Part shown: piece by piece, positions 1 to 64,000 of the stretch
Layout of the letters: each line of letters begins with the position of its first letter
Numbering within the stretch: the stretch's first letter is position 1
Virus record (IMG/VR): IMGVR_UViG_3300033049_000066
Coordinates: 1-64,000 of that record
Reading direction: 5' to 3' (one strand)
DNA length: 64,000 nucleotides
Origin: a virus
Program-made: the position numbers and the translations under genes
Notes under the pieces: model-generated
What the model saw: only the letters and a program-made list of their open reading frames with translations
Told to the model about the DNA's origin: nothing
Database searches by the model: none

Positions 1-2
1 AA

Positions 3-113
3 GCAGCACCAGCAGCCGAAGCAGCACCAGCAGCCGAAGCAGCACCAGTTGTCGCCGAAGCAGCACCAGTTGTCGCCGAAGCAGCACCAGTTGTCGCCGA
101 AGCAGCACCAGTT
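3..113 (+). repeat. In-frame tandem repeat, 18- and 21-nt units
   Basis: Two 18-nt units (3-38) are followed by three 21-nt units (39-101) and a partial unit. Units begin GCAGCACCAG and are multiples of three, so copy number can change without a frameshift. The 21-nt copies are identical, which suggests recent expansion. Confidence 0.9.
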
Positions 114-242
114 GATAATACTCCTCCGTTTGTTCCGGATGAAGTTGCCGTAGCTCCAGCAGTTGAAGCTACACCTGAGGTTCCAGCCAACGCACAAAAG
201 GCACAAGACATACTTGCTATGATTCGTGCACGCCAAGAATAA
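3..242 (+). CDS. C-terminal part of an unidentified protein with an Ala/Pro/Glu-rich repeat tail (5' end outside window)
   Basis: The frame is open from the window edge to a TAA at 240-242, giving 79 residues. The first ~37 are repeats of AAPAAE and AAPVVAE; the end reads roughly AQKAQDILAMIRARQE, a short helix. The N-terminal domain that would identify the protein is missing. It lies directly before uvsX, so a DNA-metabolism protein such as the gp32 single-strand binding protein is possible, but that is only a guess from position and the low-complexity tail. Confidence 0.6.
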   Translation, partial: AAPAAEAAPAAEAAPVVAEAAPVVAEAAPVVAEAAPVDNTPPFVPDEVAVAPAVEATPEVPANAQKAQDILAMIRARQE

Positions 243-255
243 GCTAGTTATTGTG

Positions 256-272
256 GGGGGTTAATAACCCCC
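256..272 (+). terminator. Hairpin after the first gene, before uvsX
   Basis: GGGGGTT-AAT-AACCCCC is a perfect 7-bp GC-rich stem just after the stop codon. No T-run follows, so it may be an RNA-processing or stability hairpin rather than a true intrinsic terminator. A similar one follows uvsX. Confidence 0.5.
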
Positions 273-316
273 GCAATGCTGCCACTTGGCAGGAATTAAA
301 TTAGAGGAAGAAAATT

Positions 317-1471
317 ATGTCTACAAAACCGTTCGACGTGAGTCGATTTCGCAAATCAATAACAAAATCCATTAATGGATTATCTACGGGATTTCACGAT
401 CCGAAAGACTGGATATCAACAGGCAATTTTGCTTTAAATTATTTAGTCTCAGGAGATTTCAACAAGGGGATCCCGCTGGGGAAAGTGACAATCTTCGCAG
501 GCGAGTCCGGCGCAGGTAAAAGTTACTTTGCATCCGGAAACATTGTTAAACACGCACAAGAACAAGGAATTTTTGTTGTGTTAGTTGACAGCGAAAATGC
601 CCTAGACGAGACCTGGCTTCAGGCGCTTGGTGTCGACACCAGTGAGGATAAATTAATTAAGTTATCCATGTCAATGATTGATGACGTCGCGAAAACAATA
701 AGCACGTTTATGAAAGATTACAAAGAGATGGAAGAAGCAGATCGGCCAAAAGTTTTATTTGTAATCGATTCGCTTGGAATGCTACTTACTCCGACTGATG
801 TAAAACAGTTTGAGGCTGGCGATATGAAAGGTGACTTAGGTCGCAAACCCAAAGCATTGACCGCACTTGTTCGTAATACGGTAAACATGTTTGGCGCCTA
901 CAATGTAGGAATGGTGTGTACAAATCACACCTACGAAAGTCAAGACATGTTCAATCCGGATGAAGTTATTAGTGGCGGCCGCGGATTTATATTTGCGTCG
1001 TCGATTGTGATCGCGATGAAGAAGATGAAGCTAAAAGAAGATGAAGATGGTAATAAGACCACTCAGGTCCATGGTATCCGCGCAGGTTGCAAGGTGATGA
1101 AAACACGCTACGCAAAACCCTTCGAGAACATCCAGGTCAAAATTCCATATAAATCGGGGATGAACCCGTACAGCGGATTATTTGACTTAGCTGAGCAAAA
1201 AGAGCTTCTGAAGAAATCAGGCAACAGCTACATTTACATTACTACAGACGGCGAAGAAATTAAAAAGTTTCGTAAGAAGTGGGAGAAGAATGATGAAGGC
1301 TGCTTGGATCGACTAATGGCCGACATGGCTATGGCAGATGAACTTGAGCTTGAAAACGTTGCAGTTGAAAACGTTGCAGTTGAAAACGTTGCAGTTGAAG
1401 ACGTTGATATGCTAGACGATGTTGCGATTGATGAAATTGTTACAGCAATTGAAGAATCAAACGAAATCTAG
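317..1471 (+). CDS. uvsX: UvsX, RecA-like recombinase
   Basis: T4-family strand-exchange protein for recombination-dependent replication and repair, forming filaments on single-stranded DNA. At 384 aa it matches the family (T4 UvsX is about 390). The Walker A motif GESGAGKS is at residues 62-69, the Walker B LFVID is near 147-151, and the RecA-type core continues to about 330. The last ~45 residues are acidic and carry an ENVAV repeat; acidic C-termini are usual in RecA/UvsX proteins. The start is supported by AGAGGAAG upstream of the ATG. UvsY, its mediator, lies two genes downstream, and UvsW, gp61 and gp41 follow. Confidence 0.95.
   Translation: MSTKPFDVSRFRKSITKSINGLSTGFHDPKDWISTGNFALNYLVSGDFNKGIPLGKVTIFAGESGAGKSYFASGNIVKHAQEQGIFVVLVDSENALDETWLQALGVDTSEDKLIKLSMSMIDDVAKTISTFMKDYKEMEEADRPKVLFVIDSLGMLLTPTDVKQFEAGDMKGDLGRKPKALTALVRNTVNMFGAYNVGMVCTNHTYESQDMFNPDEVISGGRGFIFASSIVIAMKKMKLKEDEDGNKTTQVHGIRAGCKVMKTRYAKPFENIQVKIPYKSGMNPYSGLFDLAEQKELLKKSGNSYIYITTDGEEIKKFRKKWEKNDEGCLDRLMADMAMADELELENVAVENVAVENVAVEDVDMLDDVAIDEIVTAIEESNEI
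1352..1411 (+). repeat. 15-nt tandem repeat in the uvsX C-terminal tail
   Basis: Three exact copies of GAAAACGTTGCAGTT (1352-1396) and a fourth degenerate copy encode ENVAV repeats. In frame, so the acidic tail can lengthen or shorten. Confidence 0.9.
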
Positions 1472-1477
1472 ACAGTT

Positions 1478-1498
1478 AGTGGGGAATTATTCCCCACT
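1478..1498 (+). terminator. Hairpin after uvsX
   Basis: AGTGGGGAA-TTA-TTCCCCACT forms a perfect 9-bp stem right after the uvsX stop. There is no T-run. It resembles the hairpin at 256-272, so the two bracket uvsX and may set mRNA ends or stability. Confidence 0.5.
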
Positions 1499-1551
1499 AC
1501 CCTTAAAAATATACAAAAACGATATATAATAACAATAGCAGGAGAAAGGCT

Positions 1552-1803
1552 TTGGAACACGATATAGAATTATTAATACAAATTTGGAAAGAGTTGAGTC
1601 CACATATACTCAGCGGCGATAGATCTGAGGCAGCGGAAGATTTCATTCATACAATACTTGAGCACGGAATTGATGCAAACGATGTCATGTCATTTGCTCT
1701 CGACGACGATTTAAAGTCGATATTACGTGAACACGCTGACGAAGAACACTTCGACGAAGAACATTTTGAGGATGAAGAAGCAGAAAACGTCGGCTGGGGC
1801 TAA
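1552..1803 (+). CDS. Small acidic hypothetical protein
   Basis: 83 aa, strongly acidic, with a DEEHFDEEHFEDEE stretch near the C-terminus. The start is TTG, preceded by AGGAGAA; no better ATG exists. It sits between uvsX and uvsY and ends 2 nt before the uvsY start, so it is probably translated with it. No family is recognised. An acidic protein here could be a small recombination accessory factor, but nothing in the sequence proves this. Confidence 0.7.
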   Translation: MEHDIELLIQIWKELSPHILSGDRSEAAEDFIHTILEHGIDANDVMSFALDDDLKSILREHADEEHFDEEHFEDEEAENVGWG

Positions 1804-1805
1804 TT

Positions 1806-2261
1806 GTGGTTAGATATAGTCAAGTTGTAATGAATATGAGGCTTCTGCCAAATTTCATTACGTACTTTGAAAAAGAGTTATCTGAGGCCAAAATTGACGT
1901 GTCAATACACGGAAGTGTCGAAAAACAACTCCGTGATCTGCCTGGAATTACAGAGCATAGATTTAACCAATTGCAAGAAGTTGAAGCACTGCTTAATTAT
2001 ATGAATGTACAACTTCGTAAAACACGCCACAAGCATTACAAGCTATTCCTTGAAGGATATGGAAAAGCACTTACTAGCAGAGATGCGCAAATCTACGCCG
2101 ATGCTGAGGATGAGGTAATAGATGAAGAAGTGCTAATAAACGAAGTGGCACTTATTCGCAACAGATTCCTTGGAGTTCTCAAGGGAATTGAGGCAAAAAA
2201 TTTCCAATTAGGTCATATTACACGATTACGTACAGCTGGCCTAGAAGATATTGCTGTTTAA
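1806..2261 (+). CDS. uvsY: UvsY-like recombination mediator
   Basis: T4 UvsY loads UvsX onto gp32-covered single-stranded DNA. This 151-aa protein is close to T4 UvsY (137 aa) in length, and its C-terminal half has the same order of features as I recall them: a KxxYxxF(Y)xGxG-like segment, an acidic stretch, then a long helix ending near KGIEAKNFQLGHITRLR, comparable to T4's AIKSRGFAIKHIQDMR. The start is a GTG 2 nt after the previous stop; an ATG at codon 9 is an alternative. The location beside uvsX supports the call. A profile search would settle it. Confidence 0.75.
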   Translation: MVRYSQVVMNMRLLPNFITYFEKELSEAKIDVSIHGSVEKQLRDLPGITEHRFNQLQEVEALLNYMNVQLRKTRHKHYKLFLEGYGKALTSRDAQIYADAEDEVIDEEVLINEVALIRNRFLGVLKGIEAKNFQLGHITRLRTAGLEDIAV

Positions 2262-2266
2262 TTTAA

Positions 2267-2352
2267 GAATCCTAATAAAATCAATAACTTATATTCATAG
2301 TAAAAACAAGCACTTACAATTATTTTACTAATCCTATATAAATCAATAACTT
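2267..2352 (-). repeat. Pair of AT-rich repeats, inverted relative to those at 56.8 and 60.8 kb
   Basis: 2330-2352 is the exact reverse complement of 56846-56868 (23 nt). 2267-2290 is a second, less perfect copy. They lie just upstream of the promoter at 2379. Confidence 0.8.
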
Positions 2353-2378
2353 GCTACACAATTTAGACTAAATTTCGG

Positions 2379-2407
2379 TAGACCTTTGCCGCTACTTGTC
2401 ATATAAT
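2379..2407 (+). promoter_or_regulatory. Early-type promoter, first member of a five-copy family
   Basis: TAGACC, a 17-nt spacer containing GCCGCTACTTGTCA, then TATAAT (2402-2407) and TATATAACAGTTAG downstream. Nearly the same sequence recurs at 53428, 53646, 57024 and 61019. Drives the AAA ATPase gene at 2468. Confidence 0.85.
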
Positions 2408-2467
2408 ATATATAACAGTTAGGCAAAGACCTAATTTTATTAACTAGAACTTAACAGGAGTTCGTAT

Positions 2468-3487
2468 ATGTCACAAGTTATAATCAACCAGGGTACATAC
2501 CGTGGTAATGAAGTTCACAATCAAGAATTTGAAATGGTAACCCCAGTCAAAAATGGCAAAAAAGGTTACTTTATTACAGTTCGACCAAACGCTGAAATTG
2601 GCGGCGATCGTGATAAAATACGCATTAATGTTAACCCAGCTAATGTTAGTTTTCCTAATGGTGAACTAGGCTCAGAAGTATCAATTGCTGTTAAAAACGC
2701 AGTAGTTGAAGAAACAGATGAAGAAATAATGGATCGGATCGCAGATCGTTTCTCAATACTTGAAGAAATGACTGCTGCTGCCATTGAAGGCAAGGTACGT
2801 GGTATGATTGTTGTAGGCCCACCTGGTGTTGGTAAATCATACGGTGTTATTGCCCAGTTAGAAAAAGCGCATTTGTTCGATCAAGTAGCAAATCGCAATC
2901 CTAAATATGATATTGTTAAGGGCGCGATGACTCCACTGGGGCTTTACATTAAATTGTATGATAATGCCGCAGCAAATCAAGTTGTAGTGTTTGATGATTG
3001 TGATTCAATTTTAATGGATGATTTGTCGTTGAATTTGCTGAAAGCAGCACTAGACAGCGGTAAGAAACGTAAATTATGTTGGAATGCAGACTCACATGCG
3101 CTACGCAATGCTAACATTCCGGATAGCTTTGATTTTAAAGGTAGTGTTATCTTCATCACTAATATACAGTTTGACCACATCCGCTCAAAGAAACTTCAAG
3201 ACCATCTTTCCGCCCTTCAGTCACGCTGCCATTACCTCGACCTCACCATGAATACCATGCGAGATCGCGTATTGCGCATCCAGCAAATTCACAACACCGG
3301 TGAACTGTTCGGCCATTACAACTTCAAAAATAACGAAGGCGATGAAATTGTTGCGTACATGATTGATAACCAAGATCGCTTGCGAGAGGTGTCATTGCGT
3401 ATGGCAGTTAAAATAGCTGATTTGTTCAAAGTTACTGATAAATGGCAACGACTAGCAGAATCAACCGTTATGAAGCACAGCTTTTAG
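2468..3487 (+). CDS. AAA-family ATPase, conserved in T4-like phages
   Basis: 339 aa. Residues ~1-90 form an unrecognised N-terminal domain. The AAA core has Walker A GPPGVGKS (near 119-126) and Walker B VVFDDCD (near 174-180), followed by a sensor-like VIFITN and a conserved SRC. It is not a gp44 clamp-loader sequence. Substrate unknown; a role as a DNA-associated motor is inferred only from family. The AACAGGAG ribosome site decides the ATG. It has its own early-type promoter and ends at a strong terminator, so it is a one-gene unit. Confidence 0.85.
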   Translation: MSQVIINQGTYRGNEVHNQEFEMVTPVKNGKKGYFITVRPNAEIGGDRDKIRINVNPANVSFPNGELGSEVSIAVKNAVVEETDEEIMDRIADRFSILEEMTAAAIEGKVRGMIVVGPPGVGKSYGVIAQLEKAHLFDQVANRNPKYDIVKGAMTPLGLYIKLYDNAAANQVVVFDDCDSILMDDLSLNLLKAALDSGKKRKLCWNADSHALRNANIPDSFDFKGSVIFITNIQFDHIRSKKLQDHLSALQSRCHYLDLTMNTMRDRVLRIQQIHNTGELFGHYNFKNNEGDEIVAYMIDNQDRLREVSLRMAVKIADLFKVTDKWQRLAESTVMKHSF

Positions 3488-3543
3488 GAGAAAACGAATG
3501 TTTAAGATTTAAAAGAACTCCTGTAAAACATTCAATTTGCTCT

Positions 3544-3568
3544 AAAGCCCCGAAAGGGGCTTTGTTTT
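3544..3568 (+). terminator. Intrinsic terminator after the AAA ATPase gene
   Basis: AAAGCCCC-GAAA-GGGGCTTT followed by GTTTT: an 8-bp GC-rich stem with a GAAA tetraloop and a short T-run. Between the stop and this hairpin, 3496-3511 reads as a ribosome site and a 4-codon frame (MFKI), probably without meaning. Confidence 0.9.
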
Positions 3569-3632
3569 GACCGAAAACTATGTTATACTAAGTATATGAA
3601 TATGAATGATGATTTAGTAATAGGAATTAGCT

Positions 3633-4859
3633 ATGCAGGTGTATAATCGAACAGACCCAATTACTCTTCGGGATTCCCGTGATAATATGCATGTACCATT
3701 AATGACGAGCATACGTTTTAATAGATACGACGCGAAGTTTATGGCGAATATACACGACAAATATTTACGGCACGGTACGCCGTTGAGCCATAGCCAGAAT
3801 GAATTATACGAGAAGATTGTACGCAAGTACCGAAAACAATTTAAACGACTTAAATTAAATTTCTTGGATGTACTAGCACTGCCGTGGGAAAATGGAATTG
3901 TGTCCCATGAGGCGCTAACAGGCCAAACTTTCTTTTGCATTGACGAAGATAATCTAATGAGAATGTACTTTAATTTTAATAAATCTCAGATAGCTGAAAT
4001 GCGGGCGATAATTCACGATGACAAGTGTAATCATTTACGTCTTGGCACCAGTGATGACACCAGTGATGGATTTGGCAACGGACAGAAGTACGAATTTACA
4101 TGGGATAATAAGGTAAAGGAATGGGCCGGCCCATTCAACTTGTACTTGTTTAAGCAGTTGTATAAATTTGCGCAGCATGCCAGGATACAAATTGAGCCAA
4201 CCGTAACCGATCTTGTTAGCAAGATAGAGGAATACGGAACACAGGATCAATGGTCGCCTGGCATGCACATTGTACATGGTCGAATCTACATCAATCACAT
4301 TTCCGAGTCTATGCTTCCGATATTAGATGAGATCGACCTTGCAGATTTGTCAATAAGTAACATTGAAGAAATTGCAAAACTTGGGTTGGCAGCCCCGGCG
4401 AAATACCGAGGTATTGGACAGTACATAAGCAGCTCGCCAAAAACAACGCATATTTTAAAAACCGCCGAGGATGTCAGTGAGTTAAAAGACTATGTTACTG
4501 CGATCAACCGGAAGGTAGTTTTCCACATACGAGATTTTCAATCAGCGGCGAAACCCGGGTTGGTTCCGAGAGCAAACTTCTCAAGTCTGCCTACTAAGAT
4601 GATAGCTCGGGCCGACCAGCAGTATGAACAATTATCGGAATTGTTAAATTGCACGTCGTGGTGCGAATCTAAACATTTTTATGATTTTGACGCGGCGAAC
4701 GGGACGAACTCGGTTGATGTGTTAGAAGATGGCTACCGGACCTTAGTAACTACAACACCCCTCACCGAGATGATAACATCACAATCCGCTCTCGGTAAGT
4801 TTGCGTTAACGGCAGACAAAGTGATCTATATAGATCTACAACCAGCAGAGATTAAATGA
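3633..4859 (+). CDS. Conserved hypothetical protein upstream of uvsW
   Basis: 408 aa, not recognised. It has no clear membrane segment or signal peptide and no nucleotide-binding loop. Its stop overlaps the uvsW start by 4 nt (ATGA), so the two are translationally coupled, which suggests a DNA-processing partner of the UvsW helicase. A weak -10 (TATACT, 3584-3589) lies upstream without a well-spaced -35. A domain search is needed. Confidence 0.8.
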   Translation: MQVYNRTDPITLRDSRDNMHVPLMTSIRFNRYDAKFMANIHDKYLRHGTPLSHSQNELYEKIVRKYRKQFKRLKLNFLDVLALPWENGIVSHEALTGQTFFCIDEDNLMRMYFNFNKSQIAEMRAIIHDDKCNHLRLGTSDDTSDGFGNGQKYEFTWDNKVKEWAGPFNLYLFKQLYKFAQHARIQIEPTVTDLVSKIEEYGTQDQWSPGMHIVHGRIYINHISESMLPILDEIDLADLSISNIEEIAKLGLAAPAKYRGIGQYISSSPKTTHILKTAEDVSELKDYVTAINRKVVFHIRDFQSAAKPGLVPRANFSSLPTKMIARADQQYEQLSELLNCTSWCESKHFYDFDAANGTNSVDVLEDGYRTLVTTTPLTEMITSQSALGKFALTADKVIYIDLQPAEIK

Positions 4860-6316
4860 CAACAGCAACGATCGTAATAACTGATGAAGTTAATTGCAAA
4901 ATACAAAATTTAGATTTACCAACTAGACAAAAATTAGTTAAGCAATTTAAAATTGAACTTCCCCACGCAAGACACACGCCTGCATTCAAATTAGGGCGCT
5001 GGGATGGAAAAATTGCATTTTTTCAGTTGGGCGGTGCCACCTACATTAACATGCTTGAGGAGATCCTGCCTGTACTAATGACAATGGGATACGACATACA
5101 GCTAGACGACCGACGAAACTATAGCTCGCACTTCGAATTTCCAACAGTAACAGATCAGACATTTAGTCACATTACCTGGCCGAAAGGTCACCGCTTTGAA
5201 GGCGAACCAATCATTCTAAACGATCATCAAGTTATCGCTATAAATAATTATCTACAGAATCCACAGTGTATGCAAGAAATCGCGACCGGTGCCGGTAAGA
5301 CAATAATAACTGCGGCACTAAGTTTATTTGCTGAGTCCTACGGAAGGAGCATTATAATTGTGCCGAACAAATCGCTTGTGACGCAAACCGAAGAGGACTA
5401 CATTAACATGGGCTTGAACGTTGGCGTGTATTACGGCAACAGAAAGGAATGGAATAAGACGCATACAATTTGCACGTGGCAGAGTCTCAACCAGCTGTTT
5501 AAAGATTCCAAGAGCGGAAAAGCCACCCTAACATTTGACGATTTTATAGACGATGTACAGTGCGTTATCATAGACGAAGTACATAGCGCCAAGGCAGATG
5601 CTCTAAAGGCCATGCTGTCTGGGCCAATGGCGCATATACCGCTAAGATGGGGTTTAACTGGAACAGTACCCAAGGAGAAGTTTGAACGCTTGACGATTGA
5701 GTGTACAATAGGGAAAGTTATCGGGCAGGTGTCAGCTGCCGAGCTACAGAAACTTGGGCTATTAGCGAACTGCCACGTCCACATCAAGCAACTCCAAGAC
5801 AACAGAGACCTAGGCAACTACCAAGCAGAGCTAAAATATTTGCTTAGTGATGGTGACAGACTTGATCACATTGCCGAGATGATTATCACCATGTCGACGA
5901 CTGGGAACACGCTGGTGCTCGTGGACAGAGTGAGCGCCGCCGAGCAGCTGGCCCTACGACTCCCACCGGACAGAGTGACGGTCGTGACCGGCAAGGTAAA
6001 AGTAAGCAAACGCAAGGAAGAATATGATGAAGTCGCTGAGGTAGATGACAAAATTATTATCGCAACGTACGGAGTGGCGGCTGTCGGGTTGAATATACCG
6101 CGCATCTTTAACCTTGTATTGATCGAGCCCGGCAAGTCATTTGTCCGCGTGATACAAAGCATAGGCAGAGGCCTTCGTCGGGCAGACGACAAAACATTTC
6201 TGGACGTGTATGATATAACTAGCAATTGTAAGTTTTCGAAACGACATTTAACTAAGAGAAAGCATTTTTATAGAGAAGCAGAGTATGATTTTGACATAAA
6301 AAAAATTAAATATTGA
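4856..6316 (+). CDS. uvsW: UvsW-like superfamily 2 DNA/RNA helicase
   Basis: T4 UvsW unwinds branched DNA and R-loops, moving replication from origin-primed to recombination-primed. This protein is 486 aa (T4: about 503). N-terminal ~115 residues match the UvsW DNA-binding region, followed by a Q-motif-like segment, Walker A ATGAGKT (143-149), DEVH (240-243), motif III LTGT and motif VI QSIGRGLRR near the C-terminus. All helicase motifs look intact. Confidence 0.93.
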   Translation: MTTATIVITDEVNCKIQNLDLPTRQKLVKQFKIELPHARHTPAFKLGRWDGKIAFFQLGGATYINMLEEILPVLMTMGYDIQLDDRRNYSSHFEFPTVTDQTFSHITWPKGHRFEGEPIILNDHQVIAINNYLQNPQCMQEIATGAGKTIITAALSLFAESYGRSIIIVPNKSLVTQTEEDYINMGLNVGVYYGNRKEWNKTHTICTWQSLNQLFKDSKSGKATLTFDDFIDDVQCVIIDEVHSAKADALKAMLSGPMAHIPLRWGLTGTVPKEKFERLTIECTIGKVIGQVSAAELQKLGLLANCHVHIKQLQDNRDLGNYQAELKYLLSDGDRLDHIAEMIITMSTTGNTLVLVDRVSAAEQLALRLPPDRVTVVTGKVKVSKRKEEYDEVAEVDDKIIIATYGVAAVGLNIPRIFNLVLIEPGKSFVRVIQSIGRGLRRADDKTFLDVYDITSNCKFSKRHLTKRKHFYREAEYDFDIKKIKY

Positions 6317-6325
6317 GTTAGGTTA

Positions 6326-6352
6326 GATAAATAAGTTTATGCTAATAAATAG
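6326..6352 (+). promoter_or_regulatory. Late-promoter boxes before the homing endonuclease
   Basis: GATAAATA (6326-6333) and AATAAATA (6344-6351) fit the T4-type late -10 consensus TATAAATA. They serve the gene at 6361 and its followers. Confidence 0.5.
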
Positions 6353-6360
6353 GATATGAT

Positions 6361-7269
6361 ATGCGTAAACTAACAACAGATGAATTTATTAAAAACTTTA
6401 AGGAACGATATTCAGACATGCTAGGGCTAGATTTTACAAATTTTGAATATAGCACAGCGCATAAGAAATCAACTGTCCGGTGCAGGATGCACGATATTAA
6501 ATTTCACGTAACTCCGAATAGCTTGTTTGCAGGGTCAAAGGGGTGTAAAATATGTAAGTCGGAATCGATCTCAGAAACGAATGGTTATTCAGTTACTGAA
6601 TTTATAAACAAATCAAGACTGGCACACGGCAACCGATACAATTATAGAAACGTATTATGGCAAGGATCAAAGATATCTGTGGAAATTATATGTAACATAC
6701 ACGGAAGTTTTACGCAAATTCCGCAAAACCATTATAATGGATTTGGATGTCGTAAATGTGGCTGGAAAACATTAAGGAAATCTGTTATTGACTTTGTTAC
6801 TGAGGCGAACGTAATACACAACCATCAATATACGTATGAGAATGTAGATTACATTAATAATTATACGCCAGTGAGCGTTACATGTATCGACCATGGAGAT
6901 TTTGTCATAGTGCCTACTTCCCATACAATTTACCAACGAGGATGTCCGTTGTGTTATCCTGGAAATGTGTCCTGGGGAGAAACTGCCTGGTTGGATAAAC
7001 TTAATGTGCCGAGAGAGAATAGGCAACAGCGTATTACATTAGGATCAAAATCTTACATTGTTGATGCAAAAATTGATAATACAATATATGAATTCTGGGG
7101 AGATTATTGGCATGGTAATCCTAATACGTTTTTAGCAGAAGATAAAAATACACGATGCGGAAAAACATTCGGGGAGTTGTTTAACAAAACTCAAGAAAAA
7201 CGAAAAGCAATTATCGATGCCGGATTCAATTTAATAGAAATTTGGGAATCGGACTGGAAGGGTAAGTAA
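6361..7269 (+). CDS. Free-standing homing endonuclease, zinc-binding repeats plus Vsr-like nuclease domain
   Basis: 302 aa. Residues ~10-205 hold repeated ~60-aa units with the pattern F...H...Y.Y..V.y......V...C..HG.F...P..H....GC..C, each with Cys/His pairs typical of small zinc-binding DNA-recognition repeats. Residues ~215-302 form a Vsr-like (EDxHD-type) nuclease: VDAKIDNTIYEFWGDYWHGNP, then a conserved Lys/Arg-rich helix and LIEIWESDW. Such genes move between phage genomes by cutting intron- or gene-free alleles. It lies between uvsW and unrelated small genes, with its own late boxes; no split host gene is evident here. Confidence 0.8.
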   Translation: MRKLTTDEFIKNFKERYSDMLGLDFTNFEYSTAHKKSTVRCRMHDIKFHVTPNSLFAGSKGCKICKSESISETNGYSVTEFINKSRLAHGNRYNYRNVLWQGSKISVEIICNIHGSFTQIPQNHYNGFGCRKCGWKTLRKSVIDFVTEANVIHNHQYTYENVDYINNYTPVSVTCIDHGDFVIVPTSHTIYQRGCPLCYPGNVSWGETAWLDKLNVPRENRQQRITLGSKSYIVDAKIDNTIYEFWGDYWHGNPNTFLAEDKNTRCGKTFGELFNKTQEKRKAIIDAGFNLIEIWESDWKGK

Positions 7270-7721
7270 TGTCGAACTACGCAGTTAGTTTTCCTAATAC
7301 AATTCACATTAGCAATAACTCAGATGCTGTGACACTTATTGACTCAGGGTTACCATTGACCAAATATAAAAAATCATATACCCAGCCAAAATATAACCAT
7401 GAGTCCATGACCGGCAATCATCCACTTAGCATCGAAACCCATGACTATGTGTTAATGGTAGTACATACCTCCCAGATTGATCAGTCTACGTTTATTTCCC
7501 GATCTGCCGGTGTTGTGACTCCCACCCTTGATGGAGCAGAAATGTTGTATGTAAATTCTGTACGAAGGAAACCGGAAGTTGAGTGGGCAGTTAATAATTC
7601 ATTTGACGGTATGTACATTACTACAGAAAGTGACCCAGCTACCTTTACTATGCGATTTAGATTTGCAGTATACATGAAATCAGAACACGCCACATTTTGG
7701 AGATTAAAATTCAATGAATAA
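7269..7721 (+). CDS. Hypothetical protein, paralogue of the next gene
   Basis: 150 aa, starting inside the stop of the endonuclease gene (TAATG). Family unknown. Its C-terminal half (VEWAVNNSFDGMYI ... ATFWRLKF) resembles the next gene's (VKWATEKSVDGLHM ... ATFWELQ), so the pair arose by duplication. No motif suggests a function. Confidence 0.75.
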   Translation: MSNYAVSFPNTIHISNNSDAVTLIDSGLPLTKYKKSYTQPKYNHESMTGNHPLSIETHDYVLMVVHTSQIDQSTFISRSAGVVTPTLDGAEMLYVNSVRRKPEVEWAVNNSFDGMYITTESDPATFTMRFRFAVYMKSEHATFWRLKFNE

Positions 7722-7962
7722 CATAGGTGTTACAATTCTTTCAAGAAGGTACATGACTGTAGCAGATAATCACGTTCCGAACGAGAGTTATTTGCTCAAG
7801 ATAATGCGAGAATTGCCGAAGGTGAAGTGGGCTACGGAAAAATCTGTTGATGGATTACATATGGTACGAATTTTCCATCATGACAATCAAACAGTAACGT
7901 ACTGGTTTGTGGCCACCCTGAGCCCAGCCGATGCTACATTTTGGGAATTACAATCCCGGTAG
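7714..7962 (+). CDS. Hypothetical protein, short paralogue of the preceding gene
   Basis: 82 aa, overlapping the end of the previous gene by 8 nt. Its conserved W..(E/N)(K/N)S.DG(L/M) core and ATFW ending match the upstream protein, with the N-terminal ~70 residues of the longer copy missing. Function unknown. Confidence 0.7.
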   Translation: MNNIGVTILSRRYMTVADNHVPNESYLLKIMRELPKVKWATEKSVDGLHMVRIFHHDNQTVTYWFVATLSPADATFWELQSR

Positions 7963-8004
7963 ATTGTCCCAACGTGGAATGATATGATGGTTTGCCTAAA
8001 CGGC

Positions 8005-8034
8005 TTGACAAGACCGGCTTAATAATGTTATAAT
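8005..8034 (+). promoter_or_regulatory. Sigma70-type promoter
   Basis: TTGACA (8005-8010), an 18-nt spacer, TATAAT (8029-8034). Drives the 8.1-10.5 kb unit that includes the clamp-loader-like gene. Confidence 0.8.
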
Positions 8035-8075
8035 TATTTATAATAAACATACAAGTTACAATAGGAGAGACTAAA

Positions 8076-8576
8076 ATTAGGATCCATACGCTTGAAAATA
8101 AAAGTTTTGAACTAAACACATTGCCGAATGAAATAGATGACATGCGGTTTGCTATACTAGATAATAGTGATCCAGCCGACCCGGATTTTATGTACATACC
8201 TTTAATTTTCTTAGAGAGTTTCACTAGCCCAGCACTTGTGCTGAAAATTGGCGAGCACAAAATCAAAATGCCGGTAGACTGGCAAATTGTAATCGGTGAC
8301 GACGATGCCGCAGCCCTTGAGGCACTGCCCCTTACGTCTATTAACGATCGAGATTTTAGTGCATTTCAGTTCAATAGCTTGTCAGCATTTCGCCCAACGT
8401 ACGAACCAATTGAGATACTTGATGTGTACAGCGAAGTTAACTGGTACGCACCAAAGTTAAAAAATGGACAGTTCCTTGCGGTACCGCTTGAAGAAGGCGA
8501 TAAGCCAAGGTGTGTATATTTTATTAAAGACATTTCACGCAATTGTGAAATGATTGATTACAGCGAGCTATGGTAA
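8076..8576 (+). CDS. Conserved T4-like phage protein of unknown function; probable ATT start
   Basis: Common among T4-like phages of aquatic bacteria, usually next to replication genes. Recognisable pieces are RIHTLENKSFEL at the start, MPVDWQIVIGDDD, LPLTSINDRDF and KDISRNCEMIDY. The usual start codons in frame would be TTG at 8121, which has no ribosome site and would cut off the conserved first 15 residues. The only start placed 5-6 nt after AGGAGAG is ATT at 8076, so I use it (166 aa). It overlaps the next gene by 7 nt. Confidence 0.75.
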   Translation: MRIHTLENKSFELNTLPNEIDDMRFAILDNSDPADPDFMYIPLIFLESFTSPALVLKIGEHKIKMPVDWQIVIGDDDAAALEALPLTSINDRDFSAFQFNSLSAFRPTYEPIEILDVYSEVNWYAPKLKNGQFLAVPLEEGDKPRCVYFIKDISRNCEMIDYSELW

Positions 8577-9022
8577 TGGCAGCACCGCAAATTCCACTAA
8601 ATCGGATACTGCCGGCCCTAGACGCCAAGGACAGAGAGTTTTACAATAACTTAGATGATGAGTTGAAGAAAAAGTTTAGTCCATTTTTGTTGCTAAAATA
8701 CAGCGCAGCAGTCTACGGCCACCCCGACATTGAAAATTATTACATCGCAAGCACCAACAAGTATGCCAACAAACACATGTTTGACCTTGCGAAACATCCG
8801 CAACTTCAGTGGTTGTTACTAACTACTATTAGCCCAGGCATGGGAAGACAAGATCACCGGTGGATAAAAGCAAAACCTAAGCCTAAGAATGCATCGGCCC
8901 CAATTAAGAAGCAGCTAGCAGAGTTCTTTCCAGCAATGAAAGATGACGATCTTGACGTATTATCCGCATTAACAACAAAGAAAGAACTTAACCAGTACAT
9001 TAAAGACCACGGAGAAAAATAG
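8570..9022 (+). CDS. Sliding-clamp loader small subunit (gp62-like)
   Basis: In T4, gp62 with gp44 loads the gp45 clamp at primer ends. The 150-aa protein has the arrangement of the short gp62-type proteins of aquatic T4-like phages: a helical start, FSPFLLLKYSAAVYGHPD, then NKHMFDLAKHPQLQWLLLTTISPG with a basic segment after it (T4: HFNYLMAAVPRGKRYGKW), and a C-terminal FFPAMKDDDLDVLSALTTKKEL helix pair (T4: YQVNTNDAINYKSIL). The match is by pattern and not a computed alignment. The gp44 partner is not in this window. Start ATG overlaps the upstream gene; an ATG two codons in is possible. Confidence 0.6.
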   Translation: MVMAAPQIPLNRILPALDAKDREFYNNLDDELKKKFSPFLLLKYSAAVYGHPDIENYYIASTNKYANKHMFDLAKHPQLQWLLLTTISPGMGRQDHRWIKAKPKPKNASAPIKKQLAEFFPAMKDDDLDVLSALTTKKELNQYIKDHGEK

Positions 9023-9693
9023 TGTTTGCTTGCCAGTACTGCCACCGAGAATTCAAAGGAGAACGAACTCTCATGGCCCACGCCTGTGAAAAAAGAAGAC
9101 GTTGGCATGCAAAGAATAATAAAGGTGTTGTCCTTGGGATGTACACTTATGTAAAATTTTACCAATTTAATCAAACACAAACTAAAACAAGAACTTATGA
9201 AGATTTTGTTAACAGTCCGTACTATGCCGCGTTTGTTAAGTTCGGGAATTATTGTATTAACACCAAGTGCATTAAGACTGAACGGTTCATTGAGTGGATT
9301 GTATCCTCAGAAATTAAGCTAGACAAATGGGCGACTGATGCGGCATATACACAGTTCTTAGAGACCGCGTTGAAAACTGAAAACGTAAATGACGCACTTG
9401 CTCGGGCATTTGAATTTAGCCTTGATTGGGGCGACGAGAAGAATATGGAGGCAAACGGGGTTCTACGTTACGGAAGCCCCAGTAGAATTTGCCACGCTAT
9501 CACCACCGGCAAGATTAGCCCGTGGATTGTTTACAAATCGCTTAGCGGTCAAGAATTCCTCTCGAAGCTGCCTACGGAACAAATGCAGATGATATGGGAC
9601 GTAATTGACCCCAACGCCTGGCAACCAATTTTTGAAAGAAAACTAGCAGATGTTACTTACGTAGAGAAGATATTAAATGACGCCGGATGGTAA
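9022..9693 (+). CDS. Zinc-finger protein, conserved in T4-like phages
   Basis: 223 aa with GTG start overlapping the stop of the clamp-loader gene (TAGTG). Residues 4-22 form a C2H2/C2HC finger (CQYC ... HAC), followed by a basic RRRWHAK. The rest is a conserved helical domain (YEDFVNSPYYAAFVKFG, GKISPWIVYKSLSG). It is probably a nucleic-acid-binding protein that works with the replication genes around it. No experimental role is known to me. Confidence 0.75.
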   Translation: MFACQYCHREFKGERTLMAHACEKRRRWHAKNNKGVVLGMYTYVKFYQFNQTQTKTRTYEDFVNSPYYAAFVKFGNYCINTKCIKTERFIEWIVSSEIKLDKWATDAAYTQFLETALKTENVNDALARAFEFSLDWGDEKNMEANGVLRYGSPSRICHAITTGKISPWIVYKSLSGQEFLSKLPTEQMQMIWDVIDPNAWQPIFERKLADVTYVEKILNDAGW

Positions 9694-9716
9694 GAAAATA
9701 ATCTGGAGCATAACGA

Positions 9717-9896
9717 ATGCCATCTGAGAAGGAAACAATCTGGAAGAAATTGTCAACACCCTTTGTCCCTGTGATATCCATTGGGAATATTTCGTTCACC
9801 TGGGATGGCAAGACCATGGCATTAAATGACGAATATTATATTCTAGCCGAAGCATTTGACATCGCAACCGCAACACCACTCGAGAAAAATAAATGA
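9717..9896 (+). CDS. Small hypothetical protein
   Basis: 59 aa (starts MPSEKETIWKKL). CTGGAG lies 8 nt upstream, and the stop overlaps the next start (ATGA), both expected of a genuine phage gene. No similarity recognised. Confidence 0.65.
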   Translation: MPSEKETIWKKLSTPFVPVISIGNISFTWDGKTMALNDEYYILAEAFDIATATPLEKNK

Positions 9897-10465
9897 CACA
9901 CCAATCAGACATTGACATTGATTTTGCTAACCGAGAAGATATTTTACAGCACATCAAGCATATAGCCGGACGGAAAACAACCCTAGGAAAACCCGACCGT
10001 CATAACAGCGGGGTTTATGTTCAGCCTATTCCGTACGACCCCATGCTAGATGCAGCAGCACTAAATTACAAAGAGGCAGACGCCCGCGGCTATTTTAAAA
10101 TTGATTTCTTGAACGTCTCGGTGTATCAGCACATCAAAGACGCCGCCCATTATGAAGAATTACTAGCCCGAGAGCCACCATGGCATAGACTCGACGAGAT
10201 GGCGTTTGTTGAGCAGCTAATCCACGTCGCAAATTATCCGTACAAAATCTCACAAGCAAAACCATCAAGTATTGCACAGATGGCTATGTTCATCGCGGCA
10301 CTGCGGCCAGCAAAGAAACACTTACTTGGCAAATCATGGAAGGAGATAGGCGAAACTATTTGGGAAAAACCGACGGACGGTAGTTACAGCTTTCGTCATT
10401 CTCATGCGATTGCTTATGCGATGCTAGTGGCGCTACATATGAATATTATTGACACAATGGGTTAA
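9893..10465 (+). CDS. Small protein with DNA polymerase III alpha (DnaE)-like palm motifs
   Basis: 190 aa. Three parts recall the C-family polymerase palm: SDIDIDFANRE at residues 5-15 (E. coli DnaE PDFDVDF with catalytic D401/D403, here D6/D8), YFKIDFLNV (DnaE VKFDFLGL with D555), and HSHAIAYAMLV near the end (DnaE KSHSAAYALVS). The intervening YVQPIP also has a DnaE counterpart. Fingers, thumb, PHP and clamp-binding parts are absent, so it is not expected to be a full polymerase. T4-like phages replicate with a family B enzyme, so this may be a regulator, primer-handling enzyme or relic. Its ATGA overlap puts it in the replication operon. Confidence 0.6.
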   Translation: MTHQSDIDIDFANREDILQHIKHIAGRKTTLGKPDRHNSGVYVQPIPYDPMLDAAALNYKEADARGYFKIDFLNVSVYQHIKDAAHYEELLAREPPWHRLDEMAFVEQLIHVANYPYKISQAKPSSIAQMAMFIAALRPAKKHLLGKSWKEIGETIWEKPTDGSYSFRHSHAIAYAMLVALHMNIIDTMG

Positions 10466-10849
10466 TTATTTGTCTTCCATGCGTCGAACAAGAGTTATGG
10501 ATTTACGTTTCTTCTTTTTGTGGATAATTTCGTTCAAGCTGGTTGCCGGTCCACTTAGAATTTCAAGGGATTTATTAGTGAATGTTTTAGTGTACGGTTT
10601 AAAAATGCCCCACTCATTGCGCAGGAATATGTTGATTGGTATGGATCTGTTTGATTCCCACCACCATGTTTCCCCGAGCTCTAAAAATAGTTTCTTAGCC
10701 TCAGTAGTCGGCAGCGCGCCAAAGTTGTACAAACTGGTAATCGTTGCGTCACGATTCTGTATAATGCCGACAAATTCCTCGTCAGCGTATCGACAAACCG
10801 TAAGGAATGGGTACTTTTCTGTTAACTTATCAAACATGTTATTTTCCAT
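10466..10849 (-). CDS. Conserved T4-like phage hypothetical protein
   Basis: 127 aa on the minus strand, ending next to the upstream + gene. It contains the striking run FLELGETWWWESNRSIPINIF, preceded by YADEEFVGIIQNRD; this pattern recurs in T4-like phages of aquatic bacteria as a protein of unknown function. That recognition and the conserved motifs favour it over the opposite-strand frame. No catalytic motif. One of only three minus-strand genes in the window. Confidence 0.75.
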   Translation of the reverse strand: MENNMFDKLTEKYPFLTVCRYADEEFVGIIQNRDATITSLYNFGALPTTEAKKLFLELGETWWWESNRSIPINIFLRNEWGIFKPYTKTFTNKSLEILSGPATSLNEIIHKKKKRKSITLVRRMEDK

Positions 10850-10900
10850 AAATATATAAATGATCTCTAATGTTATTTATAGAACAATTAACCAAACGAA

Positions 10901-10910
10901 TAATAAATAC
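10901..10910 (+). promoter_or_regulatory. Late-promoter box
   Basis: TAATAAATAC, close to TATAAATA, upstream of the 10920 and 10997 genes. Confidence 0.45.
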
Positions 10911-10919
10911 TATATTGGT

Positions 10920-10997
10920 ATGCACTATACAAACGGCAACAAAGTAAGACGACGTATCCTAAAACCAGTAGTATTTGTATCGGGAAGAAAATTATAA
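10920..10997 (+). CDS. Possible 25-aa basic leader peptide
   Basis: MHYTNGNKVRRRILKPVVFV... is basic and its TAA overlaps the ATG of the following structural gene (TAATG). It lies just after a late box, but no good ribosome site is seen. It may be a coupled leader or a chance frame. Confidence 0.35.
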   Translation: MHYTNGNKVRRRILKPVVFVSGRKL

Positions 10998-12097
10998 TGA
11001 TGACCACTAAGATATTTCTTTATCATCAGCAGCACAGAGTTATTCTTCTGGACACCACCGATCCAACTATTTTTGAGAAAAGGTATAATCAAATGTACAC
11101 AAAAAATTTAATCGCACATCGCGGCACAGACAATAGAATCTTGATCTCGTTCGTAAATCAAGACCAAAAACGTGTTGACCTAAGACGTAAAACTATAGCA
11201 GATACACCCACGACCGCAGGCAGCTTTGTAGTCGGTAGTGAGTACTGTATTGAGACCACAGGCACTACGGATTTCGTGGCAGTCGGCGCCATAACAAATT
11301 TCAAAGTTGGTACAAAATTTACAGCAACCGGCGCAGGTACAGGCACAGGAACAGCATCTCTTCTAACGTACGCAGATCTCGAATTCACCTTCCGTCTTAT
11401 CTCCCACGATGGGGAATCTTTACTCTTAGAAAAGCCTCTTGAGATCGTGAACAGAGCAGTGGGACAAACAAAATTGGTCCTGACCGAGCAAGAATTAGAT
11501 TTGATAGCACCTGGTAGAGTAGGATTCAGCGTTGAACAAACAGCTGATGGGGCATTGTACGAACCAGTATACGTAGACGACAACGCCGGGGCACGAGGCT
11601 ACATCGACATCGTTGACAGCATCATGGCAGCCTTTGTAGCAAGCGAGATACTTACGATCCCTCAAGGACAAACTCCGCCTTTAGTGTCAAGTACACTAAA
11701 CACAGATGATACAGATTTGCTTACATTTCAAATCACCATGTCACAGCACAGTGGTACAATTCTTGTCGAGGGGGCAACCGACACCGACGGGAACTGGTAC
11801 GAAATTTCAAGCACTACCGCAGTAGAAAGTGATATTATTGCGATCACAGTCAGCGGCTATCACCCGTACATAAGATTCACATTTACAGACGCCACGGACG
11901 TAACTGCGACAACATTCACTACCGGCAACGAGTACGAAATTGCCACCATAGGTACTACGGATTTCACCCTCATTGGTGCGAGTGCCAACACTGTCGGGAT
12001 AGTATTCACAGCGACCGGACCCGGCATTGGTGACGGGACAGCAGTACCAACAGCGCCAGATTTTCCTGGGACCATTCTCGAAATTCGGCACCGATAA
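10997..12097 (+). CDS. Putative virion protein with two GTTDF-type modules
   Basis: 366 aa. Two ~43-residue modules, at about 76-119 and 306-349, share the pattern GxEYxIxTxGTTDFxxxGAxxNxxGxxFTATGxGxGxGTA. The same module occurs three times in the tail spike at 24946. Removing the first module would join two flanking stretches (VDLRRKT and DLEFTFRLIS), so it looks inserted into an older domain. The rest is beta-rich, typical of baseplate or fibre proteins. Exact role unknown. Starts at 10997 or at the ATG one codon later. Confidence 0.75.
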   Translation: MMTTKIFLYHQQHRVILLDTTDPTIFEKRYNQMYTKNLIAHRGTDNRILISFVNQDQKRVDLRRKTIADTPTTAGSFVVGSEYCIETTGTTDFVAVGAITNFKVGTKFTATGAGTGTGTASLLTYADLEFTFRLISHDGESLLLEKPLEIVNRAVGQTKLVLTEQELDLIAPGRVGFSVEQTADGALYEPVYVDDNAGARGYIDIVDSIMAAFVASEILTIPQGQTPPLVSSTLNTDDTDLLTFQITMSQHSGTILVEGATDTDGNWYEISSTTAVESDIIAITVSGYHPYIRFTFTDATDVTATTFTTGNEYEIATIGTTDFTLIGASANTVGIVFTATGPGIGDGTAVPTAPDFPGTILEIRHR

Positions 12098-12120
12098 TTT
12101 TTACTGATTCTCACTAAGTG

Positions 12121-12128
12121 GTTAAATA
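12121..12128 (+). promoter_or_regulatory. Weak late-promoter box
   Basis: GTTAAATA, 18 nt before the gene at 12146. Confidence 0.35.
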
Positions 12129-12145
12129 GTTTGAAGGTAAGAATT

Positions 12146-12733
12146 ATGATTAAGAATTTAATTTCATTTGGGTGCAGTTGGTCGCACGGTACAGACTTGC
12201 TTGATCCAACGCTAAAAGAAAAAGGATACAAAGCAGTTGACGCGATAAATGACCCGTACCGGCTTAGTCATTCATACCCGGGAATAATCGCACAGCAATT
12301 TAATTGGCGCTTAGAGGATCGTACAAAATACAATACAACATTAACAGAAATGCTAACTGAGTTTAAGATTTGGATGGCGAAAAATACTGAGGAATACACA
12401 GCGGAGTCTTTGGTAATAATAGGATTAACACATGAATCGAGTATCGGAACGCAAACCGAAGACGATGTGTTTGAAAACGTTGTATCTGAATTTGACAACC
12501 TTGCTGCAACGCACAATATCAGATTATTACAATTTAACGTATTGGCTCGACAGCATAAACTCAAATACCCAACACTAATTGAGTCATCATCAGCACTTGA
12601 AATGCTTGTTATTAGAGATAAGCCGCGCAAAGACCCTCTGTTCTCAGAGTACAAATTTCCGAATGAAAAAGGCCATTTAATTATATCGGAATTCTTGATT
12701 AATAAGATAGAATGTGTTATACTTAATGAATGA
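12146..12733 (+). CDS. SGNH/GDSL-like protein
   Basis: 195 aa from the ATG at 12146, which has GAAGGTAAG upstream; a TTG 5 codons earlier is unlikely. Residues ~5-12 read SFGCSWSHG, matching block I of GDSL/SGNH hydrolases with Ser as nucleophile, and FPNEKGHLI near the end resembles block V with its catalytic His (the usual Asp is Asn or replaced). Proteins like this are found in T4-like aquatic phages; the substrate is not known. Its stop overlaps the primase start (ATGA). Confidence 0.65.
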   Translation: MIKNLISFGCSWSHGTDLLDPTLKEKGYKAVDAINDPYRLSHSYPGIIAQQFNWRLEDRTKYNTTLTEMLTEFKIWMAKNTEEYTAESLVIIGLTHESSIGTQTEDDVFENVVSEFDNLAATHNIRLLQFNVLARQHKLKYPTLIESSSALEMLVIRDKPRKDPLFSEYKFPNEKGHLIISEFLINKIECVILNE

Positions 12734-13728
12734 TAGATATCTTACAATACTTGCCCCCTCGTACCAGAAAGAGTGCTAATGGCTGGTTCAGTTTTAACTG
12801 TCCAGCTTGTATACACAACGGCGAAACCCCCGACAAACGTAAACGTGGTGGCCTCCTCTTAGATGGCGAGGACTGGGCTTATCACTGCTTCAATTGTCGC
12901 TACAAAGCTCGCTTCACCAACGGCCGACAGCTAAGTCTAAAAGCAAGGAATCTGTTAAAATGGCTTGGTGTGCCAGACGACACAATCAAAAAGATTAATC
13001 TTGATAGCTTAAAACATAAAAAAATATACGATATAGCAGCCGACCGCACTAACGAACAGAACGAGATTATCCAGCGCAATACATGTTTTAATAAAGTAGA
13101 TCTCCCGGGCACAGCAAGGAATATTGTATCCGACGACACGTGGGCGATCGAATACCTAATGGCAGAACGCGGTCTAACCCCACAAGACTACGGCTTTAAA
13201 ATAACGCCAACTGAACCCGGAAGGAAAGGATACCGCATACTGATACCGTATAGGTTTGGCGCCGACATTGTAGGGTGGACCTCACGCTTTTTGGATGATC
13301 AGTTTCCAAAATATTTAAATGAGAATCAACAACCGGGCTATGTATTTGGATTAGAAATGCAGAAGCCAGACTGGGATTTTATATTGGTTGCAGAAGGGGT
13401 CTTTTGTGCGATTAGCATACGCGGAACAGCAGTACTACATAATGAATTAAGTGAACAACAAATTGCATTGCTTCGGCGCCAGGGCAAGGAAGTTATTGTA
13501 GTACCAGATCAAGACATCGCAGGAATTGTTCTTGCTGAGCAGGCGATAGAAGCTGGATTCAGTGTAAGCATTCCGCATTGGCCAAAAGATATCAAGGATG
13601 TAAATGAAGCCGTGATAGAATTTGGAAAACTTGGAACTTTGTTGAGCATAATCGCTACAAAGACGCCAAGTAAAGTACGAGCCAGGGTTATGATTAATAA
13701 CCTAATTAGCAGGAAGGATTTAAAATAA
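12730..13728 (+). CDS. DNA primase, gp61-like
   Basis: Makes RNA primers for lagging-strand synthesis, in complex with the gp41 helicase encoded next. 332 aa, close to T4 gp61 (342). The N-terminal zinc-binding domain has Cys24, Cys27, His29, Cys53 and Cys56. The TOPRIM fold follows at about 215-265 with VAEGVFCAI (catalytic Glu) and VVPDQDIAG (Asp pair). Five nt separate its stop from the helicase start. Confidence 0.9.
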   Translation: MIDILQYLPPRTRKSANGWFSFNCPACIHNGETPDKRKRGGLLLDGEDWAYHCFNCRYKARFTNGRQLSLKARNLLKWLGVPDDTIKKINLDSLKHKKIYDIAADRTNEQNEIIQRNTCFNKVDLPGTARNIVSDDTWAIEYLMAERGLTPQDYGFKITPTEPGRKGYRILIPYRFGADIVGWTSRFLDDQFPKYLNENQQPGYVFGLEMQKPDWDFILVAEGVFCAISIRGTAVLHNELSEQQIALLRRQGKEVIVVPDQDIAGIVLAEQAIEAGFSVSIPHWPKDIKDVNEAVIEFGKLGTLLSIIATKTPSKVRARVMINNLISRKDLK

Positions 13729-13733
13729 TAATA

Positions 13734-15113
13734 ATGACAAATTACACAATTGAGGTCCAGCGCCTCTTCTTAGAAATGATGATAGCAGATGCGTCCACAT
13801 TTATTCGCGTACAGAATATTTTCAACGTTGAAAATTTTCACCCGGACCTCATGCCCGCTGCTGCCTTCTTAGAAAAACACTCCGACAAACACGGCACATT
13901 GCCTGAGCTATCACAACTGAAGGCCATGACGAATATTACACTGAACCCACTATCAGACGTAATAAACGAAGGCCACTACGATTGGTTTTTTGAAGAGTTT
14001 GAGGGATTTACACGACGCCAGGAACTTGAGAGGGCAGTGTTACAATCTGCAGACTTACTTGAAGCCGGCGACTTCGAACCAGTGCTACCATTAATAAAAG
14101 CAGCAGTTGAAATCAGCCTGTTAAAAGACATGGGCATCAATTACTTCGAAGACCCCAAGGCACGACTAAAAGCAATCAAAGATAACAACGGACAAATGTC
14201 AACAGGTTGGGCGTCAATGGATCACAAGCTCTACGGGGGATTCAACCGCGGTGAGCTACAGATATTCGCTGGCGGTTCGGGCTCAGGTAAATCATTGTTC
14301 ATGCAAAACCTAGCAGTGAATTGGGTGGAAGCAAATATGAATGGAATATTTGTCACGCTTGAGCTTAGTGAAGATTTGTGCGCAATGCGAATAGATAGTA
14401 TGCTAACCGGCACACCATCCAAGGCGATATTTAAGAACCTTGATGATGTTGAGATGAAAGTTAAAATGAAAGCCAAATCCTCCGGTAATTTGCAGATTAA
14501 ATACTTTCCAGCACAAAGCACTATCAACGACATCCGCGCCTTTGTTAAAGAATTACAAGTTAAAACATCAAACCGCATTGACTTTATGTGTATTGATTAC
14601 TTGGATTTGCTAATGCCAGTTACTGCGAAGGTTAGCCCAAACGATTTATTTGTCAAGGATAAGTACGTGTCGGAAGAAATACGTAATTTAGCTAAGGAAC
14701 TTGACATTGTTATGGTCACAGCATCGCAGCTAAATCGCTCAGCAGTAGAAGAAGTGGAGTTCGACCACAGCATGATCTCCGGCGGAATCTCGAAGATAAA
14801 TACCGCGGACAACGTGTTTGGTATTTTCACATCCAGGGCAATGCGCGAACGCGGCAAGTACCAGTTACAGCTTATGAAGACACGTAGCTCAGCAGGCGTA
14901 GGACAGAAGATCGATTTAGACTTCGACGTAGATACACTGCGGATCGTAGATAATGGGCAGCCGGGCTTCGGTGGTCACAGTCAATCACCGAGCAATATAT
15001 TAAATAATATCAAAGCGAAGTCTACACAGTCCTACCAACCAGCCGGGAAAGTGCAAGGCACAGTGGATTCCGCGAAGCTAAAATCATTACTTAATAAAGT
15101 TAAGAAAGAATAG
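13734..15113 (+). CDS. Replicative DNA helicase, gp41/DnaB-like
   Basis: Hexameric 5'-3' helicase at the fork. 459 aa (T4 gp41: 475). N-terminal DnaB-like helical domain to ~130, RecA-like core with Walker A GGSGSGKS (180-187), Walker B MCIDYLDLL near 284-292, and a C-terminal low-complexity tail where gp41 proteins bind partners. Inteins are known in gp41 genes of this phage group; this copy has none. Confidence 0.93.
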   Translation: MTNYTIEVQRLFLEMMIADASTFIRVQNIFNVENFHPDLMPAAAFLEKHSDKHGTLPELSQLKAMTNITLNPLSDVINEGHYDWFFEEFEGFTRRQELERAVLQSADLLEAGDFEPVLPLIKAAVEISLLKDMGINYFEDPKARLKAIKDNNGQMSTGWASMDHKLYGGFNRGELQIFAGGSGSGKSLFMQNLAVNWVEANMNGIFVTLELSEDLCAMRIDSMLTGTPSKAIFKNLDDVEMKVKMKAKSSGNLQIKYFPAQSTINDIRAFVKELQVKTSNRIDFMCIDYLDLLMPVTAKVSPNDLFVKDKYVSEEIRNLAKELDIVMVTASQLNRSAVEEVEFDHSMISGGISKINTADNVFGIFTSRAMRERGKYQLQLMKTRSSAGVGQKIDLDFDVDTLRIVDNGQPGFGGHSQSPSNILNNIKAKSTQSYQPAGKVQGTVDSAKLKSLLNKVKKE

Positions 15114-15122
15114 CGCATAGTA

Positions 15123-15130
15123 GATAAATA
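15123..15130 (+). promoter_or_regulatory. Late-promoter box
   Basis: GATAAATA, 25 nt before the 15155 gene, heading the 15-19 kb virion cluster. Confidence 0.55.
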
Positions 15131-15154
15131 TACAGATAACGAGAGTCTAACATA

Positions 15155-15403
15155 ATGAAGAAAAAGACACGGAGTATCCTTGAAGAACTTGAATCCATGC
15201 ATCACGCACGAGATTCAAGGTACGTCATTGAATCCCGCGCAGAAAACATAATCGCTAGTGCTATTAATTTAATAGATTTAATTGAAGAAACTTATACAAC
15301 GGAAGAGGCGGTTGATCTCACTCGTAAATTACTTAATTCAATTAAGCAAAAAGACTCGCTAAAGTTTAAACGTTCGATGGGAAGAATAAATGAGAGCAAA
15401 TGA
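15155..15403 (+). CDS. Conserved small hypothetical protein
   Basis: 82 aa, helical and charged (KKKTRSILEELE ... RRINESK-type end). A homologous short protein with RSILEEL, DSR and ESRAENII segments is common in T4-like aquatic phages next to virion genes. Overlaps the next gene by 14 nt. Function unknown. Confidence 0.7.
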   Translation: MKKKTRSILEELESMHHARDSRYVIESRAENIIASAINLIDLIEETYTTEEAVDLTRKLLNSIKQKDSLKFKRSMGRINESK

Positions 15404-16259
15404 GTTCATAATGGAAGGTCCGCTGGACAAACTAGACAATGCGATGCAAGGGCAGATTATCGGTCGACAACAGAAAAATCGAGCAAATGTTAAAAAGCGG
15501 AATCTGCCTGAAATCACGAAGGCAATTCACGAAGTCCTCGCCGCAAAAGTGAAGACATTGGTTGACACCGGCAACGCTGATGGCGCAATCGTACAGCAAC
15601 TAGTGACAAAAGTGTTAAATAAAATGCTAAAGATAGACGTTCAGTCAGCCGGTACATACCGCAGAGACTTATCGGCCCTAGTAGGTGCGGTATTAGAATC
15701 CCCACAGACCATCATTGATAATCCTGCTATATCAAAAATTATCAATACAATTGCAGACAAAGCAATTAGCACCCACGATCCAGAATATAAACTAATTGAT
15801 CCCGCATTGCGGAAAAAACTTGATGTCCTAACTAAGAATGAACAAAACAAAAAGAAACAATATAAGATTGTAATAACGCATTTAACTAAAAAAGAAAACA
15901 TGCAGGAAAAGCTTGCTCGTGACGCTGCTGAAGAATATTTTCAAGATGAAGTACACTACGATCCTAGTGATGATACCGAATCCGATGCAGACACTAATCT
16001 AACGCAATTTGTTGCAGATGTATTTTTCATTGAAGGCACGTACAATACAAAGAAAGAAGGTAAGCAAAAGGTTTATGTGAACCGGAAAGGAAAGTGGAGT
16101 CTATGGCGAATGGCTAAAAAGAATTTGTGGGAGTTTACGACTAGTGTCGCTGATGACACTGAGGATCAAGCAATAGAGACTTTAATACGACAATCAGAAT
16201 TAGCGCCAATTCCGATGACATTTACACGTAAAGACGACAATTACTACCAGGTAGACTAA
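15390..16259 (+). CDS. Putative packaged internal protein with capsid-targeting leader
   Basis: 289 aa. The N-terminus MRANEFIME|G resembles the leader of T4 internal proteins (MKTYQEFIAE|A), with an IxE|G site for the prohead protease gp21 at residues 7-10. Such leaders direct proteins into the prohead and are removed during maturation. The body is helical and rich in Lys and Asp, with no recognised enzyme motif. It overlaps the next gene by 1 nt (TAATG). Confidence 0.65.
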   Translation: MRANEFIMEGPLDKLDNAMQGQIIGRQQKNRANVKKRNLPEITKAIHEVLAAKVKTLVDTGNADGAIVQQLVTKVLNKMLKIDVQSAGTYRRDLSALVGAVLESPQTIIDNPAISKIINTIADKAISTHDPEYKLIDPALRKKLDVLTKNEQNKKKQYKIVITHLTKKENMQEKLARDAAEEYFQDEVHYDPSDDTESDADTNLTQFVADVFFIEGTYNTKKEGKQKVYVNRKGKWSLWRMAKKNLWEFTTSVADDTEDQAIETLIRQSELAPIPMTFTRKDDNYYQVD

Positions 16260-17578
16260 TGAAATTATTAAAAACGTATTACAGATTAATGGAAGGTGGC
16301 AACGTATTTAAAGATGCTGAGAAACAACCAGTCACCTCACGTATTAACAAGGAACATATAGCACCATCACTTGCGTTTGTTGAAAAAATACTTGGCATGA
16401 AACTTGACGGTTACCTCGGCACAACTGGCAAGAAAACAAGTTCCGGTGATATGGACATATCCGTGGACAGCAGCAAGTACAACAAAAAGACCGTAGCGAA
16501 CACGCTGAAGGCGTGGGCGAAGGGGCAAGGCTTAGTGCCAGGTGAGTGGGTGAAACTTAGCGGAGACAACGTACATTTTAAAACTCCCATCCGTGACGCC
16601 AGCGGTAAAGAAATCGGCGGTTATGCGCAGTTAGATTTGATGTTTGGTAACCCCCAATTTCAAGTATGGTCAATGCGCGGAGAGCCCGGCAACGAATTCA
16701 AGGGAATGTATCGTCACATCATCATGGCAAGTATAGCAGCAGCGAACGGCATGAAGTGGTCTTATAAAAATGGACTCGTGGACCGCAACACAAATAAAAT
16801 TATATCTCAAGATCCAAAAACAATTATTAGAAAACTGTTACCAGGTTACAGCGGCGATCCAATGTCCTTGTCGGTGAAAAGCATATTAGAATATGTTTAC
16901 AGCAAGTACAAAAACCAACCTAAAAAGATCGAAGCTTTAATTGGGCAAGCAGTGAGTACATTAGCCGAGCACTACGGTGTTCAACTACCGATGCCAGACC
17001 AAGAAACTGTTCATGAATCTAACGATCCAGACGAATATTTTCTTGCCAAGCTGCGGAATCGTATTGTTGATTTAGACATGGAGCCACTAATTGAAAAACG
17101 CGACCCATTCTATAAAGAATACGTAACAGAGGGCAAATTGAGAGATATGAATCATTTGGAAGATTTGATCTTAGATGAAGGACCATCCGGGCTATTTAAG
17201 GCCATTGGAATCCTACGTTCATTTGCGGAAGGATCAGCCCAAGAAAAAACTACAATAAAATGGGATGGGTGTATCGCTGGCGATTCAACATTAATAACCA
17301 GCAAAGGTGAACGTACAATAGCTGATATAATAAGCAATTGGCAAAAGGAAGAAATAAAAGTACTAGCCCACAATTTCGAAACTGGCCGAGACGAGTTTGT
17401 AGCTATAAACATGGCCGGGAAACAAATTGGTAAAAAAGATTGGGTTGAGGTCACTCTCGATAACGGCACGGTAATTAAAATGACTGAAGACCACGAAGTG
17501 TACACTACAAACCGCGGATGGGTAACCGCTGGCGAGCTAACCAAAAACGACGATATAAAAGAATCCACTATAAAATAA
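16259..17578 (+). CDS. N-terminal half of a split-intein virion protein (nucleotidyltransferase-like) plus N-intein
   Basis: 439 aa. Leader MKLLKTYYRLME|GG (LxE|G) suggests packaging in the capsid. Residues ~50-130 resemble a pol-beta-type nucleotidyltransferase: GTTGKKTSSGDMDISVD (Asp64, Asp66) and QLDLMF (Asp126). Residues 1-337 end in TTIKWDG, like motif I (KxDG) of ligases and capping enzymes. The next residue starts an N-intein (Cys338 to the stop), so the reading frame stops before the protein is complete; the rest is encoded at 18353. The two halves should be joined by trans-splicing to give a 653-aa protein. Host function is inferred only from motifs. Confidence 0.8.
   Translation: MKLLKTYYRLMEGGNVFKDAEKQPVTSRINKEHIAPSLAFVEKILGMKLDGYLGTTGKKTSSGDMDISVDSSKYNKKTVANTLKAWAKGQGLVPGEWVKLSGDNVHFKTPIRDASGKEIGGYAQLDLMFGNPQFQVWSMRGEPGNEFKGMYRHIIMASIAAANGMKWSYKNGLVDRNTNKIISQDPKTIIRKLLPGYSGDPMSLSVKSILEYVYSKYKNQPKKIEALIGQAVSTLAEHYGVQLPMPDQETVHESNDPDEYFLAKLRNRIVDLDMEPLIEKRDPFYKEYVTEGKLRDMNHLEDLILDEGPSGLFKAIGILRSFAEGSAQEKTTIKWDGCIAGDSTLITSKGERTIADIISNWQKEEIKVLAHNFETGRDEFVAINMAGKQIGKKDWVEVTLDNGTVIKMTEDHEVYTTNRGWVTAGELTKNDDIKESTIK
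17270..17575 (+). other. N-terminal half of a split intein (102 aa)
   Basis: Block A starts with Cys (CIAGDSTLITSKGERTIADI). Block B has the TxxH motif (MTEDHEVYTT) and ends with GWVTAGELTKND, the normal end of the first Hint half. The stop follows immediately where an endonuclease domain or the second half would be in a contiguous intein. Length matches known N-split inteins (88-125 aa). Confidence 0.88.
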
Positions 17579-17601
17579 GATGGTTACTGTCTCACTTCTT
17601 T

Positions 17602-17609
17602 GATAAATA
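17602..17609 (+). promoter_or_regulatory. Late-promoter box inside the split gene
   Basis: GATAAATA, 17 nt before the endonuclease start, followed by AAAGGAGAG as ribosome site. The inserted endonuclease thus has its own late promoter. Confidence 0.55.
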
Positions 17610-17625
17610 AAACAAAGGAGAGTAT

Positions 17626-18399
17626 ATGATATCATGTAGATGTGGAGTCGCGACTCCACCGGGCAAGTTTGGAGCACATGCAAAGGGTTGTCAGTCCTAT
17701 AAAGACGAAAGACAAAAACTAGAAAATATAGATAACGAATACATCGTTGGCTTATATAAGAGTACGTACTCAGTGTCTGAATGTTGTAATATCTTGCAGG
17801 ATAAGTTCCTATTAGGCCATGCTGTGATTCGAAAAATAGTAACTGCAATTCTTAAAGAGCGTAATGTGTTTGAAGGAATTACTGGCGAACACATGCAATC
17901 GGCTAAGCAAGCAAAAATGAAAAAAACAATGCTATTTCGGTATGGTGTTATCAATGCCGGTCAGATGGACGGGAACGGGTTTAAGCAGCAAAATAAAATA
18001 CCATACACTAGTCCGGTATTTTTTGAAAAATACAATAAGTTTAGAAAATTGGTTGATTATCAAACTAGGAAGACAGTATCGAAGTTAGCTAAGCCAGTGT
18101 ACTGCGAATATACCGGAGTAATGTTTGCAGATAACCAGCAACTGGACGTTAATCCAAACGACCCATGTAAGCGCACAGTAGATCATATTCAGTCAGTGTA
18201 CGAATGTTTCTTCAAAGGATGGACGGTAGAACAAACGTCAGGAATTGACAATTTAATATTCTGTTTACGACTGTGCAATACAATTAAGGGCAATAATGAA
18301 GTTAACCATTTCAGACTAAATATTGCTAATAACATCAGAGAAGGATTTATCAATGAAGGTTACAAGTATAAAGAAGATTTCAAAATTAGAACAACATGA
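17626..18399 (+). CDS. HNH homing endonuclease between the split-intein halves
   Basis: 257 aa. N-terminal Cys/His pair (CRCG ... HAKGC) suggests a small zinc module, then a helical region with a possible DNA-binding helix (EHMQSAKQAKMKKTMLFRYG). The C-terminal HNH domain has a Cys (CEYTGVMF), the catalytic DH (VDHIQSVYECFFKGW) and NLIFCLRLCNTIKGN. Encoded separately between the intein halves, it would make the split-intein locus mobile. Its last 47 nt overlap the second half of the gene. Confidence 0.85.
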   Translation: MISCRCGVATPPGKFGAHAKGCQSYKDERQKLENIDNEYIVGLYKSTYSVSECCNILQDKFLLGHAVIRKIVTAILKERNVFEGITGEHMQSAKQAKMKKTMLFRYGVINAGQMDGNGFKQQNKIPYTSPVFFEKYNKFRKLVDYQTRKTVSKLAKPVYCEYTGVMFADNQQLDVNPNDPCKRTVDHIQSVYECFFKGWTVEQTSGIDNLIFCLRLCNTIKGNNEVNHFRLNIANNIREGFINEGYKYKEDFKIRTT

Positions 18400-18463
18400 C
18401 ATTTCAACACCAACTGAAAATTTCTATGTTAAAACCGGTGAGGCAAACTGCTTAATTCACAAC
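18353..18463 (+). other. C-terminal half of the split intein (37 aa)
   Basis: MKVTSIKKISKLEQHDI... begins at its own start codon, contains the HDISTPTENFYV block F pattern and ends LIHN, with His-Asn followed by Ser as first extein residue. Length equals that of known fast C-split inteins (about 37-40 aa). Confidence 0.9.
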
Positions 18464-19414
18464 AGTCCCGCTATCGTTTTTGGTCGAGATGCCAACGGCG
18501 CGTTCGTACTTACTGATAAGTCCGGATTCGCAGCGAAAGGATATGACGGCAAGGCAACATCATCCAAGGACTTACAGAAAATGCTAGCAGGAAGAAACCC
18601 AGCAATGGACCAGTCCAGGCAGCAGTTTGTAACTAATATGGGCGATATATTTGACGAGTACCAGAAAGCTACGCCCAAGGACTTCAGGGGATTTTTAAGT
18701 GGTGACTTAATGTATTTTAACACGCCAGGACTAGAAGATCATACAGGATATGTATTCCAGCCGAACGTAGTACGATACGAAGTACACAAAGATTCTAAGC
18801 TAGGTAAACAAATAGGAAAAAGTAAAACAGGGATTACAATTCACAAGTACATTGGTGATCAGTTCAACACCACAGAGGAGGCAATTCGCCAACTTCGTGG
18901 CACGGATGTACTTGCTATATCGCCAGTCTACGTAACACAGGCATCAAAAATTAACACAAAGCCCATTGAGAAACTAGAGGCATTTGCTAAGGCGCATGCC
19001 GCAGAAATTAAGGAATTATTTAATCCAGCAGGTCTCAAAGGTATCGCAAACATACATCAACTGTTTTATAAGTACATAAACAACAGCGTTAAGATATCCG
19101 GCGGACTTGAGAACTTAGGCAAGGACTTCCCACAGTGGCTGAACTCAGAAAAATTAACTGATAACAAACGTGCGAACATAGCTGCGTACCTTACAGCTAA
19201 CAAGAAGGGCGTGAATGCGTTATGGACGTTGATTCGGGGCATAATGAAGATTAAAGACTGGCTAATTACAGAACTTGATTCTCACCCAGCAGATGTACAG
19301 CAGAGCATCGGTGGACAAAAAGGTGGAGAAGGATACGTTATTACCCATCCCGATGGACCTGTAAAATTGGTGCCACGGGGTAAATTTTCAGCAGCTAATT
19401 TTGCGGCACATTAA
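18353..19414 (+). CDS. C-intein plus C-terminal half of the split virion protein
   Basis: 353 aa from the ATG at 18353, chosen because GAAGG lies ~8 nt upstream and because the product then begins exactly at a normal C-intein. Residues 1-37 are the C-intein; from Ser38 the sequence is the rest of the host protein (SPAIVFGRDANGAFVLTDKSGF), which continues KWDG into the KWDGSPA pattern typical of KxDG nucleotidyltransferase domains. The remainder is helical with HQLFYKYINN and no recognised motif. Overlaps the endonuclease gene. Confidence 0.85.
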   Translation: MKVTSIKKISKLEQHDISTPTENFYVKTGEANCLIHNSPAIVFGRDANGAFVLTDKSGFAAKGYDGKATSSKDLQKMLAGRNPAMDQSRQQFVTNMGDIFDEYQKATPKDFRGFLSGDLMYFNTPGLEDHTGYVFQPNVVRYEVHKDSKLGKQIGKSKTGITIHKYIGDQFNTTEEAIRQLRGTDVLAISPVYVTQASKINTKPIEKLEAFAKAHAAEIKELFNPAGLKGIANIHQLFYKYINNSVKISGGLENLGKDFPQWLNSEKLTDNKRANIAAYLTANKKGVNALWTLIRGIMKIKDWLITELDSHPADVQQSIGGQKGGEGYVITHPDGPVKLVPRGKFSAANFAAH

Positions 19415-19469
19415 TCTTATTAAATCTATCCTCGAAACCGGGCTTTGCATCGTTAAAACGTGAAAGAAA

Positions 19470-19477
19470 GATAAATA
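19470..19477 (+). promoter_or_regulatory. Late-promoter box
   Basis: GATAAATA, 58 nt before the 19535 gene. The 19415-19534 gap otherwise holds nothing visible. Confidence 0.5.
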
Positions 19478-19534
19478 ACTACAATAGTTAGACAACGTAA
19501 GGTTGATTTAACAAAATAAATTAGGAGAATTAAA

Positions 19535-19879
19535 ATGGCCGGAGTAGCACGAGTAAACGGTTTTACACAGAGTGATCAGTTTTTTGGTCGTACAATTGCA
19601 GGTATTACAGTATCTACATTAACAGCAGCACCAGCAGATGTTGATGGTGAGCATGTTAAATGGCCTGAACTTGACGCAGCAGTTCAAGCAATTCAAACAA
19701 TTTCTACAGTTTCTGTAGTCGGCGCGTATGCAGCAGGCGACACAGCAATCAACTTAATCGTTGAAGGCGTTGACGCAGTTGGTAGCCCGTACTTACTAGC
19801 AGACGGTACAACAGCAGCAACACTTTTTGCAAAGTTAGCTGAACTTACTGGTGAAACAGTAGTTGTATTTGTAATCTAA
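19535..19879 (+). CDS. Small probable virion protein, highly translated
   Basis: 114 aa, small-residue-rich, of low charge, with repeating beta-like segments (TIAGITVSTLTAAPADVDGEHVKWPELDAAV). It has a strong ribosome site (TTAGGAGAATTAAA), a late box and its own strong terminator, the arrangement of an abundant structural or capsid-decoration protein. No family recognised. Confidence 0.7.
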   Translation: MAGVARVNGFTQSDQFFGRTIAGITVSTLTAAPADVDGEHVKWPELDAAVQAIQTISTVSVVGAYAAGDTAINLIVEGVDAVGSPYLLADGTTAATLFAKLAELTGETVVVFVI

Positions 19880-19902
19880 TTATTACTTAACCGTAGTAAA
19901 TT

Positions 19903-19929
19903 AAAAAGCACTCTCCGGAGTGCTTTTTT
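19903..19929 (+). terminator. Intrinsic terminator
   Basis: AAAAAGCACTC-TCCG-GAGTGCTTTTTT: 11-bp stem with a T-run. Confidence 0.92.
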
Positions 19930-19949
19930 ATGGCCGGACTTTCTGTATT

Positions 19950-19958
19950 GTTAAATAC
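19950..19958 (+). promoter_or_regulatory. Weak late-promoter box
   Basis: GTTAAATAC, 4 nt before the ATG at 19962, directly after the terminator. Confidence 0.35.
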
Positions 19959-19961
19959 AGT

Positions 19962-20366
19962 ATGCCACAACACATTAAAATACATACTGACTTTGATATT
20001 ACAAATACCGGAGTAGTACGTAATTACAAAGAAGGATTACTACCAAGAAAAGTTAACGGTAACTTAATAACTTCAGCGGAAGAGTGGACTAAGCTAAGAC
20101 AACAGCAGGCGAACTGGGAGACACTAATACAGATTATTTCGTTACGGGCCCAGCCACTAGACATACACACCACCGTAAATGCCAAAGACTGGACCCTTGA
20201 ATTTAATGTTGATCACGTCGGTGTATTTTTAAAAGACGGTGACCTGCTTGGCCGACTTAAAGAAGATATTACAAATGTACCGCTACTAACAGATCTCGAC
20301 GAGCACAAAGATTTAGAAGGGATTAGTCCATTACCAAACATAAGATTTGAGACTTATGAATTATAA
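19962..20366 (+). CDS. Conserved hypothetical protein
   Basis: 134 aa from ATG at 19962 (earlier starts fall in the terminator). Not recognised; contains HIKIHTDFDITNTGVVRNYK and a C-terminal LRFETYEL-like end. Overlaps the next gene by 11 nt. Probably virion-related from its place in the cluster. Confidence 0.7.
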   Translation: MPQHIKIHTDFDITNTGVVRNYKEGLLPRKVNGNLITSAEEWTKLRQQQANWETLIQIISLRAQPLDIHTTVNAKDWTLEFNVDHVGVFLKDGDLLGRLKEDITNVPLLTDLDEHKDLEGISPLPNIRFETYEL

Positions 20367-20868
20367 TAAGATTCGTACATCAGTTCGTAAACTTGCCCGG
20401 GCCGCGTTAACTCAGGACGACTTAGCCCAACGGATAATTATCCAACGAGGTAATAAGTACACCGTGTACCGAGATTATAAATTAGAAGAAATAGCAGCTG
20501 GATGGAAAGTATCTTCACACAAGTTTAGTGAGACGCTATTGTTTACCACATCGAAAGTGGCCTTGGCGTGGTGTATACTAACCACCGTCCGGAGATATGC
20601 TGCCGCAGCTCATATGCTACATCTTGACAATCTAGTCTCAGCAAAGCAAGGAAATATTGATATATTAATGAATGCGTTAGAAAAACCAGATGGTGTGCCC
20701 AATCGCGCCATATTATTAGCGAGATTAACCGAGGATATTAATTCTCGGCAGAAGTACAAGAAACAAATACACTTCTGCGTCGAATCTGCTAAATACATAA
20801 AACTTATAGGAACTAATGATGAATTTATCCGAGCTAACAAAGCCAGTAGACGCAAGCGCAGTCGCTGA
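20356..20868 (+). CDS. Hypothetical protein
   Basis: 170 aa from ATG at 20356, overlapping the previous gene. Basic C-terminus (ASRRKRSR). Middle region is helical with a hydrophobic stretch (TSKVALAWCILTTVRRYAAAAH) that is not a clear membrane span. Its end overlaps the next start by 53 nt. Function unknown. Confidence 0.7.
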   Translation: MNYNKIRTSVRKLARAALTQDDLAQRIIIQRGNKYTVYRDYKLEEIAAGWKVSSHKFSETLLFTTSKVALAWCILTTVRRYAAAAHMLHLDNLVSAKQGNIDILMNALEKPDGVPNRAILLARLTEDINSRQKYKKQIHFCVESAKYIKLIGTNDEFIRANKASRRKRSR

Positions 20869-21721
20869 TTTAATTAAAATCCAATTTGGTGCAGATTACA
20901 AAATAGGTAATTTGAAATTAAAAGAATCGATTAACCTTCTAAACAAAACTACTGGCATGATTGCTGAGTTTAAACAAAAGGAAAACCTTCACTCGAGCGA
21001 AAATAACGCCTCGTACATGAAATTAATTATGGTAAATGAAGCCGCTACAAAACGGGTAAGTGAACTAACTGCAAACATACAAATACAGGAATCAGAAATG
21101 AAGAATAAATTATTAACTAAGGCACTGAAGATTGCTGCACACGGTGGCACTTTATCTGAAGAACAGCTAACAGCACTGCGGATTACAGAATCTATGAAAG
21201 CAGTTCTGCAAAACAAAAACACTGCACGAACTTTTATGCGTAAGATGATTGAAGCTAAAAAGAATCAAAACACCGCAATAATGGAAAGCGAGATTGCTAC
21301 AGCACAGACTACAATCGCAGCACAAGACATAGCAGACCAAATCCAGACAATGATCGAAAAGTTCGCAGACATCAAGTACAAAGAACTGCCAGCACTTAAT
21401 GACAGCATTCGTAACGCACAAGGCGTCCAAGCTTCAGAAGCGTTCAACTCACAACTAACATCATCACTAGACGAACTAACAACATCACTTGAGACAGCAA
21501 AAGGCGAAGTTAACAATGCCGTAGCAGCACTAACTGGTGAAGAAGTAGCAGCACCAGGTGATTTAGACCTAGACGGTTTAGACGGCGGTGACGAAGAAAT
21601 TGATGTTGATTTAGATTTAGATGCAGAACTTAACTTTGACGAACCAAGTGACGAAGGCGACTTTGATCTTGATCTTGAAGCAGATGACGACGAAATAGAC
21701 TTAGGAAGAAAGAGAAGATAA
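20816..21721 (+). CDS. Coiled-coil protein with a long acidic tail, probable virion or scaffold protein
   Basis: 301 aa. Residues ~10-225 are helical with heptad-like spacing; residues ~240-295 are almost all Asp/Glu/Leu/Gly (DLDLDGLDGGDEEIDVDLDLD), ending in RKRR. Such layouts occur in prohead core or scaffold proteins. The start is the first of two ATGs and is not certain. Overlaps the next gene (TAATG). Confidence 0.7.
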   Translation: MMNLSELTKPVDASAVADLIKIQFGADYKIGNLKLKESINLLNKTTGMIAEFKQKENLHSSENNASYMKLIMVNEAATKRVSELTANIQIQESEMKNKLLTKALKIAAHGGTLSEEQLTALRITESMKAVLQNKNTARTFMRKMIEAKKNQNTAIMESEIATAQTTIAAQDIADQIQTMIEKFADIKYKELPALNDSIRNAQGVQASEAFNSQLTSSLDELTTSLETAKGEVNNAVAALTGEEVAAPGDLDLDGLDGGDEEIDVDLDLDAELNFDEPSDEGDFDLDLEADDDEIDLGRKRR

Positions 21722-22182
21722 TGAGTGATAAAATATTAGTTGAGGCTTATAGCAAACTTAAAGCCATTGAAGAAGCTGAAGACCCATTCTGCATTGGTGC
21801 AAAAACCGAGCCTCGCTTTGGTGACGGATATAAAAAAGTTGAAGAAGTACTAGACGTAGCAAACTCAGAAATGGAAATCGATGCAGACGAGCTAGATTTA
21901 GACGATAAACCAAACCTTGAAGAAGATGCTGATCGTGATGATCTTGTTGACGGCATTGAAGAACTAACAGAAATTCGAGACGAATTATTTGACATAACCG
22001 AACGCCTAACAGATGCGATTCGCGCGTATGCGCCAGACGAACTTAGATATTGGTCTTCATACGGATTGGCTCAGTTAAAGCTGTTATCCGGCTCAGATGA
22101 ATTTATGTCATCTGATGAAAATCTTACTACATTAATTAAGAAGTTGCAAGAGAAATTAGGTACCCAGTACGAGTACGAGTAA
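21721..22182 (+). CDS. Acidic hypothetical protein, possible leader
   Basis: 153 aa. ILVE|A (residues 5-9) and IEE|A (16-19) both fit the prohead-protease pattern, so it may be a packaged protein, but this evidence is weak. The body is acidic and helical (DELDLDDKPNLEEDADRDD). Unknown function. Confidence 0.65.
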   Translation: MSDKILVEAYSKLKAIEEAEDPFCIGAKTEPRFGDGYKKVEEVLDVANSEMEIDADELDLDDKPNLEEDADRDDLVDGIEELTEIRDELFDITERLTDAIRAYAPDELRYWSSYGLAQLKLLSGSDEFMSSDENLTTLIKKLQEKLGTQYEYE

Positions 22183-22184
22183 AT

Positions 22185-22265
22185 ATGGAATATACAGACA
22201 TGCGCCAGTTACTTAACGCATTAACTTCATTGTTAACGCAATCAGGAGAAAGAGGGAATTTTTAA
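22185..22265 (+). CDS. Possible 26-aa peptide
   Basis: MEYTDMRQLLNALTSLLTQ..., 2 nt after the previous stop. Upstream ribosome site is weak. The MRQLLNAL segment loosely resembles the INQLKKLME leaders nearby; it could be an eroded leader of that family or a chance frame. Confidence 0.3.
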   Translation: MEYTDMRQLLNALTSLLTQSGERGNF

Positions 22266-22284
22266 TTACTTCGTTAAGACAAAA

Positions 22285-22295
22285 ATAAATAAATA
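22285..22295 (+). promoter_or_regulatory. Late-promoter box
   Basis: AATAAATAAATAG, just 4 nt before the 22299 ATG and heading the run of leader-bearing genes. Confidence 0.5.
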
Positions 22296-22298
22296 GTT

Positions 22299-22673
22299 AT
22301 GAATATAAAAGATATTACACGAACTTTGGCAATTATTAACGAAGCTGATGATCAATTAGCTCAAGAACAGCAGATAGCAGCGATATCCCAATTAATAGCA
22401 GATCGTACAGAAGATGAAAATTCTCCTTCTAAGCTAAGTACGCCTGCTTTTATTTCGATTGTTAACAAGCTTGGCATTCCATTAACAAAAGATACACTAA
22501 TGGACCTTATACAAAAAGGACATCTTCAGTCTGTAATTAAAGATGTAAATATGGACGAGGTACAGTTCAAAGGTCAGCAAGATATTCCAGACGCAGACAT
22601 GAACGTTGACAAAGCGAAGGATATAGTTGCTGATATGGCAAAACGTGCTGCAAAGAAAGGAATACACAAATGA
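22299..22673 (+). CDS. Putative packaged protein with capsid-targeting leader
   Basis: 124 aa. N-terminus MNIKDITRTLAIINE|A carries an INE|A cleavage-type site at residues 13-16. The remainder is helical and has no recognised domain. It overlaps the next gene by 4 nt (ATGA). Confidence 0.65.
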   Translation: MNIKDITRTLAIINEADDQLAQEQQIAAISQLIADRTEDENSPSKLSTPAFISIVNKLGIPLTKDTLMDLIQKGHLQSVIKDVNMDEVQFKGQQDIPDADMNVDKAKDIVADMAKRAAKKGIHK

Positions 22674-23011
22674 ACGAAATAAACCAACTTAAAAAGTTAA
22701 TGGAAGCAGTTAGCGAAGTGAATGAAGAAACAACATTTTATACTAAACATCGCAAGTTAGCTGAGTTATTAAGTAAAATCGCTGAAAAGATAGACAAATC
22801 CACATACGATGCACCATCCAGTGGCCAAGAAGCATTAGATACCTTTTTTGCGAATCTTGATAATTTTCTTAATAGCTTAGATACCGAAGTAGCATCTTTA
22901 ATGAAAAAATACGACCAGTATGTTGACAAACAAGCGCAAGACGGCGGGTACGCAGATGATGTTAACCCGTCGGCATACTTCATGTCACCATCTAAACGGA
23001 CAGAAGACTAA
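22670..23011 (+). CDS. Putative packaged protein with MNEINQLKKLME|A leader
   Basis: 113 aa. The first 14 residues (MNEINQLKKLMEAV) are nearly identical to those of the next two genes, ending in LME|A; everything after is unrelated to them. The body is helical (KIAEKIDKSTY ... LMKKYDQYVDKQ). Function unknown. Confidence 0.7.
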   Translation: MNEINQLKKLMEAVSEVNEETTFYTKHRKLAELLSKIAEKIDKSTYDAPSSGQEALDTFFANLDNFLNSLDTEVASLMKKYDQYVDKQAQDGGYADDVNPSAYFMSPSKRTED

Positions 23012-23031
23012 AAATGAACAGAGGAATAAAA

Positions 23032-23616
23032 ATGAACGAAATAACCCAACTTAAAAAGTTAATGGAAGCGGTTCAGCTTAACGAATACATTGTACAAAAC
23101 GGCGACTCGGTTAATGGACTATTAGCATTAAATATTTTTACAGACGCAGAAAGTAGACCATCGGAATTTGAAGAAGAATTCAGAAACAGTCCAGAATGGA
23201 TGAATGTTGAAATTAAATTTTACCAGATAGCAGCCAATCTTGAAAATGCAATACGCAAGTCTAGTGCTAAATTAGACGACATTGATGTAGATGAAGTACA
23301 TCGCGTTTGGTATGACGGAAGTGATGCTTACAGTGATGTCGAGACTGCAATTGTAGAGTTACCTAAAATATATGTTGAACAACTTAGTGTAATTAGAGAA
23401 ATTCTAATGGGTCAGGATCAAAGTATAGAAAACGGCACGTTAGAAGGCAAGACAGTAACAGAAGATCAAAGCCAATACGATATGGAATTTGATGACGACG
23501 AGATTATTATATATACCTACGGTGGCGAACCAGTTCTTACTATGTCAATGGAATCCTGGGAACGTTTGATGCGTGTATACAATAACTACAATAGAGATCA
23601 ACAAGGTCCAGAATAA
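23032..23616 (+). CDS. Putative packaged protein with MNEITQLKKLME|A leader
   Basis: 194 aa from ATG at 23032, chosen over the ATG at 23014 because AGAGGA sits between them as a ribosome site and because the product then begins with the shared leader. The body is acidic (DDDEIIIYTYGG) and unrelated to the flanking leader proteins. Stop overlaps the next start (TAATG). Confidence 0.7.
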   Translation: MNEITQLKKLMEAVQLNEYIVQNGDSVNGLLALNIFTDAESRPSEFEEEFRNSPEWMNVEIKFYQIAANLENAIRKSSAKLDDIDVDEVHRVWYDGSDAYSDVETAIVELPKIYVEQLSVIREILMGQDQSIENGTLEGKTVTEDQSQYDMEFDDDEIIIYTYGGEPVLTMSMESWERLMRVYNNYNRDQQGPE

Positions 23617-24170
23617 TGAACGAAATAAACCAACTTAAAAAGTTAATGGAAGCGGTGGACGACGGTGCAGCCCGTACTGAGCCATGGGAATATAACGTTG
23701 AGGAATTTATGAGTGAACTAAGAGCATTTGCTAATTTGCTTCCAGACTCTCATCACCGTGATCAGCTACTTCGGATAATTAGCGAAGGGAGTATTGGGTT
23801 AATGGATAGAGTCAAGGCATTCGCAGCTGAACTATCAGATCCATATTATGGTGATTGGCTTGAACTTATCATGTATGAGTATAATAAGCCAGTAACTGAA
23901 GAAGCAAACGATACTTACGATCAAAAAACAGGTGAGTGGAGCCGAAGCGGACGTTACGACGACGTAGAAGATGATTCTATGAATCATAATGACGTTGTTA
24001 AAGAAGACAGCACTGATACCAATATGCAGGAACTGTCAGCTATGTCAGTCAAGTATGATTTTGAGGTTACTGAATATTACGCTCTAGTAGTTTACGCAAA
24101 AGGAACGGATGACGTAGTCGGCTCTTTTGATGATTTTGATGATATGATTAGTAGTGCCCTTAACAATTAA
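23616..24170 (+). CDS. Putative packaged protein with MNEINQLKKLME|A leader
   Basis: 184 aa. Same leader, third tandem copy. The body is acidic (VEDDSMNHNDVV) and unrelated to the other two. Function unknown. Confidence 0.7.
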   Translation: MNEINQLKKLMEAVDDGAARTEPWEYNVEEFMSELRAFANLLPDSHHRDQLLRIISEGSIGLMDRVKAFAAELSDPYYGDWLELIMYEYNKPVTEEANDTYDQKTGEWSRSGRYDDVEDDSMNHNDVVKEDSTDTNMQELSAMSVKYDFEVTEYYALVVYAKGTDDVVGSFDDFDDMISSALNN

Positions 24171-24186
24171 AATTTTATCATAACAC

Positions 24187-24215
24187 TTGACATACAGTAT
24201 CGCATCTGCTATACT
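24187..24215 (+). promoter_or_regulatory. Sigma70-type promoter, likely leaderless mRNA
   Basis: TTGACA (24187-24192), 17 nt, TATACT (24210-24215). The gene's ATG at 24222 is 6 nt after the -10, i.e. at about the expected transcription start. Confidence 0.8.
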
Positions 24216-24221
24216 TGTTGA

Positions 24222-24908
24222 ATGCTAATTCAAAAATACGATTACAAAAAACTAAAACGCAAAAATATCAATGGCAAGCGCCATTACCTAATGGCAGATT
24301 CGGACGCCTACAGTCCAATGGCGTCAGTAACGACCGTCCTCGACATAACAAAGCCCGCGGCAGATCGCGAAGCTCTCGCACAATGGCGGAAAAATGTAGG
24401 AACGAAGAGAGCGCAGGAAATCTCATCAGAGGCTGCTGGACGCGGTACGCGAATGCACAAATACTTGGAGCAATTCTGTATTACAGATGAACTCCCAGTC
24501 CCAGGAAGCAATCCGTACGCAAGGCAAGCTAACAAAATGGCAGGAATAGTAGTCGACCAAGGCTTGGTGAACGTAGATGAAATATGGGGAGTTGAAGTTC
24601 CGGTCTGTCACCCGAATATTTACGCAGGCACCACTGATTGCGCAGGTGTACACAAAGGTGACGAGTCGATTATTGACTTCAAGCAGTCCAACAAGCCCAA
24701 GACATTAGAGAGAGTGCAGGACTACTTTTTACAGACAGTTGCGTACGGCGAAGCTCATAACGAGTTGTACGGAACGAACATCCGCAAGGGTGTTATAATG
24801 ATCTGTACAGCAGACTTCCAGTACCAAGAATTCGTTATCGAACGCGAAGAATATGATGCACACCGTCGAAGATGGTGGCATAGGGTTGAAGAATACTTTG
24901 AGAAGTGA
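24222..24908 (+). CDS. PD-(D/E)XK (RecB/Cas4-like) exonuclease
   Basis: 228 aa. The nuclease core has GRGTRMHKYLEQF (catalytic His region), EVPVCHPNIYAGTTDCAGV (conserved Asp), SIIDFKQSNKP (D-x-K) and VQDYFLQTVAYGEA (QxxxY). This set marks the RecB-like/Cas4-like exonuclease family. In T4-like phages such proteins probably serve DNA end processing or host-DNA degradation. No ribosome site because the ATG lies at the expected +1. Confidence 0.85.
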   Translation: MLIQKYDYKKLKRKNINGKRHYLMADSDAYSPMASVTTVLDITKPAADREALAQWRKNVGTKRAQEISSEAAGRGTRMHKYLEQFCITDELPVPGSNPYARQANKMAGIVVDQGLVNVDEIWGVEVPVCHPNIYAGTTDCAGVHKGDESIIDFKQSNKPKTLERVQDYFLQTVAYGEAHNELYGTNIRKGVIMICTADFQYQEFVIEREEYDAHRRRWWHRVEEYFEK

Positions 24909-24913
24909 TCGCC

Positions 24914-24921
24914 ATAAATAG
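24914..24921 (+). promoter_or_regulatory. Late-promoter box
   Basis: CATAAATA, 25 nt before the tail-spike gene. Confidence 0.5.
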
Positions 24922-24945
24922 TATTAAATAATACAGGAATAAATT

Positions 24946-27054
24946 ATGGCAATTTTACAGTTGAGCCGAATTACAAATAGAAAAGGATTAAGTGAAAATC
25001 TACCGCAACTTGCTGGTGGCGAGTTTGGGTGGGCACTTGATGACCGCCAATTGTTTATTGGTAATGGTGAAATCATTGAAGGGGCGCCTGTAGTCGGTAA
25101 TACAGAAGTTCTAACAGAATTTAGCGACATCCTCGCTTTGGCAGCCACATACACATACACTGGCGAAGCTGCCGGCTACGTTGTTGACACTGGTATAGCC
25201 GGTAATGCGATTGTTCGCACGTTACAAAGCAAGTTTGATGATGTAGTAAGCATTCGGGATTTTGGTGCCATAGGCGATGGCATAGTTGACGACACAGATG
25301 CTATTAATCGAGCACTGTTTGAACTATTCTGCCGCGCAACTAATGAATCTATTAGACGCAGCTTATTCTTTCCGGCCGGTGTCTACAATGTTACTGGAAA
25401 AATTAAAATACCACCTTACGCGAAACTATATGGCGAAGGCTTATCTAGTTCTATTATTAATTTTATTAAATCTGCAACTGTCGCCGCGACAACAATCACG
25501 GTTGGCAATCGCTATGTAATTGAAACAATTGGCAGCACTAATTTCACGTCAATTGGCGCTACTAACAACACAGCTGGTCTTATATTTGTCGCCACCACAA
25601 GCGGCACCGGTACTGGCACAGTCCGCCTTATAGCAACAGATTCGGTAGTTGAAACGTCCGACAGCTTGCATCAAGTAACGCCAAATATCGGAAATGGCGC
25701 AGCAATTCCTCCTACTGGCATTGAAATAGAAAGTATTGGAATTTACTCCGACGAGGAGATCACTCTTTTGAAATTAGTTGAAACTGCCGACAGCGGTTTT
25801 TGTTACGTTGGGCTTAAAGGTCCAAACACAACTCCAGCAACACAAATTAACAATACTGCTTCTGTACAAATTATTTCAACCCTCGGCCCAACACGAAATA
25901 TTACATTTAGCAAACTAGCGACTGAAGGTACAACTTACGGGCTACACGCGATGGGTGATGTAAAAGGTGTGGTACTTGAAACAAGTAGGTTAGATCAACA
26001 TACAAAGGGCGTCTTCGTTACAAATGAGAGTGTCGCAGCATCAGCAATCGTCCTCGGTACACGATATAAAATTCGTGAGATAGGCGTTCCGATAGCAACC
26101 GACTTCACAGCCATTGGCGCGTCTTATAATCGCGTCGGCGAAACATTTACAGCAGGTCACTTTCCAGCTAAGAGTTTGACCAATGGGGTTGAGTATGTAA
26201 TTACAGTTCCCGGGACAACAGATTTCACGCTTATCGGCGCAGCTGATAGCGTAGCTGGAACAGTGTTCACAGCGTCCGGCCCAGCAGGTGGAACTGGTAT
26301 TACAGCAGTAACGTCGTTTACAGCACCGGCTGGTAATGGTACAGTAATTTCCTTAGACGCATTGTCGCCATCTGGCGTATCAATAACTAGAAATATATTC
26401 GACAACATAGCCGAAGAAGGAATACACTTTGAAAACGTAGTACGGAATAGTTCAGGGTATAACGTGTTTGCTGATGTAGGCAACGGCAACGGCGGAAACG
26501 CCACTCCTGCTACCCCAGTTATTCGTATGACCTCCGACCAGTGTATTAGCGTTGGTGACTTATTTGAACGCGAAGATGAATCTGTTCAACCACGTGTATT
26601 GCTTGAAGGCAATGGCGGAATATTTTTTAACGGTGCAGAGTCGATTAAATTAGGATCCTTTGAGCGCGAAGTCGGCATTGAGGCTATAATCCCGGCAGCG
26701 ACACCAAACGAAACAATTTTTGAATTTACAAATAGCGAAGCGAGCTCATACCGAGTTGACTACAGCATACGCCGTTTACAATCGACACAGCCGGACACTA
26801 GGATGGGAAGAATGTATATTTCAAACCCAGCCACAAACCCAGGAGCAAACGAGCTTCTTGGTGTTGTTTCGTTCTCGGATGAATTTACAGAATCCGCAGA
26901 TACAGGCATTGTGCTTGATGTGGTAAGTGTACGAGAAGAGCCCGATCCAATAGGCAGCCCAGGTACATATACATATACAAAATCAGCGATGCGATTCACG
27001 TCCGACGCCGGCGCCGATGCAACACTTAACTTTTCGGTGGTACGTCTAGACTAA
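24946..27054 (+). CDS. Tail spike or fibre with pectate-lyase-like beta-helix and GTTDF modules
   Basis: 702 aa. Residues 1-60 are a virion-attachment domain known in these phages (LSRITNRKGLSENLPQLAGGEFGWALDDR). A pectate-lyase-3-type beta-helix begins at 100 (VSIRDFGAIGDGIVDDTDAI). Three GTTDF modules interrupt it at about 183-227, 367-404 and 411-455. The helix resumes near 480 (SGVSITRNIFDNI). The C-terminal ~130 residues (YRVDYSIRR ... FTSDAGADATLNFSVV) look like a distal domain. It likely binds or cleaves host surface polysaccharide. Ribosome site AGGAATAA. Confidence 0.85.
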   Translation: MAILQLSRITNRKGLSENLPQLAGGEFGWALDDRQLFIGNGEIIEGAPVVGNTEVLTEFSDILALAATYTYTGEAAGYVVDTGIAGNAIVRTLQSKFDDVVSIRDFGAIGDGIVDDTDAINRALFELFCRATNESIRRSLFFPAGVYNVTGKIKIPPYAKLYGEGLSSSIINFIKSATVAATTITVGNRYVIETIGSTNFTSIGATNNTAGLIFVATTSGTGTGTVRLIATDSVVETSDSLHQVTPNIGNGAAIPPTGIEIESIGIYSDEEITLLKLVETADSGFCYVGLKGPNTTPATQINNTASVQIISTLGPTRNITFSKLATEGTTYGLHAMGDVKGVVLETSRLDQHTKGVFVTNESVAASAIVLGTRYKIREIGVPIATDFTAIGASYNRVGETFTAGHFPAKSLTNGVEYVITVPGTTDFTLIGAADSVAGTVFTASGPAGGTGITAVTSFTAPAGNGTVISLDALSPSGVSITRNIFDNIAEEGIHFENVVRNSSGYNVFADVGNGNGGNATPATPVIRMTSDQCISVGDLFEREDESVQPRVLLEGNGGIFFNGAESIKLGSFEREVGIEAIIPAATPNETIFEFTNSEASSYRVDYSIRRLQSTQPDTRMGRMYISNPATNPGANELLGVVSFSDEFTESADTGIVLDVVSVREEPDPIGSPGTYTYTKSAMRFTSDAGADATLNFSVVRLD

Positions 27055-27055
27055 G

Positions 27056-27478
27056 ATGTGGCTACAAAACTATGATGATCTGCTACTTGAATGGGCAGCA
27101 CTGCGAAAGCAAGCAGCGGATCTCCCACTTGAAGGGGCATTGCGATTAGTTCACGACTGGTGGAATCAGGCGCCTATGGTATCCAACACAATTCATTTCA
27201 GTGATTCAGACAACTGGCCTCTACCGTGGGATTTGTTAGCGCAAAAAGGCTATTGTGAGGTCGCGCGGTGCCTCGGGATATGTTATACTATTATGCTAAT
27301 ACAGCACAAAGCGATAAACTCTTTGCACATGCTACAAACGGATAACTATACGATAGTACAAGTTAACGAAGGACAGTACACATTAAATGATCAACCAGAT
27401 CAAATTACAATGGGCCAGTCAGATCTTCGTGTTATATTTTCATTTAATTGTGAGGATTTACAAAGTAGGATAAAATAA
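27056..27478 (+). CDS. Conserved phage hypothetical protein
   Basis: 140 aa. Pattern YDDLLLEWAALRKQA ... HDWWNQAP ... WPLPWDLLAQKGYCEVARCLGICYTIML recurs in T4-like aquatic phages next to fibre or spike genes. Function unknown; possibly a fibre-assembly factor. Starts 1 nt after the spike stop. Confidence 0.75.
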   Translation: MWLQNYDDLLLEWAALRKQAADLPLEGALRLVHDWWNQAPMVSNTIHFSDSDNWPLPWDLLAQKGYCEVARCLGICYTIMLIQHKAINSLHMLQTDNYTIVQVNEGQYTLNDQPDQITMGQSDLRVIFSFNCEDLQSRIK

Positions 27479-27490
27479 CAAGAGGATTTA

Positions 27491-27547
27491 ATGAGTAAAA
27501 TTTTAGTAACTAAGAGAGACGGCTATTTACCACAGAGCATAAATTAA
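27491..27547 (+). pseudogene. Remnant of a second nrdA start (MSKILVTKRDG...)
   Basis: An 18-codon frame whose first 11 residues (MSKILVTKRDG) equal those of NrdA at 27599, although nearly every codon differs synonymously (for example AGT/TCT, TTA/CTT, GAC/GAT). It has its own GAGGA ribosome site and then ends at TAA. It looks like the 5' remnant of a different nrdA allele left after recombination. Confidence 0.75.
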
Positions 27548-27598
27548 ACATAAGCATTGCTATGAAGTTGAAACATAAATTAAGAAAGGAGATGCACA

Positions 27599-29062
27599 AT
27601 GTCTAAGATACTTGTGACGAAAAGGGATGGAACAGTTGAGCCACTCAATATTGAGAAATTGCACAAAGTAACGTTTTGGGCGACAGAGAACACCACAGGC
27701 ACATCAGCAAGTGAAGTAGAAATAAGAAGTCACATTCAGTTTTATAACAAAATAAAAACATCGGATATACAAGAAACACTAATTAAGTCAGCAGCTGATT
27801 TGATTAGCGAGGCAACGCCAAATTACCAACACGTAGCCGGGAGACTTATTGCGTATCATCTTCGCAAAAGTGTCTACGGATCATTCCAGCCCTGGCATAT
27901 TAAAAAGTTAGTCGATCAAAATATTAAATTAGGGCTCTACGACGATGAAGTAGGCACAAATTACAGCGACGCAGAGTGGGATATTATTAATAATTTTATC
28001 AAGCACGACCGCGACGAAGCACTCACTTATGCCGCAATGGAACAGATGCGAGGGAAGTATCTCGTACAGAACAGAGTAACAAAGCAAATTTACGAAACAC
28101 CGCAAATTGCCTACGCATTGATAGCGGTTACGTTGTTCGCATCGTACCCCAAAGAAGTTCGCTTACAATGGGCGAGAGAATACTACGACGCAATCAGTAC
28201 GCATCAGTTTAGCCTGCCAACGCCAATCATGGCAGGCGTACGCACAACCCAGCGACAGTTTAGCTCTTGTGTACTAATTGACACAGATGACAGCTTAGAT
28301 AGCATCAACGCCACAGCATCGTCAATCGTGAAGTACGTGAGCCAACGCGCCGGCATCGGCATCAACGTTGGTAAAGTCCGAGCTATAGGCAGTCCGATAC
28401 GAGGCGGTGACGCATATCACACAGGGATGATTCCTTTCCTTAAATATTTTGAGTCTGCTGTGAATAGTTGTAGTCAAGGGGGAATTCGTAAGGGATCCGC
28501 CACTGTATATTATCCACTATGGCACTACGAAGTAGCGGATATGCTAGTTCTTAAAAATAACAAAGGCATCGATGAAAATCGCGTTCGTAACATGGACTAT
28601 GCAGTGCAGTTCAATAAGTTGATGTACGAAAGATTAGTCAATGGCGGCAATATTACGTTGTTTAGCCCATCGGATGTTCCAGGGCTGTATGAATCATATT
28701 TCAATGACCAAGACAAATTTCGCGAATTGTACGAAGCTGCCGAGCGCAAGACTAGCATACGTAAAAAAGTTGTACCTGCCACCGATCTGTTCGGTGCTTT
28801 TATGCAGGAACGCAAGGACACCGGCCGCATCTACTTGATGAACGTGGACCATTGCAACACCCACAGCTCATTCAAAGAGGAGGTCGCTCCTGTGACAATG
28901 TCGAACCTGTGTTTAGAAATTACATTACCGACAACACCAATGAACGACATCCACGACGGCGCAACAAAACGTAAAATAAAAGTTAAGAAATCGGATATAG
29001 CAAAATATAAAAAATGGAGAGAAGAACATACAATATTATATAGACATTGGCTAACGAAATAA
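27599..29062 (+). CDS. nrdA: Ribonucleotide reductase class Ia large subunit, N-terminal piece (NrdA-a)
   Basis: 487 aa. With NrdB it reduces ribonucleoside diphosphates. The start covers the ATP-cone (MSKILVTKRDGTVEPLNIEK). Cys224 (E. coli C225), Asn436, Cys438 and Glu440 (E. coli N437, C439, E441) are in place. Homology to normal NrdA stops after DIHDG (454); the last 33 residues are an extra tail with 12 Lys/Arg and 3 Asp/Glu. The rest of the enzyme is encoded at 29843 after an endonuclease gene. Ribosome site AAGGAG. Arrangement resembles that of phage Aeh1 nrdA. Confidence 0.92.
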   Translation: MSKILVTKRDGTVEPLNIEKLHKVTFWATENTTGTSASEVEIRSHIQFYNKIKTSDIQETLIKSAADLISEATPNYQHVAGRLIAYHLRKSVYGSFQPWHIKKLVDQNIKLGLYDDEVGTNYSDAEWDIINNFIKHDRDEALTYAAMEQMRGKYLVQNRVTKQIYETPQIAYALIAVTLFASYPKEVRLQWAREYYDAISTHQFSLPTPIMAGVRTTQRQFSSCVLIDTDDSLDSINATASSIVKYVSQRAGIGINVGKVRAIGSPIRGGDAYHTGMIPFLKYFESAVNSCSQGGIRKGSATVYYPLWHYEVADMLVLKNNKGIDENRVRNMDYAVQFNKLMYERLVNGGNITLFSPSDVPGLYESYFNDQDKFRELYEAAERKTSIRKKVVPATDLFGAFMQERKDTGRIYLMNVDHCNTHSSFKEEVAPVTMSNLCLEITLPTTPMNDIHDGATKRKIKVKKSDIAKYKKWREEHTILYRHWLTK

Positions 29063-29094
29063 GTTAACGGCTGTACGTGTGCATAAGTAAACAC

Positions 29095-29850
29095 ATGAAG
29101 GAAGGATTCGTATATAAATGGAAACACATTAAAACAGGTATGATGTATATTGGCTGCCATTATGGTACGTTTGATGATGCGTATATAAGTTCGAGTAATT
29201 ATTTTAACGAGTATTATAATTCATCTCCGCTGATGTTCAAACGAGAAATTTTAGTTAGCGGCCTCAACAGACAAAGCGCGTTAGATGCAGAACGTAAGGA
29301 ATTATGCAGAGTTGACGCCGCCAACTCTGCAGAGTATTATAATTTACACAACTATTCCGGAAGAGGATGGGCACACCACGATAATCCAGAATTAGCAAAA
29401 ATTTACTATGCTCGTATTTCAAAAGCAAAAACAGGACAACCGTCAAAAAATAAAGGTAAGCATATTTGGGCAGATAAAAGGCACAAGCTTCGGATAGATA
29501 AATGGCAGGTTATTACACCATCAGGCGACGAAATTGAAATTGAAAATATGACGGTGTTTTGCAAAGAGCATAATTTGAATCCTTCTGCTATGAGTGCAGT
29601 GGCACGTGGAAACAAGCAGCATTATAAAAAATATAAATGTAAGAAATTAACAAATAATCGAAATGTTCATTATGAATTTAATGAATGGAAAAGTAACGGA
29701 AAACCAGGAAAAGCACACTACGGTGGCGATAATGGGTTTTCTAAAAAAGTAAAAATTTACAACAAGGTATATTATAGTATGAAAGAAGCAACAGTGGAAA
29801 CCGGACTATCTATGTATAAATTAAGAAAGTTAGGAGATTTTGATGTCTGA
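29095..29850 (+). CDS. GIY-YIG homing endonuclease between the nrdA pieces
   Basis: 251 aa from the ATG at 29095 (a GTG 6 codons earlier is possible; neither has a clear ribosome site). N-terminal GIY-YIG nuclease: GFVYKWKHIKTGMMYIG, then a conserved Glu/Arg segment. DNA-binding modules follow: ISKAKTGQPSKNKGK (NUMOD3-like), ITPSGDEIEIENMTVFCKEH with AVARGNK..YKKYKCKKL, and KIYNKVYYSMKEATVETGL (NUMOD1-like). It mobilises itself into nrdA alleles that lack it. Its end overlaps the NrdA-b start. Confidence 0.87.
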   Translation: MKEGFVYKWKHIKTGMMYIGCHYGTFDDAYISSSNYFNEYYNSSPLMFKREILVSGLNRQSALDAERKELCRVDAANSAEYYNLHNYSGRGWAHHDNPELAKIYYARISKAKTGQPSKNKGKHIWADKRHKLRIDKWQVITPSGDEIEIENMTVFCKEHNLNPSAMSAVARGNKQHYKKYKCKKLTNNRNVHYEFNEWKSNGKPGKAHYGGDNGFSKKVKIYNKVYYSMKEATVETGLSMYKLRKLGDFDV

Positions 29851-30835
29851 ACAATTTTTTGAATTAGTTGAAGATAATGAAGAGATAGATGATGCGTATG
29901 ATTACTTTGATGAATTAGTAGAGGATGAGGATCCAGCGTCAATTGCATTATGCACCTTGAGTGCAATAAATTGGGGAGCTTTCAAAAAGCCAGAAGACAT
30001 GGAGAAGGCGTGTACACTAGCGATACGCGGCCTCGACGCATTGCTAAGCTATCAGAATTATCCTGTGCTAGCAGCAAAGCTCGGCACCGAGAAGCGTCGG
30101 CCCCTCGGTGTCGGCATCATTAACTTCGCGTACTTCTTAGCTAAGCATGATGTGAAATACAGCGATGACAGCGCGTTAGAGTTGGTTGATACATGGGCGC
30201 AACACTGGTCTTATTATTTAATTAAAGCTAGTGCAGATCTAGCGAAAGATTTCGGTTCGTGTCCGGGCAACAGCGAAACCAAGTACAGCGAGGGCATATT
30301 GCCGATTGACACGTACAAGAAAGATGTTGATGAACTTGTCAAGCACAAAGAGGTCATGGACTGGCGAGGCCTGCGTAAACAATTAAAAGAAACCGGAATT
30401 AGGAATAGTACAGTTATGGCACTAATGCCTGCTGAAACTTCCGCACAAATTGCAAACGCAACAAATGGAATTGAGCCACCGCGTAGCTATGTTTCAATCA
30501 AGCAGAGTAAAGATGGCGTACTAACACAAGTGGTTCCTGAGTACAGACGACTTAAAAACAAGTATGAATTACTTTGGAGTCAGAAATCACCAGCCGGATA
30601 TATTAAATTAATGGCCGTATTACAGAAGTATATCGACCAGACAATTAGTGCTAACACATCGTATAATCCACAACACTATGAAGATGAACAGATACCAATG
30701 AGCGTGTTGCTAGGCGATATGTTGCTGGCCTACCGTCTTGGAATAAAGACGCTCTATTATTTACAAACTTATGACGGTCAAGGCGAAGTCGACATAACAG
30801 ATCTGGATTCAGAGTGTGATAGTTGTTCTATATAA
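29843..30835 (+). CDS. nrdA: Ribonucleotide reductase class Ia large subunit, C-terminal piece (NrdA-b)
   Basis: 330 aa from ATG at 29843, chosen for the TAGGAG 6 nt upstream. Residues 1-32 are an extra tail with 15 Asp/Glu and no Lys/Arg. NrdA homology resumes at SIALCTLSA (Cys37, E. coli C462). The radical-transfer Tyr pair (TLYYLQTYDG) and the C-terminal redox Cys pair (CDSC) are intact. Together with NrdA-a all catalytic residues are present, so a working enzyme would require the two pieces to associate. Confidence 0.92.
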   Translation: MSEQFFELVEDNEEIDDAYDYFDELVEDEDPASIALCTLSAINWGAFKKPEDMEKACTLAIRGLDALLSYQNYPVLAAKLGTEKRRPLGVGIINFAYFLAKHDVKYSDDSALELVDTWAQHWSYYLIKASADLAKDFGSCPGNSETKYSEGILPIDTYKKDVDELVKHKEVMDWRGLRKQLKETGIRNSTVMALMPAETSAQIANATNGIEPPRSYVSIKQSKDGVLTQVVPEYRRLKNKYELLWSQKSPAGYIKLMAVLQKYIDQTISANTSYNPQHYEDEQIPMSVLLGDMLLAYRLGIKTLYYLQTYDGQGEVDITDLDSECDSCSI

Positions 30836-30847
30836 CCGAGGAATAAA

Positions 30848-31966
30848 ATGAGCGTATTTAAAAGAAACAAAAAGCCATCCACAGAACGTAACATGTTTTT
30901 GGACGGCCAAGTAGATATTCAGCGTTATGATATGTTAAAGTACAAGCAAATTGACAAGATGACCGAACGTCAACTTGGATTCTTTTGGCAGCCCACTGAG
31001 GTTGATCTCAGTCGCGATAGCAAAGATTTTAAAGAATTAACTAATAGTGAACAGCACATATTCACATCTAATCTTAAGCGGCAAATTCTGCTCGACAGCG
31101 TACAAGGACGATCGCCGGCGTTAACATTGCTACCTCTTGTTAGTATCCCGGAACTTGAAAGCTGGTTGACTAAGTGGACCGAAAACGAATCTATACATAG
31201 CAGAGCATATACACATATAATTCGTAACGTGTATCCAGACCCATCAATTATATTTGATGAGCTACTCAATATTAAAGAAATTATTGATTGTAGCGATGCG
31301 ATCACTAAACACTATAACATCTTACACGAGGCTGCCATTGAGTATCAGTACCTCGGTCTGGGCAAGCACGTAGTCAACGGAAAGGAAGTGACTGTGAGCA
31401 AGTATGAACTAAAGAAGAAGATATGGATGGTAATGAATAGCGTGAACATACTAGAAGGCATCCGATTCTACGTGTCTTTTGCGTGTAGCTGGGCCTTTGC
31501 AGAGCTCAAGCAGATGGAAGGCAACGCTAAAGAAATTAAGCTGATTTGCCGCGATGAAAATCTTCACCTTGCGTTTACACAAACTATGCTTAAACTACTG
31601 CCAGGCGATGACAAGGACTTCATTAAAATTAAAGAAGAATGCAAGGATGAAGTAACTAAAATGTTTGTTGAAGCAGTCGCCCAGGAAGTTGAATGGGCTG
31701 AATACTTATTTAAGGATGGGTCGATGATTGGCTTAAATAAAGAACTGCTAACCAACTATGTAGAATGGATAGCTCATAAGCGTATGCACAGCTTAGGACT
31801 TAATAGTCCATACAAGCCCGGATCAAACCCTCTGCCGTGGACTGAGAAGTGGATTGCCGGCGGCAACGTACAGGTGGCCCCACAAGAAGTGCAATTATCG
31901 AGTTATATTGTTGGCGGAACAAAACAGGACATCGCAACAGACACGTTTAAAGGGTTTAAATTATAA
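30848..31966 (+). CDS. nrdB: Ribonucleotide reductase class Ia small subunit, NrdB
   Basis: Holds the diiron-tyrosyl radical used by NrdA. 372 aa, close to E. coli NrdB (376). Iron ligands are visible: LLDS (Asp), NESIHSRAYTHI (Glu, His; the Tyr is the radical residue), EGIRFYV (Glu) and RDENLHLAF (Glu, His). Located 12 nt after NrdA-b with a GAGGAAT ribosome site. No splitting or truncation. Confidence 0.95.
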   Translation: MSVFKRNKKPSTERNMFLDGQVDIQRYDMLKYKQIDKMTERQLGFFWQPTEVDLSRDSKDFKELTNSEQHIFTSNLKRQILLDSVQGRSPALTLLPLVSIPELESWLTKWTENESIHSRAYTHIIRNVYPDPSIIFDELLNIKEIIDCSDAITKHYNILHEAAIEYQYLGLGKHVVNGKEVTVSKYELKKKIWMVMNSVNILEGIRFYVSFACSWAFAELKQMEGNAKEIKLICRDENLHLAFTQTMLKLLPGDDKDFIKIKEECKDEVTKMFVEAVAQEVEWAEYLFKDGSMIGLNKELLTNYVEWIAHKRMHSLGLNSPYKPGSNPLPWTEKWIAGGNVQVAPQEVQLSSYIVGGTKQDIATDTFKGFKL

Positions 31967-31979
31967 CAAAAGGAAACAC

Positions 31980-32240
31980 ATGATTAAAATATTTAGCAAA
32001 ACTGGGTGTCCGCATTGCGAACACGCAAAAGCAGCATTAACACAGCACGGATACACTTACGAAGAAATACGGGTTGACGAAGATGAAGAAGCGAGAATCT
32101 TCGTACTAACTAAAGGACACAAATCAGTACCACAATTGTATGTTGGTGACACATTATTAGTTGAAGGCGGCTTCCAAGGACTTCGTGCTATGACTACAAA
32201 ACAAATCGCAGAGAGGATTAGAGAGATCAATGGAAATTAA
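31980..32240 (+). CDS. Glutaredoxin
   Basis: 86 aa from ATG at 31980, with AAAGGAAA upstream. The active-site CPHC lies at residues 10-13 (TGCPHCEHAKAAL), with the cis-Pro (SVPQLYVG) and GG (EGGFQG) motifs. It probably returns reducing power to the phage ribonucleotide reductase. Overlaps the next gene by 11 nt. Confidence 0.93.
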   Translation: MIKIFSKTGCPHCEHAKAALTQHGYTYEEIRVDEDEEARIFVLTKGHKSVPQLYVGDTLLVEGGFQGLRAMTTKQIAERIREINGN

Positions 32241-32538
32241 TGAAAAAGAAATATATTCGTTTCAGTTAATAAGCGGACGAGAAATCGTAGCGAGAGTTAG
32301 TAAGATACACGCCGACTCGTATGATCTATCAGCGCCGCTGGCAATAGGTCAAGGCCCCAACGGATTAGAATTTACGCCGGTGATGGTAACTACAGATTTT
32401 GCAGTAGACAGCAAGTTAGTTAAGTCAAGTATTTCGTTGATTTCGACAACCCGTCCTGATGTTAGGGAGGCCTACGAAACGTCAGTAGACCCTTCCGAGA
32501 TAATTACCCCAGGCAAAAAGCAGATAATAACAGGATAA
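32230..32538 (+). CDS. Sm-like small conserved protein
   Basis: 102 aa. FQLISGREIVARVSKIHADSYDLSAPLAI resembles the Sm1 half of LSm/Hfq-type folds and is common in T4-like aquatic phages. RNA binding is therefore possible but unproven. Confidence 0.6.
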   Translation: MEINEKEIYSFQLISGREIVARVSKIHADSYDLSAPLAIGQGPNGLEFTPVMVTTDFAVDSKLVKSSISLISTTRPDVREAYETSVDPSEIITPGKKQIITG

Positions 32539-32541
32539 ATA
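32534..32541 (+). promoter_or_regulatory. Late-promoter box
   Basis: GATAAATA, 5 nt before the PAAR gene, inside the preceding stop region. Confidence 0.5.
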
Positions 32542-32546
32542 CTGTT

Positions 32547-32834
32547 ATGCCAAACGTAGTAAGAGTAGGAGATATAAACGCAGCCGGTGGTGTCGCCACC
32601 CTCGGCGCCAGCACGGTAAAGTGTGAAGGCGCGCTTGTGATGTTACCAGGCAGTATTGTAACCCCTCACCCACCTTGTGGAGCACCTGGCGCTCAGCCTC
32701 ATTGCGAAGCAAAAACGGTAGGTGGTAGCTCAACGGTAAAGTGCGAAGGCAAGCCGGTACTACTAAGTACCGACATCGACACATGTGGCCACAAACGACA
32801 GACGTTTGCTGCTACGGTGACGGCAGGTATATAA
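32547..32834 (+). CDS. PAAR-repeat tail-spike tip protein
   Basis: 95 aa. Repeats around GDINAAGGVATLGASTVKCEG and VGGSSTVKCEGKPV with PHPPCG, CGH and conserved Cys/His fit a PAAR protein, which forms the zinc-bearing tip of the central spike. It overlaps the next gene by 1 nt, as in related phages. Confidence 0.85.
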   Translation: MPNVVRVGDINAAGGVATLGASTVKCEGALVMLPGSIVTPHPPCGAPGAQPHCEAKTVGGSSTVKCEGKPVLLSTDIDTCGHKRQTFAATVTAGI

Positions 32835-34714
32835 TGGCACTAACTCCTAACATCATGATGGCCGCAGAGGGCCTACTAGCAAACACTGCCTTAGCAATTA
32901 CGCCGGTGAACTCTGCTTTGTACTTAGACCAGGTAATTGTATCTGACTATGCGGCAACGATAGAAAACTATGCAGAGAATACTGTTACTTCTGTTTTTGG
33001 CAGTAACTCTGGCAAAATCTCTTCGGCTGTGCTTGATGCGTTTATTCATGCGCTTGATGATTTAGCGCCATATATATCTAACGTAGTCCCAGAATCAATC
33101 GGAATAACAACAACATTTTACACAACATTTTTTGATCAATCAGTTGCAAACTTATTTCCAAGCAATCAACAATTTGCGTTATATGCGCTAATTGCTATCG
33201 GGCAGGTATCCACTGCCAACCAGTACGTAAACAGTGCAATTAGCGGGCAGGCGTTAGCAGCGCAAACATTTATCTCATCAGACGCACTGATCTCAGGCAA
33301 CATCGCATCGGTTAGCACTAGTGTTCGATCCTGGGGTCAGGAATTAATTAACTCAGGATTATTATTTAACTTTGCGAATCTAAGCAATCTTGGAACCCCA
33401 CAGTCGATAATTGAAGCACTAATTCGATCAAACATGTTAACGTCCATAAACGATGAGTTAGCGACACAGGGGCTGAACCCAGTCACCTTACAAAAAGTAA
33501 TAAAAGATGATCCAGATATAACGCTAAAACCGTTAACACAGAAGAGATGCTATGATGCATTTTTGTTAGTAGTTGGAGAAAAATTAACCGACGTGCTAAA
33601 AGTAATGGGCTTTGTTACACCTGGCATTACGAATTTAGCAGAGTTAATGGATTTGCGGAAAGTATTTCGCACAACGTACCCGGCACTCACAACTCCGAAT
33701 AATGGTGTACTTGAAAACATATTTAACGCTCTGCAAATTTCAGCCTACGTTAATAGTCTTACGCCAGCCGCAACAGCGTATATGCCACCGGCACAAGCCA
33801 AGGCAAATGCGGCATTTGCGTGTTCCTTACAGCAAATAAAAGGAATCCTCGATTCAACCCCGGAGAAAATAGGAACAGCGGCAATCAACCTTGAAAATAA
33901 CGATGGTCTAGGAAATACCGGAGCACTTACAACAGCACTGCCAGCCTCAACCTCAGCAGCACTTATTGAGAGCATGGGTGGTGGCAGCGGCCCCGACGGA
34001 ACATTTTACTTGTCGGACCTCATTGGGGCACCTGCAGGAGAACCGCAAAATTCATCCTACAGCAGAATGAGCGTACTGTTCGAGCAGATCCAAGCTGACG
34101 GCGGATTTGATGGCATCGCCGAGGTCCTTGGCGTAATGCGCGGAGTCCTTGATGACGTGTACACGGTGTCGGGCCTCGGCACAGCTTATCACATTGAAAT
34201 TCCAAATCCGTTTATAATTGATCCAATTCCGGGCAACGGAACATACAATAATAAAGACGCAGCACTAGATGAATTGATAGCTGAATTGAAATTAGCGACA
34301 CTTGCATACATTGCGGCATATCCAGCACAGTCATCCGAACTGCTTAGTTTGTTTAGTACCTCGTACACCTCACAGATTGAAGGTGTGAAGCAATTATGGG
34401 ATGCGGACTTGAAGTTTCAAGTCACTTACGTAGACGGTTTCGAAACGGGCCCAGGCGGCCAGGATGGCTTTCCACCTAACAAAAAAACAACCTTGTCGTT
34501 CGCTGAGAATTTACCGGGCTTCGCAAAGAAAACCAGCAAGGGAGATATTGCGGTGATCCTTGAATCCATGGCGACCGACACGCTGGGCGGAAATGCGATA
34601 ATTGCGGCAATGCGAGAATCTAGAAATACAAATGTACTGTCGGACGCCGGTGTAACTGGTGACAATCAGCTCAGCGATCAACCATCTACAGTAGAACCTG
34701 GCATTATTTTATAA
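32834..34714 (+). CDS. Large structural protein, probably baseplate-associated
   Basis: 626 aa from the ATG at 32834, overlapping the PAAR stop (TAATG). It is Ala/Ser/Thr-rich and helical, with no recognised enzyme motif. Similar proteins follow PAAR in T4-like aquatic phages, so it is probably part of the baseplate hub or tail. Exact role unknown. Confidence 0.75.
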   Translation: MALTPNIMMAAEGLLANTALAITPVNSALYLDQVIVSDYAATIENYAENTVTSVFGSNSGKISSAVLDAFIHALDDLAPYISNVVPESIGITTTFYTTFFDQSVANLFPSNQQFALYALIAIGQVSTANQYVNSAISGQALAAQTFISSDALISGNIASVSTSVRSWGQELINSGLLFNFANLSNLGTPQSIIEALIRSNMLTSINDELATQGLNPVTLQKVIKDDPDITLKPLTQKRCYDAFLLVVGEKLTDVLKVMGFVTPGITNLAELMDLRKVFRTTYPALTTPNNGVLENIFNALQISAYVNSLTPAATAYMPPAQAKANAAFACSLQQIKGILDSTPEKIGTAAINLENNDGLGNTGALTTALPASTSAALIESMGGGSGPDGTFYLSDLIGAPAGEPQNSSYSRMSVLFEQIQADGGFDGIAEVLGVMRGVLDDVYTVSGLGTAYHIEIPNPFIIDPIPGNGTYNNKDAALDELIAELKLATLAYIAAYPAQSSELLSLFSTSYTSQIEGVKQLWDADLKFQVTYVDGFETGPGGQDGFPPNKKTTLSFAENLPGFAKKTSKGDIAVILESMATDTLGGNAIIAAMRESRNTNVLSDAGVTGDNQLSDQPSTVEPGIIL

Positions 34715-34739
34715 AATACCCCTAATTCGCAAATAGAGG

Positions 34740-34768
34740 TTGACATTCCGCTCATCTTCGTCTATAAT
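34740..34768 (+). promoter_or_regulatory. Sigma70-type promoter for DNA ligase
   Basis: TTGACA (34740-34745), 17 nt, TATAAT (34763-34768). The -10 overlaps a potential TTG start of the ligase, which excludes that start. Confidence 0.85.
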
Positions 34769-34800
34769 TGTACTATAAGTTAATCAATTGGAACCCTGCG

Positions 34801-36165
34801 ATGCCACAAAACTGGATATATAAGCTTCAAGAAAGCAACAGTAAACTACACAAAATTGACGTAATTGCGCAAGCACTAGAAGCCGCAAATCTCGGTGCTA
34901 CAGACGCGAAAAACTTCATATTATGCGCGAGACTTGCGTATAATTCGTTTGACGTATTTAATGTTAAGAAAATACCCGTCACGAAAAACATCACGGACGA
35001 AGCAAACGATATGTCGATATTTTTCAACTTGCTAGCCGACCTCAAAGATCGCAAAGTAACGGGCAACACCGCGCAGTCAGCGATCGAGCGTGTAAGCTTA
35101 GGATTTGACAGCGATCTTTGGAATGATCTATTGCGCCCGACAATCCTCAAAGATTTGCGCGTAGGCGCCACCATCACTTCCTTTAATAAAATTCTCAAAG
35201 GTACAGAGTACGAAATCCCAAGATTTGAATGTCAGCTAGCTACAGATTCTCAGAAACACCCCGGCAAGCTCACCGGCAAAAAGATACTTGAATCTAAATT
35301 AGATGGGATCCGCGTCTTAGCGATAGTCGACAAAACGTACCCCGAGAAAGCTACGGTCACTCTGTACAGTCGCAACGGTAAAGTTCTTAGCAACTTTCCG
35401 CACATCGAAGAACAACTTAAAAATTGCTTGAACGTATTTCGATCAAATTCTCCCTGGACCACGAACAGAATTCAGCAGTTTGTCTTCGACGGTGAAATTG
35501 TAAGCGAAAACTTCCAAGCACTAATGAAGCAAGCCCAACGAAAATCCAACATCGACACGACAGATTCAGTGTACAGTATTTTTGATGTTATTCCAATTGC
35601 TGACTTTAATCGAGGCCGGTGGAATATGCCACAAAGAAAACGCAGCAATGATTGGCTTGGCATAATCCGTGATCGAGTAAATGAAAATTGCACAAGCTTG
35701 CATATTATGCAAGGCATCGAAGTCGACTTAGATACAGCAGAAGGCCGGAGCGTCATGGAGCGATTCGGCAAGGAGCAAGTTGATCTCGGATATGAAGGAA
35801 TCATGATAAAAGATGCCGACGCACCTTACATCAGCAAACGCGGATCAGCCTGGATGAAATGGAAACCGACCATCACCGTAGACTTAGAAGTAGTCGCCGT
35901 AGAAGAAGGCACCGGCCAAAACAAAGGCAAGCTAGGCGCATTTGTATGTAAGGGTACCGACCACGGTTGCTATATTGAAGTGAATGTAGGTGGCGGTTTT
36001 AGCAAGCCGCAGCGCACAGATTTTTGGGAACGACGTGACGAGCTCATTGGCTTCATTGTTGAAGTGAAAGCTGATGTAGTGACACAAAATGAAAACGGTG
36101 GTTACAGTTTGCGATTCCCACGCTTTGTCGGCTTCCGTGGATTTGAGCCAGGAGAGAAAATTTAA
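34801..36165 (+). CDS. ATP-dependent DNA ligase, gp30-like
   Basis: 454 aa from the ATG at 34801 (T4 ligase: 487). N-terminal helical domain to ~150; adenylation domain with the nucleotide-binding motif SKLDGIRVL (the Lys is AMP-linked), motif III-like FDGEIVSE, motif IV GYEGIMIKD and motif V AWMKWKP; C-terminal OB fold with GFIVEVKADV. All motifs intact. Joins Okazaki fragments and repairs nicks. Confidence 0.93.
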   Translation: MPQNWIYKLQESNSKLHKIDVIAQALEAANLGATDAKNFILCARLAYNSFDVFNVKKIPVTKNITDEANDMSIFFNLLADLKDRKVTGNTAQSAIERVSLGFDSDLWNDLLRPTILKDLRVGATITSFNKILKGTEYEIPRFECQLATDSQKHPGKLTGKKILESKLDGIRVLAIVDKTYPEKATVTLYSRNGKVLSNFPHIEEQLKNCLNVFRSNSPWTTNRIQQFVFDGEIVSENFQALMKQAQRKSNIDTTDSVYSIFDVIPIADFNRGRWNMPQRKRSNDWLGIIRDRVNENCTSLHIMQGIEVDLDTAEGRSVMERFGKEQVDLGYEGIMIKDADAPYISKRGSAWMKWKPTITVDLEVVAVEEGTGQNKGKLGAFVCKGTDHGCYIEVNVGGGFSKPQRTDFWERRDELIGFIVEVKADVVTQNENGGYSLRFPRFVGFRGFEPGEKI

Positions 36166-36383
36166 TGGACGTGCTAGTAATACTCGGCCTATTTTGTATA
36201 GTGCTAATTATCATTAGCATCATCCTTAGCACGATTGTATGGTGCAGGACCGTTGAGTTTTACAAAAAGCTCGACACAAAAGTCCCAGGACACATAAAGG
36301 CCGAGCATACAAAATTAGCAATTTCGTTTATCGTCCCACCATTCGGAGGATTGGCGTATATAATTTTTTTATTATGCACGTAA
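36165..36383 (+). CDS. Small membrane protein
   Basis: 72 aa with two hydrophobic segments (residues ~3-27 and ~50-71) and a charged hairpin between. Start overlaps the ligase stop (TAATG). Unknown function; small phage inner-membrane proteins can act in lysis control or exclusion. Confidence 0.65.
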   Translation: MDVLVILGLFCIVLIIISIILSTIVWCRTVEFYKKLDTKVPGHIKAEHTKLAISFIVPPFGGLAYIIFLLCT

Positions 36384-36397
36384 GATAAATGGCAGGC

Positions 36398-36405
36398 ATA
36401 AATAT
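36398..36405 (+). promoter_or_regulatory. Late-promoter box
   Basis: CATAAATA, 6 nt before the membrane protein start. Confidence 0.5.
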
Positions 36406-36410
36406 GTAAT

Positions 36411-38207
36411 ATGTTGAATACCAAACTTGGCTACTTAGCCTTAATATCCGCCCTGTTTATTAGCGGCATTGCCATTTATTTTAGTGTCGCCGGCCTCGCA
36501 GCAATTTTCAGTGCATACGCTATATCAATCATTGTTATGGGCACCGCCATTGAACTAGGCAAATTGGCCGGTGTTGTATGGTTGCATTATAATTATAAAA
36601 AAGCAGTATGGTGGCTAAAATACGGCTTGATGTTTCTAATAGTTGGCGTTATGTTTACTACCTCAATGGGGATTTTTGGCTACCTGTCAAAATCCCACGT
36701 TGAACAAACTGCCCAGTCCGACGAAAGCGGTGCACAAATAACTCGTATTTCTACAGAGATCGCACGTAATAATGCAATAATTCTTCGCAGTGAGCAAAAG
36801 ATACAGAATTATGAAGATAATGGCTCTGGAGTTGACGCCAGCTTAAATTCGCAGATTGACCGAGAACAGTCGCGCATTGACTCGGCGTACAGTAGAGTGA
36901 AGCCAGTCATACAAGTACAGCTAGATATCATTGCCGCAGGCGACCTAACAATTGAAGCACGAACTAAACCATATGAGTTAGAGCTCACTTCAATTAACCA
37001 GCAGCTAGCAGATTTACAGTCTGCGCTGAGTAGCAAGCAAATACGGATCGCACAGGGAATCGTTGGAACCAAGCCCGACGGATCGTATAAATCCAAGACA
37101 GTATTCGCAATAAAAGATTTCAGAACAAGAAATGAAGCAAGGCGGAATACACTGTTAGCAAAGATTGATGAAATTAGAAGTACGCCTAGTCCAGCAGTAG
37201 CAAACGCCCAGGATGAGATCAACCGCATCAGAGCGTCGGCACAAAGTGAGATAAGCGAAAGTAATTTAACGATTAATAAACTACGTGGAAGAATGGGAAG
37301 AACGAATGCTAATGATATCGAAACGTTAATTACTGCTGAACAAACAAAGATTAAAAATTCAAATACCGAGCTTGATACGCTAACCGAGGAAAAATATAAA
37401 CTTGAAGCAACTTTTAGAAAATTAGAAGCTGATGTCGGACCAATTAAATACATTGCAGAATTTGTATCCGATCAACCCGCTGATTCAGCAATGCTTGAGA
37501 AGGCGGTGAAATGGTTAATTATATTGATTATCTTTGTATTTGATCCTTTTGCGATATTATTGTTAATCGCAGCACAGCACTCATTCGACAGGAGCCGCGC
37601 CGAACGCTTGGCATTAACAAGAGAACACGAACTAGAAACAATTGACGTTATAGTAGATAAAGAGGATACTGAAAGTAAGGACACCTCTGTTGCGCCAGAG
37701 TTCGACAGTACTACTGAAAGTTTTTCTCAGACTGAGCTAGAGCCTAATATACCAAAAAACACATCTCACCCCGAATATGAAATAGAGGATCTGATTAAAT
37801 ATTATCCACCGGAACCACTAAGCAAAGAAGATAACGAATGGATTAATGCTGCGCCAGTTGGCAATGAGTTTGTCGCATCCGCTAACCCAGCAAAGACTGG
37901 GAGGGTGGTGATGGTAGCACCGGATCCGGTTGCGGAACAAATTAGGTCAGGGACAATATTTCCAAGTTTCGCATCACCGGAGAACGAAGGCACAATGTTT
38001 ATACGTGTCGACAAGACACCAACACAGTTATATATTTCTAAAAACAATAATTGGGAAAAAACAAGTAAAGACCAATTAGCGTATTCAGCTTATAGTCATG
38101 AATATATTAAAGCGTTAATAAAACGAATCGGCAGCGGTACGTACGAGCCAACACTGTTAACCGAGGCAGAGAAGAAACACATCGAAACACTGCTAGGCCG
38201 AGAATAA
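36411..38207 (+). CDS. Membrane protein with long coiled-coil region, conserved in T4-like phages
   Basis: 598 aa. Three or four hydrophobic segments at ~8-30, 32-50 and 68-90 (AIELGKLAGVVWLHYNYK, SMGIFGYLSKSHVEQ), a coiled coil from about 100 to 330, and one more membrane segment near 365-390 (IILIIFVFDPFAILLLIAAQ). The C-terminal ~200 residues are acidic and probably cytoplasmic. Homologous proteins occur in T4-like aquatic phages; a role at the host membrane is likely but untested. Confidence 0.8.
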   Translation: MLNTKLGYLALISALFISGIAIYFSVAGLAAIFSAYAISIIVMGTAIELGKLAGVVWLHYNYKKAVWWLKYGLMFLIVGVMFTTSMGIFGYLSKSHVEQTAQSDESGAQITRISTEIARNNAIILRSEQKIQNYEDNGSGVDASLNSQIDREQSRIDSAYSRVKPVIQVQLDIIAAGDLTIEARTKPYELELTSINQQLADLQSALSSKQIRIAQGIVGTKPDGSYKSKTVFAIKDFRTRNEARRNTLLAKIDEIRSTPSPAVANAQDEINRIRASAQSEISESNLTINKLRGRMGRTNANDIETLITAEQTKIKNSNTELDTLTEEKYKLEATFRKLEADVGPIKYIAEFVSDQPADSAMLEKAVKWLIILIIFVFDPFAILLLIAAQHSFDRSRAERLALTREHELETIDVIVDKEDTESKDTSVAPEFDSTTESFSQTELEPNIPKNTSHPEYEIEDLIKYYPPEPLSKEDNEWINAAPVGNEFVASANPAKTGRVVMVAPDPVAEQIRSGTIFPSFASPENEGTMFIRVDKTPTQLYISKNNNWEKTSKDQLAYSAYSHEYIKALIKRIGSGTYEPTLLTEAEKKHIETLLGRE

Positions 38208-38217
38208 AGGAGTCAAA

Positions 38218-39366
38218 ATGACTAAGGCATGTAATTTTTGTAAAAAAACAGAATTCGAGGTTGATCAGCTAATACTAGGTAATACCGTATCTATATGTAA
38301 CGGATGCGTTTTATTATGTGTAGACATGTTAGAAGAACAAGGCACCGCAAATATAGAAAAGCTTACTGATATCAATCCAAAAGAACTAAAGGCCTACCTT
38401 GACTTATATATCACAAGCCAGGATAGCGCAAAGAAGATTTTAAGTGTAGCAGTCGCAAATCACGTCAAACGGATTAACACCAACGGAACAGTTATTGAAA
38501 AAAGCAATGTGATGTTACTAGGGCCGACCGGCAGCGGAAAAACATTACTTGCAAAAACAATAGCTGGATATTTAGACGTGCCGTTTGTTATAGCTGACGC
38601 AACGACGCTAACCGAGGCAGGATATGTTGGGGAAGATGTCACCTCGATATTATCGAAGTTGTTACACGCTGCTGATGGCGACATAGCCGCGGCAGAAAAC
38701 GGAATTGTATTTATTGATGAGGTTGATAAGATTGCGAAGAAAAGCTCAGGCGGAAACAAAGAAGTAGGTGGCGAAGGCGTACAGCAGTCATTACTGAAAC
38801 TTGTGGAAGGTACAGTGTTTACAGTAGATTCACCCAAGTCAATGGGCCAGCCCGTGGAAATAAATACAAAGAATATTTTGTTTATCGCAAGCGGTGCGTT
38901 TCATGGCCTCGACAAAATTAAGAAAAGAAAGCAGCAACCATCACAAATTGGTTTTACAGCTGATGTATCTAACACATATATTAATGCTGCCGAGTTCACT
39001 GATCTCATTGAGTTCGGCCTAATACCTGAATTTGTAAGTAGATTTCCGGTCATTGCTGAGGTCCAAGAACTTTCGCAGACTGATATGCTTGAAGTATTAT
39101 CTACAGTAGAAAATAATTTAGTAATACAGTACAAGCATTTATTTAAGTACAATAAAGTGCGCTTGACATTTGACAAGGACGCACTGAAACAGATCGTGAA
39201 TATAGCAATACACAAAAAAACCGGAGCTCGTAGCTTGAGGTCAATCATGGAGAAAGCGTTACTGCCACACATGTTTAATATTAACGAGTACGAGCGCGAG
39301 AACATAAATAAGGTAAGAATTACTAAATCGTTAGTAAATAAACCAATAGAGGTCAAGAAAAAATAA
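38218..39366 (+). CDS. clpX: ClpX, AAA+ unfoldase subunit of ClpXP
   Basis: 382 aa (E. coli: 424). N-terminal zinc domain with Cys5, Cys8, Cys27 and Cys30; Walker A GPTGSGKT (102-109); pore-1 loop GYVG (135-138); Walker B VFIDEVDK; ClpP-docking IGF loop (244-246); sensor-2 TGARSLRS. All parts needed to unfold substrates and dock to ClpP are present. A phage clpP lies at 59795 and clpS at 40249. bS21 starts on the next base after the stop. Confidence 0.95.
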   Translation: MTKACNFCKKTEFEVDQLILGNTVSICNGCVLLCVDMLEEQGTANIEKLTDINPKELKAYLDLYITSQDSAKKILSVAVANHVKRINTNGTVIEKSNVMLLGPTGSGKTLLAKTIAGYLDVPFVIADATTLTEAGYVGEDVTSILSKLLHAADGDIAAAENGIVFIDEVDKIAKKSSGGNKEVGGEGVQQSLLKLVEGTVFTVDSPKSMGQPVEINTKNILFIASGAFHGLDKIKKRKQQPSQIGFTADVSNTYINAAEFTDLIEFGLIPEFVSRFPVIAEVQELSQTDMLEVLSTVENNLVIQYKHLFKYNKVRLTFDKDALKQIVNIAIHKKTGARSLRSIMEKALLPHMFNINEYERENINKVRITKSLVNKPIEVKKK

Positions 39367-39591
39367 ATGCCAAGCGTGAAAATATGGGAAGGCCAGTTTG
39401 AAAAAGGTCTAAGAAAGTTTAAGAAAGCCGTGCAGAATGCCGGTGTACTAGAAGAATTGCGAGCCCGCGAAGGATACGAAAAACCATCCCTTGCAAGAAA
39501 GCGCAAACTAGGCGCAGCAAAAGCTCGTTACAGGAAGAAACTGCGTCAGGAAAAATCAGATTTTCCTCCCAGCAGTTGGCCAAAAACTTAG
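39367..39591 (+). CDS. rpsU: Ribosomal protein bS21 homologue
   Basis: 74 aa, basic. [37 protein letters not shown] and [17 protein letters not shown] match bacterial bS21 in order and length (E. coli: 71). bS21 helps 30S subunits bind mRNA during initiation; phage copies are known in some aquatic phages and are suspected to bias translation towards phage mRNAs. Starts immediately after clpX; no sign of decay. Confidence 0.9.
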
Positions 39592-39608
39592 CAATTTTAC
39601 CAAATTGG

Positions 39609-39650
39609 TTGCAAAAATTCTTATTCTCTAGTATAATTAAGTCATAAATA
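39609..39650 (+). promoter_or_regulatory. Combined sigma70-type promoter and late box before hsp20
   Basis: TTGCAA (39609-39614), 17 nt, TATAAT (39632-39637), with CATAAATA just after (39643-39650) and a second overlapping ATAAATA. The gene could be made both early and late. Confidence 0.6.
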
Positions 39651-39718
39651 AATATATAAGGTGCTGCATTGGGCAGGCCTTATACAGAAAGATCTTGCTT
39701 ATCATAAGGAGAAATTAA

Positions 39719-40165
39719 ATGAACACAAGAAACCTCACAACCCTAAATCTAGACCCATTTTTACGTAGTACTATAGGCGGCCATCGCATGTTTGAAAACA
39801 TGATGGGGCAAGCCCAGCGATACAATAACGACAGTTACCCACCGTACAATATTGTGGCACTTGGCGAAAATAAATATCGCATTGAAATTGCCGTTGCTGG
39901 ATTTGCTAAGGAAGACATCACAGTTAAGATAGATGACGGCCAGCTAACGATTGCAAGTAATCGGGTTGACCGAGATGAAACCAAAACCAAAACTGAAGAA
40001 AGTTATTTACATCACGGGATTAGCTCTCGTAGATTTGAACGGCAATTTGCGTTAGCCGACCACATTGAAGTTAGGAATGCTACGGTTGAAAATGGCATAC
40101 TTAAGGTTAGCCTCGAGCGTATTGTTCCAGAGAACTTAAAACCAAAAGAAATTAAAATCACGTAA
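39719..40165 (+). CDS. Hsp20 small heat-shock protein
   Basis: 148 aa (IbpA-like size). The alpha-crystallin domain runs from ~45 to 135 (YPPYNIVALGENKYRIEIAVAGF, ISSRRFERQFALADHIEV, NGILKVSLERIVP), with a C-terminal PKEIKIT. Holds aggregating proteins; Hsp20 is common in T4-like aquatic phages. Ribosome site AAGGAGAAA. Confidence 0.93.
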   Translation: MNTRNLTTLNLDPFLRSTIGGHRMFENMMGQAQRYNNDSYPPYNIVALGENKYRIEIAVAGFAKEDITVKIDDGQLTIASNRVDRDETKTKTEESYLHHGISSRRFERQFALADHIEVRNATVENGILKVSLERIVPENLKPKEIKIT

Positions 40166-40189
40166 CTTAATTTAAGTTACTTAAATTAT

Positions 40190-40225
40190 TTAGCAATGAC
40201 CGGCAATACCGCCCGCCATTGCTAA
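40190..40225 (+). terminator. Hairpin after hsp20
   Basis: TTAGCAATG (40190-40198) pairs with CATTGCTAA (40217-40225), with a further GGC/GCC pair inside. No T-run follows. An AT palindrome ACTTAATTTAAGT lies just upstream. Confidence 0.5.
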
Positions 40226-40248
40226 ATACTTATATGAAGGATACTAAA

Positions 40249-40554
40249 ATGTCAATAAGCACAGCAGTTATAATCAAACCGAGAATGGATCTTAAAGAGC
40301 CACCAATGTTTAAGGTAGTGTACGTAAATGACAATAAGACGAGCGTTCAATTCGTAGTTGAAAGTTTAGTAGATCATTTTAGCTATGAATCAGAAACTGC
40401 TGAAAGAATTGCGCAGGATGTTCACGCAGATGGCGCAGCAGTAGCAGCAGTGTTACCGTATGAAATAGCTGAACAGAAAGGTATCGAGGTCACACTTGCT
40501 GCTCGTAAGCAAGGCTTCCCATTACAAATTCGAATCGAAAAAGAAACTAGCTAG
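40249..40554 (+). CDS. clpS: ClpS, N-degron adaptor for Clp protease
   Basis: 101 aa from ATG at 40249, which has AAGGA upstream; an ATG 10 codons earlier lies in the hairpin region. The ClpS core is clear: FKVVYVNDNKTSVQFVVESLV, VHADGAAVAAVLPYEIAE, FPLQIRIEKE. Asn-Asp at the VND turn and the substrate-pocket His (VHADG) are kept. In bacteria ClpS delivers N-degron proteins to ClpAP; here the phage AAA+ partner is ClpX, so the pairing is open to question. Its stop meets the convergent gene. Confidence 0.9.
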   Translation: MSISTAVIIKPRMDLKEPPMFKVVYVNDNKTSVQFVVESLVDHFSYESETAERIAQDVHADGAAVAAVLPYEIAEQKGIEVTLAARKQGFPLQIRIEKETS

Positions 40555-41351
40555 GGTTTGATTATCTTAGGATAATAGTTATCTGGGTCTTTAATGCAAC
40601 CTGGATTATTTACAAATCTTACGCCGTCAACTTCTAGGTCGATTTCCCCATTGTATCTACCAAAAATCCACGTTTTTACTTTTGTTTGATCGTCATTTAG
40701 CAAGCAAGACAAGATGCCGCTATTACCAGCGGTATCGCCTAATATAGTTGAGTTATATGCTTCGTCATGATTTATTAAATCCGGGCTAGGTACCGAGCTA
40801 GTTACGACAATAATATTTTTTACTTCGTCTAACTTTTGGCAATCTTCTATACTATTGTGCATATAATGTTGATCGGAAACTGCTAACTTAAAAATCTTGC
40901 TAGCCATATTATAGGACATCTGCCCCTTATCGTTAAGAAAGTCTAGTGTATTGCTTGTAGTATCACCGTCAGTAAAATCAAAGGTAGTCCAGCCGTTAGT
41001 AGAAAGTAACGTAACATCCGGTAGTACTATAATTTTTTCGTGTAAGAAAAACACTGATTCCATCGCCTCAATATTCTCCCTTAGCGAGGCATAACTACAA
41101 TCAAAATCGCCATTCTGTGCGTCGTGCTCGAGGTACCCGTCTATGAAAAACACGCCTTCGTAGTACTGAGACACACCCTCTAAGAAATTAAACAGAACTT
41201 CGTGGTCACTGGAAATATTGCCTGCGACGATACAGAATAAACTTGTTGCCTTCCCTTCCCAAGAAAAATCATCTAAATTAGTTAAAAATAGATCACTTAT
41301 TAAATCAAAATTAAAAATCATTATATTGTTATGTGCATTTCTGCTGAACAT
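40551..41351 (-). CDS. Metallophosphoesterase-like protein with degenerate metal site
   Basis: 266 aa on the minus strand. The fold pattern of calcineurin-like phosphoesterases is clear, but most metal ligands are changed: ISDLF (usual DLH), VAGNIS (usual AGD), IDGYLEH (usual GNHE), VVTSSVPSP (usual THHAPSP) and IFGRYNGEIDLEVDGVRFVNNPG (usual HGHTH...NPRGY). Hydrophobic and Gly/Pro/Asn positions are kept, so it is a folded protein that probably lost catalysis rather than a pseudogene; there is no stop or frameshift. It may now bind a nucleotide or protein. Late box upstream at 41366. Confidence 0.75.
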   Translation of the reverse strand: MFSRNAHNNIMIFNFDLISDLFLTNLDDFSWEGKATSLFCIVAGNISSDHEVLFNFLEGVSQYYEGVFFIDGYLEHDAQNGDFDCSYASLRENIEAMESVFFLHEKIIVLPDVTLLSTNGWTTFDFTDGDTTSNTLDFLNDKGQMSYNMASKIFKLAVSDQHYMHNSIEDCQKLDEVKNIIVVTSSVPSPDLINHDEAYNSTILGDTAGNSGILSCLLNDDQTKVKTWIFGRYNGEIDLEVDGVRFVNNPGCIKDPDNYYPKIIKP

Positions 41352-41365
41352 CTCCTAATCTAAAT

Positions 41366-41373
41366 TATTTATT
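41366..41373 (-). promoter_or_regulatory. Minus-strand late-promoter box
   Basis: AATAAATA on the minus strand, 15 nt before the phosphoesterase-like gene; the opposite late box at 41418 makes this a divergent pair. Confidence 0.5.
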
Positions 41374-41417
41374 GACAATGCCAGCAGTGCCGGAAGTTTT
41401 TAAAATGATCTGTTCTG

Positions 41418-41425
41418 AATAAATA
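41418..41425 (+). promoter_or_regulatory. Late-promoter box of the fibre cassette
   Basis: AATAAATA, 24 nt before the 41449 gene. Confidence 0.5.
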
Positions 41426-41448
41426 TAGTGAACACATAGGATTATAAT

Positions 41449-41898
41449 ATGCGAGTTAGTGAAATATTACGGCAATTGGCAGATTTAGCAGACTCGCTAA
41501 ATCAACCTGAAGAAACAGCAGATACCGAGTCGGATGTCAACGCTACCTCGACCATGGTCGCACCGTTACAGCAAGAACTTGAAATGCAGAAGAAAGAAAT
41601 AGGCATTGATAATAACGTTGACGAATTTGCCGTACAAGACGATCCAGCAATGGAACCAATGGAAATCCCAGCTGATGATGCCAGCGAAGATGAAACACCT
41701 TCGTATACCGTGTATGATGAAAATTGTGAGGAACCTGCGTTTAATGAAGAACTCGACGCATTAAAACGACAAGCTGGAATCGGCGATAAACAGCAGTCAC
41801 CATACAACCATGCTGTCGACTTACAGCCAGTATCAATCAATCCACGCAGAAATGCCGCAATTGCTGCACATAAGTATAGAACCGCAAGACCAAAATAA
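41449..41898 (+). CDS. Conserved acidic protein at the head of the fibre cassette
   Basis: 149 aa. N-terminal MRVSEILRQLADLADSLN is a helix common to a family in T4-like aquatic phages; the middle is acidic and disordered. Could be an assembly factor or scaffold. No catalytic motif. Confidence 0.65.
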   Translation: MRVSEILRQLADLADSLNQPEETADTESDVNATSTMVAPLQQELEMQKKEIGIDNNVDEFAVQDDPAMEPMEIPADDASEDETPSYTVYDENCEEPAFNEELDALKRQAGIGDKQQSPYNHAVDLQPVSINPRRNAAIAAHKYRTARPK

Positions 41899-41910
41899 GG
41901 GCCGTAATAC

Positions 41911-42624
41911 ATGGCTTTCGTAAGAAAAATTAAGGCTTCATTAGTAAGACAAGATTCGTCGCTGTACGTCGGCGAAGAGACTTACCTTTTCTACGACATC
42001 GTAACCGGCTGTATCCAGATGTACGACGGCACACCCGGCGGTACTCCTATCTGCAATGGCGCAGGATCAACATTAGCTCTTACTGACTTAACAGATGTTG
42101 ATACCACCGGTGTCTTAACCGGTGACGTTATTGTATTTGATGGTACTGGTTGGGTAGCCGGCTCCGGCAGCAGCGGTTCGGTTCCAGGGTTAACAGTAAC
42201 TGATATTAATAGTCAGCCTACACTAACATTAATTGATACAACCCGCAGCAACAAGGTTCTCTCAGTCGCAGAGAACCCGGTTACTTTTACAAATAATAAA
42301 TTAAAAAACAATGAGTGGTTGCGCATAGGCAACAGCAATCATGCGACAGTGGCATACATTGCAGAATTTGACGGCACAATAACATATAGTAGCGGACATT
42401 GTCAGCTAGTGAATGACAATGACAAACTTATACATGTTTATGTCAACAATGTTGATATGGGGTCTCTTGGCGCGCTGACCGGGTCGTCTGTGGGGAATTT
42501 CATAAATACTACTACTAATATAGACTTTAATCAAGGGGATCTCATTAGGTTGCGAGCTAAAAATGGCAATCCGGGATTGATTAAAGATACAATAGTAAAA
42601 ATAATTTTAAAGTGGAGAGGATAG
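41911..42624 (+). CDS. Fibre-cassette protein with the shared KWRG C-terminal module
   Basis: 237 aa. N-terminal beta domain (KASLVRQDSSLYVGEETYLFYDIVTG), then LTDLTDVDTTGVLTGD and a ~130-residue C-terminal module from TLTLIDTTRSNKVLSV to ILKWRG. The same C-terminal module ends the 950- and 633-aa proteins downstream, so it is probably a trimerising or receptor-binding head. Confidence 0.8.
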   Translation: MAFVRKIKASLVRQDSSLYVGEETYLFYDIVTGCIQMYDGTPGGTPICNGAGSTLALTDLTDVDTTGVLTGDVIVFDGTGWVAGSGSSGSVPGLTVTDINSQPTLTLIDTTRSNKVLSVAENPVTFTNNKLKNNEWLRIGNSNHATVAYIAEFDGTITYSSGHCQLVNDNDKLIHVYVNNVDMGSLGALTGSSVGNFINTTTNIDFNQGDLIRLRAKNGNPGLIKDTIVKIILKWRG

Positions 42625-45477
42625 ATGAGTTTTATAGTTAGAAATTTAACAGCAGGCGCGATATTGCTTGATGATTTAGGTATTGAAATCGCGGCGGGCA
42701 TCGGTACAGATTATGATATGCTGGATGAAGCAGCACATGACGTACAGGATTCAGGGCAAACTGGCGGTGACTTAAATACACAAATTACTGCCGGTAATTT
42801 AATTGTACTTGATCCGAAGGATGGCACAACGCCTCTCTCTCAGGCAGATAGTATTTTAGTAGTACAGGTACACAACGATCCGAATTGGGGAATCCGTGGC
42901 GCAGATCTTAATGATTTAGATGATGTTAATATCACCGGCGCAAGCACTGGCGACGTCATACAGTTAAATGGAACAGGCACTTTCGTAACAGTTTCTCCAG
43001 GCACATTGGGCGGCTCAATTGCGTTAAATGATTTAAGTGACGTCGTTGACGCAACTGGTCATGTAGCTGGTGAATTTTACATCCTCCAGGGTGATGGCGC
43101 AGGCAATCACACTATGGTCAATGGTGCTACTGACACCACTATCTTTGTACCGTTCATTGAAGACACTGCCGGCGCGGTTGTTGCTGGCGGTACACAAACT
43201 GATATTACACTAACATATAACGTAGCAACGAATCAAATTGACGCGTCAATTGACGATAACTTTTTACGTAACACTGGTGATACTTTAGATTCAGGAACAT
43301 TAAACATCGCATCGGGCGCGTCTGTAGTGGTCGCGACTGGCGCCACACTAACACTAATTGACGGACCGGTCAATGGCACGGATGCCACCAACAAGGATTA
43401 CGTAGACAGTCTAGCACAAGGTGCTGAAGTAAAGAACTCAGTTCATCACGCAACCACCCCAGCAGGCGGTAACATCGGCGGTACTTATTCAGCAGTGGGT
43501 GGCACAGGCGGCAGTGGTAGCATCGTTGGAGCAACAGATACACTTGACGGTTCCATTGTACACATTAATGATCGTATTATTATTAAAGATCAAACCGATC
43601 CGAAAGAAAATGGTATCTATGTAGTAACAGCAGTACCAGGTACAGGCGGCGCCGGCTTTGCTGATTACGAACGCGCTCCAGATCATGACGGGACTCCGAG
43701 TAGTGAAGTATCAGCTGGTAACTTAGCATTTGTAGAAACCGGCGCAGTAAACGGCAATACTAGCTGGGTCGTAACTGGTAGTGGTGAACTAGCACTTAAC
43801 ACAGATGACATAAACTGGACCCAATTCTCCGGAGCAGGCGCATTTACGGCAGGCACTGGTTTAGGATTAAACGGTACTGAATTCTTTTTAGATGTTAACA
43901 ACTTAACTGGTATTTCTGCGGTAGCAGCGGACGAAATTGCGTTCAATGACATTACCGACAATACAACTAAGAAACGTTCATTTGCAAATATCATTGCGGA
44001 TTTAGGAATATTTACAGATGCGAATCTAACTGCGTCTGATGGTGTATTACTAACAGCAGGCGGAGATATACAATTAGATATTACTAACTTAGTTGCCAGT
44101 ACTGCCACACTAGCAGCTGAAATCGCGTTTGATGTTGGCGCCAGTGGTAGTCAGAATAAAACAACGCTTAGTGGGTTATTTAATAATTTAAATGTACCGT
44201 ACGGAATCACAGCAGATGGCATCCTTGTTAGAACAGCTGATGATACATACGCATCACGAACACTAGTAGCATCTACTGTTGCAGGCGACCAGGGTATATC
44301 CATTGTCGACGGTGATGGTATAGCTGGTAACATGACAGTAGGTGTTGACGTACTAGGCTTAACGGCTGCCGGTTCATCCATGGCATCAACAGACTTGATG
44401 CTGATGTACGATGGTACAAATAATGTAAAAGTCACCGGTCAGCAAGTTGCTGATGGCGTCTCGGCAATATTAGGTGGCTTAGGTAATGCTTATACTACGA
44501 TACAGGGTGATTCAGGATCAGCAACTGCTGCTTCCTCTACAGATACGCTAGCATTTTTAAATGCTACAAACGGCGGTATTACTACTACTGTATCTAACAG
44601 CGCACCTGACACAGTATCATTTGCGTTCGAACTTCCAACCTTGGCAGCAGGCGCCGGTACAGTCGATGTAACAGATTTACTAGCAGTAGGCGAAGGCGTA
44701 AACACAGTAAGATATACATTCCAGGACGTAGTCGACGACTTAGGTCTTGTCAATGGCGTAGGCGCTGGTACAGGTATCCTTGTTGGTGATGGCGCAGGCG
44801 GCTATTCGAATGTAGCAATCGCAGTAGATGGCGTTGGCGCACTTGATGGACTTATTGTAGCAAATGCTGATGGTACTGCTGGTAACCCAACAGTCGGACT
44901 AGAGATAAACGGCAACGCCGCAGCTGGCGAAGACTTAACAGCAACAGATAAATTTATTGTTTATAATGACTCGGCATCTGCTAACGAAACGCTCACAGGG
45001 CAAGAAGTTGCTGATGGCGTTTCTACAATATTAGGTTTTGGTGGACTTGCTGTTACTACAATTAACGGACAAGAAGTTCTTACACTAATTGATACTACAC
45101 GAGCAAATAAAGTATTAAGTGTTGGTGATACTTCTGTTACTTGGGCAGAGAACCGGGTTACCAATAACGATTGGTTGCAAATTGGTTCAGCTGTAGACGC
45201 ACTTTCGGGTTATGTTGTGCCACTGAACGCAACTATTGTTAAAGTTACGGCTCATACAGAAAACAATCGGGGCAATACAAAACCAATCTTATTATATATT
45301 GACGGCGCATTGAATAGCACAATTGGTACATTTGCGGGAGCATCCGGTGAAGATCAGTTTGTGGACCCGGCATTAAATATTGATGTAACTCAAGGACAGA
45401 AACTTCGCTTACGTGGCGGCACAGGCGGAAGAATTGAAGATACTGTTATTACTGTATGGCTGAAGTGGAGAGGCTAA
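42625..45477 (+). CDS. Long fibre protein with shared N- and C-terminal modules
   Basis: 950 aa. Starts with a ~95-residue module (MSFIVRNLTAGAILLDDLGIEIAAG ... VLDPKDGTTPLSQADSILVVQVHNDPNWGIRGADL) also found at 45504 and, more distantly, 47920. A long repetitive beta shaft follows (repeats such as GAGTGILVGDGAGGYSNVAI and LTGQEVADGVS). It ends in the KWRG module. Start overlaps the previous stop. Probably a distal tail fibre determining host range. Confidence 0.83.
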   Translation: MSFIVRNLTAGAILLDDLGIEIAAGIGTDYDMLDEAAHDVQDSGQTGGDLNTQITAGNLIVLDPKDGTTPLSQADSILVVQVHNDPNWGIRGADLNDLDDVNITGASTGDVIQLNGTGTFVTVSPGTLGGSIALNDLSDVVDATGHVAGEFYILQGDGAGNHTMVNGATDTTIFVPFIEDTAGAVVAGGTQTDITLTYNVATNQIDASIDDNFLRNTGDTLDSGTLNIASGASVVVATGATLTLIDGPVNGTDATNKDYVDSLAQGAEVKNSVHHATTPAGGNIGGTYSAVGGTGGSGSIVGATDTLDGSIVHINDRIIIKDQTDPKENGIYVVTAVPGTGGAGFADYERAPDHDGTPSSEVSAGNLAFVETGAVNGNTSWVVTGSGELALNTDDINWTQFSGAGAFTAGTGLGLNGTEFFLDVNNLTGISAVAADEIAFNDITDNTTKKRSFANIIADLGIFTDANLTASDGVLLTAGGDIQLDITNLVASTATLAAEIAFDVGASGSQNKTTLSGLFNNLNVPYGITADGILVRTADDTYASRTLVASTVAGDQGISIVDGDGIAGNMTVGVDVLGLTAAGSSMASTDLMLMYDGTNNVKVTGQQVADGVSAILGGLGNAYTTIQGDSGSATAASSTDTLAFLNATNGGITTTVSNSAPDTVSFAFELPTLAAGAGTVDVTDLLAVGEGVNTVRYTFQDVVDDLGLVNGVGAGTGILVGDGAGGYSNVAIAVDGVGALDGLIVANADGTAGNPTVGLEINGNAAAGEDLTATDKFIVYNDSASANETLTGQEVADGVSTILGFGGLAVTTINGQEVLTLIDTTRANKVLSVGDTSVTWAENRVTNNDWLQIGSAVDALSGYVVPLNATIVKVTAHTENNRGNTKPILLYIDGALNSTIGTFAGASGEDQFVDPALNIDVTQGQKLRLRGGTGGRIEDTVITVWLKWRG

Positions 45478-45503
45478 AATATGATACTTGGGCTTGGTGC
45501 TAA

Positions 45504-46001
45504 ATGAGTTTTATAATACGAAACATCGCTGGCGCGCCGGTTGAAATTGACGATATTGGAATTCGCTTAGAAATTGGCGAGGATGTTAGTTTAGCCGAAG
45601 AAGCTTCAAAGGATATCGCAGTCTCGGATGATTTAGTTCTTGCAATTCAATCATCCGATATAATCGTACTAGACCCATTAGATGGATCAACACCACTTAC
45701 ACTGGCGCAAAGCGTAGAGGCGGTGCAGGTAGCAAACGATACACATTTTAGAATAAGGGGTGGTGAGCTATCTCAATTAGATGATGTATCTAATACCGTA
45801 CCGGTGGATGGATATGTTCTTACTTACAATCAGGTCGCGCAACTGTGGGAACCTCAGGTGGTAGCTGGCGGATCATCTGCTAGTTGTTTTCCGTTCTTTA
45901 AAGCAAATGGCACACAGGACGATATTACTGTTACAGCTGGAGAATTTCCTTTCTTTAAATCCAACGGAGTGCAAGATAACATAACTATACAAGTATGTTA
46001 A
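45504..46001 (+). CDS. Short fibre-cassette protein, N-terminal module only
   Basis: 165 aa. MSFIIRNIAGAPVEIDDIGIRLEIG ... VLDPLDGSTPLTLAQSVEAVQVANDTHFRIRGGEL matches the N-terminal module of the 950-aa protein, then a short repeated segment (FPFFKANGTQDDITV, FPFFKSNGVQDNITI). No shaft or head module, so it may be an adaptor or a truncated fibre. An 8-codon frame (MILGLGAK) just before it overlaps its start by ATGA. Confidence 0.75.
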   Translation: MSFIIRNIAGAPVEIDDIGIRLEIGEDVSLAEEASKDIAVSDDLVLAIQSSDIIVLDPLDGSTPLTLAQSVEAVQVANDTHFRIRGGELSQLDDVSNTVPVDGYVLTYNQVAQLWEPQVVAGGSSASCFPFFKANGTQDDITVTAGEFPFFKSNGVQDNITIQVC

Positions 46002-46013
46002 GGAATATTAAAT

Positions 46014-47915
46014 ATGGCTGATCAAATACCAGTAAGAGCACGATTCTCAGGATTGGATGTTGTTGCGCTACAAGAATTCGAACCCTCGGATACAATTGCG
46101 CTATCGCTAATCTCAGGATTCGCTGCCGGCGTAACAACCGAGCTAGGAAATAATAGTATATCAACCTTAGCAGATGTTGACGTTCCAGCCCCAGCAAACA
46201 ATGAAGTACTAACTTTCAACACAGTCTCTGGGAATTGGGAAGCAAGTATATCACCAGGTAGCAGTGCCGCAGTTTGGGGTAATATAACTGGTACACTATC
46301 CGCGCAAACTGATTTACAATTAGCACTTAATGGCAAAGCAGCATTAGTTCACACTCACGTTGAAGCCGATATCACAGATTTACAGTCTTACTTATTAAAC
46401 ATCAATAGCGAATCCATAAACGAGTTAAGCGATGTTATTATAACTGGTGCGTCAAACACCGATGTGTTGCAATATAATGGTTCGGACTGGGTTAACGTTT
46501 CGGTAGGAACGGTCGGTATTACCGATCACACATTATTAACAAACATCGGTACAAATACACATGCGCAGATAGATACGCATATAGCAGACAGCACAGTTCA
46601 TTTTACAGAAGCATCTATTTCTATCACAGAATCACAAATAAGCGACTTAGGTAACTACGAACCAGCTAACGCAAATATTCAATCGCATATAGCAGACAGT
46701 ACCGTTCATTTTACCGAAGCAAGTATTGATCATACAAGCATAACAAACATCGGGTCAAATACACATGCGCAGATAGATACGCATATAAGTGACGCAAACA
46801 TTCATTACAGTGACGCTCCGTCGGACGCGCAGGATTATGTACGAAATAATAACACGTGGGTTACTGCTACATACGCTACCTTTGGTGAATATAGTGGTGT
46901 GTTTGATGCTTCGTTAGGATCGTTTCCTAGTACAACAAATCAAGGAGATTGGTTCAACGTTACAGTAGCCGGTACAGTGGGCGGACAGGCGTTTGCGATT
47001 GGCGACATATTAATTGCGACGATAGATAATCCAAGTACAACGACGTTTGCTGCTAACTGGACATTAGTGCCGAATGTATCAGTTACCGATCACACATTAT
47101 TAACAAACATCGGTACAAATACACATGCGCAGATAGATACGCATATAGCTGATGCCACAATACATTTTACACAAGCAGCAATATCAATCACAGAATCACA
47201 GATCAGTGATTTACAGTCTTACCTGCTAGATATCACTGGCGAATCTATTAATGATTTAAGTGATGTTAATGTCGTTGGTGTCACGAATGGACAGACTCTT
47301 ACATACAATAATGGTACTGGTAACTGGGAAGCTGTTACGCCAACAGTCTCGGATGAACAAGTAAAAGTGTCAGCAAATGATACTACTGCCGGATATTTAG
47401 ATTCCAAGATTACTGCCGGCAATGGTATTATATTAACCGAAAACAATGACGGTGGCAACGAAGATTTAGCAGTAGCTGCAAGTGTGTACATTGACACAAT
47501 TGGCGCCAACCCAATGCCAGTATATGCCGATACAAGTCGATCGAATAAAGTTGTTTCTGTAGAAACCGCAACATATAGCTGGGAAGAAAATGCTCTTGGA
47601 AATTTAGATTGGGTGCGAATGGGGAATGCGTCTGACGCACAGTCGGGATACGTAGTTCCATTTAATGGCACGATCGTAAGCTCGGCAATGCAATGTGAAA
47701 ATACAAATGGCAATACAAAAGATATTGATCTATACATAAACGGAACGAATATAGGGTCGGTTGGACAGTTTACTGGCGCCGGCGAACAGACTGATGTTAC
47801 AACAACACTGAATATTGATTTTACAGCTGGTGATAAATTGCGACTGCGAGCCGGAGCAACAGGCGGTCAGATTTTAGATACGAATATACAGCTACGGGCA
47901 AAATGGAGAATATAA
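46014..47915 (+). CDS. Fibre protein with NIGTNTHAQID repeats and KWR-type C-terminal module
   Basis: 633 aa. The N-terminus is a different attachment domain (DQIPVRARFSGLDVVALQEFEPSD). The shaft contains repeats of the type DHTLLTNIGTNTHAQIDTHIAD, STVHFTEASISITESQISDL and NYEPANANIQSHIAD. It ends in the shared module (ADTSRSNKVVSVETATYSWEEN ... RAKWRI). The repeats also occur, nearly identical in DNA, in the next gene. Confidence 0.83.
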   Translation: MADQIPVRARFSGLDVVALQEFEPSDTIALSLISGFAAGVTTELGNNSISTLADVDVPAPANNEVLTFNTVSGNWEASISPGSSAAVWGNITGTLSAQTDLQLALNGKAALVHTHVEADITDLQSYLLNINSESINELSDVIITGASNTDVLQYNGSDWVNVSVGTVGITDHTLLTNIGTNTHAQIDTHIADSTVHFTEASISITESQISDLGNYEPANANIQSHIADSTVHFTEASIDHTSITNIGSNTHAQIDTHISDANIHYSDAPSDAQDYVRNNNTWVTATYATFGEYSGVFDASLGSFPSTTNQGDWFNVTVAGTVGGQAFAIGDILIATIDNPSTTTFAANWTLVPNVSVTDHTLLTNIGTNTHAQIDTHIADATIHFTQAAISITESQISDLQSYLLDITGESINDLSDVNVVGVTNGQTLTYNNGTGNWEAVTPTVSDEQVKVSANDTTAGYLDSKITAGNGIILTENNDGGNEDLAVAASVYIDTIGANPMPVYADTSRSNKVVSVETATYSWEENALGNLDWVRMGNASDAQSGYVVPFNGTIVSSAMQCENTNGNTKDIDLYINGTNIGSVGQFTGAGEQTDVTTTLNIDFTAGDKLRLRAGATGGQILDTNIQLRAKWRI

Positions 47916-49570
47916 ACAGATGGCAATAATCAGAAACTTAACCGGTTCGACAATCGCACTTGATGATTTAAGTGGGATCACTCTACCCGCATCAGCAGAC
48001 TACAATTTATTAGGAACTCCGCAGGAAGACATTGATTCTAGCAATGATCTATCGACAAATATATCAAATGGTAATATTGTGTTTCTGGATAGTACCGGCA
48101 CACCATTATCACAACAAGAGAGTGAAAATATTCTAATACGGGCAGCTGACCCAGTGTCAGCTATCAGCGTAGAAAAAGACGGCGTACCAGTTACAGGCAC
48201 TCCGCATAACATTATAAATTTTGCCGGTACAATTTTCACTACTGCAAATAACACCAATGGCAAGATAACGATCACATCTGCAGGTTTAGAAGCTGGCGAC
48301 AACATTTCTCAACTTACTAACGACGCCGGGTATATATCTTCAATAGCATCAAGTCAGCTAAATGATTTAAGTGATGTTAGTGTCGGCAGCGCAACAAACG
48401 GGCAAGTACTAACATTTAACAATACCTCAGGTGACTGGGAATCTGTTTCGCCAACACCTGGTGTAACTGATCACGCCCTGTTAAGCAATATAGGAACAAA
48501 TACACATGCGCAGATAGATACGCATTTAGCTGATAGTACAGTTCATTTTACTGAGGCATCTATCTCTATCACAGAATCGCAAATAAGCGACTTAGGTAAC
48601 TACGAACCAGCAAACGCAAATATTCAATCGCATATAGCAGACAGTACCGTTCATTTTACAGAAGCATCTATTTCTATAACAGAATCGCAAATAAGTGACT
48701 TACAATCTTACTCGTTAACAAGTCACGTGCATGAAGGTGTTGATATAGATGCCACTGGCATTACAGCGGGTCTTATTTTAACTGCAGATGGGAGTGGTAA
48801 TAGCACTTGGGATACAATTACTGCATCAGTTGTCAGTTATATCCATCTAGGTTCAATAACTTCGCAGGATATAAGTGGTGTTAACAATTATGAAGAGGCA
48901 ATAAATTGGGATAGCAGTATATATAGCGGTTCAGATTTTACTCATAGTACGGTTACAAATAATACTCGCGTAGCATTTAATTTTACAGGCCGAGTTTTAG
49001 TGTCTGGGTCAATTGGTGTATTAAATAACAATCCAAATCGAACAACGTTAATGAGTGGATATTCTATTAATGGTGGTGCGACAATTTTTCGAAATACCCG
49101 TCGCAATTACGGTCGCGGAGCTAGTTACGGTGATATTTCTTTGGACTGGCAGGTAGAGGTAGAGGTTACATCAGGAGATTATATAGAGTTAATTTCAAAA
49201 GTTGACGATTCGGATGGACCTAATGCGGTTGTTAATACAATACCCGCAGAATGCGATTTAGTTATACGTAGAATTGATATTGGGATTCAGGGTGAACCTG
49301 GACCACCGGGTGGAATTACTGATCATACTCTACTATCGAATATAGGAACAAATACACATGCGCAGATAGATAATCATATAAGTGATAGCACTGTACATTT
49401 TACACAAGCAGCGATCTCTATAACAGAATCACAGATTAGCGATCTAGGTAACTACGAACCGGCCAACGCAAATATTCAATCGCATATAAGTGATAGCACT
49501 GTACATTTTACTGAGGCATCTATCTCTATCACAGAATCGCAAATAAGTGACTTACAGTCTTACTTACTAG
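46546..49570 (+). repeat. Shared near-identical repeats in two neighbouring fibre genes
   Basis: Segments such as AACTACGAACCAGC and AATACACATGCGCAGATAGA recur several times across 46546-47200 and 48480-49570, with long runs of near identity between the two genes. They are substrates for recombination between fibre genes. Confidence 0.85.
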
Positions 49571-50700
49571 ATATAACATCTAGTAACCTAGAGGAGTTAG
49601 CAAATGTTACTGCTTCCCCGACCACAGGCGATTATCTTGCTTGGGATGGCAGTAACTGGACAGAACAAACGCCAGCAACCGCATCTCCGCTACCGAACGT
49701 ACAAGCAAGGCGAACAACATCATTAAATAATGTTCCAACGTCTTGGGTAGATTTTAGCTTTGATACAACAGACTTGGAAAATGATGTGACAGTAATAGAT
49801 CATCACAATACCAATCGCGATCGCTTTACAGTTCTCGAAGACGGTCTGTATCAAATTACTTTTTCTTTTGTAGTTGATGACGAATCAATGGCGCGAGTAA
49901 GAGTAAATGATTCCACCGTGATTCCAGGCTCCGAATATGAGGGTGGTGCAGTTGGTGATGTCAACGACACAAATCAAGCAATAACCCACGTGTTCTTTGC
50001 AGATTTAACGGCGAATGATTTTGTAACAATGCAGGTACGAGCTCGCTCCACCTTTGAGAATATTTTCGCCGGAGCAGTGTTTACAATCACTAAGCAGCAG
50101 GGTGCTACTGGCGCTACTGGGCCGGCAGGTGCCGGCACTACTGTTGTGGTCCAAGATGAAGGCAGCAACATCGCCAACACACCACACAGCACATTTAATT
50201 TTACTGGCACCGGCGTAACCGCAACTGATGCTGGATCCGGTGTTACAAGTATTAATATTCCTGGATTCACTCCAACCCCACCAAAATTATTTTACGGGCA
50301 TAATGGTGGAACCGTGCAGACATTGACATCCTCCTTTTCAACTGTAAATATATCTACTAACGTACGCATTGACGGAATATATAGTATATCTGCTAATACA
50401 ATCACCGTCAGTGAAAGTGGCTGGTACAAGATTACGTACAGCGTAGGTGCCGAAGCAGCAAGTAACGCTCGATCTGGCATGGAGTGTCAGTTAGAACGTA
50501 ATAATGCGTTAGTGCCGGGATCTATGGCATGGGCGTATCACAGAAGAGCCAACCCAGGCGAAGATACCGCCACCGCAGAGGTGTTAATACAGCTAACCTC
50601 AGGAGATACAGTACGTGTTAGAATGCGGGAACGCAACGGCAGCATCCGAACAATGGCAAATGGTTGCCGATTACTAATAGACCAAATAGAAACAACGTAA
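47920..50700 (+). CDS. Long fibre protein with collagen-like turns and C1q-like heads
   Basis: 926 aa. N-terminal module (MAIIRNLTGSTIALDDLSGITLPA) is related to that of the 950-aa protein. The shaft has the NIGTNTHAQID and SITESQISDL repeats of the previous gene, separated by a beta domain and a GIQGEPGPPGG collagen-like turn. Two jelly-roll domains resembling C1q/TNF folds follow (roughly 590-720 and 785-926), linked by GATGATGPAGAG. These heads are likely receptor-binding. No KWRG module. Confidence 0.82.
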   Translation: MAIIRNLTGSTIALDDLSGITLPASADYNLLGTPQEDIDSSNDLSTNISNGNIVFLDSTGTPLSQQESENILIRAADPVSAISVEKDGVPVTGTPHNIINFAGTIFTTANNTNGKITITSAGLEAGDNISQLTNDAGYISSIASSQLNDLSDVSVGSATNGQVLTFNNTSGDWESVSPTPGVTDHALLSNIGTNTHAQIDTHLADSTVHFTEASISITESQISDLGNYEPANANIQSHIADSTVHFTEASISITESQISDLQSYSLTSHVHEGVDIDATGITAGLILTADGSGNSTWDTITASVVSYIHLGSITSQDISGVNNYEEAINWDSSIYSGSDFTHSTVTNNTRVAFNFTGRVLVSGSIGVLNNNPNRTTLMSGYSINGGATIFRNTRRNYGRGASYGDISLDWQVEVEVTSGDYIELISKVDDSDGPNAVVNTIPAECDLVIRRIDIGIQGEPGPPGGITDHTLLSNIGTNTHAQIDNHISDSTVHFTQAAISITESQISDLGNYEPANANIQSHISDSTVHFTEASISITESQISDLQSYLLDITSSNLEELANVTASPTTGDYLAWDGSNWTEQTPATASPLPNVQARRTTSLNNVPTSWVDFSFDTTDLENDVTVIDHHNTNRDRFTVLEDGLYQITFSFVVDDESMARVRVNDSTVIPGSEYEGGAVGDVNDTNQAITHVFFADLTANDFVTMQVRARSTFENIFAGAVFTITKQQGATGATGPAGAGTTVVVQDEGSNIANTPHSTFNFTGTGVTATDAGSGVTSINIPGFTPTPPKLFYGHNGGTVQTLTSSFSTVNISTNVRIDGIYSISANTITVSESGWYKITYSVGAEAASNARSGMECQLERNNALVPGSMAWAYHRRANPGEDTATAEVLIQLTSGDTVRVRMRERNGSIRTMANGCRLLIDQIETT

Positions 50701-50712
50701 AGGAAATAAGTT

Positions 50713-51672
50713 ATGGCATTAACATTTGAAAGAGAAATTCGTCCAGTTGATATAACCCAATTAAAAAATGAGTTAAACGGATCAGTGGACATAACTGCGA
50801 CAGTAGTTGACATTGCGTTAGATACTACGAGTCCAGAAGGCAACAGCAATATTAATATTACTTGGAACACAGATTTGGCATCGACGGAAATTATCGCGCA
50901 AGATCTTGTCGTTACAAATCACGTGGTACAAATACCCGACGTTAGTTTACTTTCATTACCGATCTCATCATTGGGCGATCAGCTTGCGGTTCATCAATCA
51001 ACCAAGCCGAAGGTCCCAGGTAAGGAATTTTACTTACAGTGGACAGGAGCTGGTGATGACGTAGTAAATGATTTAATTGGTGATGGTGATTTATTATCAT
51101 TTACAATGACCTCAGCTACCCCGACCGTGACCAAAGATATTAAATTTTCAACGAACTTCGGCGAAGTGTATATTCATGAGGGCTACGCAAAGTGGCATCA
51201 TGATATTTCAGTCGACGCAGGCCTAGGAGATCACATGTCTGCCATGGTGATGGCCGAGGCCTCGGCACTACAGCAAGTAGCGGCATTAGATTACGTAGTT
51301 GAGGACGACTGGGTTAAATATTCAACAGGTGGCCCAGGCACAGGAACACACGGATTAGCAGCCACTCCGGTACTTATTCCCCGAACATTTAGTAAAGATG
51401 GCGACTGGGATTACGACGGCGTGAGTTTAACTCCGAACTTTACTAGTACAGGCGGATATAAAATATCCTCGATAATGCGTACAGTACATCGTTATATGAA
51501 TAAGATTCCAATGAGCGGTGCCTCAGGTTCGTACACACGCTTAACATCCAGTGAAACAGCATTTTTACCACCAGGTTATTTTATTAGAATTATTGCGTAC
51601 AACATTTCTCTTTCTGATTGGAATTGTGCGTTTATGTTTGAAGTTTATCGCGAACGAACAGCAATGCCATAA
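50713..51672 (+). CDS. Virion protein of unknown role, last large gene of the fibre cassette
   Basis: 319 aa, beta-rich, no known motif (begins MALTFEREIRPVDITQLKNEL). AAGGAAATAAG precedes the start. Coupled to the next gene by TAATG. Probably structural from position. Confidence 0.7.
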   Translation: MALTFEREIRPVDITQLKNELNGSVDITATVVDIALDTTSPEGNSNINITWNTDLASTEIIAQDLVVTNHVVQIPDVSLLSLPISSLGDQLAVHQSTKPKVPGKEFYLQWTGAGDDVVNDLIGDGDLLSFTMTSATPTVTKDIKFSTNFGEVYIHEGYAKWHHDISVDAGLGDHMSAMVMAEASALQQVAALDYVVEDDWVKYSTGGPGTGTHGLAATPVLIPRTFSKDGDWDYDGVSLTPNFTSTGGYKISSIMRTVHRYMNKIPMSGASGSYTRLTSSETAFLPPGYFIRIIAYNISLSDWNCAFMFEVYRERTAMP

Positions 51673-51683
51673 TGGAGAAAAAA

Positions 51684-52034
51684 ATGAACAACCCATCAAA
51701 AATAGTAGTAGAATTTATCCCACCGACTCATTGGTGGAAACGACCAAAATGGAAGCTAGCAGAACCGTATACCTCTGCCAATTTTGAAATTACTGCTCCG
51801 GTTGGGTTTATATCCGACGGCGCATCCATTCCGTTGTATTTCCGACGCTTGTTTCCGTCAACTGGCAAGTACTTCGGCGCAGCGATCATCCATGACTATG
51901 TGCTAGTAGCATACAGGGATTGGGAGAAGGCAAATGCTGAGTTTGCTAATGAACTTGACGCGATAGGAATTACCCCTTGGCGAAAGATGGCGCTTATGTT
52001 TGGCGTTCGAATATATAAATTATTTTCAAGCTAA
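51684..52034 (+). CDS. DUF1353-family phage protein
   Basis: 116 aa from ATG at 51684, chosen because GGAGAAAA lies between it and the alternative ATG at 51672. The DUF1353 pattern is clear: APVGFISDGASIPLYFRRLFPSTGKYFGAAIIHDYVL. DUF1353 proteins occur near tail genes; function unknown. Directly followed by the next gene. Confidence 0.78.
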   Translation: MNNPSKIVVEFIPPTHWWKRPKWKLAEPYTSANFEITAPVGFISDGASIPLYFRRLFPSTGKYFGAAIIHDYVLVAYRDWEKANAEFANELDAIGITPWRKMALMFGVRIYKLFSS

Positions 52035-52589
52035 ATGGAAGTAAGATGGATCATTAGTGAGGCAATTACTAGTGAACAAATTAGCCCAGAGATAATTAAC
52101 AATACAGGACCATCCTGGGGTAGTTGGGTTACTTGGCACAAGTACAAGACAAATAATTGCATTTGTTCTGATTTGGAGAGTGCGAGTAGATTAGTAGAAC
52201 AATCGTTTCAGAATACAGTTAATTTATATATTTCAAAAGATAGTTTTCAAAATAGCAAAAATCCCCAAGGCGTGCATGTATTCGACGGTCATTTTGTAAA
52301 CAGTTCAATTAGTAACAAAGACGATATCGTTGCGTTAAACATTGCTGTGCCAGCAGCGGATATTGTGTTGCTGCTAGGTTTTAATTTTAGTCCTTTACTC
52401 AACACAGATGACGAAGCCCTGCGCGAGTCACGCGCTGAATATTATTTTAATGTGCGCACAATTATTGTTGAGAATCCCGAGACACAATTTGTTTTAGTTG
52501 AATATGAATATGAATTAGCGAGCTGGGTAATCGAGTTGAGCAATGTTACTCAAGACACTGCCGCAAATGTAAAGAGTTTATTAGCTTAA
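52035..52589 (+). CDS. Conserved hypothetical protein
   Basis: 184 aa. SWGSWVTWHKYKTNNCICSDLESASRLV recurs in T4-like aquatic phages after fibre genes. No enzyme motif. Its last 44 nt overlap the convergent EAL gene, which is unusual for two genes that are both intact. Confidence 0.72.
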   Translation: MEVRWIISEAITSEQISPEIINNTGPSWGSWVTWHKYKTNNCICSDLESASRLVEQSFQNTVNLYISKDSFQNSKNPQGVHVFDGHFVNSSISNKDDIVALNIAVPAADIVLLLGFNFSPLLNTDDEALRESRAEYYFNVRTIIVENPETQFVLVEYEYELASWVIELSNVTQDTAANVKSLLA

Positions 52590-53340
52590 TTGTACTTTCT
52601 AGTTCTTCTACAGTTTCTGCCATTGAAAAGAAATATCCCTGAAAACAAGTAAATCCGATTTTGCGTAATATTTCGTATTGGCATTGATTTTCTACACCTT
52701 CTACAATTGTGAATTTATCTAGTGCTTGCGTTAGTTGATACATAGCAGTGACAAGGGCAACATCTTGCTGCGTTTTCGTGATATCATCAACGAACATTTT
52801 ATCTATTTTAATTTCAGTTACTGGTAGAAATTTTAATCTGCCAAATGAGCTGTATCCGGTGCCAAAATCATCAATTGAGATATTAAAGCCTTCAGCAGCT
52901 AGATGATATATCTTAGCGATATCTGCATCGTCAATCATTGAAGATTCCGTGAGCTCAAGTGTTATTTGCTTGGGGTGAATTTCTGCTTCTGTTATAATTT
53001 GATGGACGGTATTGCAGAAATTAGCATCCCGTAATTCTTCACCAGCAACATTAACCGACGCTGTAAACGTATTAGTTACTAATCCTTCATCTACCCATTT
53101 TCTCAATTGGTGCGCAACTTTCTTTAAAATCCAATAACCGAGCTCATTTATTTGGGAAGTTTTAATTGCTACATCAATAAATGATTCAATATGGCATATA
53201 TTCGTGTCGGGTTTTATTAGTGCTTCTACCCCAGTAATTTCAAAATAGTCTCCTATTAGACAATACTGTGGCTGATAGTGTATATTAAGAGAATTATTCT
53301 TTAAAGATTCAGCAATATATTGTGCAATTTCGTCATTCAT
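52546..53340 (-). CDS. EAL-domain c-di-GMP phosphodiesterase
   Basis: 264 aa, almost only an EAL domain, without sensor, GGDEF or membrane parts. Key residues are in place: EAL (Glu39), Asn97 (SVNVAG), ELTES (Glu129/132), DDFGTGYSS (Asp158, Asp159), IKID (Lys179), VEGVE (Glu215) and Gln235. The substrate-phosphate Arg of EALxR is Lys and the usual EALxRW spacing is shorter. It probably hydrolyses c-di-GMP to pGpG. It has two minus-strand late boxes. Confidence 0.9.
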   Translation of the reverse strand: MNDEIAQYIAESLKNNSLNIHYQPQYCLIGDYFEITGVEALIKPDTNICHIESFIDVAIKTSQINELGYWILKKVAHQLRKWVDEGLVTNTFTASVNVAGEELRDANFCNTVHQIITEAEIHPKQITLELTESSMIDDADIAKIYHLAAEGFNISIDDFGTGYSSFGRLKFLPVTEIKIDKMFVDDITKTQQDVALVTAMYQLTQALDKFTIVEGVENQCQYEILRKIGFTCFQGYFFSMAETVEELESTIKLINSLHLRQCLE

Positions 53341-53345
53341 ATTAG

Positions 53346-53374
53346 TATTTATCCGGATATCATCGCTATTTATC
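53346..53374 (-). promoter_or_regulatory. Two minus-strand late-promoter boxes before the EAL gene
   Basis: GATAAATA on the minus strand at 53346-53353 and again at 53367-53374, as the direct repeat CGGATAAATA. Confidence 0.6.
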
Positions 53375-53427
53375 CGAAATATGCTAAGTCATTGATTAAT
53401 TCATTTGCAAATAACCGCAATTAGAGG

Positions 53428-53456
53428 TTGACCTTTGGCGCTATATGTCATATAAT
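53428..53456 (+). promoter_or_regulatory. Early-type promoter, five-copy family
   Basis: TTGACC, 17 nt, TATAAT (53451-53456), then TATAACAGTTAGATAAC. A single copy of TAAGTCATTGATTAAT lies 28 nt upstream. Confidence 0.88.
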
Positions 53457-53495
53457 GTATATAACAGTTAGATAACGAGCAAAGGATTAAAGAAC

Positions 53496-53642
53496 ATGAT
53501 ACACGAAATTCTCGAAGCAAAAGCAGCAGAAAAAGCGTTTGTAAATGCTCAAATAGCTGATGAACAGAAGTTGATGCTGGACATTGCTAAGGTAATGACG
53601 CCAATATTATTCGTGTTAATTTTTGCGATTTCGTTGATATAG
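53496..53642 (+). CDS. 48-aa tail-anchored membrane protein, early
   Basis: MIHEILEAKAAEKAFVNAQIA..., a polar helix then a hydrophobic C-terminus (TPILFVLIFAISLI). AAAGGATTAAAG precedes the ATG, and a strong promoter lies upstream. Function unknown; size and early expression fit a host-takeover or exclusion peptide. Confidence 0.75.
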   Translation: MIHEILEAKAAEKAFVNAQIADEQKLMLDIAKVMTPILFVLIFAISLI

Positions 53643-53645
53643 AGG

Positions 53646-53674
53646 TTGACCTTTGGCGCTACTTGTTATATAAT
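53646..53674 (+). promoter_or_regulatory. Early-type promoter, five-copy family
   Basis: TTGACC, 17 nt, TATAAT (53669-53674), then AACAGTTAGATAAAG. Starts 4 nt after the preceding stop. Confidence 0.88.
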
Positions 53675-53706
53675 GTATGTAACAGTTAGATAAAGAGGAA
53701 AGGATT

Positions 53707-54057
53707 ATGTCATACGTAATATATAACAAAGAAACAACAAAAACGTTGTTAGCACGAGCACCACATGTCGGTTGCTACGTGGAATCTTATTTAACAAACA
53801 GCGCGGCAAAAGCAGCTCTTACACGCTTAGATAAGAAAGGCAAATTAGGTGTTTATCAAAAAGAAATCGACACTGATGTGACTGTTGCAGTCGCACATGT
53901 TAAAGAAGATTTTGCGATCGCGGAAATTACCAAATTCCGCACTAGTATTGAGAAAATGGTAACACGCAGAAATGCGATGACCGGGCAGGAATTTCAAGAA
54001 TCAATTAACGCCCGGTTTTCATCTTCGCCATCTTCAGAAAACTACTGGTCTACATAA
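53707..54057 (+). CDS. Conserved small phage protein
   Basis: 116 aa. MSYVIYNKETTKTLLARAPH ... YLTNSAAKAALTRLDKKGK resembles a small early protein family of T4-like phages. Basic, soluble; function unknown. Under its own strong promoter. Confidence 0.72.
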   Translation: MSYVIYNKETTKTLLARAPHVGCYVESYLTNSAAKAALTRLDKKGKLGVYQKEIDTDVTVAVAHVKEDFAIAEITKFRTSIEKMVTRRNAMTGQEFQESINARFSSSPSSENYWST

Positions 54058-54081
54058 CCCAAAATTATATAGGATAGAATT

Positions 54082-54282
54082 ATGAATGATATAAGTTTCG
54101 TAGAAGCCCGAGTACGTGCATTAGGCGAAAGTGTTGATATGTGCGATTGTAAGTTAGGTCGCAATATTATTATGAATGAACGTGAGAATTTGCAAGATAA
54201 GCTATTTAATTTACAATGTCAAGAAATGCAGAAAACTCAAGTCTTGCAAACAGCTAACGGAGTTTCACAATGTCAGGCGTAA
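54082..54282 (+). CDS. Small hypothetical protein
   Basis: 66 aa, helical and with several Cys. TAGGATAGAATT ribosome site. Overlaps the HNH gene by 13 nt. Not recognised. Confidence 0.6.
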   Translation: MNDISFVEARVRALGESVDMCDCKLGRNIIMNERENLQDKLFNLQCQEMQKTQVLQTANGVSQCQA

Positions 54283-54791
54283 ATAAACAAAAAAAGAAAA
54301 ATACAAAGACTTTGTTCCATCGGCAATCCGGTAAATGTTTTTATTGTGACACACCGACGTATCTCTTTCATACCCAGTCAGACTGTTACCGACGCGATCA
54401 TCCAACCACGCTTGCGACCTTCGACCACATCAAAGTCAAATCAAAATTCGGATCTTGCGCATTAGCTAACGGAGTATGTGCTTGTCAGTTGTGCAACTCA
54501 ATGCGCGGTAATCTAGACCAGAAAATATTCATCAATAACTTTGCTTATATCCAAGCAGAATGGCAAAATAATAATCGACATATTACCGTGTCAAACGGCG
54601 TAGTAAATTGTTTATCACTGAAGCTGCGACGAAAGGCAAACCGTCAGCGTAAAAAAGAAAAGCAAAACCAAAGAATTGCAAGACAACATGCAAGGCATAA
54701 CGCTGGATTTCTTACTAAATTTTATAAGAAATTCGGCAAAATTGCGAAAGACTTATTTACTAAATCCGTGTATAATACACGTACAAACTAA
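54270..54791 (+). CDS. HNH-type endonuclease
   Basis: 173 aa. Two Cys pairs (CFYC, CQLC) hold the zinc fold; ATFDHIKVKSKFG carries the catalytic His, and NSMRGNLD the final motif. A basic C-terminus (LRRKANRQRKKEKQNQR) likely binds DNA. Could be a free-standing homing nuclease or a host-DNA nuclease. No split gene around it. Confidence 0.75.
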   Translation: MSGVNKQKKKNTKTLFHRQSGKCFYCDTPTYLFHTQSDCYRRDHPTTLATFDHIKVKSKFGSCALANGVCACQLCNSMRGNLDQKIFINNFAYIQAEWQNNNRHITVSNGVVNCLSLKLRRKANRQRKKEKQNQRIARQHARHNAGFLTKFYKKFGKIAKDLFTKSVYNTRTN

Positions 54792-54800
54792 GAGAATATT

Positions 54801-55007
54801 ATGATTGAACTAACTTTTATCGTTACTACGTCCGTCCTTATCATGGCAGCACTGCAGATTATTAGCGCAGCCCTTGGAAACTCAGTAAAAATGCCGAGTC
54901 TTTGTCCTTTTGTTTCGATAGGGCCAACTCGACATTTTATTATGTATCCTTCTGTTTTATTTCAAGTTTGGTTTTGGACTCAGCAGTTAGGCATATTCGC
55001 GTTATGA
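54801..55007 (+). CDS. Small membrane protein
   Basis: 68 aa with two hydrophobic segments (~4-27 and ~45-66). Stop overlaps the next start (ATGA). Unknown. Confidence 0.6.
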   Translation: MIELTFIVTTSVLIMAALQIISAALGNSVKMPSLCPFVSIGPTRHFIMYPSVLFQVWFWTQQLGIFAL

Positions 55008-55435
55008 AAGACTGGAACGAAACAAGGTCAATTATAGCTAAATGGTCCCGGTATTTACTATTCAACGGTATTTTTGCAACTTCGATATATTTTGGGTTAT
55101 TTACAGATGGGTGGTGGACCGATGGCGCGGCTAACCTTGCGTTGGTTATAGGATGGGCAACCGGAATATTTGGCGCCATGATCCTGCTCGGAATTGAATT
55201 AAGCAAACGCCCCGGCGCCGATGATGATTATATTGAAATGTTAGCAAGGCAGGAACCATCCGTTATACCATTTTGGTTTGATCTTACGTTTGATCTTATT
55301 GTCACAGTTGCCTTTATTTGGTCCGGGTACATTGTACTTTCATTATTCTATATAATAAGTATAATTGCCCTCAAAGCTGTACGTGACGTGCCGAAGAATA
55401 TGGTGCTATCCAGACTTAAATCACAAAAATCATGA
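55004..55435 (+). CDS. Membrane protein
   Basis: 143 aa from ATG at 55004, coupled to the previous gene. Three or four hydrophobic segments (LLFNGIFATSIYFGLF, LALVIGWATGIFGAMILLGI, LIVTVAFIWSGYIVLSLFYIISI). Unknown; overlaps the next gene by 4 nt. Confidence 0.7.
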   Translation: MKDWNETRSIIAKWSRYLLFNGIFATSIYFGLFTDGWWTDGAANLALVIGWATGIFGAMILLGIELSKRPGADDDYIEMLARQEPSVIPFWFDLTFDLIVTVAFIWSGYIVLSLFYIISIIALKAVRDVPKNMVLSRLKSQKS

Positions 55436-55692
55436 AGTGGTTACACTTTTTAGAGCTACCAATAAATTATAGCAGGCGTGGCAACCTACGAAAATCAGAG
55501 CCGTGGGTTTCCGCTGCTGAGACACTAAGCGACACCGGCCGACAGAAATCTATTAAAGATTTATCTATGACAATGTCAGTCGTTGACGGCGCTGATGGAC
55601 AGCCGGATGAATTGCTGTATCTACATTTTACCGGGCAACCTGCAGATCACGGGATCTGCATTGCCTACATTTCAGAAAACGAGGAGGAATAA
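55432..55692 (+). CDS. Small hypothetical protein
   Basis: 86 aa, overlapping the previous stop by ATGA. Contains DELLYLHFTGQPADHGICIAYI. No function recognised. Confidence 0.6.
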   Translation: MKWLHFLELPINYSRRGNLRKSEPWVSAAETLSDTGRQKSIKDLSMTMSVVDGADGQPDELLYLHFTGQPADHGICIAYISENEEE

Positions 55693-55693
55693 T

Positions 55694-55903
55694 ATGAAAT
55701 TTATAATACACTACTGGCGATCAAATTTAGCAGTAATAACTGGGCACGACCATGGCTCAGAAATTGACGAAGCTGCGGTAGCAGCGCTCATTGCTGAGCA
55801 GAAAGTCAACGTGATGATCCAGCACGTAGCAGCAAGCGCAGACCGACCAGCGACATCATACTGTTACATTGATGACTTAAATCATCGCTTCCAAACCCGC
55901 TAA
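55694..55903 (+). CDS. Small hypothetical protein
   Basis: 69 aa from ATG at 55694 with a strong AGGAGGA ribosome site. Not recognised. Confidence 0.65.
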   Translation: MKFIIHYWRSNLAVITGHDHGSEIDEAAVAALIAEQKVNVMIQHVAASADRPATSYCYIDDLNHRFQTR

Positions 55904-55919
55904 GATATTGAATAATACT

Positions 55920-56822
55920 ATGACGATAAAAAACTACAATCTCATTCACGCAGATAATGTAACTGCGATGCAAAATATAGAGGCAAATACATTTGACAGT
56001 TGTATTACAGATCCACCGTATGGAATGGCGATAGCTGGCGTCGGATGGGATCACAATGTGCCACCAGTTGCTACATGGCAAGAGGTATACCGCGTTTTAA
56101 AACCAGGCGGTTTTGTAGCATCATTTTGCTCCCCGGAATTTTACCACAGGATGGCAATCAACGTAGAAGACGCTGGATTCTTACCGAAGGATATGGTCGT
56201 ATGGATGGTCACGACAAAGATGGCTAAGAAGAATCGATTAAAGCCAGCACATGAGCCAATATTCATAGCGCAGAAGCCACTAGAAAAATCAATTAAGCAC
56301 AACGTCAGCGAATGGGGATGTGGAGAAATTAATACAACAACAACGCGAGTACCATGGGATGGCGCGCCTCCAACTGGCTGGATTGCTGGTGGTGAAAAAA
56401 GACGAGCGTTTGGCAGCGAGGTTAACAAAGCATCGGAATCCGGCGAAAAAAATAAAACAGTAGACGCAAATCCAAGCGGCAGATATCCTTCGGATATTAT
56501 AGGGCATTTTGATGAGCCCGAGCATCAAAAGTATTTTTATGCACCAAGAGTAACAAGAAAAGAGCGCGGGGAATATAATAATCATCCCACTCCAAAACCG
56601 ATAAATCTTATGCGATATCTCATTCGCATATACACTCCAGCTGGTGGAAAAGTCCTGGATCCGTTTGTTGGTAGCGGAAGCACTGGCATCGCAGCACTGC
56701 AAGAGAATTGTGAATTTACCGGGATAGATACTGATGAAGCTTATATTAAAATATCAGAACAACGAATTTTAGATCATTGCGGGCAACCAGCAGATGTATT
56801 ATTCGACTACGAAACAAAATAA
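55920..56822 (+). CDS. DNA methyltransferase (N4/N6, beta-class order)
   Basis: 300 aa from ATG at 55920 (a TTG 4 codons earlier is possible). Motif IV DPPYGM comes first, and the AdoMet-binding motif I region VLDPFVGSGSTGIAAL last, the order of beta-class amino-methyltransferases. No restriction partner is adjacent. It may protect phage DNA against host nucleases or mark packaging sites. Target sequence cannot be read from the protein. Confidence 0.88.
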   Translation: MTIKNYNLIHADNVTAMQNIEANTFDSCITDPPYGMAIAGVGWDHNVPPVATWQEVYRVLKPGGFVASFCSPEFYHRMAINVEDAGFLPKDMVVWMVTTKMAKKNRLKPAHEPIFIAQKPLEKSIKHNVSEWGCGEINTTTTRVPWDGAPPTGWIAGGEKRRAFGSEVNKASESGEKNKTVDANPSGRYPSDIIGHFDEPEHQKYFYAPRVTRKERGEYNNHPTPKPINLMRYLIRIYTPAGGKVLDPFVGSGSTGIAALQENCEFTGIDTDEAYIKISEQRILDHCGQPADVLFDYETK

Positions 56823-56844
56823 TCGCAATTGCTGCTGATGAGGT

Positions 56845-56925
56845 TAAGTTATTGATTTATATAGGATTCTAGCATTTATTAAATCAGAGTAATATATTGG
56901 TAAGTTATTGATTTATATAAGAATA
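56845..56925 (+). repeat. Pair of AT-rich repeats upstream of an early promoter
   Basis: TAAGTTATTGATTTATATA at 56845 and again at 56901, 56 nt apart, with AGTAATATATTGG between. The same pair with the same spacing occurs at 60825/60881, and an inverted copy at 2330. Followed by a TAATTACAAATAACCGC-type stretch before the promoter. Confidence 0.85.
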
Positions 56926-57023
56926 GTGGTTCTTAGCGGCGTTTTTAAACGACATTCACGTATCAGTACCAGTAAACTGTACAAAAGAGCCCTAAAATAA
57001 TTACAAATAACCGCAATTAGAGG

Positions 57024-57052
57024 TTGACCTTTGGCGCTACTTGTCATATAAT
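57024..57052 (+). promoter_or_regulatory. Early-type promoter, five-copy family
   Basis: TTGACC, 17 nt, TATAAT (57047-57052), then TATATAACAGTTAGATAAC. Upstream AAATAACCGCAATTAGAGG is identical to that of the 53428 copy. Confidence 0.9.
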
Positions 57053-57091
57053 ATATATAACAGTTAGATAACAAGCAAAGGAATAAAGACC

Positions 57092-57553
57092 ATGGCAGAT
57101 AAAGTAAAATACGCAGGACTTGACAAAGCAATTGCAATCGCGTCGACAGCATTTGTTGGAGTTTTTGACAAAGGTGGTGTTCCGTATATTATGCATTGTT
57201 TGCACGTGATGCGCGGTGTTGAAGACTTAGGCACAGAAGCAATGATTGCCGCAGTATTGCATGATTTACTTGAAGATTGTAAAGAGTGGTCCGCGGAATT
57301 GCTAGTCGACGAGGGGTTCGACCCTCGTACTGTTAGTCTTGTTACACTTGTAACACATCTCAAAGGTGAAAGCTACAATGCCTACATAACCCGTCTATCA
57401 ATTTCGCATATAGCACGAGCAATTAAGATGGCTGACTTACGTCACAACAGCGATATTCACAGAATGAAAGGACTTACCGAGAAAGATCACGCTCGCCAAG
57501 CAAAGTACCACAAAGCGTATGCGTTTCTTAAGGAAATTGCAAGTAATGAATGA
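57092..57553 (+). CDS. HD-domain hydrolase resembling small alarmone (ppGpp) hydrolases
   Basis: 153 aa. Metal and catalytic residues match the SpoT/MESH1 hydrolase pattern: PYIMH (His35), HDLLED (His57, Asp58, Glu61, Asp62) and KMADLRHN (Asp115, Asn119). No synthetase domain. MESH1-type enzymes remove the 3' pyrophosphate of (p)ppGpp. The Arg that starts the family's first motif is not obvious, so another nucleotide substrate is possible. Early promoter upstream; overlaps the next gene by 8 nt. Confidence 0.8.
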   Translation: MADKVKYAGLDKAIAIASTAFVGVFDKGGVPYIMHCLHVMRGVEDLGTEAMIAAVLHDLLEDCKEWSAELLVDEGFDPRTVSLVTLVTHLKGESYNAYITRLSISHIARAIKMADLRHNSDIHRMKGLTEKDHARQAKYHKAYAFLKEIASNE

Positions 57554-57869
57554 TTTAAGTCGAGATTTAATTTATAATGTAAAACTTGTTGAAAAATACA
57601 AGAACGCAATTCCATTGCTAAAGAGAATGCTCAAATGTGAGAATTGCAATTACTTTGCCGGTACTTTACTTTTAAATATAAAGGACCCAGTTACAAACAC
57701 CGCCTATACAGCAATTGATATAATGGCAATTACTAACGTAGAAAGCTTAATCATACAGGAAGCTCAGTACTTGGCGTCCTCAATATATGTAAAGCATAAG
57801 GCCAGGACTTCGGCATTTTATGAAATTGCTGAAGAAAACATTAAAATTTACAATAGGGAATTATTATGA
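57546..57869 (+). CDS. Hypothetical protein
   Basis: 107 aa from ATG at 57546, preceded by AAGGAA. CENC pair at ~31-34 could bind metal. Coupled to the next gene by an ATGA overlap. Unknown. Confidence 0.65.
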   Translation: MNDLSRDLIYNVKLVEKYKNAIPLLKRMLKCENCNYFAGTLLLNIKDPVTNTAYTAIDIMAITNVESLIIQEAQYLASSIYVKHKARTSAFYEIAEENIKIYNRELL

Positions 57870-58519
57870 TAACCAAACTAACTCCGTATCAAACTATTTT
57901 ATCAGCCTGTCAGAATATTAGAGTTGACGAAGTACCATTCAAAGATGCGTTCGGCCAGGCACGTGCTAGATGGAAGTTTTTTAAAATTGGAGATGAGCCT
58001 TCAGTCCCAGTTAAGGACATATTCATTGAAATTATCGGAACATCAACAAAAGGTACCATCGCAAAAATAAATTCCGTCGAAGTTGATTTTAATACATACG
58101 CCGGGCATAATGAAATTCATTCCTACTACGGCAAATTAACTTATAAAATTGATGGCCGTTCGCAAATCGGCAGGATAGCAATGTCGCATGTAAAAATACT
58201 TGAAGGCTCGCATACAACCAAATATGTTCGGAATGTAACCAAGCACAAGAAGGTTATAATCTCAAATCCAGTTAATAAGTACAAGCAAGAAATGAAAAAG
58301 GGTGATTGGGTGATTGGCGTTCGACCCGGCGGACGTCTAGGCATTGGGCGTATTACTCGATGGACTGCCCATAACGTTTGGGGTGTGAGAGGCGATGATT
58401 TAGATGACAAAGCTAAAGAATTTAAATTTGATTCCATATCTCAAACTTTTACAATGCCAGATGACAAACATACTCAAGCATTAACGTTAGCTGTTCTCAA
58501 AGGATGGAACGGTTGTTAA
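57866..58519 (+). CDS. Hypothetical protein
   Basis: 217 aa, not recognised. A beta-rich, basic central region (KHKKVIISNPVNKYKQEMKKGDWVIG) and RPGGRLGIGRITRW suggest nucleic-acid contact, but no catalytic motif is seen. Confidence 0.65.
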   Translation: MITKLTPYQTILSACQNIRVDEVPFKDAFGQARARWKFFKIGDEPSVPVKDIFIEIIGTSTKGTIAKINSVEVDFNTYAGHNEIHSYYGKLTYKIDGRSQIGRIAMSHVKILEGSHTTKYVRNVTKHKKVIISNPVNKYKQEMKKGDWVIGVRPGGRLGIGRITRWTAHNVWGVRGDDLDDKAKEFKFDSISQTFTMPDDKHTQALTLAVLKGWNGC

Positions 58520-58551
58520 AATTTCTATTCTGTGATATTGATTGCGAATTG

Positions 58552-58559
58552 TATAAATA
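58552..58559 (+). promoter_or_regulatory. Late promoter, exact T4 consensus
   Basis: TATAAATA, 21 nt before the 58581 gene; exact match to the T4 late -10. Confidence 0.65.
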
Positions 58560-58580
58560 GCAATAACACAGGATTTTAAC

Positions 58581-59714
58581 ATGAGATTATATGAGTTCGC
58601 AACAGACCTAATTGAAGGTGGCGCATCGGGTGGCGCAAGGTATAACACTGAAGTTGGCACGTTGTTAGCACTTGCTGGCAATAATAATGCACATAAGTTT
58701 GACCCAAATACCCCAGAGCAATACTTTAATAAGAAGAAGCTAAGCAACCCAACTAAAGTATTCCGGGAGATTAAGGAATTTTTAGTTCCAAATTGGGACG
58801 AGAAAAAGTTTTGGGGATTTTACGAACGCACTGTTAATTCCTATCCCAAAATGCTAGCAAACATGAAAGAACATAAAGTTTCACCCCCGACGGTATTTGG
58901 ATGGGCAGGTGGTTCTAATCAGTCTGATGACGGACCATCTGACGTTGAATTTGTTAATCACGAGTACTCAGGTATTTCAATTAAAGACACTGGAGGTATT
59001 ACATTAGCTAACTTAACTCCTAAAAGTTTAGGATTGAAACCAATCAAGGGCGAAGATATTTTTAACACTTACGCCAAGAAAGAATTTACTGCTTGGAAAA
59101 AAGCCGCCATCACCGGAACTATAGCAGAAGCAATGCGCATACCCGACCAGTGGTATTATCCGATTAAAGAAAAGTACGGCATTAAATATTCAACAGAAGA
59201 TAAACAGTTTCATTTGTCAAATGATACTACGATAAAGACCTATTCAAAAGCTGAGTTAATGAGCCCGGCTATGATGAAGAATGATAAATCGCATAGGGTA
59301 TTCGGAGATCACTTACAGGAAAATAAATCACAATACGCAAAATTAACAAAAGCATTAGGTTTAAAGATTTCTGTATTATTTGAAGAGATAATGGAAGATT
59401 ACTTAGGTAAGGAAAACCGAATCACTGCTATTCTACAATTTACAAACAAACCATACTTTTACTTAACACCAAAGTCGCTATATAATATTCCAAAATTTGA
59501 TGACTTAGATGAACTTAAAATTAAAGGAATTAAATTAGCTGTATCAGACGGTACATCGATGCGATTCCTTACCCGAATCGGCCATCCGGATAGTAGCGAC
59601 AATGCTGTACTTGATATCTATGTTAGATATGCTAATGGACTGTTCGCGGCAAACCCAACGGTTCGTGTCCAGAGTATTAAAAATCCCGAATATATCTATT
59701 GGGAAAAATTATAA
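58581..59714 (+). CDS. Putative packaged protein with capsid-targeting leader, possible nuclease fold
   Basis: 377 aa. Leader MRLYEFATDLIE|GG resembles T4 internal-protein leaders and carries an LIE|G site at 10-13. The body has DDGPSDVEFVNHEYSGISIK (Asp121, Glu123, Lys135), which loosely recalls the D-x(n)-x-x-K core of PD-(D/E)XK nucleases, and FLTRIGHPDSSDNAVLDIYV near the end. It is late and lies far from the 15-24 kb cluster. An injected nuclease or inhibitor is a reasonable guess only. Confidence 0.65.
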   Translation: MRLYEFATDLIEGGASGGARYNTEVGTLLALAGNNNAHKFDPNTPEQYFNKKKLSNPTKVFREIKEFLVPNWDEKKFWGFYERTVNSYPKMLANMKEHKVSPPTVFGWAGGSNQSDDGPSDVEFVNHEYSGISIKDTGGITLANLTPKSLGLKPIKGEDIFNTYAKKEFTAWKKAAITGTIAEAMRIPDQWYYPIKEKYGIKYSTEDKQFHLSNDTTIKTYSKAELMSPAMMKNDKSHRVFGDHLQENKSQYAKLTKALGLKISVLFEEIMEDYLGKENRITAILQFTNKPYFYLTPKSLYNIPKFDDLDELKIKGIKLAVSDGTSMRFLTRIGHPDSSDNAVLDIYVRYANGLFAANPTVRVQSIKNPEYIYWEKL

Positions 59715-59734
59715 CTAAATATCATCCAAACTGA

Positions 59735-59763
59735 TTGACATTTCTCTAAAATTTTGTTAAAAT
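59735..59763 (+). promoter_or_regulatory. Sigma70-type promoter for clpP
   Basis: TTGACA (59735-59740), 17 nt, TAAAAT (59758-59763). Confidence 0.75.
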
Positions 59764-59794
59764 ACGTACTACTTAAACAATAAGGGAACATGTT

Positions 59795-60382
59795 ATGTCT
59801 GGTCTAATACCAATGGTCATCGAAAAAACTCCAAACGGTGAACGAAGCTATGATATTTTTAGTCGATTATTAAAAGAAAGAACAATTATGCTAAGTGGTG
59901 AAATCAACGGGCCAGTCGGCAGCGTGATCGTCGCTCAGCTGTTGTACCTAGAAAGTGAAAACCCAGACGCAGAAATCACAATTTACGTTGACAGTCCAGG
60001 CGGTGCGGTTACGGCAGGCATGGCAATTATCGACACAATGAATTTTATTAAATCTGACGTACGTACAATTGTCACCGGACAAGCTGCGAGCATGGGATCA
60101 CTAATCGCAAGTAGTGGAACCAGCGGCAAGCGTATGATGCTCAAGCACAGTACACACATGATACATCAGGTCCTTTCTGGTTTCTCGGGCCAAGCCAGCG
60201 ATATTCAGCTACACACTAATGAGACACTTCGTTGGAAAAAAGCATTGAATAACGTGTACGTCGATAATACTGGTAAAGATTACGCAACGATTGAAAAAGA
60301 TACAGATCGCGATAATTTTATGACCTCAGCCGCCGCGGTGCAGTACGGGTTAGCAGATAAAGTTATCCAAAAACGAGCTTAA
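59795..60382 (+). CDS. clpP: ClpP, peptidase subunit of Clp protease
   Basis: 195 aa, close to mature E. coli ClpP. Catalytic triad Ser99 (GQAASMGS), His124 (HMIHQ) and Asp173 (TDRDNFM) with the same spacing as E. coli. N-terminal LIPMVIEKTPNGERSYDIFSRLLKERTI matches the axial-loop and ring region. With phage ClpX (IGF loop intact) it can form a ClpXP protease; it may also pair with the host's. Ribosome site AAGGGAAC. Confidence 0.96.
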   Translation: MSGLIPMVIEKTPNGERSYDIFSRLLKERTIMLSGEINGPVGSVIVAQLLYLESENPDAEITIYVDSPGGAVTAGMAIIDTMNFIKSDVRTIVTGQAASMGSLIASSGTSGKRMMLKHSTHMIHQVLSGFSGQASDIQLHTNETLRWKKALNNVYVDNTGKDYATIEKDTDRDNFMTSAAAVQYGLADKVIQKRA

Positions 60383-60407
60383 TATAACATTTTGGCAACA
60401 TTGATCA

Positions 60408-60436
60408 TTGACAAGCAGTACAATATCTCGTATAAT
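60408..60436 (+). promoter_or_regulatory. Sigma70-type promoter
   Basis: TTGACA (60408-60413), 17 nt, TATAAT (60431-60436), for the HTH gene. Confidence 0.85.
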
Positions 60437-60491
60437 ATATTTTATACATTGTAGCGAGTAAGATCCTGCAATGGTCTATTAGAGGACAATT

Positions 60492-60722
60492 ATGTCATAT
60501 TATAAAGTAAAAGGCCAAGCTCGATTCTTGGAACAACACCTACGAGGCACTGGTCGCACGTTAACTGCTACTCAAGCATCAGCCCGTTACGGAATTAAGA
60601 ACTTAACTGCTCGCGTGTATGATTTGCGTCAGCTAGGACTAAACATCAAAGTGAAAGAAGGCAGGTACGCAATGTCGTCGCGCGATGTAAGCGGAAGCAG
60701 AGCACGAGCAATTAACGTTTAA
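60492..60722 (+). CDS. Helix-turn-helix protein
   Basis: 76 aa. LTATQASARYGIKNLTARVYDLRQLGLNIKV is a winged-HTH-like segment found in small phage proteins. Probably a DNA-binding regulator. Basic C-terminus. AGAGGACA ribosome site. Own promoter and terminator. Confidence 0.75.
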   Translation: MSYYKVKGQARFLEQHLRGTGRTLTATQASARYGIKNLTARVYDLRQLGLNIKVKEGRYAMSSRDVSGSRARAINV

Positions 60723-60735
60723 TTTTGACCTGGTC

Positions 60736-60755
60736 TGGTAGTATCGATACTACCA
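60736..60755 (+). promoter_or_regulatory. Perfect 20-nt palindrome
   Basis: TGGTAGTATCGATACTACCA, 14 nt after the HTH gene stop. Could be an operator for that protein or an RNA stem. Confidence 0.6.
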
Positions 60756-60766
60756 TTTGCCCAATA

Positions 60767-60793
60767 TAAAAAGCCAGCATTGCTGGCTTTTTA
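60767..60793 (+). terminator. Intrinsic terminator
   Basis: AAAAAGCCAGCA-TT-GCTGGCTTTTT with a 12-bp stem and T-run. Confidence 0.92.
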
Positions 60794-60824
60794 GTGACTT
60801 ACTGAAAAATTTGCCGATACGATA

Positions 60825-60906
60825 TAAGTCATTGATTAATATAAGGTTCTAGCATTTGTTTATATAGAGTAATATATTGGTAAGTCATTGATTTATATAA
60901 GAATAG
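60825..60906 (+). repeat. Pair of AT-rich repeats upstream of an early promoter
   Basis: TAAGTCATTGATTAATATA at 60825 and TAAGTCATTGATTTATATA at 60881, again 56 nt apart and with TAATATATTGG between, as at 56.8 kb. Confidence 0.85.
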
Positions 60907-61018
60907 TGGTTTTTAAAGGCTGTTTTTAAAATTAATTGCGTGTACTGTTACGTATAACCGCTTAAAACGCCTTATTTTAATTAATTTGTAAGTAGATGAT
61001 TATGAGCTAATTTAGAGG

Positions 61019-61047
61019 TTGACATCTTGGGCTAGTTGTCATATAAT
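61019..61047 (+). promoter_or_regulatory. Early-type promoter, five-copy family
   Basis: TTGACA, 17 nt, TATAAT (61042-61047), then TATATAACAGTTAGC. Confidence 0.9.
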
Positions 61048-61078
61048 ATATATAACAGTTAGCAAATGAGACAAAGTA

Positions 61079-61297
61079 ATGAAAAACATAAAACCTGAAT
61101 TAAACACAGAAGTTCACAGTACTGAAATTTCACGCGCAATTGTACTCACTGATCAAGTTTGGCAAATGAATGCGAATATATCCATTGATGAAATGTGCGA
61201 TCAGCTTGACGCGATCAGCGATATTATTGATGGAAACAGCACATTTGGCGATTTTTGTGAAACAACCGGCCTTGTTGGTCTTGAAAAACTTAACTAA
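61079..61297 (+). CDS. Small acidic hypothetical protein, early
   Basis: 72 aa, acidic (ISIDEMCDQLDAISDIIDG). Starts 32 nt after the -10. Not recognised. Confidence 0.65.
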   Translation: MKNIKPELNTEVHSTEISRAIVLTDQVWQMNANISIDEMCDQLDAISDIIDGNSTFGDFCETTGLVGLEKLN

Positions 61298-61309
61298 AGG
61301 ATACATATT

Positions 61310-61408
61310 ATGCTCCATGAACAAAAGTTGTTAATTCGAGTGATTCTCGCCTCTGTATTCGTTAACGTTGCGATCTTATTTGCTAGCGGAATACCCGGGC
61401 TAGGATAA
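61310..61408 (+). CDS. 32-aa membrane peptide
   Basis: MLHEQKLLIRVILASVFVNVAILF..., one membrane helix, AAAGGA 9 nt upstream. Unknown; expressed with the previous early gene. Confidence 0.65.
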   Translation: MLHEQKLLIRVILASVFVNVAILFASGIPGLG

Positions 61409-61411
61409 ATA
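61404..61411 (+). promoter_or_regulatory. Late-promoter box
   Basis: GATAAATA, 5 nt before the 61417 ATG. Confidence 0.45.
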
Positions 61412-61416
61412 ACAGT

Positions 61417-61620
61417 ATGAAAACTTTTACCGCGAGAGTGTATGTGAGAAACGGTGTAACCCGTGTTCCGCATACAGTTCAATTCAATGCTACATCAAGC
61501 TTTGCTGCACAGCAAATGCTAGTTGCGCAATACGGCCAATCCAACGTAATTTCAGTACCAACTGAGGTAACAAGCTCATCCGCAACAAGCAAATCGCCCT
61601 GGATGATCAAAATCGGCTAA
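61417..61620 (+). CDS. Small hypothetical protein
   Basis: 67 aa. KTFTARVYVRNGVTRVPHTVQFNATSSFAAQQMLVAQYG suggests a small beta-alpha fold. Unknown. Confidence 0.6.
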   Translation: MKTFTARVYVRNGVTRVPHTVQFNATSSFAAQQMLVAQYGQSNVISVPTEVTSSSATSKSPWMIKIG

Positions 61621-61637
61621 ATCGAGCAAATGATCGG

Positions 61638-61666
61638 TTGACAACTTGATGCAACATTGTTATACT
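61638..61666 (+). promoter_or_regulatory. Sigma70-type promoter
   Basis: TTGACA (61638-61643), 17 nt, TATACT (61661-61666), for the 61735 gene. Confidence 0.85.
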
Positions 61667-61734
61667 ATAACTTGTAATGAACGCTAACGGTGTTCGACAA
61701 TTACTTTCTTTAAACTAATCCAAAGGATTAAATC

Positions 61735-62121
61735 ATGAACGAAAAAACATTTACGATCGTAGGTACAGCAATTAACAAAGATGGCACCATTAAAGTACGC
61801 TGGGCAAATGACCTAGTAACCCGCATTAAAATTTTAGACAAAAACGGCTGCGAAGATATCGATTTAATTGAACTTCCGGTGGGATTAACTAAACTTGAAG
61901 CAGCAAAACACTTCCTGGCCAACCGCGCCAACCTTTCTGAGGCACAGAAAGAAATCCTTGAAATTAAAATTGCCGAAAAGTCACGCACTACAAAACGCGC
62001 AGCAATGAAAACCACATTAACTTCAAATGTGAAAACTCGTATTAAAGACAAAACGCCGACAGATCCCCGAGTTGAGAAGTTTGTTGAAGCAAACCTCGAA
62101 GCCGCTGGGTCGGAAAAGTAG
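61735..62121 (+). CDS. Conserved phage hypothetical protein
   Basis: 128 aa, basic. VGTAINKDGTIKVRWANDLVTRIKIL ... DLIELPVGLTKLEAAKHFL belongs to a family seen in T4-like aquatic phages. Function unknown. Next gene follows without a gap. Confidence 0.72.
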   Translation: MNEKTFTIVGTAINKDGTIKVRWANDLVTRIKILDKNGCEDIDLIELPVGLTKLEAAKHFLANRANLSEAQKEILEIKIAEKSRTTKRAAMKTTLTSNVKTRIKDKTPTDPRVEKFVEANLEAAGSEK

Positions 62122-62442
62122 ATGCTCGAAAACCTGGAGCCAGCGATCCGCAACGCCCTAATGTTAATATTATCGGCAATATACGAAAGTGGACTTGTTG
62201 AGGAAGTTGACCTTAGGGACGTGGTCCGCCTCTTTGGTGTTACTGACACTGGAAATGTCACCTCGAGATTCTCATTTAATGAGAGTGACTGGCTTGAGGC
62301 ATATCGTGACTTTAACGAGCATCGCAAACTAAATGATAGTCAGATTGCAAGCATTGATCTGAGTGCGCTTCAAGATGAACTTAACCAATTTGATTTTGTT
62401 TCTGAGCTAGAGTTTTGGGAGCCAGAAGGTAAGTCAAACTAA
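62122..62442 (+). CDS. Hypothetical protein
   Basis: 106 aa, acidic, directly after the previous stop. LRDVVRLFGV could be helical-turn but is not a clear HTH. Unknown. Confidence 0.62.
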   Translation: MLENLEPAIRNALMLILSAIYESGLVEEVDLRDVVRLFGVTDTGNVTSRFSFNESDWLEAYRDFNEHRKLNDSQIASIDLSALQDELNQFDFVSELEFWEPEGKSN

Positions 62443-62468
62443 AATAAAATCTACGCCGGTCGGCACAG

Positions 62469-62476
62469 ACTAAATA
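62469..62476 (+). promoter_or_regulatory. Weak late-promoter box
   Basis: ACTAAATA, immediately before the 62478 ATG. Confidence 0.35.
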
Positions 62477-62477
62477 T

Positions 62478-62753
62478 ATGGAACGAATTAAGAACGCATT
62501 AATCAGAAGTTGGCAACACGATCACATTTCGTTTATGTGTGAAATGGTCGGAACGTTGTTTACAATTGCTGGTTCATTGCTGTTGGCATTAACTGCCAAC
62601 GATCCAAACATGCTAGTTATATTTCCACTTTATGAAGTTGGTTCTGTAGCTCTTATGTACGCTTATTATCGCAGGCAAATGGTTTGGTCAATAATGTTAA
62701 CTGGCTACTTCGTAGTTATTAATATCGTTGGGTTTATTATTGCGCTGCCGTAG
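62478..62753 (+). CDS. Small membrane protein, conserved in T4-like phages
   Basis: 91 aa with three hydrophobic segments (MCEMVGTLFTIAGSLLLALTA, MLVIFPLYEVGSVALMYAY, VWSIMLTGYFVVINIVGFII). Its pattern recalls small transporter-like membrane proteins of T4-like phages. Substrate unknown. Confidence 0.7.
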   Translation: MERIKNALIRSWQHDHISFMCEMVGTLFTIAGSLLLALTANDPNMLVIFPLYEVGSVALMYAYYRRQMVWSIMLTGYFVVINIVGFIIALP

Positions 62754-62774
62754 TAAGAAATAACCGAGAAAAAT

Positions 62775-63068
62775 ATGACCACAATCTACCCATTACACGA
62801 TAACGTTATCGTTCGTCGTGCCGAAGAACAAACTGAAACAGCTGGCGGTATCATTTTGCCAGGTGACACTACTGAAGAAAAACCGGCCGAGGGCAAGGTA
62901 ATCGCAGTAGGCAAAGGCAAAACATTATCTAACGGCGAAGTTGACGCACTTGACGTGAAAGTTGGCGACCGGATAATTTTTGGTCAAAAAGCTGGAGAAG
63001 ACATTACCATCAACAGTGAAGAATTCCTTGTAATTATTGAAGATGAGATCATTGCTATTCTTAGATAA
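62775..63068 (+). CDS. groES: GroES co-chaperonin
   Basis: 97 aa (E. coli: 97). PLHDNVIVRRAEEQTETAGGIILPGDTTEEKPAEGKVIAV matches GroES with its mobile loop (residues ~16-32). The VGDRIIFG and EEFLVIIEDEIIAIL strands close the fold. Like T4 gp31 it likely caps host GroEL to fold phage proteins. Confidence 0.94.
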   Translation: MTTIYPLHDNVIVRRAEEQTETAGGIILPGDTTEEKPAEGKVIAVGKGKTLSNGEVDALDVKVGDRIIFGQKAGEDITINSEEFLVIIEDEIIAILR

Positions 63069-63090
63069 TTACCGATAGCTAAGCCAATGT

Positions 63091-63098
63091 GATAAATA
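63091..63098 (+). promoter_or_regulatory. Late-promoter box
   Basis: GATAAATA, 28 nt before the 63126 gene. Confidence 0.55.
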
Positions 63099-63125
63099 TA
63101 CTGAACTAACAGAGGACAGTATATT

Positions 63126-63788
63126 ATGGCAAAACAAGAAATTAACATCGGCGCAGCAGCCAATGACGGAACAGGTGATCAACTCCGAACAGCATTCGAC
63201 AAGACAAATGACAATTTTGTTGAAGTTTATGGCGGCACCGCATCAATCGCACGTACAACAGTACCAGGCACACTTGTAGGCGCAGCTGGCGACATTGCTG
63301 GCATGATTGCCATTGACGCAACAAACATCTATGTATGTCACACAGATTATGATGGTTCAGCTACGATTTGGTCAACACTGACATTTGCTGAAGCGAATGA
63401 TTTAAGTGCAGCAGTTAACTGGATAGATGTGCCAGATGCAAATATTACAGAAACAGCCGTAGTTCAGCATCGAGCAGCAGTTCTAACAAAAGAAATAGTT
63501 GCTGAAGGATCAGCTGCTTATGCGCTAACACTATCAGACGCAGGCAAAATAATTCGCATGTCAAATGGCGGTGGTAATATTGTAACAATCCCAGCAAACG
63601 CGAGTGTCGCATTTCCAATTGGAACAGAAATTACAGTTATCCAAGAAGGTGCTGGAACAACTACAATTGCGATTACAACCGATACAGCAAACGCCAAGAA
63701 TTCACTAGCAATTTCACTTCAGTATGGTGTAGCAACATTAACTAAAGTTGATACGACTACATGGATAGTATCCGGCGACCTAACTTAA
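63126..63788 (+). CDS. Fibre or virion protein with INIGAAANDGTGD start
   Basis: 220 aa. NIGAAANDGTGDQLRTAFDKTNDNFVEVY is an N-terminal domain found in fibre proteins of T4-like aquatic phages. The rest is beta-rich. Ribosome site AGAGGACAG. Confidence 0.78.
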   Translation: MAKQEINIGAAANDGTGDQLRTAFDKTNDNFVEVYGGTASIARTTVPGTLVGAAGDIAGMIAIDATNIYVCHTDYDGSATIWSTLTFAEANDLSAAVNWIDVPDANITETAVVQHRAAVLTKEIVAEGSAAYALTLSDAGKIIRMSNGGGNIVTIPANASVAFPIGTEITVIQEGAGTTTIAITTDTANAKNSLAISLQYGVATLTKVDTTTWIVSGDLT

Positions 63789-63794
63789 TAAGGT

Positions 63795-64000
63795 ATGGGA
63801 GTATTAGCCCCGGTATGGATTTCCGAGGCCGGCAGTCTAGGCGTCGCACCAGAAGGAAAGTTTTACAGGATTCGACTTGAAGCCGAAGATCCTGACTTTC
63901 CGGGCGACCTCACTAAGGTAACATACTCACTAATCGCAGGTGCACTTCCGTCAGGAGTGCAAGTAAACACAAACGGTCTCATTGAAGGAATTCCTACTTC
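63795..64000 (+). CDS. Start of a virion protein with Ig-like fold (continues outside window)
   Basis: First 68 residues. YSLIAGALPSGVQVNTNGLIEGIPT matches the putative Ig (He_PIG-type) repeat of large surface or fibre proteins. Start 6 nt after the previous stop, with AATAAGG as a weak ribosome site. Confidence 0.75.
   Translation, partial: MGVLAPVWISEAGSLGVAPEGKFYRIRLEAEDPDFPGDLTKVTYSLIAGALPSGVQVNTNGLIEGIPT

Follow-up and report, generated by a model that had tools for sequence, protein, structure and literature searches.

The internal proteins IPI, IPII and IPIII and the Alt protein of phage T4 have a short leader with a glutamate site, which is common to unrelated bodies and is served by a gp21-type protease. 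The consensus of such capsid-targeting leaders is (L/I)xE. The locus described here shares these features, but similarity of the bodies is undetectable, at least one cargo is a putative fusion of two enzymes that has a further site inside it, and head packaging is here predicted from sequence. In phage SPN3US, gp53 and gp54 are diverged yet have identical N-termini, and a prohead protease frees ejected proteins (PMC5694885). The SPN3US/phiKZ type resembles our case in its protease-freed proteins and in an identical leader on diverged proteins, but has sites of the form AXE or SXE and propeptides mostly longer than 100 residues, whereas the leaders here have 8-15 residues and end in (L/I)xE. 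The polyvalent proteins and head-packaged ADP-ribosyltransferases of Iyer, Aravind and co-workers are also multi-enzyme proteins predicted to be packaged; there this was deduced from MuF/portal fusion and gene context (PMC9503650), whereas here leaders and domain-splitting internal sites point to it. The pairing of a Pol-beta-type nucleotidyltransferase with an ATP-dependent ligase recalls RlaP with RNA ligase, although here there is no RlaP profile match, the partner is DUF6267 and virion delivery is predicted. Dassa and co-workers reportedly described, in 2009, fractured genes in which split inteins come with a free-standing endonuclease. One gene of our locus is likewise in two halves, which carry the intein N and C parts and lie on either side of an endonuclease ORF, but the host gene is a putative polymerase-ligase fusion cut at KWDG and the endonuclease looks HNH-like.

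We consider it probable that the leaders target cargo to the head, where a repair polymerase-ligase pair would be among the proteins freed by the protease. The leaders are of a known kind; the putative polymerase-ligase cargo, with the site inside it, appears to be new.

Leader-bearing proteins of the locus

The window analyzed (the whole stretch of 64,000 nucleotides) is part of a 293-kb T4-like virus record. The best reading of the interval 15155-24170 is that a T4-like jumbo phage keeps virion-protein genes there, with late expression predicted. Three of its proteins match virion-protein families (PHROGs), and the window features listed below all lie on the plus strand. The first gene of the run (15155..15403) encodes a small member of such a family without a canonical leader (phrog_11854, 'virion structural protein', E 5.4e-18), with GATAAATA 31 nt upstream. 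The protein at 20816..21721 has an acidic tail and no leader (phrog_14154, 'virion structural protein', E 1.5e-15), and the one at 22299..22673 is leader-bearing (phrog_15050, 'virion structural protein', E 3e-4). Searches of phage records by megablast with 15000-24500 and by tblastn with 15390 and 58581 gave no hits, and the NCBIfam search in this analysis gave no useful match. No IPI, IPII, IPIII or Alt family was among the Pfam/PHROGs table matches, where weak matches are possible. The gp21-type prohead protease, which the original prediction had proposed to look for elsewhere in the genome, is encoded at genome positions 247032-247664 (Peptidase_S77, E 4.2e-24, above the family cut-off).

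The original prediction listed seven N-termini of the T4 leader type, and all read as it gave them (a slash marks the predicted cut). These are MRANEFIME/G in 15390..16259 (leader 15390-15416, N-terminal to the body), MKLLKTYYRLME/G in 16259, MNIKDITRTLAIINE/A in 22299 (leader 22299-22343), MNEINQLKKLME/A in both 22670..23011 (leader 22670-22705) and 23616..24170 (leader 23616-23651), MNEITQLKKLME/A in 23032..23616 (leader 23032-23067) and MRLYEFATDLIE/G in 58581..59714. An eighth, MSDKILVE/A in 21721..22182 (leader 21721-21744), had been overlooked. All are short, with (L/I)xE at their end and A, G or S as the next residue, as in T4; P1' varies in some relatives. The claim that the bodies are unrelated was borne out, as no pair among the eight window proteins scored below E 0.5. 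Only part of the statement that the genes follow late boxes held: ATAAATA occurs within 80 nt upstream of 22299, 58581 and 15155, and the other leader genes lack a box of their own. Gene 15155 heads the run 15155-15390-16259.

We defined a strict motif as (L/I)xE(A/G/S) with the E at residues 5-20; its background rate was 35 of 773 body stretches, or about one gene in 22. The motif is present in 14 of the 80 window genes (3.6 expected, p 1.4e-5) and in 26 of 240 genes over seven sampled genome stretches (8.7 expected). Within 15155-24170, an interval picked post hoc, it occurs in 7 of 14 genes (p 1e-6), and in 5 of 12 (p 1e-4) when the three near-identical leaders are counted once. The rest of the window has it in only 7 of 66 genes (p 0.03), so that 58581, with TATAAATA 28 nt upstream, is inseparable from background by motif alone. 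Apart from a single contig with 100% identity, the searched collections gave no relative of this protein, which is a weak candidate for the leader-bearing set. In the major capsid protein (397 residues) the strict motif appears just twice, at residues 19 and 42, and the scaffold-like protein adjoining it has seven such sites.

One 42-nt leader is present in five copies across the genome, on different bodies. The copies are 74-95% identical over the 42 nt and their flanks 12-40%, except for one pair with 70% upstream. The leader behaves as a separable DNA module, and the same leader stands on unrelated bodies, as in T4-type internal proteins.

A scan of relatives for the leader, suggested with the original prediction, found it or something close to it in orthologues of 15390, 16259 and 21721. 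The polymerase-like homologues in Atu_ph07 and Phosso and the cyanophage DUF6267 records examined are leaderless. Same-place relatives of 15390 have T4-like leaders (MKANEFIVE/A, MRASEIIVE/A, MKINEIIQE/G) on different bodies. In relatives, 27 distinct genes stand immediately before the polymerase-like gene; only eight of them have the strict site, nine resemble the leaderless 15155-type gene, and in several of the rest a T4-like leader shows non-canonical P1' or spacing. Relatives of 21721 in L006, L007 and L008 keep MxDKIL(T/K/N)E/A or close variants, with two or three copies of such genes in L006 and L008. In the 22299 family, all four sequences have E15, which is followed by another E in three of them, 22299 itself being the exception. 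A C-terminal piece of 23032 is related to L006 and L007 proteins with the same kind of leader. Strict-motif counts in the neighborhoods of L007 (2 of 28) and L008 (3 of 27) are not significant on their own, because the leaders there often have V at P3 or another P1'.

The Atu_ph07 counterpart of 15155-24170 falls inside CDS 31-76, a cluster for which 29 virion proteins by mass spectrometry among 46 CDS are reported (PMC6102473); the link is at cluster level. The strict motif occurs in 11 of these 46 genes but in only 2 of the 149 others sampled from that genome, and CDS 53-63 are 11 consecutive genes whose leaders close with LxE at residue 8. As a separate matter, an assignment of CDS 53-63 as Alt-like ADP-ribosyltransferases was not confirmed by Pfam and PDB profile searches of nine of the eleven.

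A split gene for a polymerase-like and ligase-like fusion

What was listed as gene 16259 forms one gene together with 18323, of which it is the first half; a split intein breaks the two apart, and the joined product would combine a family-X-polymerase-like domain with DUF6267. The leader (16259..16294, MKLLKTYYRLME, predicted cut before GGNVFKD) is followed by the polymerase-like nucleotidyltransferase domain and a linker (16295..17131; fold match, invariant GDxD), and by a predicted internal prohead-protease site YVTE/G (17120..17134, between E291 and G292) at the start of DUF6267. The N-terminal part of DUF6267 (17132..17269, PF19782, E 3.3e-4) ends in KWDG. The 102-aa intein N part begins there with CIAGDSTLIT (17270..17575; PF14890, E 9e-7, below the curated cut-off), and the 37-aa C part (18353..18463), recognized from its sequence, ends in HN before S. 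Between the gene halves lies a free-standing HNH-type endonuclease ORF (17626..18399; weak PHROG match, E 1.1e-3). The C-terminal part of DUF6267 (18464..19414, PF19782, E 9.5e-26) resumes with the extein SPAIVFGRD. In L005, L007 and L008, KWDG-SPA is uninterrupted and the intein absent. The locus therefore has the marks of a fractured gene (both intein parts, HN before S, separate ORFs and an empty site in relatives), and the halves are predicted to rejoin by trans-splicing.

The 16259 domain can be assigned, from a structure model and conserved residues, as family-X-polymerase-like, with a predicted enzyme activity. Family X enzymes have the motif GS/GT...GDxD plus a third catalytic Asp, and the corresponding G53, G62, D63, D65 and D125 are invariant in 31 polymerase-like sequences. 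Foldseek matched the L007 model to DNA polymerases lambda, beta and mu (E 4.9e-6, probability 1.00), a Pol-beta-like fold, and structural alignment of the model gave Z 10.1 and rmsd 3.9 over 184 aligned residues. In Pfam, one of the 31 members matched DNA_pol_B_thumb (E 0.097) and the others no polymerase X family. Profiles of this domain and of DUF6267 gave only chance-level matches against solved structures.

The scan for polymerase-like relatives matched 401 stretches and that for DUF6267 at least 586. The best 80 of each were taken and 79 counted (the row from L006 or L005 was left out), so the counts describe nearest relatives, which are not independent of one another. Among the best 80 of 401, 41 of 43 distinct proteins start with (L/I)xE/GG; the exceptions are L111, which lacks its N-terminus, and L168, with RLINE/GG inside a longer protein. 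The leaderless homologues in Atu_ph07 and Phosso start M-GG, exactly at the predicted cut. Leaders of many polymerase-like relatives have only 5 residues, short for a targeting signal; that of T4 Alt has 6 (PMC5694885). In the best 80 of at least 586, a broad site, (LIVMAF)xE/(AGS), stands at the DUF6267 start in 56 of 66 distinct proteins and is absent from 10, and the strict site is present in 50 of 66; random body positions have the site in 85 of 3300 cases. At P1', residues outside A, G and S are frequent, with N, E, K and T among them. All 26 distinct proteins among the nearest relatives in which the polymerase-like domain and DUF6267 are fused have the internal site, 21 of them in strict form. 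Cyanophage DUF6267 lacks a leader in 7 of 7 records examined; therefore, the domain also works without one.

DUF6267 appears ligase-like from its motifs and a weak fold match, which suggest a ligase activity; no paper was found under its name in the literature searched. The ATP-dependent ligases share KxDG (motif I), EG (motif IV) and a lysine (motif V), and KWDG (with K43, D45 and G46) as well as E333, G334 and K345 at these motifs are invariant in 51 DUF6267 sequences. Top Foldseek matches were ligases, weakly (best E 0.045, none at E <=0.001), and the best Z was 7.2 (the tool's mark is 8; rmsd 4.5, 176 aligned).

Predicted packaging and delivery

We propose that seven genes (15390, 16259+18323, 21721, 22299, 22670, 23032 and 23616) give proteins whose short N-terminal capsid-targeting leader would direct them to the core of the prohead. 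There the gp21-type protease would cleave after (L/I)xE to yield the mature protein, DNA would be packaged around it, and it would then enter the next cell with the DNA. Trans-spliced 16259 and 18323 would yield a leader, the polymerase-like domain, a protease site and ligase-like DUF6267, and the protease may split this fusion into two enzymes. Both may fill gaps and seal breaks in the incoming DNA, or mend cut tRNA, before phage expression. The T4-type leaders and gp21-like protease of the original prediction are well supported by sequence, because of the protease gene, the separable module, the domain-border sites, the virion-family matches and the Atu_ph07 virion cluster. Its phrase 'injected effectors of unknown function' claims too much on injection, which is here a prediction, and too little on function, as one cargo can be assigned as a polymerase-like domain joined to ligase-like DUF6267. 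That this cargo is a head polyprotein of a gap-filling polymerase and a new kind of ligase, cut apart at domain borders by the head protease and delivered as a repair kit that works ahead of any phage gene expression, we propose tentatively, with somewhat less than even confidence.

The leader proteins could instead be parts of the prohead core or scaffold that are degraded and expelled, with no delivery to the host. In T4, gp21 cleaves gp22, gp67 and gp68, whose fragments exit the head (PMC5694885). A number of the cluster proteins are small and acidic, and 21721 has two closely spaced sites. We think this unlikely, since the polymerase-like and ligase-like bodies are folded, their catalytic residues are conserved and the sites lie at domain borders. 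This objection does not cover the small proteins of 22670-24170.

About equally doubtful is a reading in which the DUF6267 pair serves RNA (tRNA) repair and is made in the infected cell, like RlaP with RNA ligase, with packaging incidental or absent. RlaP Pol-beta nucleotidyltransferases occur with RNA ligases in jumbo phages (PMC7824862), the same nucleotidyltransferase as in 16259, but leaderless, adjoins a gene with a weak RNA_ligase match in Atu_ph07 and Phosso, and RNA ligases reach the highest Z in structural comparisons with DUF6267. However, sites are conserved at both domain starts in most relatives, the best fold matches are polymerases lambda, beta and mu, and none of the 31 members matched a Pfam family named RlaP at E up to 1.

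It is rather improbable that (L/I)xE/(A/G) is an ordinary N-terminal helix for folding or partner binding. Such a constraint on the fold would predict the invariant E-GG of all 31 aligned polymerase-like sequences, but only P3 and P1 are kept and P2 is free to vary, the leader is disordered in the L007 model (pLDDT <50 for residues 1-12), DUF6267 leaders range from 9 to 97 residues in listed cases with a constant end, and one leader is found on different bodies. Chance plus one recent triplication of the leader common to 22670, 23032 and 23616 is very improbable: the background rate is appreciable and genes outside the cluster barely exceed it, but the motif remains frequent with the triplet counted once, and orthologues of three leader genes keep it or a near form.

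Most head proteins of jumbo phages have no known role. The leader rule lists probable injected proteins from their sequences and is backed here by site conservation at domain borders, and DUF6267 gains a functional proposal. We predict that many T4-like phages, here mostly metagenomic, bring their own repair polymerase and ligase into the cell. This offers a direct test of whether phages pre-empt host DNA or tRNA damage on entry.

N-terminal leaders and the prohead protease

Seven proteins of the window (gene starts 15390, 16259, 22299, 22670, 23032, 23616 and 58581) had been proposed to carry capsid-targeting leaders. All seven leaders are present in the sequence, and we identified an eighth at 21721 (MSDKILVE|A). 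The strict motif, (L/I)xE|(A/G/S), ends at residues 5-20 in 14 of 80 window ORFs, against 3.6 expected from the same test run on protein bodies (35/773). Seven of the 14 motif genes fall among the 14 genes of the interval 15155-24170; outside it, the motif occurs in 7/66 genes (p 0.03), including 58581. Thus, the enrichment is mainly in this cluster. In seven stretches sampled over the whole genome, the motif occurs in 26/240 ORFs (8.7 expected). The claim that these genes follow late boxes holds directly for 22299 and 58581, and for the run 15390-16259 through the box of 15155, which heads it, but not for the rest. Relatives of 58581 were not found in the collections searched, save one identical contig, and the case for this gene consists of the motif plus a TATAAATA box.

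The 293,278-base virus record that holds the window also encodes the gp21-type protease called for by the original prediction (Peptidase_S77, E 4.2e-24). The genes adjoining it were named scaffold-like and major capsid from their place and by eye. The former has seven strict sites and the latter has them only at residues 19 and 42 of 397. These are the sites one would predict for a protease that trims the capsid protein near residue 42 and cuts the scaffold to pieces. ORFs resembling homing endonucleases by eye lie beside the protease and capsid genes (genome 247664-248260 and 250827-251318), and window 62775-63068 has, by eye, the look of a GroES-type co-chaperonin.

The leader as a separable module

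The leader pattern MNEI(N/T)QLK occurs at five genome places (22670, 23032, 23616, 286747 and 287231). The copies are 74-95% identical across 42 nt, against 12-40% for the flanks (30 nt upstream, 33 nt downstream), with one upstream pair at 70%. The bodies of the eight window proteins are indeed unrelated, as no pair among them falls below E 0.5. Close versions, MKETxQLxxLME|(A/S), are found in three relatives (L006, L007 and L113), and those proteins in L006 and L007 have a small C-terminal piece in common with 23032. At the position of 15390, related phages have genes with T4-like leaders (among them MKANEFIVE|A, MRASEIIVE|A, MKINEIIQE|G and MKASEFVNE|G) but differing bodies, and other ORFs around relatives carry the strict motif in 94/848 cases (29.8 expected). 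The capsid-targeting sequence is described as the only common part of T4 internal proteins (PMC3012670), and SPN3US gp53 and gp54 have an identical N-terminus and diverged bodies (PMC5694885).

The two copies at 286747 and 287231 lie in genome 283434-287632, where two neighbours start MRDTKLYKILE|N and MRVKQFMKTLNE|Y and the adjoining gene resembles, by eye, the large terminase. Elsewhere (genome 127837-128628), a 263-aa protein that has no significant Pfam hit begins with the T4-like MRSTEFINE|G.

Three products of the cluster have hits in families with a virion structural protein annotation: 15155 (phrog_11854, E 5.4e-18), 20816 (phrog_14154, E 1.5e-15) and 22299 (phrog_15050, E 3e-4). Agrobacterium phage Atu_ph07 has a helicase, a 15155-like gene (by eye) and a polymerase-like gene in the same order. 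By annotated-CDS count the polymerase-like gene is CDS 65 and the helicase CDS 70, agreeing with the helicase-primase gp70 of PMC6102473. Mass spectrometry gave 131 virion proteins for this phage, 29 of them within CDS 31-76 (PMC6102473). The strict motif is present in 11/46 CDS of that range vs 2/149 in the rest of the sampled part (the first 162 kb, excluding one truncated CDS). Eleven genes in a row (CDS 53-63) have leaders of the type MRWEQLTE, in which LxE always ends at residue 8; nine that were aligned are 17-38% identical to the first, with M1, Q5, L6 and E8 invariant. Their diverged bodies show a YRG...S...E pattern, perhaps hinting at ADP-ribosyltransferases, an identity that Pfam and PDB profile searches with nine of the eleven did not confirm.

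A split two-domain protein with a predicted internal site

Genes 16259 and 18323 are two halves of one gene. The first ends with a 102-aa intein N part placed after KWDG and is followed by a free-standing HNH-like ORF (17626); the second starts with a 37-aa intein C part whose HN end directly precedes SPAIVFGRD. Uninterrupted forms occur in relatives L005, L007 and L008. The protein has a polymerase-like domain followed by DUF6267 (PF19782). The former, modelled on L007 (31 sequences, mean pLDDT 83.3), is a structural match to DNA polymerases lambda, beta and mu (Foldseek E 4.9e-6, with 216 hits at or under E 0.001; Z 10.1, rmsd 3.9, 184 aligned), and GDxD and a third aspartate are kept. The DUF6267 model (L006, 51 sequences, mean pLDDT 91.8) has ligases as its top structural matches, which are weak (best E 0.045; best Z 7.2, rmsd 4.5, 176 aligned). 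Among the residues invariant in DUF6267 are KWDG, EG and K-x-V-x-R, which we take to be ligase motifs I, IV and V.

Among the best 80 of 401 polymerase-like matches, (L/I)xE|GG with P2 free is present in 41 of 43 distinct relatives. The exceptions are L111, which is without its N-terminus, and L168, with RLINE|GG within a longer protein. L168 (758 aa) has an extra piece of ~160 residues before RLINE|GGNVFKD, a possible three-part cargo chain. The leader of the L007 model (residues 1-12) has pLDDT below 50. Homologues in Atu_ph07 and Phosso are leaderless and begin M-GG at the predicted cut point; Phosso has no in-frame start between the previous stop and this Met, and in Atu_ph07 an upstream TTG is a possible start.

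For DUF6267 (best 80 of at least 586 matches), the site was scored 5-10 residues ahead of the first conserved motif. Of 66 distinct N-termini, 56 have the broad site, (LIVMAF)xE|(AGS), and 50 the strict one, compared with 85/3300 body positions taken at random. The pattern M(R/K)x1-3(E/D)(F/I/L/V) opens 42 of the 51 distinct leaders. In fused two-domain proteins among these best-80 relatives the site is internal in 26/26 distinct sequences (strict in 21). The window's own internal site, YVTE|G (E at 17129-17131), has V at P3 and is counted as broad. The site closes the leader of a free-standing domain and links the two domains of a fusion, as protease release of each domain predicts. T4 Alt is cleaved both after ITE-6 and at LTE-619 (PMC5694885). 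Some observations count against the proposed cleavage: in relatives P1' is frequently other than A, G or S, and 22299 orthologues have E directly after the conserved glutamate.

It also counts against the reading that DUF6267 is leaderless in all seven cyanophage records examined, of 58 found. In cyanophage records L011, L191, L193 and L194 the gene immediately after the leaderless DUF6267 gene is a cytidylyltransferase by annotation or resemblance, so DUF6267 may have a different partner in cyanophages.

Predicted head cargo and its possible function

We predict, with fair confidence from sequence, that these proteins are capsid-targeted and protease-released, and delivery of such head cargo into the host is probable. 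T4 IPI* is injected and blocks a restriction enzyme (PMC3012670). Head-packaged enzymes were earlier inferred from MuF/portal fusions and gene context (PMC9503650). Searches of the literature on DUF6267, capsid-targeting leaders in jumbo or marine phages, and family X polymerases with phage ligases found no paper described in its title or listing as covering this cargo. The leader mechanism is of an already known kind; what looks new is a putative two-enzyme cargo that has an internal predicted site and, in this phage, is interrupted by a split intein. In jumbo phages, the pairing of Pol-beta nucleotidyltransferases with RNA ligases is a recognised theme of RNA repair (PMC7824862). The putative polymerase-ligase pair could plausibly repair DNA or RNA, and support is stronger for its polymerase half than for its ligase half.

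Follow-up and report, generated by a model that had tools for sequence, protein, structure and literature searches.

A stand-alone EAL-domain gene and a candidate c-di-GMP make-and-break pair in a T4-like jumbo phage

Bacteria choose between motile and attached life through c-di-GMP, which also controls surface sugars that can act as phage receptors. Why a large phage would carry an enzyme predicted to destroy this molecule is the question raised by a lone minus-strand gene in the contig IMGVR_UViG_3300033049_000066 (here G000). The window analysed is the first 64 kb of this 293,278-bp viral contig, which encodes a T4-type capsid protein (Gp23) and a terminase, and whose UvsX is 60-65% identical to those of jumbo phages of the CBB, GAP32, Munch and Atu_ph07 type; the contig is a 293-kb T4-like jumbo phage. 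A first-pass annotation had described the gene as resembling acquired cargo, with a product that would lower c-di-GMP or remove a defence signal. The reading put forward here, which on balance we consider probable from sequence comparison, is that the gene provides one half of a late phage-borne make-and-break pair, an EAL protein and a diguanylate cyclase, that would override host c-di-GMP. The gene and its surroundings comprise the following features (window coordinates).

52546 to 53340, minus strand: predicted stand-alone EAL-domain c-di-GMP phosphodiesterase, 264 aa (Pfam, alignments, AlphaFold/Foldseek)
53346 to 53352, minus strand: late-type box (ATAAATA) at -12, separated from the ATG by five bases (motif search; kept in orthologues)
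53367 to 53373, minus strand: second ATAAATA box at -33 (motif search; absent from orthologues)
52546 to 52589: convergent 3′ overlap of 44 bp between the EAL gene and gene 52035-52589
52035 to 52589, plus strand: syntenic neighbour of the EAL gene, no assigned function
53707 to 54057, plus strand: syntenic neighbour on the other side of the EAL gene, no assigned function
53428 to 53456, plus strand: early-type promoter of sigma-70-like sequence (TTGACC-N17-TATAAT, 11 of 12 positions match), pointing away from the EAL gene
57092 to 57553, plus strand: SpoT/RelA-like phosphohydrolase of the HD (HD_4) type, also conserved close to the EAL locus of relatives

The EAL gene is oriented opposite to its neighbours, as had been annotated. 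A second copy of the TTGACC-N17-TATAAT promoter (positions 53646-53674, again 11 of 12) also points away from it, and these two sites are the best matches around the locus, where the number of sigma-70-like sites is not above chance. The two promoters lie in near-duplicate intergenic segments (approximately 53420-53490 and 53640-53710). The HD protein encoded at 57092-57553 is possibly a hydrolase of the alarmone (p)ppGpp.

The open reading frame starts with ATG, and its product is one EAL domain alone, with neither a sensor nor a GGDEF part. It matches PF00563 at E=3e-54 over residues 9-240 of 264, with a score of 184 bits (cut-off 31.3) and coverage of positions 4-235 of the 236 in the profile, in agreement with the stand-alone domain first proposed for this strand. 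A contig-wide domain search found it to be the sole EAL in G000. When the protein is aligned with 13 other EALs, ten positions (E39, N97, E129, E132, D157, D158, K178, E214, E217 and Q234) are invariant among the 14 members. The key residues listed in the first-pass annotation are therefore present, with its numbering one too high from Asp158 onward; mutation of such residues in relatives had been named there as evidence against activity, and all ten catalytic positions are kept in the four phage lineages that carry the gene. An AlphaFold model built from the four-member phage alignment has a pLDDT of 86, with a weak stretch in loop 6 where residues 162-164 fall below 50. Foldseek places this model on enzymes solved with c-di-GMP, among them 3n3t (TM 0.88), 5m1t and 4rni. 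Its stand-alone EAL domain, in which the active site is intact, makes it a likely c-di-GMP phosphodiesterase.

Bacterial EAL proteins such as DosP, MucR, MorA, TBD1265 (3n3t) and RocR share the fold and the full catalytic set at 31-38% identity, but the phage protein differs from them in lacking sensor and GGDEF parts, in missing the Trp after EAL-x-[RK], where it is also shorter by three residues, in belonging to a separate phage clade and in having a late phage promoter. The three-residue deletion and the Trp loss are common to members of the clade, which is also without the Glu of AExxG; the motif that is typically EALxRW reads EALIK in G000, where Lys replaces the substrate-side Arg at position 43, and EALLR or EALVR in the relatives. 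Here, the Arg and Trp are typical substrate-side residues rather than catalytic ones and were not counted as defining the catalytically competent class. These departures count against full competence and would suit an EAL that has no activity and serves as a receptor or sponge for c-di-GMP, a reading that is nevertheless very improbable, given that all residues whose loss is known from degenerate EAL receptors, as well as the loop 6 sequence DDFGTGYSS (dimerisation/metal), are kept in all four phage lineages.

Orthologues were identified by scanning IMG/VR with an aligned-family profile. They are found in three other phage lineages, represented by five contigs, at 67% (L039, L043), 61% (L040, L041) and 54-56% identity (L042, 344-kb contig), after which the identities drop to about 38% and below. 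Scans with single proteins (the EAL protein and the products of genes 52035 and 58581) gave only the near-identical contig L002 or no match, and a nucleotide search of the phage collection gave none. L002 departs from G000 at EAL residue 246 into unrelated low-complexity coding sequence and then ends (L002:8740-8842), as an assembly chimera or a variant junction; because this break lies inside the EAL gene, L002 supports only the right side of the locus. In each of the five contigs (L039-L043) the EAL gene is flanked by counterparts of its two G000 neighbours (53-56% and 56-69% identity), in the orientation seen in G000 and with a convergent overlap, which measures 32 bp at the same place in the orthologues. 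The family of gene 52035-52589 extends to 27 jumbo-phage contigs of IMG/VR (loci L199-L225), 22 of them without the EAL gene, and has no match in the INPHARED collection.

The four distinct phage EAL sequences group as one clade (support 100/100) among proteobacterial EALs, with a stem 1.35 substitutions per site long. The domain comes from bacteria; the gene phylogeny that had been suggested as a way of naming the donor yields this clade but resolves no donor; recent transfer from a named donor was accordingly rejected. Bacterial relatives reach about 38% identity, the best among the matches listed. In the two pairs with usable dS, dN/dS is 0.10 and 0.20 (other pairs are saturated), similar to the values of the neighbouring genes, which points to purifying selection on the EAL gene across the four lineages. 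The gene has a GC content of 0.346, near the 1st percentile for G000 (mean 0.418); this bias is weaker in the relatives, where the EAL gene has 0.37-0.40 and the locus 0.39-0.40. The description as acquired cargo thus retains the bacterial origin of the domain, the low GC and an autonomous promoter layout, but not recency: being conserved, syntenic and under apparent purifying selection across four lineages, the EAL appears to be an old phage gene rather than a recent passenger.

The EALs of G034, L047, L048 and L086, likewise from large phages, fall outside the G000 clade, which implies that EAL genes entered large phages more than once. The contigs L047 (250 kb), L048 (170 kb), L086 and L248-L250 (224 kb) are large phage contigs encoding membrane or PAS/Cache GGDEF-EAL proteins, with four GGDEF matches in the 224-kb contig. 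The EAL matches examined in the phage collection came from host contigs, prophages or short fragments; none was used as evidence for EALs of lytic phages. Citrobacter phage Chris1 also has an EAL in a phage record; its protein, however, is a PAS/GGDEF-EAL encoded beside an integrase in a temperate phage and is 29% identical to the G000 EAL. A fold search of BFVD returned no EAL-like viral model and at most weak TIM-barrel GDPD matches.

The two late boxes that had been noted upstream of the EAL gene both exist. The box at -12/-13 is retained in every orthologue, and the one at -33 in G000 is missing from them. Across the window ATAAATA is not enriched (30 occurrences against 26 expected), so that late boxes as a window-wide enrichment were rejected; what is enriched is their position relative to genes. 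Upstream of genes the box stands on the sense strand of 44 of 333 ORFs and on the opposite strand of six. At a spacing of exactly five bases from the start codon it occurs 20 times in the contig, against a mean expectation of 0.85 from 20 permuted heptamers (ATG or GTG starts, ORFs of at least 60 aa). Neighbouring spacings have zero to two cases each, the exception being the six-base spacing with five, and spacings of 21-26 bases form a second, broad peak. Both the EAL gene (ATAAATACTAATATG) and the cyclase gene introduced below (ATAAATACCGTTATG) are among these 20. Another lone minus-strand gene of the window, at 40551-41351, has a late box at -21 and encodes a metallophosphoesterase-like protein (phrog_1649, 9e-10).

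Late promoters of T4 (TATAAATA) depend on gp55, gp33 and gp45, and RNA starts about six bases after the late box. In the G000 arrangement, the five-base spacing puts the start codon at that position, and the 20 genes are therefore predicted to give leaderless late mRNAs that begin at the ATG. The same is implied by the scarcity of Shine-Dalgarno-like sequences, found in two of the 20 genes (18 lack one) as opposed to 131 of 278 other ORFs, although the box itself fills part of the space concerned. T4 and G000 share the core ATAAATA box and the late logic; G000 differs in this box-N5-ATG arrangement, predicted to be leaderless, in at least 20 genes, and we know of no general use of such a start in T4. 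Homing endonucleases of T4 have late promoters of their own. In G000 the genes with this layout include those of a secreted protein (149919) and of a PAAR-like protein (32547) as well as GIY-YIG endonuclease-like ORFs; because the last share it, the layout may mark self-contained accessory genes.

The last point bears on whether the EAL gene is an autonomous accessory gene (a 'moron'), kept for reasons of host population or gene mobility and playing no part in the cycle of the phage itself. Such a gene could well share its leaderless late layout with endonuclease-like ORFs, be as poor in GC as this one and be missing from the 22 relatives that have only the neighbour; its long conservation at one site, the signs of purifying selection and its pairing with a cyclase make this account improbable.

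The cyclase lies outside the window, in the same contig. At 156893-157876 on the plus strand (L007:12893-13876), inside a tRNA cluster, G000 encodes a 327-aa PAS-GGDEF protein (GGDEF at 4e-41; PAS by TIGR00229 at 53 bits) in which the motif RKTDVVARYGGDEF has both the RxxD inhibitory site and GGDEF intact, as would be expected of a working diguanylate cyclase. The earlier proposal that the phage lowers c-di-GMP or removes a defence signal is therefore incomplete, as the same genome encodes a cyclase with the same promoter layout. In the 344-kb relative G009 the cyclase has a syntenic orthologue (53% identity) preceded by a box at -12, and a second GGDEF is also present; box-N5-ATG precedes both the EAL and the cyclase gene in G000 and G009 alike. 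A third jumbo phage, G034 (249.8 kb, Gp23 capsid), has a stand-alone EAL, outside the G000 clade, and adjacent to it a PAS-GGDEF, the two forming an operon that follows a late-type box; it also has a 663-aa GGDEF-EAL; it is the only one in which the two genes share an operon.

In the size class from about 250 kb upwards, EAL and GGDEF are both present in three contigs and both absent from eight. GGDEF thus occurs in 3/3 EAL-bearing and 0/8 EAL-lacking large contigs (Fisher p=0.006, for contigs that are not phylogenetically independent), in a sample of few, related metagenomic contigs, partly chosen by EAL and none with a completeness estimate. This is suggestive, though not conclusive, of a non-random co-occurrence in large phages. 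Within G000 the two genes are about 104 kb apart, which counts against a module, and opposing enzymes made together could be futile unless gated. A PilZ receptor was found in none of seven phages.

Just downstream of the cyclase, at approximately 157897-158122 on the plus strand (L007:13897-14122), is a permuted (two-piece) tmRNA (RF04321; 81.7 bits against an Rfam gathering threshold of 47) with the apparent tag ANDSFYTEELMAA. Two secreted paralogues are encoded nearby, at 158310-159128 (plus strand) and from 149919 down to about 149062 (minus strand); they are 33% identical, have signal-like N-termini, and one matches Polysacc_lyase PF14099 (2.5e-7), so that both are possible matrix-degrading enzymes. 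A polysaccharide lyase as a general companion of the EAL was dropped, PF14099 being found in G000 only.

These genes allow another proposal, in which the phosphodiesterase alone lowers c-di-GMP, switching motility on and matrix off, and the cyclase serves another time or place. The absence of a sensor, the distance of about 104 kb from the cyclase and the two polysaccharide-lyase-like secreted proteins, which fit matrix removal, agree with it. The identical promoter class of the two genes, their co-occurrence, the EAL/GGDEF operon of G034 and the restriction of the lyase to G000 do not, and we find it distinctly unlikely. The cyclase also weakens the idea of counter-defence, in which the EAL protein would destroy the c-di-GMP alarm of a host CBASS/TIR-STING-type system and block abortive death. 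Here, an intact GGDEF enzyme from the same phage would feed such an alarm, and late-type expression of the EAL gene would come late for counter-defence; nor does the EAL match anything in PADLOC, a library of defence rather than counter-defence genes. That bacterial STING responds to 3'3'-c-di-GMP, in the portions of the reports available (PMC8748872, PMC9402430), that jumbo phages are proposed to carry several families of signal-degrading phosphodiesterases, in the available part of PMC7824862, and that an alarmone-type HD protein is encoded near the EAL gene all speak for counter-defence, which we nonetheless judge unlikely.

According to the make-and-break reading, the EAL and cyclase genes would both be transcribed late from T4-type late promoters, with the first mRNA base at the ATG. 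The sensor-less phosphodiesterase would hydrolyse the host's c-di-GMP pool, and the PAS-gated cyclase, product-inhibited through its intact inhibitory site, would resynthesise c-di-GMP under phage control, such that the c-di-GMP of the cell would be removed from the host network and its level set by the phage. The likely outputs, around release, would be c-di-GMP-controlled surface polysaccharides or glycans, adhesion and motility, and the benefits at that time may concern adsorption of progeny to debris or kin, and exit from the biofilm. In E. coli a c-di-GMP-dependent surface glycan is the receptor of phage N4, and expression of a single phosphodiesterase removes it (PMC8669472). The wider claim, that some lytic T4-like jumbo phages possess a complete, co-regulated c-di-GMP turnover circuit with leaderless late mRNAs and a level set independently of the host, might as readily prove wrong as right.

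Phage-borne diguanylate cyclase domains have precedents in a Cariaco Mu-like virus (PMC7785012), Bacillus phage G (gp350) and Pseudomonas phages (Y1). As far as the available portions of these sources go, they are single cyclases for which a matching phosphodiesterase is not reported, in contrast to the EAL and cyclase of G000. The jumbo-phage HD-GYP, DHH and other phosphodiesterases proposed as counter-nucleotide enzymes resemble the G000 EAL as predicted degraders of cyclic dinucleotides but have different folds, and in the part of that paper available none is paired with a cyclase; its section on these families does not name EAL, a term that appears there solely in the reference list (PMC7824862). 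Open-access text yielded no paper on a stand-alone phage EAL or a phage cyclase-phosphodiesterase pair. If the reading is right, a virus that makes and breaks c-di-GMP would control a central bacterial decision, going beyond the erasure of an alarm, and as both predicted enzymes are small soluble proteins, the predictions are testable. The putative leaderless late class of the G000 genome stands beside the pair as a second finding.

Two further genes of the window appear interrupted. In the protein encoded at 16259-19414 two intein-like halves (CIAGDSTLI... and ...CLIHNS) break the sequence, and an endonuclease-like ORF of its own lies between them (17626-18399); this looks like a gene fractured by a split intein. 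The large subunit of ribonucleotide reductase, at 27599-30835, is apparently split by a GIY-YIG-like endonuclease ORF (29077-29850).

Follow-up and report, generated by a model that had tools for sequence, protein, structure and literature searches.

Cyclic di-GMP sets motility, biofilm formation and surface sugars, the last of which serve phages as receptors. Phage genes aimed at this signal include Dap1 of Pakpunavirus, which inhibits the host phosphodiesterase DipA, and gp350 of Bacillus phage G, a GGDEF protein; the literature searched, in which subscription journals were thinly covered, contained no direct precedent for a phage-encoded EAL protein or diguanylate cyclase. On the host side, PdeL, which breaks down c-di-GMP, protects E. 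coli from N4, and DgcJ, which makes it, stimulates infection (PMC8669472). Single-domain HD hydrolases are found in phages as well, among them the SAH PaSpo of Salmonella phage SSU5, which neutralises toxSAS (PMC9712102), the SAH of Pseudomonas phage Adele, which this phage pairs with Dap1 (PMC12846349), and the members of phrog_990. The analysis below concerns an uncultured bacterial virus, a 293-kb T4-like jumbo phage (G000, IMG/VR record IMGVR_UViG_3300033049_000066), in whose first 64,000 nucleotides (the window) an EAL gene and an HD gene of these general kinds lie close together.

The EAL–HD segment

The EAL gene (52546-53340, minus strand) encodes a stand-alone EAL-domain protein of 264 aa, a predicted c-di-GMP phosphodiesterase that matches PF00563 (E=3e-54) with 184.3 bits against a curated cut-off of 31.3, and covers profile positions 4-235 of 236. 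Its motifs EAL, SVNV, ELTES, DDFGTGYSS, KIDK, VEGVE and FQGY are intact, and the key residues are invariant among four phages (alignment A2 and motif scan); by analogy with RocR-type enzymes we take EAL itself, the N of SVNV, the E of ELTE, the DD of DDFGTG, the K of KID, the E of EGVE and the Q of QGY to be metal-binding or catalytic. The profile match and the intact motifs bear out the sequence-only reading insofar as it had placed an EAL enzyme here. The closest types of relatives include the EAL domains of DosP and MucR, which share the full domain and the intact motif residues; unlike them, the phage protein lacks a sensor or GGDEF domain, is viral, and is preceded by late-type boxes. Homologs in four phage lineages are 54-67% identical to the window protein, and the phage proteins form a clade of their own (100/100 support); among the bacterial EAL proteins retrieved, none exceeds 38% identity to the window protein. 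Synonymous sites of the phage genes are saturated while dN is low, a pattern that indicates purifying selection over deep divergence.

Two late-type boxes, GATAAATA, precede the EAL gene on its own strand, one directly before the start (53346-53353) and one at 53367-53374. Of the 30 copies of ATAAATA in the window, 16 stand upstream of an ORF start at a distance of no more than 45 nt; of the 21 possible arrangements of these letters, this one gives the highest count. An ATAAATA box stands before the EAL start in every relative (L004, L005, L006, L008). Further upstream lies a AATCAATGACTTA intergenic element (53385-53397, minus), which has 26 copies in the genome at no more than one mismatch, many of them close to early promoters and many arranged in pairs at 56 bp; copies are likewise found upstream of EAL in the relatives. 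The sigma-70-like early promoter TTGACC-N17-TATAAT occurs 21 times in the genome, against none for a reversed-pattern control, and three copies fall in the segment, all on the plus strand (53428-53456, 53646-53674 and 57024-57052). The third is that of the HD gene and lies downstream of two paired TAAGTTATTGATTTATATA elements with a spacing of 56 bp (56845-56922, plus); the HD gene of L005 also has a TTGACC-N17-TATAAT version, and in L004, L006 and L008 no early promoter stands directly upstream of HD. The sequence thus confirms both promoter types that had been assigned earlier, late boxes for EAL and an early promoter for HD.

The two genes were said to lie about 4 kb apart with a methyltransferase and an HNH protein between them, and this holds, with a gap of 3751 nt (~3.75 kb). 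All genes within it are on the plus strand, beginning with a 48-aa ORF that ends in a hydrophobic stretch and has no family match (53496-53642). A 116-aa putative early protein (53707-54057) is conserved in the phage clade at 56-69% identity (alignment A4); a fold search gave no match for it, and among named phages the only match was marginal (E=0.03). A 66-aa ORF without a Pfam match (54082-54282) is followed by an HNH endonuclease-like protein of 173 aa (54270-54791; PF01844 E=4e-5, PHROG HNH families), whose homolog in L004, L006, L007 and L008 is merely ~27% identical. The small genes proposed earlier as further candidates (53496, 53707 and 54801-55903) are present, and relatives have kept those at 53707, 54801 and 55004; the last interval, however, resolves into at least four ORFs. 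These encode a hydrophobic 68-aa product conserved in the clade (54801-55007), a hydrophobic, predicted membrane protein of 143 aa, likewise conserved (55004-55435; alignment A5) and with no relative among named phages, and products of 86 aa (55432-55692) and 69 aa (55694-55903) with homologs in L005. The N6/N4 DNA methyltransferase (55908-56822; PF01555 E=4e-36) is of the type II kind and nearest to marine and cyanophage enzymes; it is private to the window phage, being absent from the relatives G002-G006, and on that ground was rejected as part of a unit with EAL and HD.

The sequence-only reading would have been refuted had EAL and HD never co-occurred in relatives; in fact they co-occur in four phage lineages with identical gene order. 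These belong to one clade; of ten other viral contigs with EAL, one, G015 (115 kb), also carries a homolog of the window HD, and the EAL gene is absent from all seven related named phages tested; co-occurrence as a general phage trait is not supported. The EAL matches in the "phages" collection, most of them in records that look bacterial or are short and unannotated, were not taken as phage EAL proteins. The conserved order extends to many unrelated genes, for example ClpP and onward. EAL and HD neither share a strand or a promoter nor are shown to occur jointly beyond common descent, and an operon or shared regulation was rejected on their opposite strands (EAL minus, HD plus) and different promoter types; for these reasons their adjacency is read as inherited synteny and not as a sign of a functional unit.

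The HD protein and its likely substrates

The HD gene (57092-57553, plus) encodes a small alarmone hydrolase-type protein of 153 aa that matches PF13328 (HD_4) with 34.6 bits (cut-off 27.2), and phrog_990 with E=6e-47. It has the H, HD, ED and D..(H)N residues of RelA/SpoT-type small alarmone hydrolases, and the metal-site residues H35, H57, D58, E61, D62, D115 and N119 are invariant in the aligned phage homologs. By profile, fold and signature residues its nearest characterised relative is 7smg, the (p)ppApp hydrolase of Bacteroides caccae: the profile score is 128.9 bits vs. 49.5 for the next best, a RelA, and the predicted model superposes on 7smg at 1.4-1.6 Å (TM 0.85-0.92, 40% identity), whereas ppGpp hydrolases and MESH1 give TM values of about 0.5-0.75. 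Both proteins share DK..G..Y and N-x-D-I-x-R where Rel has R and HNM, and the HD phage clade groups with 7smg in the tree (support 90/77). PaSpo and the Adele SAH, although also single-domain phage hydrolases, show neither the DK nor the D-I-x-R signature and are placed outside the window HD group in this tree, whose deepest forks are weak. In sequence and predicted fold the HD protein is thus much closer to the (p)ppApp hydrolase than to ppGpp hydrolases, which speaks against the earlier assignment of ppGpp as its target; therefore, undoing (p)ppApp or toxSAS damage is a rival to ppGpp removal as its probable role.

The HD protein differs from 7smg in its setting, a T4-like jumbo phage. Since no RelA_SpoT synthetase domain was found in its record or in G002-G005, it does not appear to be an obvious cis immunity gene, and a role as cis antitoxin against an alarmone synthetase encoded by the phage was rejected. 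The HD protein of pneumophage V22, encoded two genes downstream of a MuF gene, was not used as a proven (p)ppApp hydrolase; Pfam found no synthetase domain in that MuF.

Predicted synthesis and breakdown of c-di-GMP in one phage

Outside the window, 104 kb from the EAL–HD segment, the genome also codes for a PAS-GGDEF protein (156860-157876; PF00990 E=1e-42), a predicted diguanylate cyclase. Its ortholog in a 344-kb relative is 52% identical and follows the same RNaseH-like gene; in both phages the GGDEF motif is preceded, five residues before, by an RxxD inhibitory site (RKTD-VVARY-GGDEF; RKTDVVARYGGDEF). No late box was found in the 112 nt before the gene in the window phage, a stretch occupied by a tRNA-Thr gene. 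The GGDEF gene of the 344-kb relative shares an overlap with a gene that encodes Acb1, an anti-CBASS protein (PF23474 E=7.5e-36). By its gene content the window phage thus has both a predicted maker and a predicted breaker of c-di-GMP, the two as separate proteins in one genome, unlike the cases of Dap1 and gp350. Because of the maker, the phage probably controls c-di-GMP, whereas the sequence-only reading had it simply removed.

Competing explanations and proposed role

The sequence-only reading had seen in this grouping a single countermeasure region, with HD removing ppGpp early, EAL removing c-di-GMP late, and the small genes as further members. Both genes are intact, their promoters are of the types described, they co-occur in four lineages, and small genes are conserved; yet the strands are opposite, the promoters separate, the methyltransferase missing in relatives, and the gene order is inherited along with that of many unrelated genes. 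With a c-di-GMP maker in the same phage and an HD protein nearest a (p)ppApp hydrolase, we regard such a region as unlikely. Somewhat less probable still is a counter-defence role, in which EAL would degrade the cyclic dinucleotides of host CBASS-type systems, HD would reverse the products of toxSAS (CapRel-type defence), and the methyltransferase would mask DNA from restriction. The neutralisation of toxSAS by the phage SAH PaSpo (PMC9712102) is consistent with it, as are the type II kind of methyltransferase and the overlap of the GGDEF and Acb1 genes in the 344-kb relative, from which it follows that the clade meets CBASS. The methyltransferase, however, is private to one phage, and the EAL gene has late-type boxes while an anti-CBASS function should act early; the literature searched yielded no report of an EAL protein with anti-CBASS activity. 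EAL domains are known for c-di-GMP, the signal of few CBASS systems. Some EAL proteins, such as LapD and FimX, are receptors, and the stand-alone window protein, without a sensory domain, could in principle be a non-catalytic c-di-GMP sensor or neutral cargo; given that degenerate receptors usually lack the motif residues, all of which are intact here, and given purifying selection over deep divergence, this is very improbable.

The explanation that we favour, and to which we give somewhat better than an even chance as a whole, is that two predicted nucleotide-signal hydrolases perform different jobs at different times, with the c-di-GMP level set by the phage; we infer the catalytic activity, substrates, expression timing and benefit of both enzymes from the genes, their intact motifs, promoter types, conservation and synteny. 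Two promoter findings tell against this explanation, namely that the GGDEF gene of the window phage has no late box in the 112 nt before it and that HD in L004, L006 and L008 has no early promoter directly upstream. Early in infection, HD would remove the 3'-pyrophosphate from alarmone-type products, most likely (p)ppApp or further compounds made by host toxSAS-type defence or toxin enzymes, while (p)ppGpp may be a second substrate; this would keep protein synthesis and ATP available for the phage. Late in infection, EAL would hydrolyse c-di-GMP; together with the PAS-GGDEF diguanylate cyclase and its product-feedback (RxxD) site, the phage would probably set c-di-GMP by its own maker and breaker, and the late breaker may plausibly lower exopolysaccharide, biofilm or a surface receptor before release. 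More tentatively, and with the balance tilted against it, this uncultured T4-like jumbo phage clade may combine its own time-programmed c-di-GMP circuit, in which the maker senses through PAS and is feedback-inhibited and the late breaker stands alone, with an early enzyme that undoes (p)ppApp or tRNA pyrophosphorylation caused by host defence toxins. As the HD result cautions, phage genes labelled "SpoT/ppGpp hydrolase" may conceal enzymes truly aimed at defence-toxin products, and a virus able to both make and break c-di-GMP could steer motility, biofilm and surface sugars during infection.

The EAL and HD genes in a jumbo phage lineage

The window belongs to a viral record of 293,278 bases. 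Its gp23-type major capsid protein shares ~65% identity with counterparts in Vibrio phage 2.275.O, the Pseudomonas PA5oct/Paride group, Sinorhizobium phage Phosso and further jumbo phages, which makes the virus a T4-like jumbo phage, with no named phage as a close relative. Megablast of the 10-kb segment returned no match among named phages. As the sequence-only reading had observed, this segment carries both an EAL gene (52546-53340, minus strand), encoding a predicted c-di-GMP phosphodiesterase, and an HD gene (57092-57553, plus strand), encoding a predicted small alarmone hydrolase-type protein (SAH); the intervening 3751 nt include genes for an HNH protein and a methyltransferase, and several small ORFs.

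The EAL gene was found in six of the nine viral records bearing the HD gene. Of these six, one is a piece of this phage or of one nearly identical to it (100% identity), and the remainder form three lineages (L004/L008, L006/L007, and L005); the two genes therefore do occur together in relatives, against the possibility that they never would. The kept gene order is the 52035 gene, the reversed EAL gene, a 116-aa gene, membrane proteins, HD, a 217-aa gene, and ClpP. Among the three EAL-less records, L009 and L010 have nothing but HD in common with the window, and L011 is truncated at the HD gene. The EAL proteins of the clade are 54-67% identical to the window EAL and form a single clade (support 100/100); identity of the window EAL to the retrieved bacterial EALs reaches at most 38%. 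With synonymous substitution saturated or nearly so and dN of EAL and HD low (~0.17-0.33), both enzymes are kept by selection. EAL was absent from the seven named jumbo or related phages searched; HD-type matches occur in Vibrio 2.275.O, Phosso, SCTP-2 and Lbo-JY46. A 115-kb viral contig (IMGVR_UViG_3300045995_000108) combines an EAL-type motif with an HD homolog (E=2.5e-36), a possible second case; the joint presence is real, but it is one clade's inheritance, plus this candidate.

Promoters and intergenic elements

The early promoter TTGACCTTTGGCGCTAnnTGTnATATAAT has 21 copies in the record (≤3 mismatches allowed), and its reversed pattern, searched as a control in the same record, has none. 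Three copies lie within the segment, ahead of the 48-aa, 116-aa and HD genes. Outside it, the genes behind this promoter are mostly short and without known function, and a few resemble, by eye, DnaJ-like, nucleotidyltransferase-like and MoxR-like proteins; the set is compatible with early host takeover. In place of the early promoter, the EAL gene has two upstream GATAAATA boxes, and an ATAAATA box precedes EAL in all relatives. ATAAATA fits a T4-type late box because, of its 30 copies in the window, 16 fall within the 45 nt before an ORF start, which is the top count among all 21 permutations.

Further elements were noted. AATCAATGACTTA occurs at 26 places in the record (e.g., window 53385, 56845, 56901, 60825, 60881), often paired at exactly 56 bp and often close to early promoters, and is also found upstream of EAL in relatives. 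In relatives, the -35 region of the early promoter (window 53420-53445; upstream sequences of L004, L005 and L006) shows a palindrome-like AAAGGT-n-GACCTTT that may be a regulator site. An early-promoter gene family with tandem HREDGPAIE...WY.NGK repeats and a weak DUF6745 match occupies regions 132168, 161644, 183179, 184321 and 270286 of the record (L188, L189, L191, L194). One of the few minus-strand genes besides EAL, at 40551-41351, has a weak metallo-phosphoesterase match (phrog_1649) and an upstream ATAAATA.

Substrate of the HD protein

The phage HD profile matched the (p)ppApp hydrolase of Bacteroides caccae (PDB 7smg) at 1.2e-36, followed by a RelA at 3.6e-12. The predicted HD model (pLDDT 89) superimposed on 7smg at 1.4-1.6 A (TM 0.85-0.92), compared with TM values of only ~0.5-0.75 for ppGpp hydrolases and MESH1. 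In the alignment, phage HDs and 7smg share two signatures: DK, in place of the R of Rel, and N-x-D-I-x-R, in place of its HNM. The tree groups the phage HDs and 7smg at 90/77; its deeper forks are weak. Profile, modeled fold, signatures and tree point to 7smg, though they cannot prove specificity. In Vibrio phage 2.275.O (L210:2006-4432), the HD gene comes three genes downstream of one for a CCA-adding-type tRNA nucleotidyltransferase, a notable arrangement given that tRNA CCA ends are modified by some toxSAS enzymes. Damage reversal has a real precedent, since PaSpo, the SAH of phage SSU5, neutralizes toxSAS toxins (PMC9712102); the Adele phage paper leaves the substrate of its own enzyme undecided (PMC12846349). 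Paride is a reminder that a phage does not always gain from ppGpp removal: this capsid relative, in which an HD search found no match, needs host (p)ppGpp signaling for replication on dormant cells (PMC10761892).

A predicted c-di-GMP maker in the same genome

A GGDEF search gave one match in the record (157358-157837, E=1.3e-42); the 344-kb relative gave two. The gene, at 156860-157876 on the plus strand (L225:3361-4377, outside the window), encodes a predicted PAS-GGDEF diguanylate cyclase-type protein reading RKTD-VVARY-GGDEF, with active-site motif and inhibitory (RxxD) site intact, and is flanked by tRNA-Thr and tRNA-Cys genes. Its ortholog in the 344-kb relative (52% identity) lies downstream of the same RNaseH-like gene, with a TATAAATA box upstream, and is overlapped by 10 nt by a minus-strand Acb1 (anti-CBASS) gene (L226:3441-3959; PF23474, E=7.5e-36). 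In the 293-kb record itself, the next protein gene past the GGDEF gene (L225:4811-5629) encodes a polysaccharide lyase (PF14099, E=2.5e-7) that seems to carry a signal peptide; a tmRNA-resembling sequence between the GGDEF and tRNA-Cys genes (L225:4500-4720) was not called as tmRNA by ARAGORN. Another viral contig, of 170 kb (IMGVR_UViG_3300035182_000466), encodes a 638-aa PAS-GGDEF-EAL fusion with a hydrophobic N-terminus, then an HD_5 (HD-GYP-like) protein.

The sequence-only reading had proposed a host-signaling countermeasure region; its observation is confirmed and this interpretation is supported in part, and the predicted GGDEF maker in the same genome moves the reading from c-di-GMP removal to c-di-GMP control. 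Infection by E. coli phage N4 is stimulated by a host diguanylate cyclase; the cell is protected by one of its EAL phosphodiesterases, which lowers the level of a receptor sugar that depends on c-di-GMP (PMC8669472). By extension from N4, a late phage phosphodiesterase could leave fewer surface sugars able to trap released virions or admit rivals. All enzymatic statements on EAL, HD and GGDEF are predictions. SAHs, GGDEF proteins and interference with c-di-GMP are each already known from phages, separately; what is new, as predicted from sequence, is a stand-alone EAL breaker and a separate GGDEF maker within one jumbo phage clade.
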